From positions 1 to 36,534 of the forward strand of contig CASBQF010000387.1 of NCBI GenBank assembly GCA_949127775.1: a stretch of DNA of 36,534 bases. The letters run 5' to 3'. The notes below the pieces were generated by a model, which was not told where the DNA came from, did no database searches, and was given only the letters and a program-made list of their open reading frames with translations. Position numbers and translations under genes: made by a program. The stretch comes from Oscillatoriales cyanobacterium PMM_0080. Its GTDB lineage: Bacteria; Cyanobacteriota; Cyanobacteriia; Cyanobacteriales; Microcoleaceae. How positions within the stretch are numbered: the first letter of the stretch is position 1; every line of letters starts with the position of its first letter. This document shows, in pieces, positions 1 through 36,534 of the stretch.

Positions 1-123
<123 letters not shown>

Positions 124-142
124 TTTTTAGCCTTAGATAGAT

Positions 143-174
143 AAAAAGCGCTCCTAGAAATAGGGGCGCTTTTT
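143..174 (+). terminator. Rho-independent terminator of psbA
   Basis: A 14-bp stem (143-156 with 161-174) has a GAAA loop, one G-T wobble and a closing run of five T. It starts 19 bases after the psbA stop. The rest of the gap up to base 317 shows no further element that I recognise. Confidence 0.9.
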
Positions 175-317
175 GTTTGGGAAAATCTAATTTAACACTA
201 CTAATGCTTTGCAAAATTTGGGTTACAGTTTACCTAAATAAATTTTGCTCTGACCCTTTATGGACAACAAAAATCATTAAGATAGTTATAGAGTTCGCGA
301 AATAATGGACATTTTTT

Positions 318-974
318 TTAAACTTCATTCGGATCGATTTCTCTCAATAGCAAAGGAGTGTGTGATCCTTTAGAAAAGCGTCTATTATTGCGATCGACCT
401 CATCTTGAACACTTGACTCAATTAAAGCTTCTGATAGTTTTTCTCGACAGCAATCTCTTTCAGAATCATATTCACTAAATGATTCTGGACTGTCAAAAGA
501 AACTTTTTTTTCTTTACTCAGCCACCAACGCATACGTTCATGTCTGCCGCGAAAATCAGAATTTTTAGCTATTGAATTATTCCAATCAGCAATAATCCAA
601 GCTTCGATTTCCGGTGCGGCAAACCCAACAAATTTTTCGATATCAGCAGATTCTGGTATTTTGGATAACTCTACCAATATTTTTGATTTTTGTATTTGGG
701 AATCGCGACAATCCAAATCATCAAAAACTAAAATCAGGTCGCATTTATTTGGTTCTGCTTTTAAGGCGAGTGGCAATTCTTGCTTGATTTGGTCGATTAA
801 GCTTTTACCTGTTTTTCCATAACTACCTGCTTTATTAGGTTTCGGGCCGGGTTTTTGACGAACTGGTGTTTTTCGTTCAAATCTACACCCAGGAAAAGTT
901 TTTTCTAAAAAAGGCAACAAGCCTTTAACCTCAGATTCACCGCCTCCAGAGAAAACCCACACTACCACGGCCAT
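318..974 (-). CDS. DUF4276-type, TOPRIM-like protein paired with an ATPase
   Basis: 218 residues. The start is placed at 974, 13 bases inside the end of the upstream ATPase gene, which implies translational coupling. The N-terminus WVFSGGGESE (Glu13, Glu15) resembles the first acidic motif of TOPRIM folds. A second motif, LILVFDDLD (Asp85, Asp86, Asp88), matches the TOPRIM DxD, and PEIEAWIIAD (122-130) is typical of DUF4276-like proteins. OLD-family nucleases carry ATPase and TOPRIM in one chain, and PARIS splits them into AriA (ATPase) and AriB (DUF4435/TOPRIM). By analogy this could be the effector nuclease of a split OLD/PARIS-like defence module. That role is inference; the family assignment was made by eye. 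Confidence 0.65.
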   Translation of the reverse strand: MAVVVWVFSGGGESEVKGLLPFLEKTFPGCRFERKTPVRQKPGPKPNKAGSYGKTGKSLIDQIKQELPLALKAEPNKCDLILVFDDLDCRDSQIQKSKILVELSKIPESADIEKFVGFAAPEIEAWIIADWNNSIAKNSDFRGRHERMRWWLSKEKKVSFDSPESFSEYDSERDCCREKLSEALIESSVQDEVDRNNRRFSKGSHTPLLLREIDPNEV

Positions 975-2266
975 CCTCCAATACTTGGATCACCAACACG
1001 GTATAAGTCGCCTAATTCCCATCCCTCTTCAAGTTTTGGCTGTAGCATTTCTTTGGAAAGAGATTTGATTGAGAAATGTGTTCTATTTTCGGGATAAAAA
1101 CAAAGAACATTCTCTAAACAATCCGTAAAGTGATCTAAAAGGTCGGGACTATGTGTGGTAATAATTATCTGAGTTCTGGTGGCAGCTTTTTTAATCCATT
1201 CAGCTAAAATTGGCATCCACGAGACGTGCAATCCTAATTCCGGTTCATCAATAACTATCAAAGAGGGAAGAAGTGGAGAATGTAATATAGTTGCCCAACA
1301 AAGCATCCTGACAGTTCCATCCGACATTTCATTTAGGTAGAAAGGTTCTTTGATGTCTTCAAAATACCATTCTACAGTGAGTGATAGGCGACCAGAACGC
1401 ACAGGTTTCAGCCGACGAGTTTTTGGTAAAATCGACTTCATCGCCTCGTTAAGGCTATCTTCAAAGTCTATATTTTGGCTTAAATTATCCAAAACTAACG
1501 GCAGATTATCTCCCGATGCAGATAGGTAAATATCACTTCCACCTATTTTAGGCTCTACTGTTCTAATTAAATTTAAGTTCATATTATTGGCATTATAAAA
1601 TTGCCATTTTGAAATAAATTCAATTAATTCTCTTCTAATTTTGTAAACAGGTGTATTTTCTGGGGGTAATAGACTATTTTCAAGCAGTGTCGGAATTGTC
1701 AACAAACCCAAAGAATTTGTAGGAATGTTATCTAAAGGTTCAAACTGAGTTTGCCCTTGACCGGGAGAATTGTAAACAGATAAAAGTCCTTGCCCTAATT
1801 CTCTGTTATGCAATTTATAGTAATAGAAAGGTTGCTTGCTGGAAGAAGTTTCCTGCAAATTTTCTCCGTCATACAGATATTCTTCAGAGATGCTCGCCCT
1901 TACTTTTTGTCGATCGGTATAAAGTTTTAAATCAAGAATTGCGCTGTCTTTTTGAAGATTACCAGTTTGGTTAATTTGCGAAAAACAGTAAGCAATACTG
2001 ACTTTTGCTGGACTTTCAACATTGACATCTAAGATTTTATCACCGCCAAATTTAGAAATAGCATCCTCAAAACTACTCACGCCCCGATTTTCATCTGGAA
2101 TAGCGGTCAGGCAATCTTTTAAAAATTTTAAACAACTGATAAAATTGCTTTTCCCTGAACCGTTTGCTCCTATAAATATATTAAGGTTGTTTAAATTTAC
2201 AGATGGATCTAAGTGTAGATTTTTATAATTCTTGGTTGTCAGAAATCGAATAATTGGTTGATTCAT
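962..2266 (-). CDS. OLD/ABC-type AAA ATPase (AAA_15/AAA_21 class)
   Basis: 434 residues from the ATG at 2266. I chose this start because GGAG lies 9 bases upstream and the conserved fold begins at once (IIRFLTTKNYKNL); in-frame starts at 2287 and 2305 are possible. Visible motifs are Walker A GANGSGKSN (33-41), an ABC-signature-like MSDGT, Walker B LIVIDEPELGLH (Asp340, Glu341), and the H-loop TTHSPDLLDHF (His about 372). The long middle insertion is variable in this family. There is no TOPRIM domain in the chain, and the next gene, overlapping by 13 bases, appears to supply one. Such ATPases act as dimers that gate or sense in anti-phage systems such as OLD, Gabija, Septu and PARIS. The ATPase call is secure; the defence role is inferred. 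Confidence 0.85.
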   Translation of the reverse strand: MNQPIIRFLTTKNYKNLHLDPSVNLNNLNIFIGANGSGKSNFISCLKFLKDCLTAIPDENRGVSSFEDAISKFGGDKILDVNVESPAKVSIAYCFSQINQTGNLQKDSAILDLKLYTDRQKVRASISEEYLYDGENLQETSSSKQPFYYYKLHNRELGQGLLSVYNSPGQGQTQFEPLDNIPTNSLGLLTIPTLLENSLLPPENTPVYKIRRELIEFISKWQFYNANNMNLNLIRTVEPKIGGSDIYLSASGDNLPLVLDNLSQNIDFEDSLNEAMKSILPKTRRLKPVRSGRLSLTVEWYFEDIKEPFYLNEMSDGTVRMLCWATILHSPLLPSLIVIDEPELGLHVSWMPILAEWIKKAATRTQIIITTHSPDLLDHFTDCLENVLCFYPENRTHFSIKSLSKEMLQPKLEEGWELGDLYRVGDPSIGGWPW

Positions 2267-2346
2267 ACGATCGCGCTCCGGCTCCATAGCATAATCCGGG
2301 AACAATTAACTAATTTATTATGAAGTGAGGATTTGAGATATCTGTA

Positions 2347-2712
2347 CTAATTGTCCTTGTCCTCAGCAATCTTAGCCAGATCCATAAATTCTTCCAACAG
2401 TTTGAAAAATTTATCGAGGGCATCTTTTTCATCAACAGAAAAGAAGAGAATGATACTGTCCCATCCGTGAGTTGATGTAATTTGATATCTTTCCTGTATC
2501 CACTCTTGAAATCCATCAAGTTGTTGTTGTTGTTCTGTGTCGGGAAACCCAAGTTCCGCTCTAGCCGTCTCATATCCATCTAAAAATGCGCGCAGGCGGG
2601 TAATTGAACACTTGCCCAAATACATACCAGGTCTCTGTTTGATTCTTTGCAGTAAATCAAAGAAGTATTCATTTTTAACATCTAGTTTGTTAACATTAAC
2701 TTCGGCTAGCAT
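2347..2712 (-). CDS. Probable immunity protein for the papain-fold toxin-like protein
   Basis: 121 residues, starting 14 bases after the toxin-like gene stops, on the same strand; AGGA lies about 12 bases before the ATG. The sequence is acidic, soluble and has no membrane segment. Its most recognisable stretch is QRIKQRPGMYLGKCSITRLR (about 23-42), then FLDGY. I recall RPGMYLG proteins as small hypotheticals, often near toxins, but cannot name a Pfam family. The immunity role is inferred from size, acidity and toxin-then-immunity gene order. It is separated from the downstream ATPase start by 80 bases, so all four genes of the island may share a transcript. It could instead be an unrelated hypothetical protein. 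Confidence 0.5.
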   Translation of the reverse strand: MLAEVNVNKLDVKNEYFFDLLQRIKQRPGMYLGKCSITRLRAFLDGYETARAELGFPDTEQQQQLDGFQEWIQERYQITSTHGWDSIILFFSVDEKDALDKFFKLLEEFMDLAKIAEDKDN

Positions 2713-2726
2713 AAAAAAGTTTCCTA

Positions 2727-3104
2727 TTAAAAGTCTTCTTCTATTACTATAAACTGTAAATTATTGAATAGTTTACCATGAAATAGTAGGTTTGTCATCC
2801 ATTGCTCTCTGTTTAGCCCGTCCGGGTGATGGTTGTCAAAAATAGTTTCTATGTTGTTGATAACAATAGCGATTCCTTCGTGACGACCATTTACTGAAAT
2901 AGCCTCTCCCGGTACGCTATCATCATAAATGCCGCTGTTCCGACCTCTTCCGTATCCTGTGTACAGTTTTATGCGCTTTCCAGGAATTCCTTGACTGATC
3001 AAGTAATCTTTGATGTTGCTGGCGCACTCAATACATTTAAAGTTTTCATAACGATCGACAATAGCCTTGATTTCCAGTATTTGCTCAGCAGTAATCTCAC
3101 TCAT
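2727..3104 (-). CDS. Papain-fold toxin-like protein (Tox-PL-2 type), stand-alone
   Basis: 125 residues. The pattern fits the papain fold toxin 2 domain: a Cys motif FKCIECASNI (Cys24, Cys27), the His motif VNGRHEGIAI (His75), and the Asp/Asn motif FDNHHPDG (Asp90, Asn91), with catalytic residues in the order Cys, His, Asp. Proteins with this domain are predicted cysteine proteases, deamidases or transglutaminases and are usually C-terminal tips of polymorphic toxins. Here the domain makes up the whole protein, with no secretion signal or delivery domain visible, so it may act inside the cell or be a detached toxin tip. No Shine-Dalgarno sequence is seen. A MITE-like repeat begins six bases upstream of the start codon, so its leader and promoter would lie in or beyond that repeat. 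Confidence 0.65.
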   Translation of the reverse strand: MSEITAEQILEIKAIVDRYENFKCIECASNIKDYLISQGIPGKRIKLYTGYGRGRNSGIYDDSVPGEAISVNGRHEGIAIVINNIETIFDNHHPDGLNREQWMTNLLFHGKLFNNLQFIVIEEDF

Positions 3105-3109
3105 ATCTT

Positions 3110-3210
3110 ATATGAATTCCGTCAGCATCGGAATCATTCATCCCTCTTCTCTCTCTGTGTCCTCTGTGTTCTCTGCGGTTAAATCATTCCGATACAACCC
3201 GAATTGATAT
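3110..3210. repeat. MITE-like element, family A copy 1
   Basis: About 101 bases with imperfect terminal inverted repeats: ATATGAATTCCG at the left and CCCGAATTGATAT at the right, followed inward by ATCGGAATCATT and AATCATTCCGAT. The core is a pyrimidine-rich CTCTGTGTTCTCTGCGGTT. Related copies lie at 8097-8178 (inverted, truncated) and 15112-15206. It abuts the start of the toxin-like gene. The rest of the gap to 3348 shows no gene. Confidence 0.7.
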
Positions 3211-3348
3211 TACTCATACCAAGAAATTGACTTGCACCGATGCCCAGAAACCGAGTTTTCACCAGAATTATTCGCTGTAGCCCGCAAATTGGGTAAAAAA
3301 CCCGGTTTCTTAGTCGCAGTGTACCCAACCTAAAATTAATCTAAAAAA

Positions 3349-3382
3349 TTAAAAGGTAAAAAATTAATTTTTTACCTTTTAA
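3349..3382. terminator. 34-bp perfect palindrome, probable fabF terminator
   Basis: TTAAAAGGTAAAAAATT is followed directly by its exact reverse complement, giving 34 bp of dyad symmetry with T-runs on both strands. It lies 30 bases beyond the fabF stop, so it probably terminates fabF and could work in both directions. Two copies of the heptamer TCTCGAC follow. Confidence 0.65.
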
Positions 3383-3411
3383 CTCTCGACTCTCGACTTT
3401 CAAATTGTCCG

Positions 3412-4665
3412 TTACCGAACAAACTTCTTGAATGCCAGCGTCACGTTGTGGCCACCAAATCCAAAGGAATTCGACAGCGCCACATCAACTTTTAGATCGC
3501 GACTGGTATGCGGCACATAGTCCAAATCGCACTCTGGATCGGGATTTTCTAGATTGATTGTCGGCGGGATTTTGTCGTTGGCGATCGCCATTACCGCAGC
3601 TACCGCCTCAATTCCCCCAGAACCACCCAAAAGATGACCGGTCATTGACTTGGTAGAACTAATGGCTACTTTGTAAGCATGGTCTCCCAAAGTCTTTTTA
3701 ATCGCCTTCGTTTCCGTAGAATCGTTGGGAAGCGTACTCGTCCCGTGAGCATTGATGTAGCTCACCATATCTGGTGTCAAACCACCATCCTTGAGCGCTA
3801 AAGCGATCGCCCGTGATGCACCCTCACCCCCCGGTACTGGGGATGTCATGTGATACGCATCGCAGGTTAAACCGTAGCCGACGATTTCTGCGTAAATCTT
3901 CGCGCCACGGGCTAGAGCGTGTTCCATTTCTTCTAGAATCAGAATGCCAGCACCTTCGCCGACGACAAAACCATCCCGATCGCGATCGAACGGACGGCAA
4001 GCATGAGTCGGGTCATCGTTGCGAGTCGAAAGCGCCCTCGCCGCAGCAAAACCAGCCACGCACAAAGGTGTCACAGCAGCTTCCGTACCGCCGCAAATCA
4101 TCGCTTGGGCATAACCGCCCTGCACTAGGCGAAACGCATCACCTACCGCATTTGATCCCGCAGCGCAAGCCGTAACTACGCAAGAGTTCGGCCCCTTTGC
4201 GCCCGTTTGAATTGCCGTCAGGCCAGCAGCCATATTCGCAATCATCATCGGAATCATAAACGGGCTGCATCGATCGGGGCCGCGAGTCAGATAGATCTCT
4301 TGTTGGTCTTCCAAAACCTTCAGCCCACCAATGCCAGTGCCAAGAATGACACCCACCTGTTCTGCGTTCAGGTCATTAATCTCAAATTTCGCATCAGCCA
4401 GAGCCTGTTTGCTGGCTGATACCCCAAATTGAGCAAAGCGATCCATCCGCTTTGCTTCCTTGCGCTCTAAATAGTCGTGAGGGTCATAACCCTTAACCTC
4501 TGCGGCAATGCGACAGTCGTGCCGCGACGGGTCGAATAAGGTGATCGGGCCGATGCCATTCTTCCCAGCAAGCAACCCGTCCCAATATTCAGACAAGGTA
4601 TTGCCGATCGGTGTAATCGCGCCTAGACCGGTAATAACAACGCGCTTACGCTCAAAATTTGTCAT
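3412..4665 (-). CDS. fabF: 3-oxoacyl-[acyl-carrier-protein] synthase II (KAS II)
   Basis: 417 residues, normal length for FabF. It elongates fatty acids by condensing malonyl-ACP with acyl-ACP in the cytosol. The start MTNFERKRVVITGLG matches the family N-terminus. The catalytic triad is visible: Cys167 in VTACAAGSNA, His307 in INAHGTSTLPND and His344 in MTGHLLGGSG, with Lys339 just before. Both thiolase-fold halves are complete. In cyanobacteria acpP normally lies directly upstream of fabF. Here a TnpB-like gene and a possible terminator (4678-4737) stand between them, so fabF may need its own promoter or depend on readthrough. No clear Shine-Dalgarno sequence precedes the ATG. Confidence 0.97.
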   Translation of the reverse strand: MTNFERKRVVITGLGAITPIGNTLSEYWDGLLAGKNGIGPITLFDPSRHDCRIAAEVKGYDPHDYLERKEAKRMDRFAQFGVSASKQALADAKFEINDLNAEQVGVILGTGIGGLKVLEDQQEIYLTRGPDRCSPFMIPMMIANMAAGLTAIQTGAKGPNSCVVTACAAGSNAVGDAFRLVQGGYAQAMICGGTEAAVTPLCVAGFAAARALSTRNDDPTHACRPFDRDRDGFVVGEGAGILILEEMEHALARGAKIYAEIVGYGLTCDAYHMTSPVPGGEGASRAIALALKDGGLTPDMVSYINAHGTSTLPNDSTETKAIKKTLGDHAYKVAISSTKSMTGHLLGGSGGIEAVAAVMAIANDKIPPTINLENPDPECDLDYVPHTSRDLKVDVALSNSFGFGGHNVTLAFKKFVR

Positions 4666-4677
4666 GATTTCAGTTTC

Positions 4678-4737
4678 AAAAAATTAAACACCGCTTCTAA
4701 AAACCTAGGTTTACCTAGGTATAAACTTCTGCGGTGT
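4678..4737 (-). terminator. Stem-loop between the TnpB-like gene and fabF: element end or terminator
   Basis: ACACCGC (4688-4694) pairs with GCGGTGT (4731-4737). Inside are two copies of the palindrome ACCTAGGT (4703-4710 and 4713-4720) that can pair with each other or fold alone. On the minus strand the stem is followed by a T-run (4678-4683). It could be the terminator of the TnpB-like transcript or the subterminal hairpin expected at IS200/IS605-type ends. Confidence 0.5.
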
Positions 4738-4756
4738 AAGTTTAAGCAAGTCTTCT

Positions 4757-6232
4757 CTAGTGCGCGAGCGCTTCCCCACAGACCTCTTTGGGGTTGACCA
4801 GAAAACTCCTGTTAGAAACGGTATAGTAATCGTGTCTACGATTCACTATACCGGATTGCTTGGTCTTTCTATTCAGTTGGGCCCATTGAGTCCATACGTG
4901 CTTGTTTGAGTTCACTTCAACATAGGCGGTTATGGAGTCTGGGAGTTTTTCGCTTAATCTCATACCTCTACGGGCAATCGCTAAAGCAGCGGCTTCATCG
5001 CTAGCAAGTCCGTACATCTTGAGGTATTTGAATAAACCAATAATACTTGTAAAGGCGGGATTGACTGCGATCAATTCAATTCCACGATTACTAAGGATTG
5101 ACCTCAATTGTTTGTAGAATTGATTGTAAGCCCAACTTGAGAGCATTCGGGCATACTTGCGACTTGTTTCGCCTAACCGCTGTTTCTTGTCTGAAAATTC
5201 TAATTCTTCACAAACAATAGGACACTGAAATTTTGTAGCCAATACTGCCAACTGCAAGCAGGTATCAACAATTTGAGCCTGTTGTGCGCCACTAGGCAAG
5301 CCCAACTGTAAAGGTATTTGATTTTTGGCTTTGAGATTGCCATCAGCATCAACATAAGCCCAACCAATTGAGCCTGGGTTCATGTCGATACCAATACAGC
5401 CATAAGCTCGATCAATAGATTGAGGCTTAACGGGACTTGGTGTAAAAGATATCGCTACTTTCCAGCTATTATTCTTTTTGAATAAATGCCAAGTCTTTGC
5501 ACCGCAGGTCGGCAATCGGTTAATATTGCGATTAAAATCACCAATTTCGGCTGAAATGCTTTTGCCAAAACTTCCTTCAAGACACGCCGGAACTCTAACT
5601 TTTAAGATAGAACCATTCCATTGAGCGATGCCATTTCCCAGTGTTTCGTCTTTAGATCCCACGAAGAACACTTGATCGCGAGGTACGAACACCTTGATCG
5701 GTGCTACTTTTAAAGTAGCTAGCTTGTTCTGAACAAGGAAAAGTTTACGCTTTTTGTGATGAATTTGAAAGTGTAAATTTTGCCAATTAGTTTCCCTGTA
5801 TTTGAGTGAACAAGACAAAGGAAAGCCACAACCTGTTTTACTATTGCGCCAATTCTTTTTGGAGTAAAACTTGTTTGCTGCTTTCAGTTTTTTCTCTGCC
5901 TTCCCCAACCAGACTTCAATCGACTTTGCCTTACCCGTTAATGTTTTGATGTGCAATGAACGATGTTCTTTGGCACTGTCAACCTTACCTTTAGCGTAGG
6001 CAATGACCCCATTTGCGTGACGCTTATTTATGAAGTAGGTTGTTTGGAGGTGGCTGTTCCATTTCGACTTATTGAATTTGGCACAAGTCAATAGTTGAGC
6101 AACCGTCTCAATTGCAGCCAGCTTAAAGATAGGGGCAAAGGCGGTTAAAAACATCTCCATCTGACTGAAGCCCAAAGCATTCAGTTCTGATTCGGGAGTG
6201 GGCAGTCCTTTGATGTAGGTTAGGGATGGCAT
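4757..6232 (-). CDS. TnpB-like (IS200/IS605 OrfB-related) RuvC nuclease lacking the zinc ribbon
   Basis: 491 residues. GAGAGG lies 8 bases before the ATG. The C-terminal half shows a RuvC fold: YGCIGIDMNPGSIGWAYVD (Asp283), PIVCEELEF (Glu342 or 343) and GLASDEAAALAIARR (Asp412). These acidic residues match the TnpB/Cas12 catalytic triad, so the nuclease looks intact. TnpB normally has a CxxC...CxxC zinc ribbon between RuvC-II and III, after a TS motif. Here the corresponding stretch, NPAFTSIIGLFKYLKMYGL, has no cysteine. The basic N-terminal half would be the RNA/DNA-binding part. No TnpA transposase gene is nearby, so it is at best non-autonomous. It separates acpP from fabF. Proteins like this are commonly annotated as TnpB-related in cyanobacteria; their activity is not known to me. 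Confidence 0.8.
   Translation of the reverse strand: MPSLTYIKGLPTPESELNALGFSQMEMFLTAFAPIFKLAAIETVAQLLTCAKFNKSKWNSHLQTTYFINKRHANGVIAYAKGKVDSAKEHRSLHIKTLTGKAKSIEVWLGKAEKKLKAANKFYSKKNWRNSKTGCGFPLSCSLKYRETNWQNLHFQIHHKKRKLFLVQNKLATLKVAPIKVFVPRDQVFFVGSKDETLGNGIAQWNGSILKVRVPACLEGSFGKSISAEIGDFNRNINRLPTCGAKTWHLFKKNNSWKVAISFTPSPVKPQSIDRAYGCIGIDMNPGSIGWAYVDADGNLKAKNQIPLQLGLPSGAQQAQIVDTCLQLAVLATKFQCPIVCEELEFSDKKQRLGETSRKYARMLSSWAYNQFYKQLRSILSNRGIELIAVNPAFTSIIGLFKYLKMYGLASDEAAALAIARRGMRLSEKLPDSITAYVEVNSNKHVWTQWAQLNRKTKQSGIVNRRHDYYTVSNRSFLVNPKEVCGEALAH
4762..4853 (-). ncRNA. Candidate omega (guide) RNA segment at the 3' end of the TnpB-like gene
   Basis: TnpB guide RNAs overlap the 3' end of tnpB and extend to the element's right end. 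In the last 100 bases of this gene there are three hairpins: CGGTATAGTAATCGT (4819-4833) pairing with 4838-4853 over 15 bp with one bulged base and a 4-base loop; CCCCA (4774-4778) with TGGGG (4789-4793); and a GCG/CGC stem at 4762-4771. Such pairing inside a coding region is unusual. The RNA's true ends cannot be set from sequence alone. Confidence 0.4.
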
Positions 6233-6410
6233 TGATTCGACCTCTCAATGTGGTTATATCTGTTCAGATCAAAATCTTAGAAGTTTGTCCTTTAATTCCG
6301 CTAATTCCCCAATGCTGAGCCAGTCTGTCCATGTCATACCCAGAATCTATCCTCTGAATCATCGGTAAATCTAGGTATTTTGGCAACAGTAGGCAACCCA
6401 GAACGCAGAA

Positions 6411-6449
6411 CAAAAGAGGAGTTTTTAGTTTTCTAAGTTCTCTCCTCTT
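6411..6449 (-). terminator. Rho-independent terminator of acpP
   Basis: AAGAGGAG (6414-6421) pairs with CTCCTCTT (6442-6449), an 8-bp stem with a 20-base loop, followed on the minus strand by a T-run. It begins 20 bases after the acpP stop. If active, it separates acpP from the TnpB-like gene and fabF. The segment 6233-6410 holds no gene I can support; it may include the other end of the inserted element. Confidence 0.6.
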
Positions 6450-6468
6450 AGGGGAAAAGACAGGTATT

Positions 6469-6723
6469 TTATGCTTTTGGGGTTGCAAGTTTGCTGCTGA
6501 TGAAATCTACAGAAGCTTGAACCGTAGTAATTGCTTCGGCTGCTTCGTCGGGAATTTCAATATCAAACTCTTCTTCCAACGCCATAACCAGCTCTACTGT
6601 ATCTAGGGAGTCTGCTCCTAAATCGTTGGCAAAGTTGGCTTCGGGCTTGACTTCGGTTGGATCAACTTCGAGTTGATCTGCCACAATTTTCTTGACTCTA
6701 GCAAAAATGTCGTCTTGACTCAT
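6469..6723 (-). CDS. acpP: Acyl carrier protein
   Basis: 84 residues, normal for ACP. The phosphopantetheine attachment site is [10 protein letters not shown] with Ser39; the holo-ACP synthase adds the 4'-phosphopantetheine arm there. The protein is strongly acidic and has the expected helices. The upstream leader on the minus strand contains GGAGACA before the ATG. It carries acyl chains for fatty-acid and lipid A synthesis in the cytosol. The following fabF is the usual partner, but here it is more than 1.8 kb away because of the TnpB-like gene. Confidence 0.97.
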
Positions 6724-6851
6724 AACATTGTCTCCTCATTGGTTGCTGCGTATCTAATCTTATCCGAAAGGGGGATCTGCAAAAGGAAGGCTTGCCACTT
6801 TTCTAAGTGACACGGGGCTAGGGAAATTGGCGCGGGGGCGATCCTCATGCC

Positions 6852-6881
6852 ATTTGAGATTTGAGATTTGAGATTTGAGAT
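6852..6881. repeat. Heptamer tandem repeat (STRR), ATTTGAG x4
   Basis: Four perfect tandem copies of ATTTGAG lie in the 367-base gap between the divergent genes acpP and the HdrB-like gene. Apart from this repeat and the promoters that must face each way, I see nothing definite in the gap. The type matches the short tandemly repeated repetitive sequences described in filamentous cyanobacteria. Confidence 0.85.
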
Positions 6882-7090
6882 GGGAATTGCTGACTGGATA
6901 TGAGTTTTAAGTTTTCCTACAGTTGCGTTTTGTTGGGAAACTCGTGTCAAAATCCTTGAGAAAAGCTGATAATTAGCCCCTAGCTAGGCGGTGATACGCT
7001 AATCATGAAGAAGAAATTCGTTAGCGCAGCCCTCGAAGAGGATCGCTCTTATCCATTGTCCTGAACCTTGTCTCCCCAGCAAAAACGACT

Positions 7091-7996
7091 ATGCCATCCC
7101 AAACTCTCAAATATGCTTACTTTCCCGGTTGCGTTGCCCAAGGGGCCGCCCGCGAACTTTACCTGTCTACCCAAGCGCTGACTCAAGCGTTGGGCATCGA
7201 ACTGGTGGAACTCAAAAAAGCTTCCTGCTGTGGTTCTGGTACTTTTAAGGAAGATTCGCAGTTGTTGGAAGATACTGTCAACGCCCGCAATATTGCCTTG
7301 GCTGAGCAACTGAATCTGCCTTTGCTGACGCATTGCAGCACTTGTCAAGGCGTAATTGGTCATGTGGACGATCGCCTCAAGGATTGCCAAAAGACCGATC
7401 GACCTTACCTCGAAAAAGTCAACGGTTTACTCGAAAAACAAGGCTGTTCGCCCTACCAAGGCAGTACCGAGGTGAAACATCTCCTGTGGGCAATTGTCGC
7501 AGATTACGGTTTGGAGGAAGTGCAGAAGCGAGTCACTCACAAGCTTTCGGGCTTGAAGTGCGCCGCTTTTTACGGTTGTTATCTGCTGCGAGCTCAGGAT
7601 AAGCTGCTTTACGATGACCCGCATCAACCCGAATCGATGGAAAATGTGTTTCGGGCGATCGGGGCAACTCCGGTTTACTATCGAGGACGGACGCAGTGCT
7701 GCGGTTGGCCGTTGGCGAGTTATGCCACTAATCAATCTTTTCAGATGGCGGGCAAACATATTGTAGATGCTCTTGACAATGGAGCTGATTGTATGGTAAC
7801 TCCTTGTCCGCTTTGTCATTTGAACTTAGATTCGCGGCAGCCGGAAGTCGAAAAAGTAATTGGGCGTAAGTTGGGTTTGCCTGTGCTGCATTTACCGCAA
7901 TTGGTGGCTTTGGCTTTGGGTGTTGAGCCGAAAAAACTGGGACTCGACAGACATATTGTTTCCACAAAGTCTGTGTTGGAAAAGTTGGGCTTTTAG
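7091..7996 (+). CDS. HdrB-like Fe-S protein (CoB-CoM heterodisulfide reductase subunit B family, two CCG domains)
   Basis: 301 residues with two cysteine-rich CCG domains. The first contains YFPGC, KKASCCGSG and THCSTCQG (about residues 10-90). The second contains AAFYGCYLL, RTQCCGWPL and TPCPLCHLNLDS (about 160-260). In HdrB these motifs bind non-cubane [4Fe-4S] clusters that handle disulfides or electrons. Cyanobacteria have no methanogenic cofactors, so the substrate must differ; similar proteins have been proposed as membrane-anchor-like subunits (SdhE/SdhC type) of succinate dehydrogenase. No membrane segment is visible. No Shine-Dalgarno sequence is obvious. A strong terminator follows, so it is a single-gene unit. 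The family call is firm; the role is open. Confidence 0.85.
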   Translation: MPSQTLKYAYFPGCVAQGAARELYLSTQALTQALGIELVELKKASCCGSGTFKEDSQLLEDTVNARNIALAEQLNLPLLTHCSTCQGVIGHVDDRLKDCQKTDRPYLEKVNGLLEKQGCSPYQGSTEVKHLLWAIVADYGLEEVQKRVTHKLSGLKCAAFYGCYLLRAQDKLLYDDPHQPESMENVFRAIGATPVYYRGRTQCCGWPLASYATNQSFQMAGKHIVDALDNGADCMVTPCPLCHLNLDSRQPEVEKVIGRKLGLPVLHLPQLVALALGVEPKKLGLDRHIVSTKSVLEKLGF

Positions 7997-8006
7997 GAGG
8001 ATTAAC

Positions 8007-8054
8007 GTATCCGGTTGGGTTGGGTTCCCGACTTTAACCCAACCGGATACTTTC
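8007..8054 (+). terminator. Strong rho-independent terminator after the HdrB-like gene
   Basis: GTATCCGGTTGGGTT (8007-8021) pairs perfectly with AACCCAACCGGATAC (8036-8050), 15 bp with a 14-base loop, followed by TTTCTT. It starts 10 bases after the stop codon. Confidence 0.85.
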
Positions 8055-8096
8055 TTGAAAACTGATCGGGAGTCCTGGACGCATTGTAACGGTGTA

Positions 8097-8178
8097 ATAC
8101 CGATTCCTGTTGGATCGGAATGATTTAACCGCAGAGGACACAGAGAACACAGAGGAAGAGATGAGAGAGGTGAATAAT
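8097..8178 (-). repeat. MITE-like element, family A copy 2 (truncated)
   Basis: This is an inverted relative of the repeat at 3110-3210: TIR-like CGATTCCTGTTGGATCGGAA, then AATGATTTAACCGCAGAGGA and the purine-rich core. It ends near GTGAATAATGG without the second terminal repeat. It lies in the spacer between the terminator at 8007-8054 and psaC. The remainder of the spacer to 8345 shows only the presumed psaC promoter region. Confidence 0.65.
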
Positions 8179-8324
8179 GGCGATCGACTGTGAAGTTTTG
8201 TCGCTTTTTGGCCAACTGCTTCCAAGCACTGCGGTAAACTAGCTTTTAATTCTCTGTGCAGGTTATAGCGGTGGCATCAAGCCGTCAAATCTTTTAACTC
8301 ACAGAATCAGCAAATTTTTAGTGA

Positions 8325-8591
<267 letters not shown>

Positions 8592-8624
8592 AGTTCGATC
8601 GACACGCGATCGAATTACAAACAC

Positions 8625-8657
8625 GAGAGGGGGCGATTACATTGCTCCCTCTCTTTT
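8625..8657 (+). terminator. Rho-independent terminator of psaC
   Basis: GAGAGGGGGC (8625-8634) pairs with GCTCCCTCTC (8644-8653) with one G-T wobble and a 9-base loop, followed by TTTT. Confidence 0.85.
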
Positions 8658-8731
8658 GCTTGCTGGAACATCCAGCGGAACTACGCCGTGTGTAAGATGG
8701 GGATGAGTTTCTAACAGGAGTACCTCAAATA

Positions 8732-10678
8732 ATGTGTGGAATCGTTGGCTATATCGGCACCCAAGCAGCAAGCGAGATTTTGCTAGCAGGATTGGAAAAA
8801 CTAGAATATCGGGGTTACGATTCAGCGGGCCTCGCTACCATCTTGGAAGGAGAAATTACTTGCATCCGCGCCAAGGGCAAATTGCACAACCTGCGGGAAA
8901 AACTAGCACAAACAGAAAATCTAGCTTCCATTGGGATCGGACACACTCGCTGGGCAACTCATGGTAAACCAGAGGAATATAATGCTCACCCTCACATGGA
9001 TAATAGTGGGAGAGTTGCAGTAGTTCAAAATGGCATTGTCGAAAATTATCGCGAATTGCGAGAAGAATTAAAAGCTAAGGGACATAAATTCGTGTCCGAT
9101 ACAGATACGGAAGTTATTCCTCATTTAATTGCCGACTTTTTGAAAGAAGGAAGTTCGGCAGCGGATTTTGTAACGGATGTAGCGGATGTAGCGGATAGAA
9201 ATAAAAAAACAAAAACAAATCCTAACTTGTCGTTTTTGGACGTAGTTTCAAAGGCGGTAAATAGATTAGAAGGAGCTTTTGCGATCGCAGTTATTTGTGC
9301 AGATTTTCCCGACGAAATAATTGTCGCCAGACAGCAAGCTCCTTTGGTAATTGGCTTTGGTGCTGGTGAATTTTTCTGCGCTTCCGACACACCAGCCTTA
9401 ATCTCTCACACCCGCGCTGTTTTGTCTCTAGAAAATGGAGAATTGGCAAGACTAACTCCGATGGGAGTTGAAGTTTACAGCTTTGCAGGGCAAAGGCTGA
9501 AAAAAATCCCCCGCCTCCTCGGCTGGAGTCCGGTTTCCGTCGAGAAACAGGGCTTCAAACACTTCATGCACAAGGAAATTTACGAACAGCCCGCTGTAGT
9601 CCGAGCTTGTTTAGAAACTTATTTAAACCATGACTGGAATCCCGAAAATACAGACTCTCCGATTAATCTGAACTTGCCAACAGAACTTTGTGCTGATGTC
9701 GAACAAATTTCACTTTTAGCCTGCGGAACGAGCTGGCACGCCTCGCTAATTGGCAAATATTTATTGGAACAGTTAGCTAATATTCCCACGGCGGTGCAGT
9801 ATGCTTCTGAATATCGTTATGCACCCGCGCCACTGACGGCAAATACTTTAATTATTGGGGTAACTCAGTCTGGAGAAACGGCGGATACACTGGCTGCTTT
9901 GGGTATGGAACAGCAGCGCCGTGCAGGTTTGACTGATAAATATCGAGCAAGAATGTTAGGGATTACTAATAGGACAGAAAGCTCGATCGCACATATGATA
10001 CCGCACATTATCCACACCCACGCTGGGATAGAAATCGGCGTTGCTGCAACCAAGACTTTTGTGAGTCAGTTGATGGCTTTCTATTTCTTAGCTTTGGATT
10101 TGGCACACCAACGAAAAACTATTAGTAACGAGAGATTGGCAGAAATTATTTCTGGCTTACGTCAATTGCCGGCGGAAATAGAGAAGTTTTTCGAGATTCA
10201 AGAAAAGTGTATGGAGGAATTGTCCCATCAGTTTACTGAAACTCAAGATTTTATCTTTTTGGGGCGGGGAATTAACTTTCCGATTGCTTTGGAAGGGGCG
10301 CTGAAACTGAAGGAAATTAGTTATATTCACGCTGAAGGATATCCGGCGGGTGAGATGAAGCACGGCCCGATCGCCCTTTTAGATGCTAAAGTGCCTGTAG
10401 TGGCGATCGCAATGCCCGGTAGCGTGTACGAAAAGGTGCTTTCTAACGCTCAGGAAGCAAAGGCGCGGGATGCTCGTTTAATTGGCGTTACGCCCAAGCA
10501 AGGTGCGGCGGAAGCTGATATTTTTGATCACATTTTGCCCGTACCTTTGGTAGATGAATTATTGTCGCCAATTGTGACCGTTATTCCCCTACAATTGTTG
10601 GCTTATCATATTGCCGCACGACGTGGTTTGGATGTGGATCAGCCTCGAAATTTAGCGAAGTCGGTGACGGTGGAATAA
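8732..10678 (+). CDS. glmS: Glutamine-fructose-6-phosphate aminotransferase (isomerizing)
   Basis: 648 residues. It makes glucosamine-6-phosphate from fructose-6-phosphate and glutamine, the first step to UDP-GlcNAc for peptidoglycan and lipopolysaccharide. AGGAG precedes the ATG. The N-terminal glutaminase starts MCGIVGYIG, so Cys2 is the nucleophile after Met removal; HTRWATHGKP and QNGIVENY follow. The C-terminal half carries two SIS isomerase domains with LLACGTSWHA, TQSGETADT and the C-terminal NLAKSVTVE. It is about 20-40 residues longer than usual. The excess lies near residues 143-165 as SAADFVTDVADVADRNKK, encoded by 9-base tandem repeats. That segment falls in the glutaminase domain, presumably in a surface loop. 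No upstream glmS ribozyme was recognised. Confidence 0.96.
   Translation: MCGIVGYIGTQAASEILLAGLEKLEYRGYDSAGLATILEGEITCIRAKGKLHNLREKLAQTENLASIGIGHTRWATHGKPEEYNAHPHMDNSGRVAVVQNGIVENYRELREELKAKGHKFVSDTDTEVIPHLIADFLKEGSSAADFVTDVADVADRNKKTKTNPNLSFLDVVSKAVNRLEGAFAIAVICADFPDEIIVARQQAPLVIGFGAGEFFCASDTPALISHTRAVLSLENGELARLTPMGVEVYSFAGQRLKKIPRLLGWSPVSVEKQGFKHFMHKEIYEQPAVVRACLETYLNHDWNPENTDSPINLNLPTELCADVEQISLLACGTSWHASLIGKYLLEQLANIPTAVQYASEYRYAPAPLTANTLIIGVTQSGETADTLAALGMEQQRRAGLTDKYRARMLGITNRTESSIAHMIPHIIHTHAGIEIGVAATKTFVSQLMAFYFLALDLAHQRKTISNERLAEIISGLRQLPAEIEKFFEIQEKCMEELSHQFTETQDFIFLGRGINFPIALEGALKLKEISYIHAEGYPAGEMKHGPIALLDAKVPVVAIAMPGSVYEKVLSNAQEAKARDARLIGVTPKQGAAEADIFDHILPVPLVDELLSPIVTVIPLQLLAYHIAARRGLDVDQPRNLAKSVTVE
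9161..9196 (+). repeat. In-frame 9-mer tandem repeat inside glmS
   Basis: GCGGATTTT, GTAACGGAT, GTAGCGGAT and GTAGCGGAT run in tandem and encode A-D-F, V-T-D, V-A-D, V-A-D. The unit belongs to the same (A/G)(A/G)CGGATTT-like family seen in purM (21238-21266) and the ligase-like gene (11691-11728). Confidence 0.75.
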
Positions 10679-10681
10679 GGG

Positions 10682-10725
10682 CAGTTGACAGTTGACAGTT
10701 GACAGTTGACAGTTGACAGTTGACT
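10682..10725. repeat. Heptamer STRR, CAGTTGA x6
   Basis: Six perfect tandem copies of CAGTTGA plus CTG start four bases after the glmS stop. The same heptamer occurs in inverted orientation at 12491-12521, on the other side of the ligase-like gene. Confidence 0.9.
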
Positions 10726-10768
10726 GTCGTTATCGGTTATTTGTTATTTGTTTCCCAGCCTCTGCCTC

Positions 10769-12355
10769 CTATTCCCGATGCACAATGCCCGATGCCCGAT
10801 GCCCGATGCCCGATTCCCGATGCCCAATGCCCGATGCCCGATGCCCGATGCCGCAAATTGCTGCTAATAGTAGCCAGCTTGTAGTATTAACTCGGAAATC
10901 AAACAGCGTCACATCTACAGTGTTAAATAATGTGCAGGCTGCGAAAGCTAATAAATAACTGAAGAAAATTAGCCGATCGCCTGAATTTACATCTTGACAA
11001 ATTACCCGATTTGTGATGTCAGATATTCCATTTTCCTCTATTTCCTGCTGTTGAATATCTACAGGAAAATGCGATCGCCAATTCACCAAAAGCAAAACAC
11101 CTCTAGCCAAAATCCAGCTAACCAAACCCAAAAAGCAAAGCGTTACCGGAATCCCCGTTTCAGCAGTCAGCATCAATATCAAACTGTGAGGATGACCAAG
11201 CCATTCGTGCATTTGAGCTTCATAGAGAGCCGTAAAATTTCGCAATCCCCAACCAGTCCAAGGGCGCTGCTGAGTCATCGACCAAGCAAATTGCCACTGA
11301 GTAGTTCTCAAAGTAGCTGTCGGCCGATTTGGAAACATCTCATCCGTCAGTCTCGCCCAGAAAAAAGCCGGGATAATTGTGCGTAAATATTGCCGCACAG
11401 GTTGCGGGCCAAAAGCCGACAAAAAAACTGTACCAACAGCACTAAAAACCACAGTTAATAATTTTTTCCAACCTGCATAAATAGCAAAAGCTAAGACAGC
11501 TAAAACTGCTAATATCCAAGCATTACGAGAATTAGTAAAAATCAAACAAACAGCATTTCCCACCACTGCAAAAGTTAAAAATAGGAATCTAAAATTGGGA
11601 ATCGGGAATTGGAAATTGGGAATCGGAAATTGGGAATCGGTAATTTGCAGTTGATTAATTGTTTCCTTCTTACCTCGAAGCTCCGATATCAATCCGTTAA
11701 ATCCGTTAAATCCGTTACACAATCCGTTGCCGAACTTCCTTCTTCCCTCCATCCACAATCCCAAAGCTAAAATAAAAGCAATTGTTAGATAACAAGCTAA
11801 AATATTCGCATACATAAACACAGAAGCCATCCTACCAGGAGGATTACCAGTGGGTTCGAGTACCCAGCCAAAAACTGGCTGCAATAGATTGATACCACTC
11901 CAGCCTAAAAATTGCTGTCCAAAACCCAGAAATATCACGGGAATTGAACTAATTACAATTATCCAAGACAATTGCCGCAATTGAGCCGGAGTTTCAATCA
12001 AACGACTGAAAGCGGCAAACAATATAAAGAATGGCAAGAAATTGCACAACCCTAAAAAAGCCTCAATGCGGTTGTTAGCAAAAAGTGCCGTGATGATTAG
12101 CAACAGGCCCAGAATTGCGAAACCTCGATTGACTCGACAGCCGAGAATTTCGCGGAACTTTTGCTTGTAAGTGCCGGCCAATCCTAGGAAAATGCCTAAA
12201 GCTCCCAAAATCGGAATTATCGGAAAAATTACCGCTCCCACTTGAGCGAAATTCCAAGGAATTTCTAGGCTGCGATCATGATGTTTTTGGATTCTAGACT
12301 TCAACTTTTCAACAGTCAGTTTCCCTACTGATTTAAACCATTTTTTGATATTCAC
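10769..12355 (-). CDS. O-antigen ligase/polymerase-like membrane protein (Wzy_C/WaaL superfamily)
   Basis: 528 residues from the GTG at 12355. AGGAG sits five bases before it, while a GTG at 12361 would be too close. About ten hydrophobic segments are visible, such as FPIIPILGALGIFLGLAG and LLLIITALFANN. The family-typical periplasmic loop carries NPPGRMASVFMYANILACYL and RPWTGWGLRNF, with GHPHSLILMLTAETGI following. Members ligate or polymerise glycan repeats (O-antigen, exopolysaccharide); IctB belongs to the same superfamily, but this is not clearly IctB. Three parts are repeat-derived: NGFNGFNGL (about 210-220), FPIPNFQFPIPNF (about 240-255), and the C-terminal GIGHRAS heptad tail. The tail is read from a heptamer STRR and extends beyond the natural end near LLLAAI. 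Function depends on the core; the tail may be tolerated or toxic. Confidence 0.8.
   Translation of the reverse strand: MNIKKWFKSVGKLTVEKLKSRIQKHHDRSLEIPWNFAQVGAVIFPIIPILGALGIFLGLAGTYKQKFREILGCRVNRGFAILGLLLIITALFANNRIEAFLGLCNFLPFFILFAAFSRLIETPAQLRQLSWIIVISSIPVIFLGFGQQFLGWSGINLLQPVFGWVLEPTGNPPGRMASVFMYANILACYLTIAFILALGLWMEGRRKFGNGLCNGFNGFNGLISELRGKKETINQLQITDSQFPIPNFQFPIPNFRFLFLTFAVVGNAVCLIFTNSRNAWILAVLAVLAFAIYAGWKKLLTVVFSAVGTVFLSAFGPQPVRQYLRTIIPAFFWARLTDEMFPNRPTATLRTTQWQFAWSMTQQRPWTGWGLRNFTALYEAQMHEWLGHPHSLILMLTAETGIPVTLCFLGLVSWILARGVLLLVNWRSHFPVDIQQQEIEENGISDITNRVICQDVNSGDRLIFFSYLLAFAACTLFNTVDVTLFDFRVNTTSWLLLAAICGIGHRASGIGHRESGIGHRASGIVHRE
10771..10852. repeat. Heptamer STRR (CCCGATG-type) that encodes the C-terminus of the ligase-like protein
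   Basis: About eleven tandem units, mostly CCCGATG with variants CCCAATG and CCCGATT. On the minus strand this is translated as a 7-residue repeat, GIGHRAS / GIGHRES / GIGHRAS / GIVHRE, before the stop at 10769. A related array occurs at 31867-31916. Confidence 0.9.
11589..11642 (-). repeat. Heptamer STRR within the coding sequence of the ligase-like gene
   Basis: On the minus strand, units CCGATTC and CCAATTT alternate over about seven heptamers. Three heptamers make 21 bases, so the frame is kept and the protein gains SQFPIPNFQFPIPNFRF, between predicted membrane segments. Confidence 0.75.
11691..11728 (-). repeat. In-frame 9-mer repeat within the ligase-like gene
   Basis: Three perfect tandem copies of AATCCGTTA, then CAC and AATCCGTT. 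On the minus strand the unit is AACGGATTT, coding N-G-F, N-G-F, N-G-L. It is the same unit family as in glmS and purM. Confidence 0.8.
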
Positions 12356-12490
12356 CCACACTCCTAATCTAAAATCTTAACTATCAAATAATTACCAGAA
12401 AGAATTGGTTTAAAGCCGGAACCCTTTGAAGGAAAAATCAAAAGAAGACTATTCATTGCTTCAATCCTCTTCCTTCCATGTCTAGGCAAG

Positions 12491-12521
12491 CTGTCAACTG
12501 TCAACTGTCAACTGTCAACTG
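12491..12521. repeat. Heptamer STRR, CTGTCAA x4
   Basis: Four tandem copies plus CTG, three bases from the stop of the YaaW-like gene. This is the reverse complement of the CAGTTGA/TTGACAG array at 10682-10725, so the two arrays form inverted flanks around the ligase-like gene. Confidence 0.9.
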
Positions 12522-12523
12522 AA

Positions 12524-13369
12524 TTAAGCTAATTCCCAGGCGCATTCCGATCGCGTTAAGCGAATTTGTGCTAAGGCAAAAATGGTCGGGATAATACGCC
12601 CGTAGTTCGTCGAAATCGATCGCCAACCCAAATCCGCGAAAAACCAAGTCCACATCACCGGGCCGAGCAACGAAAACACGCTCCGCGTTGCACCGTAACG
12701 AGCCGCACTCACTGCCATACCGCGCCGCGCCGTCTGAATTGCCACATAATTTTGAAACTGCGTGGCTGCTACTGTTCCACCTGTAATTACTGCTTGTTTT
12801 GCCATTTGATAGGTGGCAAAATGCAGCGCAAATTGATGAGCCATCAATTTAAGCAACATTGGTTTTAAGATGGAACTAACGGCTAAAGCGCTGCCACCTT
12901 TGAACAGCAAACCTAGCGGGTCTTTTTCAGCCGAAATTGGCAATGGTTCAGAGAGTTTAGAATCGACAATTGCTCGCTGTACTCGCACTGTCAGTGCTTG
13001 TTTTTCTGCCGCAGGTAACTGCTTCCAAGCGCGGCCCATGAGGTGCAGAAATACTTCTGCTTCTAAGTCGGTGGTTGACAACTGTTTGGGATAGGGAATT
13101 TTGAGATAGCGACAAACTTGAATCAGTGTTTGTCTGTAAGTTACTTGTTCAGTCCGCCCTCTGAGTACCGTCAATCCGTCGGCGGATAGATAGCGAAACC
13201 GCTGTTCTACGGCATCCAGCCATGCTTCGCGATCGCGACTTTGCACATCTATCGGTGCGGGGGTTTGCACGTAATCTAACGGGTTAAACTTGCGGCTGAA
13301 CAGAAGTTCTGTTAGTTGCTGCAATTCTTCTTCTGTTGTCAATTCTAATGCTGCTCTGAGTTCGTCCAA
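12524..13369 (-). CDS. YaaW-family protein (DUF3944-like N-terminus)
   Basis: 281 residues. The N-terminus MDELRAALELTTEEELQQLT followed by ELLFSRKFNPLDYV matches the start of YaaW/COG4735-type proteins, which are common in cyanobacteria. The C-terminal third has alanine-rich, moderately hydrophobic helices (LFKGGSALAVSSILKPMLLK, then QAVITGGTVAATQF and SLLGPVMWTWFFADLGWRSI), suggesting membrane association. No catalytic motif is visible. E. coli YaaW itself has no well-defined function, so none is given here. The stop lies beside a heptamer repeat array. It is transcribed away from the neighbouring flavoprotein gene. Confidence 0.7.
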   Translation of the reverse strand: MDELRAALELTTEEELQQLTELLFSRKFNPLDYVQTPAPIDVQSRDREAWLDAVEQRFRYLSADGLTVLRGRTEQVTYRQTLIQVCRYLKIPYPKQLSTTDLEAEVFLHLMGRAWKQLPAAEKQALTVRVQRAIVDSKLSEPLPISAEKDPLGLLFKGGSALAVSSILKPMLLKLMAHQFALHFATYQMAKQAVITGGTVAATQFQNYVAIQTARRGMAVSAARYGATRSVFSLLGPVMWTWFFADLGWRSISTNYGRIIPTIFALAQIRLTRSECAWELA

Positions 13370-13632
13370 AATTTTGCCCTCGCCTATTCGATTTTAGATT
13401 TTAGATGGCTGCTTGATACCCCAACCCTGATGGTTGGGAATTCGTCTACAGCGGTATTTTTTTTAAGCTGGTCTTAATCACAGATTTGTGCTGTCTTTTA
13501 TTCTACTACTTGGTGCAGGACGATGGCGTCCCGCCCCGCAAGCTACGACTGTTTTGAGCCATCCCCAATGTACAAATTTAGCCCGCAGCCCTTTAAGCTG
13601 ATGTTTAGATTCACAAGGCTGACTGAATAATT

Positions 13633-14700
13633 ATGTTCGATGTTGCGGTGATTGGTGCGGGTATGGCGGGGCTGAGTTGCGCTCAACGGTTGCGCCTCGC
13701 GGGCTATTCTGTGGCGGTTGTTGAGAAATCTCGCGGCCCGGGCGGACGTGTTGCGACTCGCCGCGTACAGGGTACTAGGGCGGATCATGGTGCACGCTAT
13801 CTGGAACCGCAGGGGGATGCGGTACAGGAGCTAATTGATGTTTTGGTCGATCGGCATATCCTGAAACTCTGGACAAATAACGTGGGAGAATTCCGACAAG
13901 GAGAAATATCATCTATTCCTAGTTCTTGTTATGTCGCACCTGCTGGGATGAATGCTGTTGGTAAGTATCTCGCTGAGGATTTAGACATTTGGTATGGCCG
14001 CCGCGTCACAGCTATTTCTCGTACCGACAGCCAAATGTGGCGTCTTTCTCTGGAAGTTACCGACGACAATTTAGAGATACCTCAAGAATTGATTGCTAAG
14101 GCTGTGGTTGTGGCAATTCCTGCTCCTCAAGCTTTAATGTTTTTAGATTCCGAAATCGGTTTGTCGCCTGGTTTTATTGACAAATTGCGTTCTGTAGAAT
14201 ATGACCCTTGCATTACAGTCATGGCTGGCTATTCTGCGGAACGCGAGTCAGATTTGAGCAATCTAAATCCGCAGTGGAAATCTGTTTCTTTTCCCGATGA
14301 TTCTGATTTAGCTTGGGTTGGTTTGGACAGTAGCAAGCGGATTGATCCCCAGCAGCCTGTGTTTGTGGTTAACAGCACCGCAAATTTTGCCGATCGCCAT
14401 CTAGAATCAACCGATTTGCCAACAGTCGGTCAAGAATTGCTCGATCGCACTTCTGAACATTTAATCCCTTGGCTAAAAGAGCCGGAATGGTTGCAGGTTC
14501 ACCGCTGGCGCTATGCTTTTTGTCGCAATCCTTTGCCTGTTTCTTGTTTGCCGGCTGAGGGGACTTTGCCCCTGGTTTGTGCGGGGGATTTGTGCGGGGA
14601 TGGTCAAATTGAAGCTGCTTTGCGATCGGGAGTTGCGGCGGCTAATTGGGTGAATTCTCAATTGCAAAATTTGCCGTTAGATTCAACGATGAATGGGTAA
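13633..14700 (+). CDS. FAD-dependent amine oxidoreductase, renalase-like
   Basis: 355 residues. The start MFDVAVIGAGMAGLSCAQRL is a Rossmann FAD-binding motif (GxGxxG), followed by VVEKSRGPGGRVATRR and DHGARYLEP, which together are typical of the renalase/COG3380 group of NAD(P)/FAD-dependent oxidoreductases. A C-terminal LVCAGDLCGDGQIEAALRSG gives the second FAD-contact motif ending in AANWV. The protein is soluble; no signal peptide is seen. Bacterial renalases oxidise the 2- or 6-dihydro isomers of NAD(P)H, but the substrate of this member is unknown. The 263-base gap upstream holds a small CCAACCCTGATGGTTGG hairpin and the promoter region. It is probably a single-gene unit. Confidence 0.85.
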   Translation: MFDVAVIGAGMAGLSCAQRLRLAGYSVAVVEKSRGPGGRVATRRVQGTRADHGARYLEPQGDAVQELIDVLVDRHILKLWTNNVGEFRQGEISSIPSSCYVAPAGMNAVGKYLAEDLDIWYGRRVTAISRTDSQMWRLSLEVTDDNLEIPQELIAKAVVVAIPAPQALMFLDSEIGLSPGFIDKLRSVEYDPCITVMAGYSAERESDLSNLNPQWKSVSFPDDSDLAWVGLDSSKRIDPQQPVFVVNSTANFADRHLESTDLPTVGQELLDRTSEHLIPWLKEPEWLQVHRWRYAFCRNPLPVSCLPAEGTLPLVCAGDLCGDGQIEAALRSGVAAANWVNSQLQNLPLDSTMNG

Positions 14701-14748
14701 TATGGCTACAATTAAGGTACGGTGGTTTATCAAGCAGGAGATCCGGTG

Positions 14749-15042
14749 ATGTTGCAGCGTATTTATTTACTTTTTTATGTACTTTGTGTCTCTATTGTAG
14801 GCATCATATTAATCATCGGGCTCATCTACTCAGTTGTAGGTCTACCCGATCCAGATGGAGCATATAGTGTTCTTGAAACTAATGGTTATTCTGCTATTTC
14901 AATTACTGGAGGGAGATTCTTTGGGTGTGGGGAGGGCGACGTTTTTCGTACTGGCTTTAGCGCCAAGTCTCCCAATGGGCAATCGGTTACTGGCGTAGTT
15001 TGCAAGGGTATATTTAAAGGGAACACAATTCGGTTTGATTAG
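14749..15042 (+). CDS. Small single-pass membrane protein, unknown function
   Basis: 97 residues from the ATG at 14749. AGGAG lies eight bases upstream, so the GTG at 14722 is less likely. One N-terminal hydrophobic helix (about 5-30, LFYVLCVSIVGIILIIGLIY) is followed by a short compact domain of about 60 residues with GGRFFGCGEGDVFRTGFSA and VVCKGIFKGNTIRFD. The two cysteines could form a disulfide if the domain faces the periplasm. I have seen the GEGDxFxTxF...VxGxVCxG pattern in other small bacterial membrane proteins, but I cannot name the family. It follows the flavoprotein gene by 48 bases on the same strand, so co-transcription is possible. Confidence 0.7.
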   Translation: MLQRIYLLFYVLCVSIVGIILIIGLIYSVVGLPDPDGAYSVLETNGYSAISITGGRFFGCGEGDVFRTGFSAKSPNGQSVTGVVCKGIFKGNTIRFD

Positions 15043-15111
15043 TGCCACCACCCTGTGTGTCACAAAGCACCGCGAGGGTTATCTGTTGAGGAAAATCAGG
15101 TTCGATCTCAA

Positions 15112-15206
15112 ATCAGTTAGCATCGGAATTATTCATCTCTCTTATCTCTCTGTGTTCTCTGTGTTCTCTGCGGTTAAATCATTCCGATGCAACCGGAAAC
15201 GATATG
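15112..15206. repeat. MITE-like element, family A copy 3
   Basis: About 95 bases: ATCAGTTAGCATCGGAATTA at the left, the pyrimidine-rich core CTCTGTGTTCTCTGTGTTCT, and ATTCCGATGCAACCGGAAAC at the right. Same orientation as the copy at 3110-3210, with scattered differences. It lies between two convergent genes. Confidence 0.7.
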
Positions 15207-15278
15207 AGGCTTAACTTTAAGAGTCAAAGTCTTGAGAGTGGGTCAATAGGCAAGATTGCCGTCTAACAATATTGCCCT

Positions 15279-16121
15279 TTATCCCAAACCCTGCACCTCC
15301 TCCACCGACAGCGAAAGCGCCTGAGCGACTTGTTCGACAGTCAAACCCATTGCCAGCAGTTGCGGAATCGCATCTTGTTGTGTTTGCTTTGCGCGATCGG
15401 CCCGCTGGCGTTCCTGTTCGGTGTGGAGGCGTTCGAGTCGAGCTTGCTCGCTCCCCGTCAACAACAAATTCCCCTGGTTATCCCACCAGCGCAACCACCG
15501 CTGTGTCTGATTTTGATAGCTGCCTTCCCATAGGCCTAACTCTATACCCATACGCTCGATCGGGTAATGTCCGCGATTGTTCGGTTCCAATCGGCAATAG
15601 CAACCATTCACCCAGTTGTAGACTTCCAGTTGGCTGGTTTTAATTACATATATGGCGTAGTAGGGAATGCGGATAATCTGTTCGTATACCCAAAACTTCC
15701 CTGGTTTCTGAGTAGTACCTTCTGGTAAACGAGATAAAGGCGTGTTGTCTCGCTCTTCGGAACCATTCCCACTGGCAAACTTGATCGCAATTATTGGCAC
15801 CATATACTCGCGCCAAATCACGTAAGAGCGACGAATTTCGCCGTCCACGAGGGGCCCAACGTTGGGAACGTAGAACCAGTCAGGGGCTTCGGCTCCCTTT
15901 TCTGGAGGGTCGGTTTCGCGCCAGTAGATGCCACAATCTTGCCCGATCGCATATTGTCCGTCGGGGTGAAGCGTTTGCAGCGTGCTTTCTAGGGAATCTG
16001 TGAGCAGAATGCTCTGGGGATGCTCTTGGAAATTTTTCACAAAAGTACCGTCGGATTCTGGGAGTTGCGTGTGATCGGGGAAGGCTGGGGGCAAGCCTGT
16101 CGCACTGAGACTTTGGGTCAT
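15279..16121 (-). CDS. Uma2-type (DUF820) PD-(D/E)XK family protein
   Basis: 280 residues. The core fits the Uma2 family, which is greatly expanded in cyanobacteria: GQDCGIYWRETDPPEKGAEA, APDWFYVPNV, SYVIWREYMVPIIAIKFASG and YEQIIRIPYYAIYV, with Asp/Glu positions suiting a PD-(D/E)XK nuclease-like fold. The C-terminal 70 residues form a charged helix (SEQARLERLHTEQERQRADR) ending in an LLAMGLTVEQVAQALSLS motif like that in other cyanobacterial members. The biological role is unknown; mobile-element or DNA-related functions have been suggested. It is preceded by a long spacer and stands alone. Confidence 0.85.
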   Translation of the reverse strand: MTQSLSATGLPPAFPDHTQLPESDGTFVKNFQEHPQSILLTDSLESTLQTLHPDGQYAIGQDCGIYWRETDPPEKGAEAPDWFYVPNVGPLVDGEIRRSYVIWREYMVPIIAIKFASGNGSEERDNTPLSRLPEGTTQKPGKFWVYEQIIRIPYYAIYVIKTSQLEVYNWVNGCYCRLEPNNRGHYPIERMGIELGLWEGSYQNQTQRWLRWWDNQGNLLLTGSEQARLERLHTEQERQRADRAKQTQQDAIPQLLAMGLTVEQVAQALSLSVEEVQGLG

Positions 16122-16314
16122 GGCTGATACGCGATCGACAAGTGCGATCGGACTGATGCTCTCTTACCACAGCATAGCGATTGTCGATCGATTTGTGCAG
16201 AGAAAGAAGGCAATTAAAGCAATGATTTTAGCAAAAGAACATCCGGTGGAACCGGGCGTGATTACTACTTCTTCCTTATTCATTAAGCTATTGCTCTAAA
16301 AAATAAATCTAATG

Positions 16315-16449
16315 ATATCAAATCCGCTCTTCATCGGAATGATATAAACGGAGGACACGGCAGTGCCGTTTCCCTACCGCGATAATTATTGTAGGGAAAC
16401 GGCACTGCCGTGTCCTCGCTTGTCATTCCGGCGCAGCCGGAATTGATAT
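16315..16449. repeat. MITE-like element, family B copy 1, with nested inverted repeats
   Basis: 135 bases. The outer ends read ATATCAAATCCG and CCGGAATTGATAT. Inside them, GAGGACACGGCAGTGCCGTT (from 16351, arm to 16377) pairs perfectly over 27 bp with 16391-16417, leaving a 13-base loop. Each arm also contains the palindrome ACGGCAGTGCCGT. The outer ends match those of family A although the core differs. The rest of the gap 16122-16499 shows no gene. Confidence 0.85.
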
Positions 16450-16499
16450 GACTTACAAAAATATGGGAAAATGGTATAAACTTCCACTCTCCCATTCTT

Positions 16500-17435
16500 T
16501 TATTTTTGTGCTGTTTCCTGCTTTTTCAAATCTTGTTCTTGCATCTGCAATAACTCGGGAACTGTGACGAATTTGTACCCTTCCTTTCTCAGTCTAGCAA
16601 TTATATCTGGCAAAGCTTGTACAGTTCTCGATCGATTGCCTCCGCCGTCGTGCATCAACACAATGCCGCCGGAATTTGCCTGCCGCATCACGTTATCCAT
16701 CAAAGATTTCGTCGCAGTCCGCCAATCTAAAGAATCCGCAGACCACATGATAACTGCATAATTTTTTTTCTGTGCGTAAGCTGCCAATCCATTGTTTAAA
16801 ATTCCTCCCGGCGGGCGGAACATTGATGTTTTTACCCCTGTTACTTCTTCGATTAACGATGACGTACGATCGATCTCGCGAGCTGCACCGTCTTCGTTAT
16901 ATTTAATGTATTGGTGATTCCAAGTGTGGTTGCCGATCGCGTGACCAGCCGCCGCCACTTGTTTGCCAAGTTCGGGATATGTTTGCAGGTATCTTCCTAC
17001 CCAGAAGAATGTAGCCTTAATATTGTTGTTCTTGAGAATATCTAGGATTTGTGTAGTTGTTCTTGGCCAGGGGCCGTCGTCAAAGGTAAGGGCGATCGCC
17101 TTGTGCTGGGGGTCAAGTTTTGCCTGACGGAGCATTGTACCTTTAAACTGGGACGGTAGGGCTGATTGAAAACGGGTTGCCTGCAATTGGCCTATAGTCT
17201 GTTCGGAAAACTCAACTCGATGCGCGATCGCCCCTTGGATACCATTAACATTGGCGATCGGCTTTGGTTTTTGTGACGGGGATACAGCCAATACCTGGGG
17301 CTGCATTGGTGTCGCTGGTGCACTTGCCCGTAAGTTCATCGGCAACGTCACACCAAGCAAAAAACTGCCTACTGCGGCTATAAAAGCAACGATTAATTTT
17401 CTTCGCCGCCTCAATAGCCGTTTCATTTTTGTCAC
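16500..17435 (-). CDS. Membrane-anchored polysaccharide deacetylase (NodB/CE4 family)
   Basis: 311 residues from the GTG at 17435, which has AGGAG eight bases upstream; the ATG at 17426 is the alternative. A basic N-terminus (KMKRLLRRRRK) and one hydrophobic segment (LIVAFIAAVGSFLLGVTL) indicate a signal anchor. The NodB domain covers about the last 200 residues: motif 1 ALTFDDGPWP (catalytic Asp and metal Asp), motif 2 GNHTWNHQ (two metal-binding His), motif 3 MFRPPGG, motif 4 MWSADSLDW, and motif 5 IVLMHDGGGNRS. All are complete, so an active metal-dependent deacetylase acting on peptidoglycan or exopolysaccharide GlcNAc outside the membrane is expected. The exact substrate is not evident. 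Confidence 0.9.
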   Translation of the reverse strand: MTKMKRLLRRRRKLIVAFIAAVGSFLLGVTLPMNLRASAPATPMQPQVLAVSPSQKPKPIANVNGIQGAIAHRVEFSEQTIGQLQATRFQSALPSQFKGTMLRQAKLDPQHKAIALTFDDGPWPRTTTQILDILKNNNIKATFFWVGRYLQTYPELGKQVAAAGHAIGNHTWNHQYIKYNEDGAAREIDRTSSLIEEVTGVKTSMFRPPGGILNNGLAAYAQKKNYAVIMWSADSLDWRTATKSLMDNVMRQANSGGIVLMHDGGGNRSRTVQALPDIIARLRKEGYKFVTVPELLQMQEQDLKKQETAQK

Positions 17436-17760
17436 GTCATTCTCTCCTTTCACACCTTGCAAAGTTAATTGTAGATTTTCTGTTGATATTAAGTTAATCC
17501 ACATAAAATGATCATCTTAAATCGGATTGCCCCTAAAAATGCTACTGCAAATAACCGATCGCAGGGAAGTCCATCAGGATAAAAAAATTTAAGACTTGTG
17601 TACAATAAACCCTCGTCTCCCCATGAAAACCGGGAATGATTGAACTTTTTCCAACGGGGATGCTCAAATCCTGTTAATCAAACGCTATATTCCTAGAGAC
17701 TCAGACTGCCTCCAGCGTCCCTACCTGAGACTATACGTTGATTGAACCGGATTTGAGACA

Positions 17761-17780
17761 GTGGGCGATCGATCGCCCAC
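17761..17780. repeat. 20-bp palindrome GTGGGCGATCGATCGCCCAC
   Basis: A perfect palindrome built around two overlapping GCGATCG-type sites, 11 bases after the panC-cmk stop. No T-run follows, so a terminator role is uncertain. The remaining spacer (17436-17760) contains the presumed promoter of the deacetylase gene and no gene. Confidence 0.5.
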
Positions 17781-17791
17781 CAGCCCTAAAA

Positions 17792-19384
17792 TTAACTTTT
17801 CGGGCCGATTCTCTCTTGGTACAAGCCGACAATGCGATCTATCGCCTCTTCAACAGTCAGATTATCTGTTTGAATTTCTACAGCATCGGCTGCTTGGAGC
17901 AAAGGTGCAATCTTGCGAGTGCTGTCCTTTTCGTCCCGCAGAGCGATGTCTTGTTCCAACTGTGCCAAGCTAATATTAGCCCGATCGGTCTCTTTAAGTT
18001 GTAACAACCGCCGGCGCGCTCGCTCTTGTACCGAAGCAGTCAAAAAAATCTTTAATTCCGCATCGGGAAACACGTTAGTGCCGATATCGCGGCCTTCTGC
18101 CACAATTCCACCTTCGATGCCACAGCGTCGCTGTTCATCCACCAGAAACTCTCGCACAACCGAAAGCGCCGCCATTTCTGAGACGCGCGATGTCACTTCC
18201 AAACTGCGAATTGCCTCTGTTACATCTTCGCCGTTAATCTTCAGGCTCAAAGATGCCGGATCGAGATTGTATTCTAAATAGCTGGAACCGATCAATTCGG
18301 CGATCGCACATTCGTCGGACATCGGCGTGTTTGTTTTCAATGCTAGCCAAGTCAGCGCCCGATACATCGCGCCGGTATCCAGATAACACAAGCCCAGAAC
18401 TTTTGCTACTTGCCGAGTTACAGTCGATTTGCCTGCTCCCGCTGGGCCGTCGATCGCCACAATTGGGCGGCGGTTTCTCAAAATTATATTGTCAATCAAC
18501 CGAGTAGAACCCACTCTGGCTGCTACAGCTAATAGTCCCGATGTCTCTACAACCTCCAACGGTGTCAAAGTGTCGGGATCGACGAGTTCCGCATATTCGA
18601 GCTTAATTTCGGGTTCTCCAGCGACTTCGGCGCGGGCTACAGCGATGACTGCCGCTGCGATGCGGTTGCCTGAAGCAAAAGTTTTTGAGGCTTGTTGCAG
18701 GGCGCGGTAGAGTACGCAGGCTTGCTGTTTTTGCTCTGTTGTTAAATACTGATTTCGAGAACTCATTGCCAGTCCTGATGCTTCGCGGGCGATCGGACAA
18801 CCGACAATCTCGACAGGCAAGTTAAAATCAACAGCTAGCTTGCGGATAATTGCTAGCTGCTGCGCGTCTTTTTGACCGAAATAAGCTTTTGTCGGCTGCA
18901 CCAAACTCAAAAGTTTGGTCACAATTGCCGCGACGCCCTGAAAATGACCAGGCCTTGACTTGCCACACAACACCGATGTCATCGCCGGCGGCGGCACTAC
19001 TTGAGTTAAGGATGAAAGCTGAATCTCTATCTGTTTTTGGGCGGTTTTCTCTGTTTCAGAGCGATAGACCCCTTGGTTCCCGAACATTTCCGTTGCTGAG
19101 GGAGCAAAAATCGCATCAACGGCTGCTTGTTCGCACAGCAGCCTGTCTTGCTCCAAATCGCGAGGATAATCTTGAAAATCCTCCTTCGGCCCAAATTGCA
19201 GCGGGTTGACAAAAATGCTAACCACCACGATCGCATTTTCTTGTCTAGCCCGCTGGATTAAGCTCAAATGTCCGCTGTGCAAAGCTCCCATTGTCGGCAC
19301 TAAACCGATTTGTAAAGGCGATGCCGCAGACTTTTGTAAATTTAAGTAGCAGCGTAGGGCTGCAATCGTAGTAAACAGGCGCAC
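17792..19384 (-). CDS. panC-cmk: Bifunctional pantoate-beta-alanine ligase / cytidylate kinase
   Basis: 530 residues, a fusion characteristic of cyanobacteria. The start is a GTG at 19384 with AGGAG seven bases upstream. The N-terminal PanC domain (about 1-285) shows LVPTMGALHSGHLSLIQRAR with the HxGH nucleotidyl-transfer signature, FVNPLQFGPKEDF, and YFGQKDAQQLAIIRKL; it makes pantothenate from pantoate and beta-alanine for CoA. The C-terminal kinase (from about 305) has the P-loop VAIDGPAGAGKSTVTRQVAK, then LDTGAMYRALTW and EGRDIGTNVFPDAELKIFLT; it phosphorylates CMP/dCMP. Both sets of active-site motifs are complete. Cytosolic. Confidence 0.97.
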   Translation of the reverse strand: MRLFTTIAALRCYLNLQKSAASPLQIGLVPTMGALHSGHLSLIQRARQENAIVVVSIFVNPLQFGPKEDFQDYPRDLEQDRLLCEQAAVDAIFAPSATEMFGNQGVYRSETEKTAQKQIEIQLSSLTQVVPPPAMTSVLCGKSRPGHFQGVAAIVTKLLSLVQPTKAYFGQKDAQQLAIIRKLAVDFNLPVEIVGCPIAREASGLAMSSRNQYLTTEQKQQACVLYRALQQASKTFASGNRIAAAVIAVARAEVAGEPEIKLEYAELVDPDTLTPLEVVETSGLLAVAARVGSTRLIDNIILRNRRPIVAIDGPAGAGKSTVTRQVAKVLGLCYLDTGAMYRALTWLALKTNTPMSDECAIAELIGSSYLEYNLDPASLSLKINGEDVTEAIRSLEVTSRVSEMAALSVVREFLVDEQRRCGIEGGIVAEGRDIGTNVFPDAELKIFLTASVQERARRRLLQLKETDRANISLAQLEQDIALRDEKDSTRKIAPLLQAADAVEIQTDNLTVEEAIDRIVGLYQERIGPKS

Positions 19385-19433
19385 AGATTAACTCCTGAAG
19401 GCATTCGTCTGTATTTTGCCTTAGTTTACCCGT

Positions 19434-20507
19434 TCACCGTGCCACAGTTGTTTGCTGCTTCGGTTCGATTACTTCGATTTCGACTCTCGCAACGCCGCTG
19501 CTCATCATTCCCAGCACGTTGGCCGCGCCGGCAGATAGGTCAATTAGTCGATCGCCCACGTAGGGCCCGCGATCGTTAATGCGGACGACTACAGAGCGGC
19601 CGTTGTCGAGATTTCTCACCATGACTAGGGTGCCGAAGGGCAAGTGGCGATGGGCTGCGGTCAAGGCATTTTGGTTGAAACGCTCGCCGCTGGCGCTGAG
19701 GTTGCCGTCAAATCCTGGGCCGTACCACGAAGCCCAGCCACTGAGCCGCACTTGAACTGGCCCCAGAGACAGCAAGGGGGCCTCTCGTTGGGGTTGACCT
19801 GCTACTTCTTGCAGGGGTGGAGCGTTGCCCAGAAGCCTGCGGAGACGATTGGTTACTTGCAGAGCATCTCGGCTAAAGTCGCTCGTGGTGTCGGGCAGGA
19901 TCGTTTCGGCGTTGATACTTACCAAGTCCTCGCCGTTTGCTTGGATCATGTAGCGATCGCCTTTTTCCCACTTCACGGTAATGCTGTTCGGATCGATGTT
20001 GTTGCGGGCTAGCTGGTTGAGTCTTGCTGCTAAGCTTGATGCCCGCCACACTGGATCTGGTTCTTGGTTGCTAGAGTTGCTGGCAATGTTTCCGGCTTTG
20101 GGATCTTCTTTCGCACCCGCTACCTTTGACTGACTGCTAGCATCGGCTTTGCTGTCGCCAGTTTTGCCGATTTTGGTATTTGTTTCGGGACTTGGGTTCA
20201 GAAAGGTGATGACTGGAATGTTTCGCACATAAACTGTCGCTGCTTGTCGCCCGCCCAATTCGTGGGGCTGGATTTTGACGATCGAGTCTTGGACAATTTC
20301 AGCCCTTGCTTGGTACTGTCCGACTTTTTGTGCTTCTACCCGAGTCGTCTTTAACTGCGGGGACGGTTGGGTGGCAATTACTTGCTTCTGAGCCTGAGAG
20401 TTTTGCTTGACGACATCTGTTGTTGCTTGTGCGTGACAAGAAGATGCCGTTCCTACCACAGGAACTAACAGGATAGCGAGTAGACCACCAACAAATTTTT
20501 CCTTCAT
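19434..20507 (-). CDS. rlpA: RlpA-family septal-ring lytic transglycosylase-like protein
   Basis: 357 residues. An N-terminal signal peptide (KFVGGLLAILLVPVVGTASS, then CHAQ) sends it across the membrane; the Cys is not in a classical lipobox. The middle is low-complexity, rich in Gln, Ser, Ala and Asn. The C-terminal double-psi beta-barrel (about 255-350) is clear: GWASWYGPGFDGNLSASGER, LPFGTLVMVRNLDNGRSVVV, INDRGPYVGDRLIDLS and ANVLGMMSSGVARVEIEV. The Asp of DRGP and the early His region match RlpA proteins that cleave denuded peptidoglycan at septa. No SPOR domain is seen; many cyanobacterial RlpA-like proteins also lack it. Activity is not certain in this branch. Confidence 0.88.
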   Translation of the reverse strand: MKEKFVGGLLAILLVPVVGTASSCHAQATTDVVKQNSQAQKQVIATQPSPQLKTTRVEAQKVGQYQARAEIVQDSIVKIQPHELGGRQAATVYVRNIPVITFLNPSPETNTKIGKTGDSKADASSQSKVAGAKEDPKAGNIASNSSNQEPDPVWRASSLAARLNQLARNNIDPNSITVKWEKGDRYMIQANGEDLVSINAETILPDTTSDFSRDALQVTNRLRRLLGNAPPLQEVAGQPQREAPLLSLGPVQVRLSGWASWYGPGFDGNLSASGERFNQNALTAAHRHLPFGTLVMVRNLDNGRSVVVRINDRGPYVGDRLIDLSAGAANVLGMMSSGVARVEIEVIEPKQQTTVAR

Positions 20508-21138
20508 ACGTCCATTTTTGTGAAAGCCATTGCCGATCGAGATTGGAGGATTAGTCTAATGACTAGAGGGTTTCCCAGATTTCTCTCTGCTTGCCCTTCG
20601 CCATTCCCCCGCAAGTCAAACCAAAGTATCCAGGTGCATTTTTGCTTTAATGCTTCAGCCCCCAAAAAAAATTGTGGAACCTTCCCTGATCTTTGACAAC
20701 TCATGCTCGATTTGCAATTTGTGTTTTGTTCACGAACTGCCATAGATTACCACAAACTTTTGCGGTTGGGGATCGCTACGATCGCCAATTCCACCAAATC
20801 TTCATCAAATCTTCTCTAGACTGTGTATCATAAAACCCTTCAATTCCAGTGCTTACAGCCGTTTCAGTAATTCCAGAAAAGTTTACAAAAATTTACAAAA
20901 AAATATTCTATTTTGTGGATTCCGAATTGCTAGTCTAAAAAAAGCTGTTTGTCAAGTAGGCAAGATTACCTTCATTCGCTCTCAATTTTGGAAATTATCT
21001 GCGTTTATCTCCGTTTATCTGCCTGACATCTGCGGTTTCCCGATCAATCAAAGATTTATGCAATAAGTCTAGTGTTGACGGTTAAGTCTTAACCATTATG
21101 GCAATAAACTAAAACTTACAAATCGATTTGGCGGACTT
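20508..21138. other. Intergenic region between rlpA and purM, no gene seen
   Basis: 631 bases, AT-rich in the middle. There is no convincing gene. Near purM lies the dyad GGTTAAGTCTTAACC (21080-21094), overlapping a TTGACG box (21075-21080). It could be an operator or part of the purM promoter, but a well-spaced -10 box is not clear. A local repeat, CGTTTATCTCCGTTTATCTG, is at about 21003-21022. Confidence 0.4.
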
Positions 21139-22167
21139 ATGGATTATCGAGAAGCAGGTGTGGATGTTGAGGCGGGCAGAGCTTTTGTCGATCGCATTGG
21201 CAGTATGGTCAAGAGCACCCATCGATCGGGCGTTTTAGGCGGATTTGGCGGGTTTAGCGGGTTTTTCAGCGTCCCAGAGGGTTTAAAAGAGCCGATTATG
21301 GTTTCGGGCACCGATGGTGTCGGAACTAAGTTGAAATTGGCCCACGAGCTCGATCGGCATGACACAGTAGGCATCGACTTGGTAGCGATGTGCGTCAACG
21401 ACGTGCTGACATCCGGTGCCGAGCCCCTGTTTTTTCTAGATTATTTGGCGACGGGAAAGTTAAATCCCGAACAATTAGCTGCTGTGGTTGCTGGCATTGT
21501 GGATGGTTGCAAACAAGCTGGCTGTGCTTTGTTGGGCGGGGAAACTGCGGAGATGCCCGGTTTTTACCAAGCCGGAGAGTACGATTTGGCTGGCTTTTGC
21601 GTGGGAATTGTCGAAAAGAGCAAGTTGTTAGACGGTTCGCGGGTTAAAGTCGGAGATGTCGCGATCGGGCTGGCGAGTTCGGGCGTCCACAGCAATGGTT
21701 TTAGTTTAGTCAGAAAGATTGCAGGCGATTTGGGTTTTGACTGGCATTCCCAACCCGAAAAACTAGGTGGCAAAAGTTTAGGAGAAGTCCTCTTGACTCC
21801 CACTACAATCTATGTGAAATCAGTCCTCGAAGCAATTAAGAGCGGTTTAGAAATTCACGGCATGGCCCACATTACCGGCGGCGGTTTGCCGGAGAATTTG
21901 CCCCGCTGTTTGCCTGTCAATCAATCTGTCAAAATTCAGACTAATAGCTGGCCAAGTTTGCCAATTTTTGACTGGATTGCTGAATCTGGCAAAGTTGCCA
22001 CCGCAGATATGTTCAATACTTTCAATATGGGGATTGGATTTGTCCTGTTGCTCGATCGCCGAGAAGTAGAACAGGCTGTTAAATGGTTTGAATCTCAGGG
22101 CATTGCGGCTTTTGAAATTGGCGAAGTGATTGAAGGGAAGGGAGAATTAATCATGGGGGCGAATTAA
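21139..22167 (+). CDS. purM: Phosphoribosylformylglycinamidine cyclo-ligase (AIR synthetase)
   Basis: 342 residues, normal for PurM. It closes the imidazole ring to make AIR, the fifth step of purine synthesis, using ATP. The start [20 protein letters not shown] is typical. Other motifs are [15 protein letters not shown] (ATP and substrate loop), [52 protein letters not shown], and [13 protein letters not shown]. Between [10 protein letters not shown] and SVPEGLKEP sits a repeat-encoded [10 protein letters not shown] (about 34-43), longer than usual; family members generally have a shorter loop here. GGCGGA lies near the ATG as a weak Shine-Dalgarno sequence. Confidence 0.96.
21238..21266 (+). 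repeat. In-frame 9-mer tandem repeat inside purM
   Basis: GGCGGATTT, GGCGGGTTT and AGCGGGTTT run in tandem and encode G-G-F, G-G-F, S-G-F. It is the same unit family as in glmS and the ligase-like gene. Confidence 0.75.
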
Positions 22168-22207
22168 TTTTTTTGACTGAGATTAAAAAAAAATCGCCTT
22201 TTTTTTT
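22158..22207 (+). terminator. Rho-independent terminator of purM
   Basis: GGCGA (22158-22162), overlapping the last purM codons, pairs with TCGCC (22194-22198). An inner T-run/A-run pairing extends the stem, and nine T follow (22199-22207). Confidence 0.7.
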
Positions 22208-22252
22208 AGGGTAAAATGCTTGACTTTTGGCGCTGGATAAAGTACAATTTAA

Positions 22253-22299
22253 TAATGGGAGTGGTGGCAATTTTTAAATTTAAGTTACCACTTCCATTA
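22253..22299. other. Intergenic hairpin between purM and bgtB
   Basis: TAATGGGAGTGGT (22253-22265) pairs with ACCACTTCCATTA (22287-22299), 13 bp with one G-T. Apart from this and a short GC-rich stretch (CCCGGAGCGGGCAAAAGGCC near 22530), the gap 22208-22646 holds no gene or recognised riboswitch. The promoter of bgtB must lie here. Confidence 0.5.
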
Positions 22300-22646
22300 T
22301 CTAAAATATACCACAAAAAGTCCAGCCCTGTCAATAGATAATCCTACTTCTTTAAAGCGAATTTTTTCACAAGATTTTCATAAACCTATTTTTTTGATAA
22401 CAGAGAACACCTTGGCAAAATTAGGTTGGTATTCGTGATTTTTTAGAATAAGAATGGTATAACATCTGTCTTGACAATGGTGACTTATAGCAGATTCCAG
22501 GTCGAGCGAGTACACATCAGAAACCCGGAGCGGGCAAAAGGCCCAACACCAGCCCCTAGACAAACCAATTTTTTGTACTTGATTTACCTGGAAAATGCTG
22601 TAGTAATTGCGAATTTTGGCGTATTTTGTTTTCTAGGGATTTTTTA

Positions 22647-24122
22647 ATGCTGGACATGAAACGTTTAAAATTGCGATCGATGCTAGTGGCCGTGATCGCG
22701 ATCGCCTTGAGCTTAATTGCGATCGCCAGTTACGCCCAAGCCAACAAAACTTTAACCCTCGCGACTTCCCCAGACTACCCGCCCTATGAATTTAAAGATA
22801 CGGCGGTTAGCGGCAACGAAATCATCGGCTTTGACATCGATATTGCCAAATATATTACTAAAGAATTGGGCTACGAGTTGAAAGTCATCGGCATGGATTT
22901 TAACGGCTTAATTCCCGCTTTGCAGGCAAAAAGAGCCGATTTAGTGATGGCGGGAATGACTCCCACAGCCGAAAGGAAAAAAAATGTAGATTTTTCTGAC
23001 CTTTATTACGAAGCTCAAAATACAATTGTCGCCAAAAAAGGCAGCAATTTGACCAAAGCTGAAGACTTAACTGGGAAAAAAGTAGGGGTTCAACTCGGAA
23101 GCATTCAACAGGAATCTGTGAAAAAAATGGCTGGGGTGCAAGCGGCTCCTCTCAACAAGATTCCTGATATAATTCAAGAAATAAAAGCGCAGCGGATCGC
23201 GGCGGGAGTAATCGAGGATACTGTCGCTAAAGGTTATGCAGCAGCCAACCCAGACTTAGAATTTAATACAATTCCGAATACCGAAGAAAGCGGTTCGGCG
23301 ATCGCCTTTGGCAAGGGTTCGACATTAGTTCCAGAATTCAACCGAGTCCTCCAGCAAATGAAAGCCAGCGGTAAAATTAAGGAATTAGCTAATAAGTGGT
23401 TCTCTCGCCCGATCGCGCAAGCAGAACCTACTACAGCAAATCAGCCTGCGGTAGCACCCAAATTTGGGTTAGATTTTGGCAAAATTGTGCCGAGTTTGCC
23501 TTATATTTTGTCCGGGATTTGGGTAACGCTCACCTTTACCTTGCTGTCAGCATTTCTGGGATTTCTCTGGGGAATCGTGCTGTCTCTGTTTAAGATTTCT
23601 AGCATTAAACCGCTGTTCTGGTTTGCTACTGCTTACACCTCGGTTTTTCGAGGGACGCCGCTAATTTTGCAGTTAACTTTAGTTTATTTTGCAACGCCGC
23701 AGCTTACGGGCTACAATATATCGGCGCTGCAAGCTGGCGTGATTACTTTTTTCCTGAATTCTGGGGCTTATATTTCCGAAACAATCCGCGCCGGAATTCA
23801 AGCCGTAGATAAAGGTCAAAAAGAAGCCGCAGAATCCCTTGGCGTTCCCTACAAACAAATGATGGGCGATATTATTTTGCCGCAAGCATTGAAAAATATT
23901 TTGCCTGCATTGGTGAATGAAAGTATTGCTTTGTTGAAGGATTCAGCTTTGGTTTCGGTAATCGGCGTAGAAGATTTGCTGCGCCGCGCTACAATTGTGG
24001 GAGCAGAAAAGTATATTTACTTTGAACCTTTGATATTTGTCGGCGTAATTTATTATTTGATGGTGCTTAGTTTAACTTGGGGGGCCAATGTACTCGAACG
24101 CAGACTCCAAAGTAGCAGTTAA
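22647..24122 (+). CDS. bgtB: Amino-acid ABC transporter, fused substrate-binding protein and permease (BgtB type)
   Basis: 491 residues from the ATG at 22647. AGGGA lies seven bases upstream; an in-frame TTG at 22626 is less likely. A signal peptide (MKRLKLRSMLVAVIAIALSL and following) leads to a periplasmic binding domain (about 35-255) with TLATSPDYPPYEFKD, GFDIDIAKYITKELGY, and MTPTAERKKNVDFSDLYY. It continues into a HisM-type permease (about 275-490) with ILSGIWVTLTFTLLSAFLGF, VFRGTPLILQL and the EAAxxxG loop EAAESLGVPYKQMM. This fusion matches cyanobacterial BgtB of the basic amino acid/glutamine transporter. The 3' end overlaps the ATPase gene by 35 bases, so the two are coupled. The substrate is inferred from the family. 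Confidence 0.9.
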   Translation: MLDMKRLKLRSMLVAVIAIALSLIAIASYAQANKTLTLATSPDYPPYEFKDTAVSGNEIIGFDIDIAKYITKELGYELKVIGMDFNGLIPALQAKRADLVMAGMTPTAERKKNVDFSDLYYEAQNTIVAKKGSNLTKAEDLTGKKVGVQLGSIQQESVKKMAGVQAAPLNKIPDIIQEIKAQRIAAGVIEDTVAKGYAAANPDLEFNTIPNTEESGSAIAFGKGSTLVPEFNRVLQQMKASGKIKELANKWFSRPIAQAEPTTANQPAVAPKFGLDFGKIVPSLPYILSGIWVTLTFTLLSAFLGFLWGIVLSLFKISSIKPLFWFATAYTSVFRGTPLILQLTLVYFATPQLTGYNISALQAGVITFFLNSGAYISETIRAGIQAVDKGQKEAAESLGVPYKQMMGDIILPQALKNILPALVNESIALLKDSALVSVIGVEDLLRRATIVGAEKYIYFEPLIFVGVIYYLMVLSLTWGANVLERRLQSSS

Positions 24123-24837
24123 GGTCGATCGCCTGTATAAATCTTTTGGCAATCTTAAGGTTTTGCGCGAGATCACCACGGAGATTCAGAAAGGAGAAGT
24201 GATCGCCATTATCGGCCCTTCGGGGTGCGGTAAGTCTACTTTTTTACGCTGTTTGAATCTCCTGGAAGTTCCGACTTCAGGACAGATTTACATTGACGGC
24301 GTAGATATCACTTTGCCGAAGGCGGATATTATGAAAATACGCCAAAAAGTGGGGATGGTGTTTCAGCAATTTAACTTGTTTCCGCACATGACGGTGCTGC
24401 AAAATGTCACCTATGCGCCTCTAAAGGTGAAGCACGTAGAATCGGATGAGGCGCGTCTGAAGGGCTTAGAATTGCTGGAAAAAGTCGGTTTGTCGGATAA
24501 GGCGGAGGTTTATCCTTCTAAGCTTTCTGGGGGTCAAAAACAGCGGGTGGCGATCGCCCGCTGCTTGGCTATGGAACCGGAAATTTTGCTGATGGATGAA
24601 CCGACTTCTGCACTCGATCCGGAAATGGTGAAAGAAGTGTTAGATGTAATGAAAGCTTTGACGCAGACGGGGATTACAATGGCAATTGTGACTCACGAGA
24701 TGGGTTTTGCGCGGGAAGTCGCCGATCGCATCTTGTTTCTCGATGGGGGAAAGGTGGCGGAAGATGTGCCGCCCCAGGAGTTTTTTAGTAACCCGAAATG
24801 CGATCGGGCTAAGCAATTTCTGGAAAAAATGCTTTAA
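24088..24837 (+). CDS. bgtA: Amino-acid ABC transporter ATP-binding protein (BgtA type)
   Basis: 249 residues. It drives the BgtB permease at the inner face of the membrane. All ABC motifs are present: Walker A GPSGCGKST, Q-loop MVFQQFNLFPHM, signature LSGGQKQRVAIAR, Walker B ILLMDEPTSALDP and the H-loop VTHEMGF. It is of the GlnQ/HisP type. The ATG at 24088 lies inside the end of bgtB in another frame (35-base overlap). The overlap also makes a somewhat shorter start possible, because the conserved fold begins only at VKVDRLYKSFG (about residue 11). Confidence 0.93.
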   Translation: MYSNADSKVAVKVDRLYKSFGNLKVLREITTEIQKGEVIAIIGPSGCGKSTFLRCLNLLEVPTSGQIYIDGVDITLPKADIMKIRQKVGMVFQQFNLFPHMTVLQNVTYAPLKVKHVESDEARLKGLELLEKVGLSDKAEVYPSKLSGGQKQRVAIARCLAMEPEILLMDEPTSALDPEMVKEVLDVMKALTQTGITMAIVTHEMGFAREVADRILFLDGGKVAEDVPPQEFFSNPKCDRAKQFLEKML

Positions 24838-24874
24838 TCCCATATCGTATTCGCAAATAAACAGATCGGACGTA

Positions 24875-24992
24875 CGGTTGAAACCGCGTCTATACAAACG
24901 ATGTCTGGATGGTGCGCGGACTTAATAAAACAACGTAATCTTCAACCCGCCCACCATCTGGGTTTTGTCTGTATAGACGCGGTTTCAACCGC
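24875..24992 (+). repeat. Long inverted repeat downstream of bgtA (terminator or small mobile element)
   Basis: The 22 bases at 24875-24896 (CGGTTGAAACCGCGTCTATA and CA) are repeated exactly in inverted form at 24971-24992. A second inner pair, GATGGTG (24908-24914) and CACCATC (24952-24958), continues the stem. A T-rich run (about 24998-25007) follows, so the structure could terminate bgtBA; its size also fits a small MITE-like element. Confidence 0.75.
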
Positions 24993-25033
24993 CGGGTTTT
25001 CTTTTTTTAACTGTGCCCGCGCGATCGCACTTA

Positions 25034-25141
25034 GCCAAACCAGCACCCGCAACATCCGCCAGAATACTGATAATCCGATACAAAGCCACCGCACTCAGAA
25101 TTATACCCGTAGAATAGCGATCGGACAGCAGGGCGATCGCC
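25034..25141 (-). pseudogene. Displaced 3' end of the LPG-synthase-like membrane gene
   Basis: These 108 bases match 26063-26170, the 3' coding end of the intact gene on the other side of DUF4058, with six mismatches (about 94% by my hand count). On the minus strand it would encode the same YRIISILADVAGAGLAK-like C-terminus. No start or upstream coding part is present. The pattern suggests that the original gene end was displaced by an insertion. Between this fragment and DUF4058 lie about 60 AT-rich bases, the presumed DUF4058 promoter. Confidence 0.8.
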
Positions 25142-25204
25142 ATTATCGCAAAATTTACCCAGTGCTAAAATGATTTTAAAATCAACAAATCCCAATAAAG
25201 TCCT

Positions 25205-26008
25205 ATGCCCTCACCCTTTCCCGGAATGAACCCCTACTTAGAGCACCCCGATTTTTGGCAGGAAACTCACAATCGATTAATTATTGCGATCGCTGACTAC
25301 ATCATGCCTCAAATTCGCCCCAAATATGAGATAGCCATTGAAAAACGCATCTATCAAATTGACGACACCAATGACAATAACGATGACTCGCTTTTAGTAG
25401 GTATTCCTGATGTAGCCATCAAACGTCAACCCAATAGCCCCGATGTTCCTACCGGTTCAGTTGCCATTGCCACCCTAACAGTTCCCACTACCGTCAAAGT
25501 GCCCGCTTCTGAAAAAATCAAACAGACTTACCTAGAAGTACGAGAAATGGCAACTAGACAAGTTGTCACCGCAATTGAAATTCTTTCTCCAGTCAACAAA
25601 CGCAGTGGAGATGGCAGAATTACTTATCTCAAAAAACGCCAGAGTATTTTAGGTAGCTTAACCCATTTAGTTGAAATCGACTTGCTGCGAAAAGGGGAGC
25701 CTATGCCCGTACTTAACAATTCCATTCAAAGCGATTATCGCGTTTTAGTCAGTCGCAGTAATCGCCGTCCCCTTGCTGAACTTTATGCTTTTAATCTGAG
25801 CGATTCTCTACCTGTGTTTCTACTTCCCTTGCGCGAGGAAGATGTAGAACCTATTGTGAATTTACCAGAATTGTTCGCAGGTGTTTACGATCGCGCGGGC
25901 TATGATTATCGCATCGATTACGATCGAGACCCGATACCGTCCCTGTCAGAACAAAATCTGGTTTTGGCAAACCAACTTTTACAAGCAACTGGACTGCGAG
26001 ATAATTAA
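25205..26008 (+). CDS. DUF4058 family protein
   Basis: 267 residues, close to the usual length. The N-terminus MPSPFPGMNPYLEHPDFWQ is diagnostic for DUF4058, a family abundant in cyanobacteria and found in planctomycetes. Further conserved parts are HNRLIIAIADYIMPQI, TAIEILSPVNKRSGDGRITY and YDRAGYDYRIDYDRDP. The EILSP...K pattern resembles the active site of PD-(D/E)XK folds, but this is not proven. The function is unknown. No Shine-Dalgarno sequence is seen. The gene stands between two copies of the 3' end of its neighbour (25034-25141 and 26063-26170), which suggests that it arrived as a cassette. Confidence 0.88.
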   Translation: MPSPFPGMNPYLEHPDFWQETHNRLIIAIADYIMPQIRPKYEIAIEKRIYQIDDTNDNNDDSLLVGIPDVAIKRQPNSPDVPTGSVAIATLTVPTTVKVPASEKIKQTYLEVREMATRQVVTAIEILSPVNKRSGDGRITYLKKRQSILGSLTHLVEIDLLRKGEPMPVLNNSIQSDYRVLVSRSNRRPLAELYAFNLSDSLPVFLLPLREEDVEPIVNLPELFAGVYDRAGYDYRIDYDRDPIPSLSEQNLVLANQLLQATGLRDN

Positions 26009-26028
26009 TCCTACACCATCCACCGCCC

Positions 26029-27096
26029 CTACATAAACCGATCGCGCGATCGATCGATCTTTGCCAAACCAGCACCCGCAACATCCGCCAGAATACTGAT
26101 TATCCGATACAAAGCCACTGAACTCAAAATTATACCCGTAGAATAGCGATCGGACAAAAGGGCGATCGCCGTTGCTTCAAATACTCCCATTCCTCCCGGT
26201 GCACCAGGGACAACTAAACCCACCACAAACGCAAAACAAAAAGCACCGAATAAGTTGGGAATATCGAGGAAATTCACCGGATTTAAAGCCATCACAGTTA
26301 GCACAAAACCGCTTCCCCGCAATCCGATAAAACACATTTGTCCAATTAACGGCACTAAAGGATAGCGTTTAATTGGTAAATTAATTTGGCGATTAGACTT
26401 GACACTCGATATTTTTTTCGCTATGTTGGAGCTAGACCCTAAACGCAAAATAGGTCGTAGCGAAGCGGGGCGTAAGCCATCGCCCGCAGCCTCTTCAACC
26501 TGAGAATTTTCCCCCTTCTGCTTCTTTAACTTCAACTTCTCTACAAATAGGACGATCGGATTTAGAGTTTGAGGATGAATGCCAATCAAAATAGCAGCAC
26601 AACCCACAAGCCGCAACCACCAATTAATTTTATCAAAACACAGCAAGCCAATCAAAACGCCTGCCGAAGCCATCAGTAGCGGTTCCAACAACACGCTGAG
26701 AGTAGCAACTTTGGGCAAAATGCCTGCCTTTTTTGCCTCCGATATTCGACCCCAAAAATGCCAAATATTCCCCGGCAAATACTTGGCAATATTAGTTTTG
26801 AGAAAAACTTGAATCGCCCACACAGCATTTACACGTTGGCGAAATTCCCGCAAAATCAGCATCCATACCCAGCCGACAAAAATTAGAGACAGTAAAGTGA
26901 TGCCGAGGGCGATCGCCAGCAATGGAAAACTTTCGGCTCGAATTTGGATATTCGCGACTTCTCGCCAGTGAGTGACAAAAGCTTGGGCGATAAATAAAAA
27001 TGTTCCGCCCAAAATCAAATAGCGCAAATAAGGCTGGATACGGGATTTTGCAAGCTGGAAAAAATTCTGAATTCGATGTAAATTTTGGTTTCCCAT
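26029..27096 (-). CDS. Lysylphosphatidylglycerol synthase-like (UPF0104/PF03706) membrane protein
   Basis: 355 residues from the ATG at 27096, which has AGGA about nine bases upstream; a GTG at 27144 lacks any Shine-Dalgarno sequence. About eight hydrophobic segments are visible, such as LRYLILGGTFLFIAQAFVTH and ALGITLLSLIFVGWVWMLI. The family motifs are TNIAKYLPGNIWHFWGRI and GLVVPGAPGGMGVFEATAIA. These match the flippase domain of MprF and stand-alone relatives (AglD, UPF0104), which are often near glycosyltransferases. A charged loop around residues 190-235, with GDGLRPASLRPI, is encoded by a repeat-like GCGAAGCGGGGCGTAAGCCA stretch (about 26460-26480). The substrate is unknown. The C-terminus is duplicated beyond DUF4058. 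Confidence 0.82.
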   Translation of the reverse strand: MGNQNLHRIQNFFQLAKSRIQPYLRYLILGGTFLFIAQAFVTHWREVANIQIRAESFPLLAIALGITLLSLIFVGWVWMLILREFRQRVNAVWAIQVFLKTNIAKYLPGNIWHFWGRISEAKKAGILPKVATLSVLLEPLLMASAGVLIGLLCFDKINWWLRLVGCAAILIGIHPQTLNPIVLFVEKLKLKKQKGENSQVEEAAGDGLRPASLRPILRLGSSSNIAKKISSVKSNRQINLPIKRYPLVPLIGQMCFIGLRGSGFVLTVMALNPVNFLDIPNLFGAFCFAFVVGLVVPGAPGGMGVFEATAIALLSDRYSTGIILSSVALYRIISILADVAGAGLAKIDRSRDRFM

Positions 27097-27200
27097 TTTC
27101 TGAATCCTGATGCGTGAATTTGGGATTATTGATTTCTTAACCACAATCTCATATTTTAAATCTAAAATTTAGATCGATCGCAATTAAGGAGTAAATTTTT

Positions 27201-29237
27201 ATGATTGGCCCGAGCCCTGACGGTCGTTCCTATCTTTTAGATGATAGCCCCAACAGTTTCGCCTTAACTCCGGGCTTTTTAACTCCTTATCCTAACGGAC
27301 TTTTTGGCCTCGCAGGTAACGATTTTATTGTCGGTTCCTCGGATGCCGATCGCCTCAACGGTGATGATGGTAACGATCGCCTTCTCGGCGGCAGTAATTC
27401 CGATACACTATTCGGTGGTGTCGGAAATGACTTGCTTAACGGCGGTGTCGGCAACGACTTCCTATTTGGCGATTCCGGCAACGATACCTTACAGGGCGGC
27501 AAGGGAGCTGACTTACTCAACGGCGGTGGCGGTAGCGACGTTTTAGTAGGCGATGGGGGCAAAGATACGCTGACAGGGGGTTTGGGCCCGGATATTTTTG
27601 TCCTTCGCAGCGACTCCGCTGTCTCCGATCCCGCTGTCGCAGACCTGATTACTGACTTTAACAGTTTTGTGGATTCGATCGGACTCACCGACAATCTCAC
27701 CGAATCTGACCTCACTTTAGAAGCAGTTTCCGGCACTGCCAATACATTAATTAAAATCCGCCAATCCGGTGCTATTTTAGGCTTAGTCGCCAACGCATCT
27801 CCACAAAACCTCAGCGGTAAGTTCATCTCTGCAAGTGCCGTATTGGGCAACCAACTCAGCCAAGCCCGCGATTTAGGCGTTTTGAGCGGCACTCAAACGA
27901 TCGCAGACTCGGTTAGCAACGCCAAGCCAGATGACCTTTACCGCTTTACATTGCCGGCAAATAGCGACTTTAAACTAACTGTCAGCGGTTTGACGGCCGA
28001 TGTTGACGTTGCTTTAATTAAAGATATCAACGGCGACAATTCCATTGACTTTACCGATATTATCGCGAATGCTCAAGAACCGGGTTTGTCGCCGGAGTCG
28101 ATCGACATCAATGGTTTAGCAGCCGGAACTTACTACGTCCGAATTTATCAATTTCAAGGCAGTACCAACTTTACCCTAAATCTGTCTGCAACTCCTGCAA
28201 CTATTTCTCCTAACAATCCCAGCAACTTACCCGGTTTTGACACTCGCTTTGGGTTCGGTTTGGTGAATGCGGCCGCCGCAGTCGCTGCTGCTCAAGGTAC
28301 TGCAACTTTTCCTGATGTTCCCGATTTGGGCGGCGACGAGTGGGGCAGAGACTTAATTAAAGCTCCAGAAGTTTGGGCGAAAGGATTGACTGGAGACGGC
28401 ATTGTAGTAGCAGTTATCGATAGCGGCATTGACTACAATCACCCCGATTTGACGGGGAATATTTGGAGCAATGCGGGGGAAACTGGCATTGATGCAGCAG
28501 GTAGAAATAAAGCTAGCAACGGTGTTGATGACGATCGCAATGGCTTTGTAGATGATTTCCGGGGATGGGATTTTGTGAGCGGCGATAATGACCCGATGGA
28601 TGATAATAATCACGGCACTCATATTTCGGGTTTAGTTGCTGCAAAAAGAGATGGGGTTGGGATTACTGGAACAGCTCCGACTGCGAAGATTATGCCTTTA
28701 AAAATACTCAATCGCATCGGGGTGGGGAAAATTAGGGATGAAATTAATGCGATCGCTTATGCGGCGGCCAACGGCGCAAGGGTGATTAATGTCAGTTTGG
28801 GTGGCCAACAATTGAACAACGACGAATTGAGTGTGATTCGAGCTGCTGAAGCTAAAGGTGCGATCGTAATTTCGGCCGCCGGAAATGATGCTAGCCCGCA
28901 AGTAGATTATCCGGCTCGGTTTGCTAATGAGGTCGGAATTGCTGTCGGTGCTGTTAGCCGGAATGGCTTATTTGCAGATTTTTCTAACCGGGCTGGAGCG
29001 GAGGTGCTAAATTATTTTGTTGCTCCGGGCGGCGACGGCGGCAGGGCGGATTCTGGCGACATTTATTCTACTGTACCGCTTTCTCAACCAGGGATTCCCT
29101 ATCGATATTTTGCTGGTACTTCTATGGGAGTGCCGCACGTAGCTGGGGTGGTAGCTTTGATGTTACAGGCCAATCCGAATCTAACTGCTGCCCAAATTAA
29201 GAGGATTCTGGCGGAAACTGCCAATCGATCGGTTTGA
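27201..29237 (+). CDS. Subtilisin-like (S8) serine protease with N-terminal RTX repeats and a PPC-like domain
   Basis: 678 residues. AGGAG precedes the ATG. Residues 36-133 hold calcium-binding RTX nonapeptides (GGVGNDLLNGGVGNDFLFGD and others), ending in the GPDIFVL closure. Residues about 220-330 resemble a bacterial pre-peptidase C-terminal (PPC) beta domain with an inserted DINGDNSIDFTD dockerin/EF-hand-like loop. The S8 domain (380-678) has Asp407 in VIDSGIDYNHPDL, His471 in NNHGTHISG, oxyanion Asn in SAAGND, and Ser641 in GTSMGVPHVAG; all are intact. No classical signal peptide is visible. RTX proteins are usually exported by type I systems through C-terminal signals, so the N-terminal repeats leave the export route unclear. 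It is related to calcium-dependent proteases of cyanobacteria. Confidence 0.92.
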   Translation: MIGPSPDGRSYLLDDSPNSFALTPGFLTPYPNGLFGLAGNDFIVGSSDADRLNGDDGNDRLLGGSNSDTLFGGVGNDLLNGGVGNDFLFGDSGNDTLQGGKGADLLNGGGGSDVLVGDGGKDTLTGGLGPDIFVLRSDSAVSDPAVADLITDFNSFVDSIGLTDNLTESDLTLEAVSGTANTLIKIRQSGAILGLVANASPQNLSGKFISASAVLGNQLSQARDLGVLSGTQTIADSVSNAKPDDLYRFTLPANSDFKLTVSGLTADVDVALIKDINGDNSIDFTDIIANAQEPGLSPESIDINGLAAGTYYVRIYQFQGSTNFTLNLSATPATISPNNPSNLPGFDTRFGFGLVNAAAAVAAAQGTATFPDVPDLGGDEWGRDLIKAPEVWAKGLTGDGIVVAVIDSGIDYNHPDLTGNIWSNAGETGIDAAGRNKASNGVDDDRNGFVDDFRGWDFVSGDNDPMDDNNHGTHISGLVAAKRDGVGITGTAPTAKIMPLKILNRIGVGKIRDEINAIAYAAANGARVINVSLGGQQLNNDELSVIRAAEAKGAIVISAAGNDASPQVDYPARFANEVGIAVGAVSRNGLFADFSNRAGAEVLNYFVAPGGDGGRADSGDIYSTVPLSQPGIPYRYFAGTSMGVPHVAGVVALMLQANPNLTAAQIKRILAETANRSV

Positions 29238-29271
29238 ATTAATTGGTAATAGGGAATTAGAGCCGAAATTT

Positions 29272-29367
29272 GGAGACGGCAATGCCGTCTCCCTACCCAA
29301 AATAATCTTGTAGGGACACGGCACTGCCGTCTCCTCAATATCATTCCGGCGCAGCCGGAATTGATAT
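29272..29367. repeat. MITE-like element, family B copy 2 (left end missing)
   Basis: The arm GGAGACGGCAATGCCGTCTC (29272-29296) pairs imperfectly with 29310-29334. The right terminus TCATTCCGGCGCAGCCGGAA (from 29341, to 29367) is nearly identical to that of the copy at 16315-16449. The left terminal repeat is absent. It follows the protease gene by 34 bases and may end its transcript. Confidence 0.75.
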
Positions 29368-29436
29368 AAGTTTTGCCTTCAGAATTGAGATTGTTAATTC
29401 ACCTAAATATCGTCAAACCCGATCCTACCAGTCAAA

Positions 29437-29916
29437 CTAAAAATTGGCAGCGTAAGTTATATCAAATTGGCGGCACAGAGTAATACAGCAGTAGCTTGGT
29501 CGATCGAATACTAAGTTGTAATTCATCTCGCCGCTTATTTTGGTAATTGGCTGCTTTAAAGGGATGCCCTGAATGTCGTATTGGCGGCGTTCTAAGGCAC
29601 TCCAGTCAATAATTTTGAAGTCGATTTGGTTCTGCAACTCAGTGGCGATTAGATAGAGTTCCATCTTATCTTCAACTTTCCCAGTCAGGGGAATTCTGAT
29701 TAACACTGACTGGGTGACAAGGGGTTTTTGGTCGTTAGGATGCTTCTGGGTGTGGCAGTTATTGAGTTCTATATCATAAGGTTCTACCTTAAATTTCTCT
29801 CCAGCGGCGATCGCAGATGAATGCAAGTCTTTCAAGGACTTTTCTAGGTGAGGTATCAGCCCTAAGTCTGGATCGCACAGCAGTTTGCGAATGTTGGAGG
29901 TTTCAGTGACTGTCAT
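29437..29916 (-). CDS. Conserved-looking hypothetical protein
   Basis: 159 residues, not recognised. The ATG is at 29916. It is soluble, with no signal peptide or membrane segment. Its parts are an N-terminal helix (TSNIRKLLCDPDLGLIPHLE), a beta-rich middle (PLVTQSVLIRIPLTGKVEDK) and a Cys-containing end (RPSYCCITLCRQFD). No catalytic pattern is evident. A MITE-like repeat of family C lies 75 bases upstream and a family B copy lies downstream, so the gene is bracketed by small repeats. Codon use looks like that of its neighbours. Confidence 0.6.
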   Translation of the reverse strand: MTVTETSNIRKLLCDPDLGLIPHLEKSLKDLHSSAIAAGEKFKVEPYDIELNNCHTQKHPNDQKPLVTQSVLIRIPLTGKVEDKMELYLIATELQNQIDFKIIDWSALERRQYDIQGIPLKQPITKISGEMNYNLVFDRPSYCCITLCRQFDITYAANF

Positions 29917-29991
29917 TTTAGATTTTTGATGTTATTTTTTGATGCTTAATTTCTAGCTTACCGCGAAAAGCAGCCCTATTGAACTACACTT

Positions 29992-30137
29992 ATACCAATT
30001 TTTTATGAGGCTGCATAGAATCCGATCTCCCTGGCACCCCCCTTAATAAGGGGGGGGCAAGATTCCGTTCAAAGTCCCCCTTCTTAAGGGGGATTTAGGG
30101 GGATCGAGATATGTGCAACTTCACATTAAATTGGTAT
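29992..30137. repeat. MITE-like element, family C copy 1
   Basis: 146 bases bounded by the 10-bp inverted repeat ATACCAATTT ... AAATTGGTAT. The interior has a CCCCCTTAATAAGGGGGG hairpin and AGTCCCCCTTCTTAAGGGGG followed by ATTTAGGGGGATCGAGATAT. A close copy lies at 35037-35177. Confidence 0.88.
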
Positions 30138-30176
30138 TACAACATACTACCAAAAACCTGATTTGTAGTCAGTTGT

Positions 30177-31820
30177 TTATTTCTTGCTAATTTTCCAGAG
30201 ATTCAGCTCAGCATTAGCGTCAACCGGAGCTATTTGATAGTTTTGCTGTTGAATTGCCGATCGCAAAGCTGAGGACGGTCTGTACAAAAACAACTCACTG
30301 AAACCGCCGGGAATTTTCGGGAGTTCTGGTTTTTTCCGTAAGAATTCTCGATTTTGGTAGCAAGAAGTGTAACAGCGGGGTTCTATTAGCAGTTTGACTT
30401 TTGGTTGTAGCCGATGACTTAAAGGCATGATGTATGCGATATTCGTATCACTAACGATCAGGGGATTGCTGGCTGCATTAACTATTCTTGCTACTTCCAA
30501 GTCGGCGCGCAACCAACCGCTGCCTTTATTCCACCAACTATCGGCCCCAGAACTAACTCCAGCCGATATAATCCCAGCCGAAAACAGTGCTATTATAGCT
30601 ACCTTCCACCATTTTTGTTCCTTAGAATTATCGAGATTCGGGCTAAGTTTGGTAGACAACAGGTAAGCAACTGCTAGTTGGATTCCCACATAACAAGGCA
30701 CTAAATATCGCGGATTTGTCGATCGCCTGCCACCTTGAAATATATCAGGTACTGCTAAAAACAAAGCAGTTGTGGCAATCACTAACAATATCAACAACCA
30801 CGCTCCTGTTGGTGTTTGCTTGCACAGAAAATAAATTGCGTATCCAACTAAAGCTAGGATAATTAGACTCACGGGAATTAGAAACGCTAATTGTGCACTA
30901 TTAGCACTGCCATCAATGCCGATATCAAAAAATGCGATGGTGACGGAACCAACCCACCTAGTAACTAATCTTAAGAGATTTGTCTGTTGTGCCCATACTG
31001 TTGTACTTCTAATTTGATCGAATCTTTCTACAGCATTTACTAGAGAAGGGATGGAGATGGTAAATGCTAATAAAGCTGCCACGTAATATGGAATAAATGT
31101 TTTAATATCGCGCCAGTTCGCAATGATGGTGATATAGATTGTATGAGCCGCAGCGACGCAGACAAATAACAAATGGGTGGAAAATCCCATTGCTGTCGCG
31201 AGTACGTAAATTGTCCAGTGATAAACCAGCCTAATTGGGCTTTGATTTTCGTCGGTAGCGCGCGTTGCTCGCAACAGGGCCGCCGTTGATAAAATAGTAG
31301 TGAGAGTCCACAAACTGTACTGTCTTGCTTCTTGGGCGAACAGGATATGGTAGGGAGAAATGGCGAAAATTGCGATCGCCATCCAAGCCACAGCAGAGGA
31401 TTCAAATAACTCCCAAGCTAGCCAATAAATAGCAGGAAATACTAGCAAGCTAATTAGGGCTGCTAAACTTCTCATTGCTGTGACTGAAGTGCCGAACCAT
31501 TGCGCCCAATATCGTGCTAGTATGTAATAAGTTGGTGGGTGTTGGGGGTCTTCTTTTGCTAAAGAATGTAGCGTGTCAGTTAAATTGCGATCGGGATTTA
31601 TCTGCTGATATTTTTGTAAATCTGAGAGCGAGGTTATTTTCTGGTACGAAGTTTTTTTGAGCATTTCGGCTTCGGTGTAGCCAGAAATTCTCAGCGAAGT
31701 ATAGGTTTCGTCGATCCAGTAGAATTTGCGATCGAGATTTGTGAACCGAAAAAATATACCGATTACTAATACAATAATAAGTGGGAAAGTCAACCAATTT
31801 CGGAAAAATTTAAAACTCAT
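30177..31820 (-). CDS. Glycosyltransferase family 39 / PMT-2-like membrane glycosyltransferase
   Basis: 547 residues with about ten to eleven membrane segments, for example LTFPLIIVLVIGIFFRF and LAALISLLVFPAIYWLAWEL. The first loop carries FTNLDRKFYWIDETYTSLR; the Asp-Glu pair is the catalytic acidic motif of GT-C enzymes (ArnT/PMT-like). Further on, KEDPQHPPTYYILARYWAQW and FAQEARQYSLWTL are typical of cyanobacterial GT39-like proteins. The C-terminal part is a soluble periplasmic domain (about 430-547). These enzymes move sugars from polyprenyl-phosphate carriers onto lipids or proteins on the outer face; the acceptor here is unknown. No Shine-Dalgarno sequence is clear. It is flanked by family C repeats and STRRs. 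Confidence 0.87.
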   Translation of the reverse strand: MSFKFFRNWLTFPLIIVLVIGIFFRFTNLDRKFYWIDETYTSLRISGYTEAEMLKKTSYQKITSLSDLQKYQQINPDRNLTDTLHSLAKEDPQHPPTYYILARYWAQWFGTSVTAMRSLAALISLLVFPAIYWLAWELFESSAVAWMAIAIFAISPYHILFAQEARQYSLWTLTTILSTAALLRATRATDENQSPIRLVYHWTIYVLATAMGFSTHLLFVCVAAAHTIYITIIANWRDIKTFIPYYVAALLAFTISIPSLVNAVERFDQIRSTTVWAQQTNLLRLVTRWVGSVTIAFFDIGIDGSANSAQLAFLIPVSLIILALVGYAIYFLCKQTPTGAWLLILLVIATTALFLAVPDIFQGGRRSTNPRYLVPCYVGIQLAVAYLLSTKLSPNLDNSKEQKWWKVAIIALFSAGIISAGVSSGADSWWNKGSGWLRADLEVARIVNAASNPLIVSDTNIAYIMPLSHRLQPKVKLLIEPRCYTSCYQNREFLRKKPELPKIPGGFSELFLYRPSSALRSAIQQQNYQIAPVDANAELNLWKISKK

Positions 31821-31866
31821 TGATTAATACAACTTATAGCCTTTCTCAGAAAGATGAGGTACGACT

Positions 31867-31916
31867 GGGCATCGGGCATCGGGCATCGGGTATAGGCCAA
31901 ACAGCGCATCGGGCAT
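31867..31916. repeat. Heptamer STRR, GGGCATC-type
   Basis: GGGCATC x3 plus GGG, then TATAGGCCAAACAGC and a further CATCGGGCAT. This is the reverse complement of the CCCGATG array at 10771-10852. Confidence 0.85.
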
Positions 31917-31980
31917 ACCTCACTTTTTTGAGAACCGCTATATTACTTATAGTTATTAATCATTAGTCGGCAGTTGATAA

Positions 31981-32029
31981 CTAATGACTAATGACTAATG
32001 ACTAATGACTAATGACTAATGACTAATGA
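31981..32029. repeat. Heptamer STRR, CTAATGA x7
   Basis: Seven perfect tandem copies end exactly at the putA stop codon (32030-32032 on the minus strand). Related half units (AGTCGGCAGTTGATAA) precede it. Confidence 0.92.
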
Positions 32030-35005
32030 TTAATCGTCTACTCCTTCAATCGGTGCAAAACCTTGACGCTGAATATTTTCAGTAATCGTGCGAGGTTCCA
32101 GGAATTGTAGCAAATAATCCGGGCCGCCGGCTTTGGAACCAACTCCCGAAAGTTTGAATCCTCCGAAGGGTTGGCGGGATACGACAGCGCCTGTGATGCC
32201 GCGATTTATGTACAGGTTTCCGACTTCAAAATCGGCTTTTGCCCGATCGATATGCGAAGGTGTGCGAGAATACAATCCGCCGGTTAAGGCAAAATTCGTG
32301 TCGTTAGCAATCGCAATCGCTTCATTGAAATTCTTTGCCCGAATCACCGACAAAACCGGGCCAAAAATTTCTTCTTGGGCGAGAGTTGCAGTCGGCGATA
32401 CTTCCGTGACAATCACTGGGCCGACGAAATAGCCGGTTTCGGGCGCGGACATTTCCAAAGCAATTTTAGCTTCGGCGCGGCCTTTTTCGATGTATTCACG
32501 GATGCGAGATTGGGCGCTGGCATCGATTACAGGGCCGACTTGAGTGCCGGGATTTTCGGCAATGCCTACGTTGAGCGATCGCGTGGCTTCTACTAATCTT
32601 TCCACAAAAACATCATATACCGATTCGACCACAATCACTCGCGAACAAGCAGAACATTTTTGCCCGCTATATCCAAACGCTGAATAAACAACGCCCGCCA
32701 CAGCTTGGTCTAAATCTGCACTTTCATCGACAATAATGCCATTCTTACCACCCATTTCCGCAATGACTCGTTTCAGGTGTTTTTGTCCCGGTTGCAAAAT
32801 CGCAGCATCGGCATAAATGCGGCAACCAACTTCTTGAGAACCGGTGAAAGTAATCATGTGAACATCGGGATGTTTCACCATATAAGCGGCTACCGTTGAA
32901 CCTTTGCATGGCACGTATTGAAATACGCCTTTGGGGATGCCTGCATCGACCAAGATTTCAGTAATCTTGGCAGCAATTACTGATGAAAATTCCGCAGGTT
33001 TGAGCAAGGTACAATTCCCAGCTACTAGGGATGCAACGGTCATGCCCACAGGAATTGCTAGGGGGAAATTCCAAGGTGAAATAATCAAGGAAATGCCGCG
33101 TGGTTGATAGCTATAACGGTTGTTTTCGCCAGCTATGTCGTAATTTTGCCCTTGTTCCAACCGTTCCATTTCGTCGGCGTAGTAGCGACAAAAATCAATG
33201 GCTTCGGAAACTTCGGCATCGCATTCTCTGACTGGTTTGCCAACTTCAAACACCATCCAAGCTGACAGTTCGTGCCGTCTTTGTTCCATCAATTCTGCGG
33301 CTTTTCGTAATACGCCAGCCCGCTGTCTGACGGGGGTTTTTCGCCAACCGAGAGAGGCATCTTTGGCTGCTTGCAGGGCTTGTTTGGCTTGTTCTTCCGA
33401 AAGTAATCCGATTTTGCCGACTACTTCTGTGGGGTTGCAAGGATTGAGGGAATTGACGCTGGTTTCTGTGTTCTGGTATTCGCCGTTAATTAAGGGTAAA
33501 TAGGTTTGTCCGAGGATTCCCCGTACTGATTTGATGGCGGTTTCTGCTTGTTTGCGGAGTTCGGTATTGGCGTAGTCTGTATCGGCGACATTCGGAAATA
33601 CTTTGGTGTAAACTAGCTGGTCATTGCCATTGGCGACTGGTGCGGCTAACAATTGTTCGATCGGCATTTCTTCGGAACTTTGCCGAATGAAGGAACTGTT
33701 GGCGGTATTTTCCAGCAATCGGCGGATCAAATAGGCCATGCCTGGGAGCAAATCGCCGTAGGGACAGTAGACTCGGACGCGATAACCGCGATCGACCAAA
33801 AGCTTAGCCAATTTGTCGCCCATGCCGTATAATACTTGCATTTCAAAGCGGCGACGTGGTATATTGAGAGTCTCGGCAATGGCGATCGCCCTGGCTTGCG
33901 ATCGAACGTTATGACTAGCAATTGCAGCATACAAATATTCATGATTTTCCAGCAACAACTGAGTCATTGCTTCAAAGTTGGCATCTGTCGCAACTTTGTC
34001 ATTGTATACTGGCTGCGGCCAATCTTTCTGCATCGCTTTGATAGTTTCCTGATCCCAGTAAGCACCTTTTACCAGACGCACTGTTAGCGGAGTCCCGCGC
34101 AATTTCGCCCAAGCAATAATGCCTTGCAAATCTTGTTTGCTGTCGCGCAAATATGCCTGCATTGTAATACCGACATCTGTGCGAGTCCGAAACTCTTCCT
34201 CTAACAATAAGTCTTTGAGAATGCTGAGAGTTAGGGTCTTGTAGGCGTACTGTTCCATGTCGAAATGAACTGCTGCACCCAACTCCTTCGCGCGACGCAA
34301 CAATAGGCGAATTCTCTCGCTGACTTTCTCCTCACTACCCTTAGCATCCAAAGGATCAAACTGAGAATAAAACGCCGTTAATTTGACAGATACTTGGACT
34401 CGCGGCAGAGTTTCACCATCAGCCTTGTCAATTGCATCTACCTGAGACCAATTTTTAGCAGCGATGCTCAATTCCGTCATCAATTCCAAATAGCGGTTAA
34501 GATAAACTTGCGCCTCAGTTTCAGTTATGACAGCTTCCCCCAAAAGGTCAACTGTAAAACCCATTTTATTTTTGCGAAGCCCTTCTAAAGTTTTAACTAC
34601 TTGCTTGATATTTTCCCCAGAAATATACTTGTGCGCCAAAGTTTCCACAGCCGGCGCAACCGTTGTCGCCGCCAATTGTCCAGGAATCGAATCAGCGTTA
34701 GTAAAACTGAGCAATTTTTTCAAAGCTTCCGGCAATTCTACCTCTTCGGCAGTCAGGTATTCTTGCAGGTGACGGGCAATTTCGGGCTTGCTGCGGAGGG
34801 CTGGCAAACAGTCGATAAATCGAAACAATTGCACCCGGAGTCCGGGGCTAGCCATCGCCCAATCCATCAGTTTGTCGTCCCAACGCATTTGGTCTTGTAG
34901 TTGACCGAGAAAGGAGCGTTTTTTGTCTTGAGTTGCCTTAAGGATTTCTTTAGCAATTTCCTGAGTCTTTGCTTCGTAGATGCTTGGAGATACTTGTGCG
35001 ATCAT
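32030..35005 (-). CDS. putA: Bifunctional proline dehydrogenase / L-glutamate gamma-semialdehyde dehydrogenase
   Basis: 991 residues from the ATG at 35005. An in-frame ATG at 35059 lies inside a MITE-like repeat, so the shorter start MIAQVSPSIYEA is preferred, although no Shine-Dalgarno sequence is seen. It oxidises proline to glutamate in two steps. The N-terminal FAD-binding PRODH barrel shows HFDMEQYAYKTL, MQAYLRDSKQDL and VRLVKGAYWDQE. The C-terminal aldehyde dehydrogenase (about 500-985) shows ISPWNFPLAIPVGM, ITFTGSQEVG, and the catalytic Cys near residue 780 in GYSGQKCSACSR. It lacks the N-terminal ribbon-helix-helix DNA-binding domain of E. coli PutA, so it is probably not self-regulating. 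The large size and complete motifs make the call firm. Confidence 0.96.
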   Translation of the reverse strand: MIAQVSPSIYEAKTQEIAKEILKATQDKKRSFLGQLQDQMRWDDKLMDWAMASPGLRVQLFRFIDCLPALRSKPEIARHLQEYLTAEEVELPEALKKLLSFTNADSIPGQLAATTVAPAVETLAHKYISGENIKQVVKTLEGLRKNKMGFTVDLLGEAVITETEAQVYLNRYLELMTELSIAAKNWSQVDAIDKADGETLPRVQVSVKLTAFYSQFDPLDAKGSEEKVSERIRLLLRRAKELGAAVHFDMEQYAYKTLTLSILKDLLLEEEFRTRTDVGITMQAYLRDSKQDLQGIIAWAKLRGTPLTVRLVKGAYWDQETIKAMQKDWPQPVYNDKVATDANFEAMTQLLLENHEYLYAAIASHNVRSQARAIAIAETLNIPRRRFEMQVLYGMGDKLAKLLVDRGYRVRVYCPYGDLLPGMAYLIRRLLENTANSSFIRQSSEEMPIEQLLAAPVANGNDQLVYTKVFPNVADTDYANTELRKQAETAIKSVRGILGQTYLPLINGEYQNTETSVNSLNPCNPTEVVGKIGLLSEEQAKQALQAAKDASLGWRKTPVRQRAGVLRKAAELMEQRRHELSAWMVFEVGKPVRECDAEVSEAIDFCRYYADEMERLEQGQNYDIAGENNRYSYQPRGISLIISPWNFPLAIPVGMTVASLVAGNCTLLKPAEFSSVIAAKITEILVDAGIPKGVFQYVPCKGSTVAAYMVKHPDVHMITFTGSQEVGCRIYADAAILQPGQKHLKRVIAEMGGKNGIIVDESADLDQAVAGVVYSAFGYSGQKCSACSRVIVVESVYDVFVERLVEATRSLNVGIAENPGTQVGPVIDASAQSRIREYIEKGRAEAKIALEMSAPETGYFVGPVIVTEVSPTATLAQEEIFGPVLSVIRAKNFNEAIAIANDTNFALTGGLYSRTPSHIDRAKADFEVGNLYINRGITGAVVSRQPFGGFKLSGVGSKAGGPDYLLQFLEPRTITENIQRQGFAPIEGVDD

Positions 35006-35036
35006 TGGTAATTGATAATTGATTAGAACGAGGGAC

Positions 35037-35177
35037 ACCAATTTTTTGTGAGGCTGCATAGAATTTGATCCCCCCTAACCCCCCTTAATAAGGGGGGGAC
35101 AAGATTCCGATCAAAGTCCCCCTTCTTAAGGGGGATTTAGGGGGATCGAGATATATGCAACGATCCATTCAATTGGT
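35037..35177. repeat. MITE-like element, family C copy 2, just upstream of putA
   Basis: 141 bases bounded by ACCAATT ... AATTGGT, with the same interior (CCCCCTTAATAAGGGGGG, AGTCCCCCTTCTTAAGGGGG) as the copy at 29992-30137. It ends 31 bases before the putA start, so the putA promoter lies in or beyond it. On its far side it is 12 bases from the stop of the next gene. Confidence 0.88.
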
Positions 35178-35189
35178 AGGACTGAATTA

Positions 35190-36110
35190 CTATTTTACTT
35201 CAATTTTAACTCCATAGTTAGCTTTATTGTCACCAGAAATTTCAATAGTATAATCACCGCTACTGGGTAGTTGACCTTGCCACGGAGTTGTGCTATTTAC
35301 AGTAGCAACTTTTTCGCCGTTAGGAGCAGTGATTGCTGCACTAACCGTGCCTTCTTGAACATTCAAAGTCATGCTTTGGCCGCTATTGCATCCAAGTATG
35401 TAGCGCTTTGATTTGTTTTCTGGCAAAGTATTGGTGAGAGTAACTCCCGTAGCACCTGGTTCAAAGCTAACTCGCTCAGTAACAGCAGTTTCAGCAGCAG
35501 GAGATGAGGACGGTGAGGGAGATGCCAGTTGGGGTACTCCAGACAGGGACGGAATTTGCGTGGGATTGGGCGACGGTAGGCTTGTCGGTGACAGGGCGGT
35601 TAATGGTGCGGGGGGAATCGTGGGAAGTCGATTAACTGGCGCTGTTGCGATTGGGGAAGGACTTTCAGGAAGTGGTACGTCAGAGGGCAATTTGATTTGA
35701 AGATTGACTCTTTCCTGATACATTCTCCACGCTACTAAACTGCCGAGACTGAGTACAGAACCGACTAACATTCCGCTGAGAAAAACAGCTAAAATTCGCC
35801 AAACGCCTGTTTTTTGGGGTTCGGGAATTGTTGTCTGATTTAGTTGAGTTGGGTAATTTTCATAATCAATAGTCGCTGGTGAGATTTCGGCAGCTATTGG
35901 CAAAGTTTCTGGTTCGCTTGTTGTAGCTATAATATCTTCTCTGACGGCAATTTCAGTCAGAGTTTCGGCTGGTTCGGGATTAGCAGTTACAATATCTTCG
36001 GCTGGGGCGATTTCAGTCAGAGTTTCGGCTGGTTCGGAATCTGCATCGAAACTGGCAATCGTTTCCGGTTGCTGAGTCAGAATTGGATTGTTTTCCGGTT
36101 GGTCACTCAT
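35190..36110 (-). CDS. Single-pass membrane protein with proline-rich linker and PPC-like C-terminal domain
   Basis: 306 residues. The cytoplasmic N-terminal part (1-100) is acidic with imperfect repeats (PAETLTEIAPAEDIVTANPE and the next PAETLTEIAVREDIIA). One membrane helix follows (about 108-130, WRILAVFLSGMLVGSVLSLG). A Pro/Ser-rich linker (about 145-205) leads to a C-terminal beta domain of about 95 residues (KRYILGCNSGQSMTLNVQEG, then SAAITAPNGEKV and LPSSGDYTIEI), which resembles PPC or similar domains attached to cyanobacterial kinases and proteases. Topology: N-terminus inside, C-terminal domain in the periplasm. The function is unknown; a binding role in the envelope is a guess. Confidence 0.7.
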   Translation of the reverse strand: MSDQPENNPILTQQPETIASFDADSEPAETLTEIAPAEDIVTANPEPAETLTEIAVREDIIATTSEPETLPIAAEISPATIDYENYPTQLNQTTIPEPQKTGVWRILAVFLSGMLVGSVLSLGSLVAWRMYQERVNLQIKLPSDVPLPESPSPIATAPVNRLPTIPPAPLTALSPTSLPSPNPTQIPSLSGVPQLASPSPSSSPAAETAVTERVSFEPGATGVTLTNTLPENKSKRYILGCNSGQSMTLNVQEGTVSAAITAPNGEKVATVNSTTPWQGQLPSSGDYTIEISGDNKANYGVKIEVK

Positions 36111-36183
36111 GGGGATAAAATTCTAGTATAAAGATTGCTTTTGAGCATTTTACGTTATTTGTGCGATCGGCACTGAAATAATA

Positions 36184-36510
36184 TTAGTCTAGATCATTCA
36201 ACTTAATTGCTGTTTCAATTTCGTCAGGAAATACTTCAGCGTAAGCCCAAGCGTTGTTCAAGTCGCTAGCACTAAGATGCGGATAATCTGCTAAAAGTTG
36301 AGCATCAGTTGCACCTAATCGGCGAGACTCTACCAATCCCCAAACAGAAATTCTAGTCCCTGCAATCCTGGCATTACCACCAACAGTACCGGGAGTTTTT
36401 TCTATTCCTTGCCAGGTGTTGGCTAAACTTTGAGCTAATATCTGTATTGCTTGAGCTTTCTCAGGCGGAGTTAGGGAAAGCAGTTGCGGTTCTAATTCTT
36501 TTAGTGTCAT
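36184..36510 (-). CDS. DUF433 domain protein (orphan antitoxin-like)
   Basis: 108 residues. The C-terminal part has the DUF433 pattern GGNARIAGTRISVWGLVESR, then AQLLADYPHLSASDLNNAWAYA, a helix-turn-helix-like fold. DUF433 proteins often precede a DUF5615 PIN-like toxin gene. The next gene on this strand is unrelated (the protein at 35190-36110), so no partner is visible here. The N-terminal helix (MTLKELEPQLLSLTPPEKAQ) resembles those seen in cyanobacterial versions of the family. It may be an orphan antitoxin or a transcriptional regulator. Confidence 0.8.
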   Translation of the reverse strand: MTLKELEPQLLSLTPPEKAQAIQILAQSLANTWQGIEKTPGTVGGNARIAGTRISVWGLVESRRLGATDAQLLADYPHLSASDLNNAWAYAEVFPDEIETAIKLNDLD

Positions 36511-36534
36511 AGTTAATTAGGGATTGGGCTGCTG

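Follow-up and report, generated by a model that had tools for sequence, protein, structure and literature searches.

The window analysed here, a stretch of 36,534 nucleotides from an Oscillatoriales cyanobacterium, opens with the 3' end of psbA (1-123, plus strand), and between it and fabF (3412-4665, minus strand) lies a variable slot (124..3411). The slot holds two minus-strand genes that overlap by 13 nt (962..974). The larger (962..2266; 434 aa, ATG at 2266) encodes an OLD-type ABC ATPase of the AAA_21 family (PF13304, 2.9e-36), similar to HEC-01A and AriA. Read from this ATG it has a complete set of intact ABC motifs, as the initial annotation had claimed: Walker A GANGSGKS (residues 33-40; 2147..2170), the signature-like MSDGTVR (residues 314-320; 1307..1327), of which SDGTVR is invariant in 22 rows, Walker B LIVIDEPE (residues 336-343; 1238..1261) and the H-loop THS (residues 371-373; 1148..1156), all on the minus strand. 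The smaller gene (318..974, minus strand; 218 aa as assembled) encodes a DUF4276-type, putatively Toprim-like partner. In it we located E13-x-E15 after a GGG (930..938), near the place of EGxxE in other DUF4276 proteins, the Toprim DxD-like DDLD (residues 85-88; 711..722) and E122-x-E124 of a PExE motif (603..611), where the following E-A/S-W resembles other DUF4276. The overlapping arrangement described at the outset is kept wherever both genes are present (26 loci); in a more distant relative (L054) the overlap is 4 nt. Next to the pair stand a 121-aa gene and a Tox-PL-2 papain-fold gene (together 2347..3104, minus strand; PF15643, 2.6e-37), a separate unit sharing the slot. A promoter and terminator scan found sites no more frequent than in shuffled sequences. 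Between fabF and acpP lies a 491-aa protein (4757-6232, minus strand) that looks TnpB/RuvC-like by eye and has no Pfam match up to 0.001.

The window's partner stops at residue 218, whereas all 22 relatives matched over their full length reach 235-262 residues, extending about 20 residues past the window stop with a conserved tail. In the window this tail is still in frame behind the stop at 318-320 (20 codons plus stop, 255..317, minus strand), and the genome match reads through a single TAA at 36.2 bits. The clade tail resembles that of some canonical DUF4276 proteins. This comparison used 22 of 27 loci, leaving out three at contig ends (L026, L028, L029), L027, whose partner is broken near residue 149, and L032, with only 28 residues matched. 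Hence the gene end originally placed at 318 holds as a stop codon but not as the natural end of the gene. The stop may be either genuine or an assembly error; its position before a conserved tail is a new observation. Because the tails are full-length in the relatives, intact copies exist there; the window's own effector, with its C-terminal tail cut off, may have lost some or all of its activity. Decay affects both genes. A full-length ATPase accompanies a broken or missing partner in five copies (window, G245, G116, G388, G284), and a broken ATPase accompanies a full-length partner in three (L018, L013 and, by frameshift, L009; L013 and L033 seem to be one genome), in a tally that omits copies with both genes affected or with remnants only (G051, G278/L027, G105, G233, G251, G390). 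The idea that the effector is lost first was dropped at five cases against three.

A scan of genome contigs gave 27 homologous loci, all cyanobacterial, with best-segment identities of 40-89%. Sequence of both genes is present in 26 of them, some copies being broken, and the sole exception (L029) is a contig fragment. Whole-genome searches across the phylum detected the partner in 27 of 386 genomes and the ATPase in 27 of 373, with 25 genomes common to the two lists, and co-occurrence of the pair across genomes, proposed as a check by the initial annotation, was thus confirmed. The G155 ATPase sits at the beginning of a contig, G245 encodes an ATPase of full length with no partner detected, G251 retains a partner remnant only, and G382 is absent from the ATPase list, yet its locus (L045) shows a neighbouring ATPase ORF. 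The ATPase showed dN/dS of 0.12-0.41 and the partner of 0.18-0.40 in 12 tested copy pairs, which indicates purifying selection; together with the 27 homologous loci at 40-89% identity this argues that the two ORFs are not there by chance. Protein distances of the ATPase and the partner correlate (Mantel r 0.95, n=20, reached in 0 of 2000 permutations; r 0.89 once the most distant row is removed). The ATPase alignment omits L013 (internal stop), L009 (frameshift) and the broken or partial L018, L027, L029 and L032. In a wider search, a script pattern placed a Walker A ORF on the same short locus in 28 of 29 DUF4276 loci (L063-L091, of which L089 and L090 belong to the window clade). An alignment that mixed in distant paralogs kept two invariant columns only, owing to that mixing. 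The plasmid search gave no match, and pattern scans of viral contigs gave no relative of the window clade; two viral contigs (L140 and L204 being one and the same) carry another DUF4276 group.

Within the genus, partner sequence, be it only a trace, occurs in 10 of 29 genomes, always on the fabF contig, one copy (G336) being split across two contigs. The fabF side of the slot was read in 26 genomes including the window (G386, G392 and G406 of the 29 were left out). Eleven of these 26 slots carry ATPase and/or partner sequence, remnants included (window, L181, L193-L200, L202; the copy of L181 is cut by the contig end). The Tox-PL-2/121-aa pair stands beside this sequence at three sites (window, L194 and L200, where the partner is reduced to a remnant) and is missing from the other eight. 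Both genes of that pair occur alone in 5/26 slots (L178, L179, L180, L183, L192), a single piece of it in 3/26 (L185, L189, L191), and none of the four genes in 7/26 (L182, L184, L186, L187, L188, L190, L201), three of which (L186, L187, L201) have psbA within about 450 nt after fabF. Presence of the module is thus patchy: the slot it occupies is exchangeable, and among close relatives some sites are empty and some copies decayed. A four-gene operon with the Tox-PL-2 and 121-aa genes was rejected because each pair is found without the other in the genus. The 121-aa gene follows the Tox-PL-2 gene and has no family match; the two form an independent unit gained and lost in the slot and sometimes decayed. 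The slot of L184 houses a DUF433/DUF5615-type pair (4899-5665, minus strand; the DUF5615 match is just below the cut-off). In L199 an insertion with two transposase-like ORFs, recognized by eye, sits inside the partner gene, residue 180 being matched on both sides.

Outside the genus the pair lies in different gene neighbourhoods. From 4 of 12 listed loci, ten neighbouring ORFs were compared with PADLOC and ten, partly the same, with Pfam, a survey of examples rather than a measure of enrichment. In L031 (Pseudanabaena) a second OLD-type ATPase pair lies directly upstream (3897-6668; NsnB 9e-46, PDC-M55B 2.4e-7), and 0.5-3.5 kb downstream follow BrnT and ParE toxins. About 3-5 kb downstream of the pair, L016 has a type II methylase and a restriction enzyme; L017 has a neighbouring PtuB-like HNH gene and L010 a caspase-like gene. 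Also among the scanned neighbours are some ORFs without any match and housekeeping genes, which encode a CobN-type chelatase in L031 and, in L010, a subunit of DNA polymerase III.

DUF4276 (PF14103) is the sole Pfam match of the partner, at 3.7e-4 and 21.2 bits against a gathering cut-off of 30.2 bits; four of seven full-length relatives score above that cut-off, as does the window DNA when read through the stop (36.2 bits), and a clade profile that includes full-length relatives matched DUF4276 with 98.2% probability (P 4.5e-14). In profile comparisons, 26 rows of canonical DUF4276 matched OLD-like_TOPRIM at 64%, DUF4435 at 36% and long OLD at 14%, and 58 rows matched them at 79%, 63% and 31%; with the clade added, the DUF4276 profile gave 68%, 15% and 31%, respectively. 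Reversed DUF4276 controls stayed at or below 0.2% for the 26-row and 58-row sets and at or below 0.3% overall. The blocks aligned between the canonical DUF4276 and Toprim profiles are EG-TE, DxD and E-E, the short Toprim proteins in these profiles coming in 19 of 20 cases from one family of genomes. The wide profile sets omit L069, L073, L078, L082, L084, L089 and L090 (truncated, interrupted, ambiguous or clade members), and L245, for which no ORF was picked. The clade profile alone reached at most 0.5% against the Toprim profiles, no better than its reversed controls (at most 0.4%), with 0.2% against DUF4435, and the window partner gave no match to DUF4435 up to E 1. A Toprim fold of the partner is likely, supported indirectly by the profile comparison through canonical DUF4276. 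The initial annotation had looked to structure prediction for this fold, and there the outcome was mixed. AlphaFold2 models of the truncated window partner had pLDDT of 65.5 and 70.3, the latter with block means of 74-91 for residues 1-40 and 61-120, and the predicted order (beta-alpha-beta-alpha-beta-alpha-beta) is compatible with Toprim. Foldseek searches with these models gave nothing below 1e-3, and no named Toprim was among the 50 matches listed per search, many entries of one search being nameless. Searched against PDB sequences, the partner profile found no match, and once distant paralogs were added to it, two weak unrelated chains only.

The N-terminal active-site residues set the window clade apart from other DUF4276. 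None of the 40 clade rows (23 of the first alignment and 17 further ORFs, some perhaps from the same genomes) has the Toprim glutamate that ends strand 1: its column holds Gly (Ser in L031), and the preceding one Ser or Ala. In other DUF4276 proteins a Glu occupies the aligned column in 54 of 58 (EG-TE, EGGGD, EEPS and similar), the exceptions being L241 and L246, with Glu one place later, and L234 and L244, with Thr. Strand 1 was placed by MAFFT and by one hhalign run reaching residue 1, later hhalign matches starting at residue 56. At position 13, 35 of the 40 clade rows carry Glu, L023 has Asp and the other four have H, V, Q or P; E15, DDLD and PExE occur in every one of the 40. DDLD also falls at the end of a predicted strand (residues 80-86), in keeping with the Toprim DxD that follows strand 3. 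Two sequences that a script filter left outside the 40 rows, L040 and L058, likewise start with (S/A)GGG; L040 carries DDLD and PELE, and L058 has lost that part. Consequently, of the two partner motifs initially reported, the DxD is borne out by an invariant DDLD, and the N-terminal Glu motif turns out to be (S/A)GGGExE rather than EGxxE, with the strand 1 glutamate absent. The clade's replacement of this glutamate by Ser/Ala-Gly is a new observation as well. A further DUF4276 group, made up of L234 and L244, has Thr (VTGxTEE) where the Toprim glutamate would stand, so that this residue may have been lost more than once among DUF4276.

E26 of AriB is presumably the same glutamate as that at the end of Toprim strand 1. 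According to a passage of PMC12409363, AriB E26A yielded no tRNA fragments, unlike the wild type. For Bp OLD, a section of PMC6755086 assigns E400 and the DxD to metal A, and E404, T506 and E508 to metal B; there, single metal-ligand mutants, E400A among them, showed no discernible loss of cleavage, whereas triple mutants no longer acted on linear DNA.

Among known systems, the ATPase matches PADLOC HEC-01A best (PDLC04177, 1.8e-49, residues 34-447 of a 447-aa ORF), above AriA (9.5e-35), and AriA chains are its best PDB relatives by sequence profile (8.2e-8). The partner matches HEC-01B weakly (1.5e-4, 19.6 bits); for three of its full-length relatives in the clade the values lie between 3.6e-6 and 1.7e-4. 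The genome itself contains five DUF4276 genes including that of the window, and the other four (L001, L002, L003, L005) match HEC-01B at 8e-95, 5e-88, 1.8e-21 and 3.7e-5. Three of those four adjoin a relative of the window ATPase and the fourth an ATPase-like ORF (by eye); the two neighbouring ATPases scanned match HEC-01A at 2.5e-173 and 1.8e-73. A DUF4435 protein (L094) is also encoded in this genome. The view of the locus as an OLD/PARIS-related module accordingly stands for the type of the ATPase, with AriA as its best solved relative, and for the DUF4276 type of the partner; the view that it is none of the named systems does not, as PADLOC names such pairs HEC-01, an anti-phage candidate of two genes.

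The resemblance to HEC-01 (PADLOC-DB; Hma-embedded candidate) lies in a HEC-01A-type ATPase adjoining a DUF4276 (HEC-01B) gene, although the window partner is weakly matched, is without the Toprim glutamate and is a truncated copy. With PARIS the locus shares the two-gene split of an OLD-type ABC ATPase and a partner that is putatively of Toprim type, and by sequence no solved structure comes closer to the ATPase than AriA, but the window partner is DUF4276 rather than DUF4435 and has no EG motif. PARIS responds to phage proteins such as Ocr by cleaving tRNA. OLD nucleases (P2 Old, GajA) likewise combine an ABC ATPase with a Toprim-like catalytic part, a DxD and a downstream acidic residue; unlike these, the window encodes two proteins instead of one and lacks the invariant Toprim glutamate, E400 in the Bp OLD section of PMC6755086. 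On sequence grounds we therefore file the pair as a divergent HEC-01-like variant and not as PARIS, whose DUF4435 the partner does not match, nor as an established Toprim nuclease, since the glutamate is absent and the fold likely at most. The architecture of an ATPase with a Toprim partner is already known from OLD and PARIS. A passage of PMC12839542 treats TOPRIM-linked OLD-ABC modules, including PARIS and Gabija, as an acknowledged class, and part of an OLD review notes the split OLD form (PMC10568477). Under HEC-01 we found a defence passage listing systems (PMC12724379), and DUF4276 as a word had no occurrence in the literature searched.

With moderate confidence we read the pair as a divergent cyanobacterial split OLD-ABC plus DUF4276 (HEC-01) system, most likely an accessory anti-phage module. 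By analogy we infer an abortive defence function, in which the ABC ATPase would assemble and hold or sense, as in PARIS, and the DUF4276 protein would be a metal-dependent Toprim-type nuclease, released or activated by the ATPase upon infection; the activated nuclease would cut nucleic acid (tRNA or DNA) and halt growth. Tentatively, the clade could represent a rewired Toprim subfamily in which the metal site is rebuilt without the first glutamate, via E15 (and mostly E13), DDLD and ExE. It is unlikely, in our judgement, that the clade partner has instead lost its nuclease chemistry and serves, as a decoy, inhibitor or adaptor, in binding or regulation for an ATPase that is itself the active part. 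Loss of the Toprim glutamate in 40/40 clade rows would fit such a role, as would the full-length ATPase of G245, where the partner was not detected, and precedents are given in two papers: the Toprim of E. coli YbjD is dispensable and its ATPase essential for anti-phage phenotypes (PMC13261556), and structural Toprim folds without metal ligands exist (PMC6755086). However, the invariance of DDLD, PExE and E15 suggests that a metal site is kept, and since single ligand mutants of Bp OLD, E400A included, still cleave (same section of PMC6755086), the loss of one ligand need not kill the enzyme.

A toxin-antitoxin-type stability module, with the partner as toxin and the ATPase as neutralizer and no part in phage defence, seems improbable to us and overlaps with the anti-phage reading. 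Although the slot also houses other toxin-like modules (the Tox-PL-2 pair and, in L184, the DUF433/DUF5615 pair), the decay pattern gives it no particular support, with the ATPase alone intact in five copies and the partner alone in three, a plasmid match was not found, and PARIS, of the same architecture, is a defence system. Least of all do we expect a cellular role such as DNA repair or the cell cycle, as PMC12796447 reports for the archaeal OLD-family ATPase Cran1. The chromosomal position beside fabF is stable within the genus and no mobile gene lies within the window slot itself, but the module is absent from most genomes searched (27/386 in the phylum and 10/29 in the genus carry the partner), its copies are often decayed, and its surroundings differ in other groups.

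Pairs of an ABC ATPase and a Toprim-type effector are a recurrent layer of bacterial immunity, of which the DUF4276 pairs are a hardly described part. The first Toprim glutamate is otherwise near-universal. If the subfamily is indeed rewired, the OLD/PARIS-type effector of the clade would differ in its metal requirement, its substrate or the chemistry of its cut, and the clade would offer a natural test of whether the Toprim glutamate is required in split OLD systems. A conserved clade without the catalytic glutamate, along with a slot in which close relatives differ in whether the module is there and how far it has decayed, would make this pair a tractable case for studying the role of the effector.
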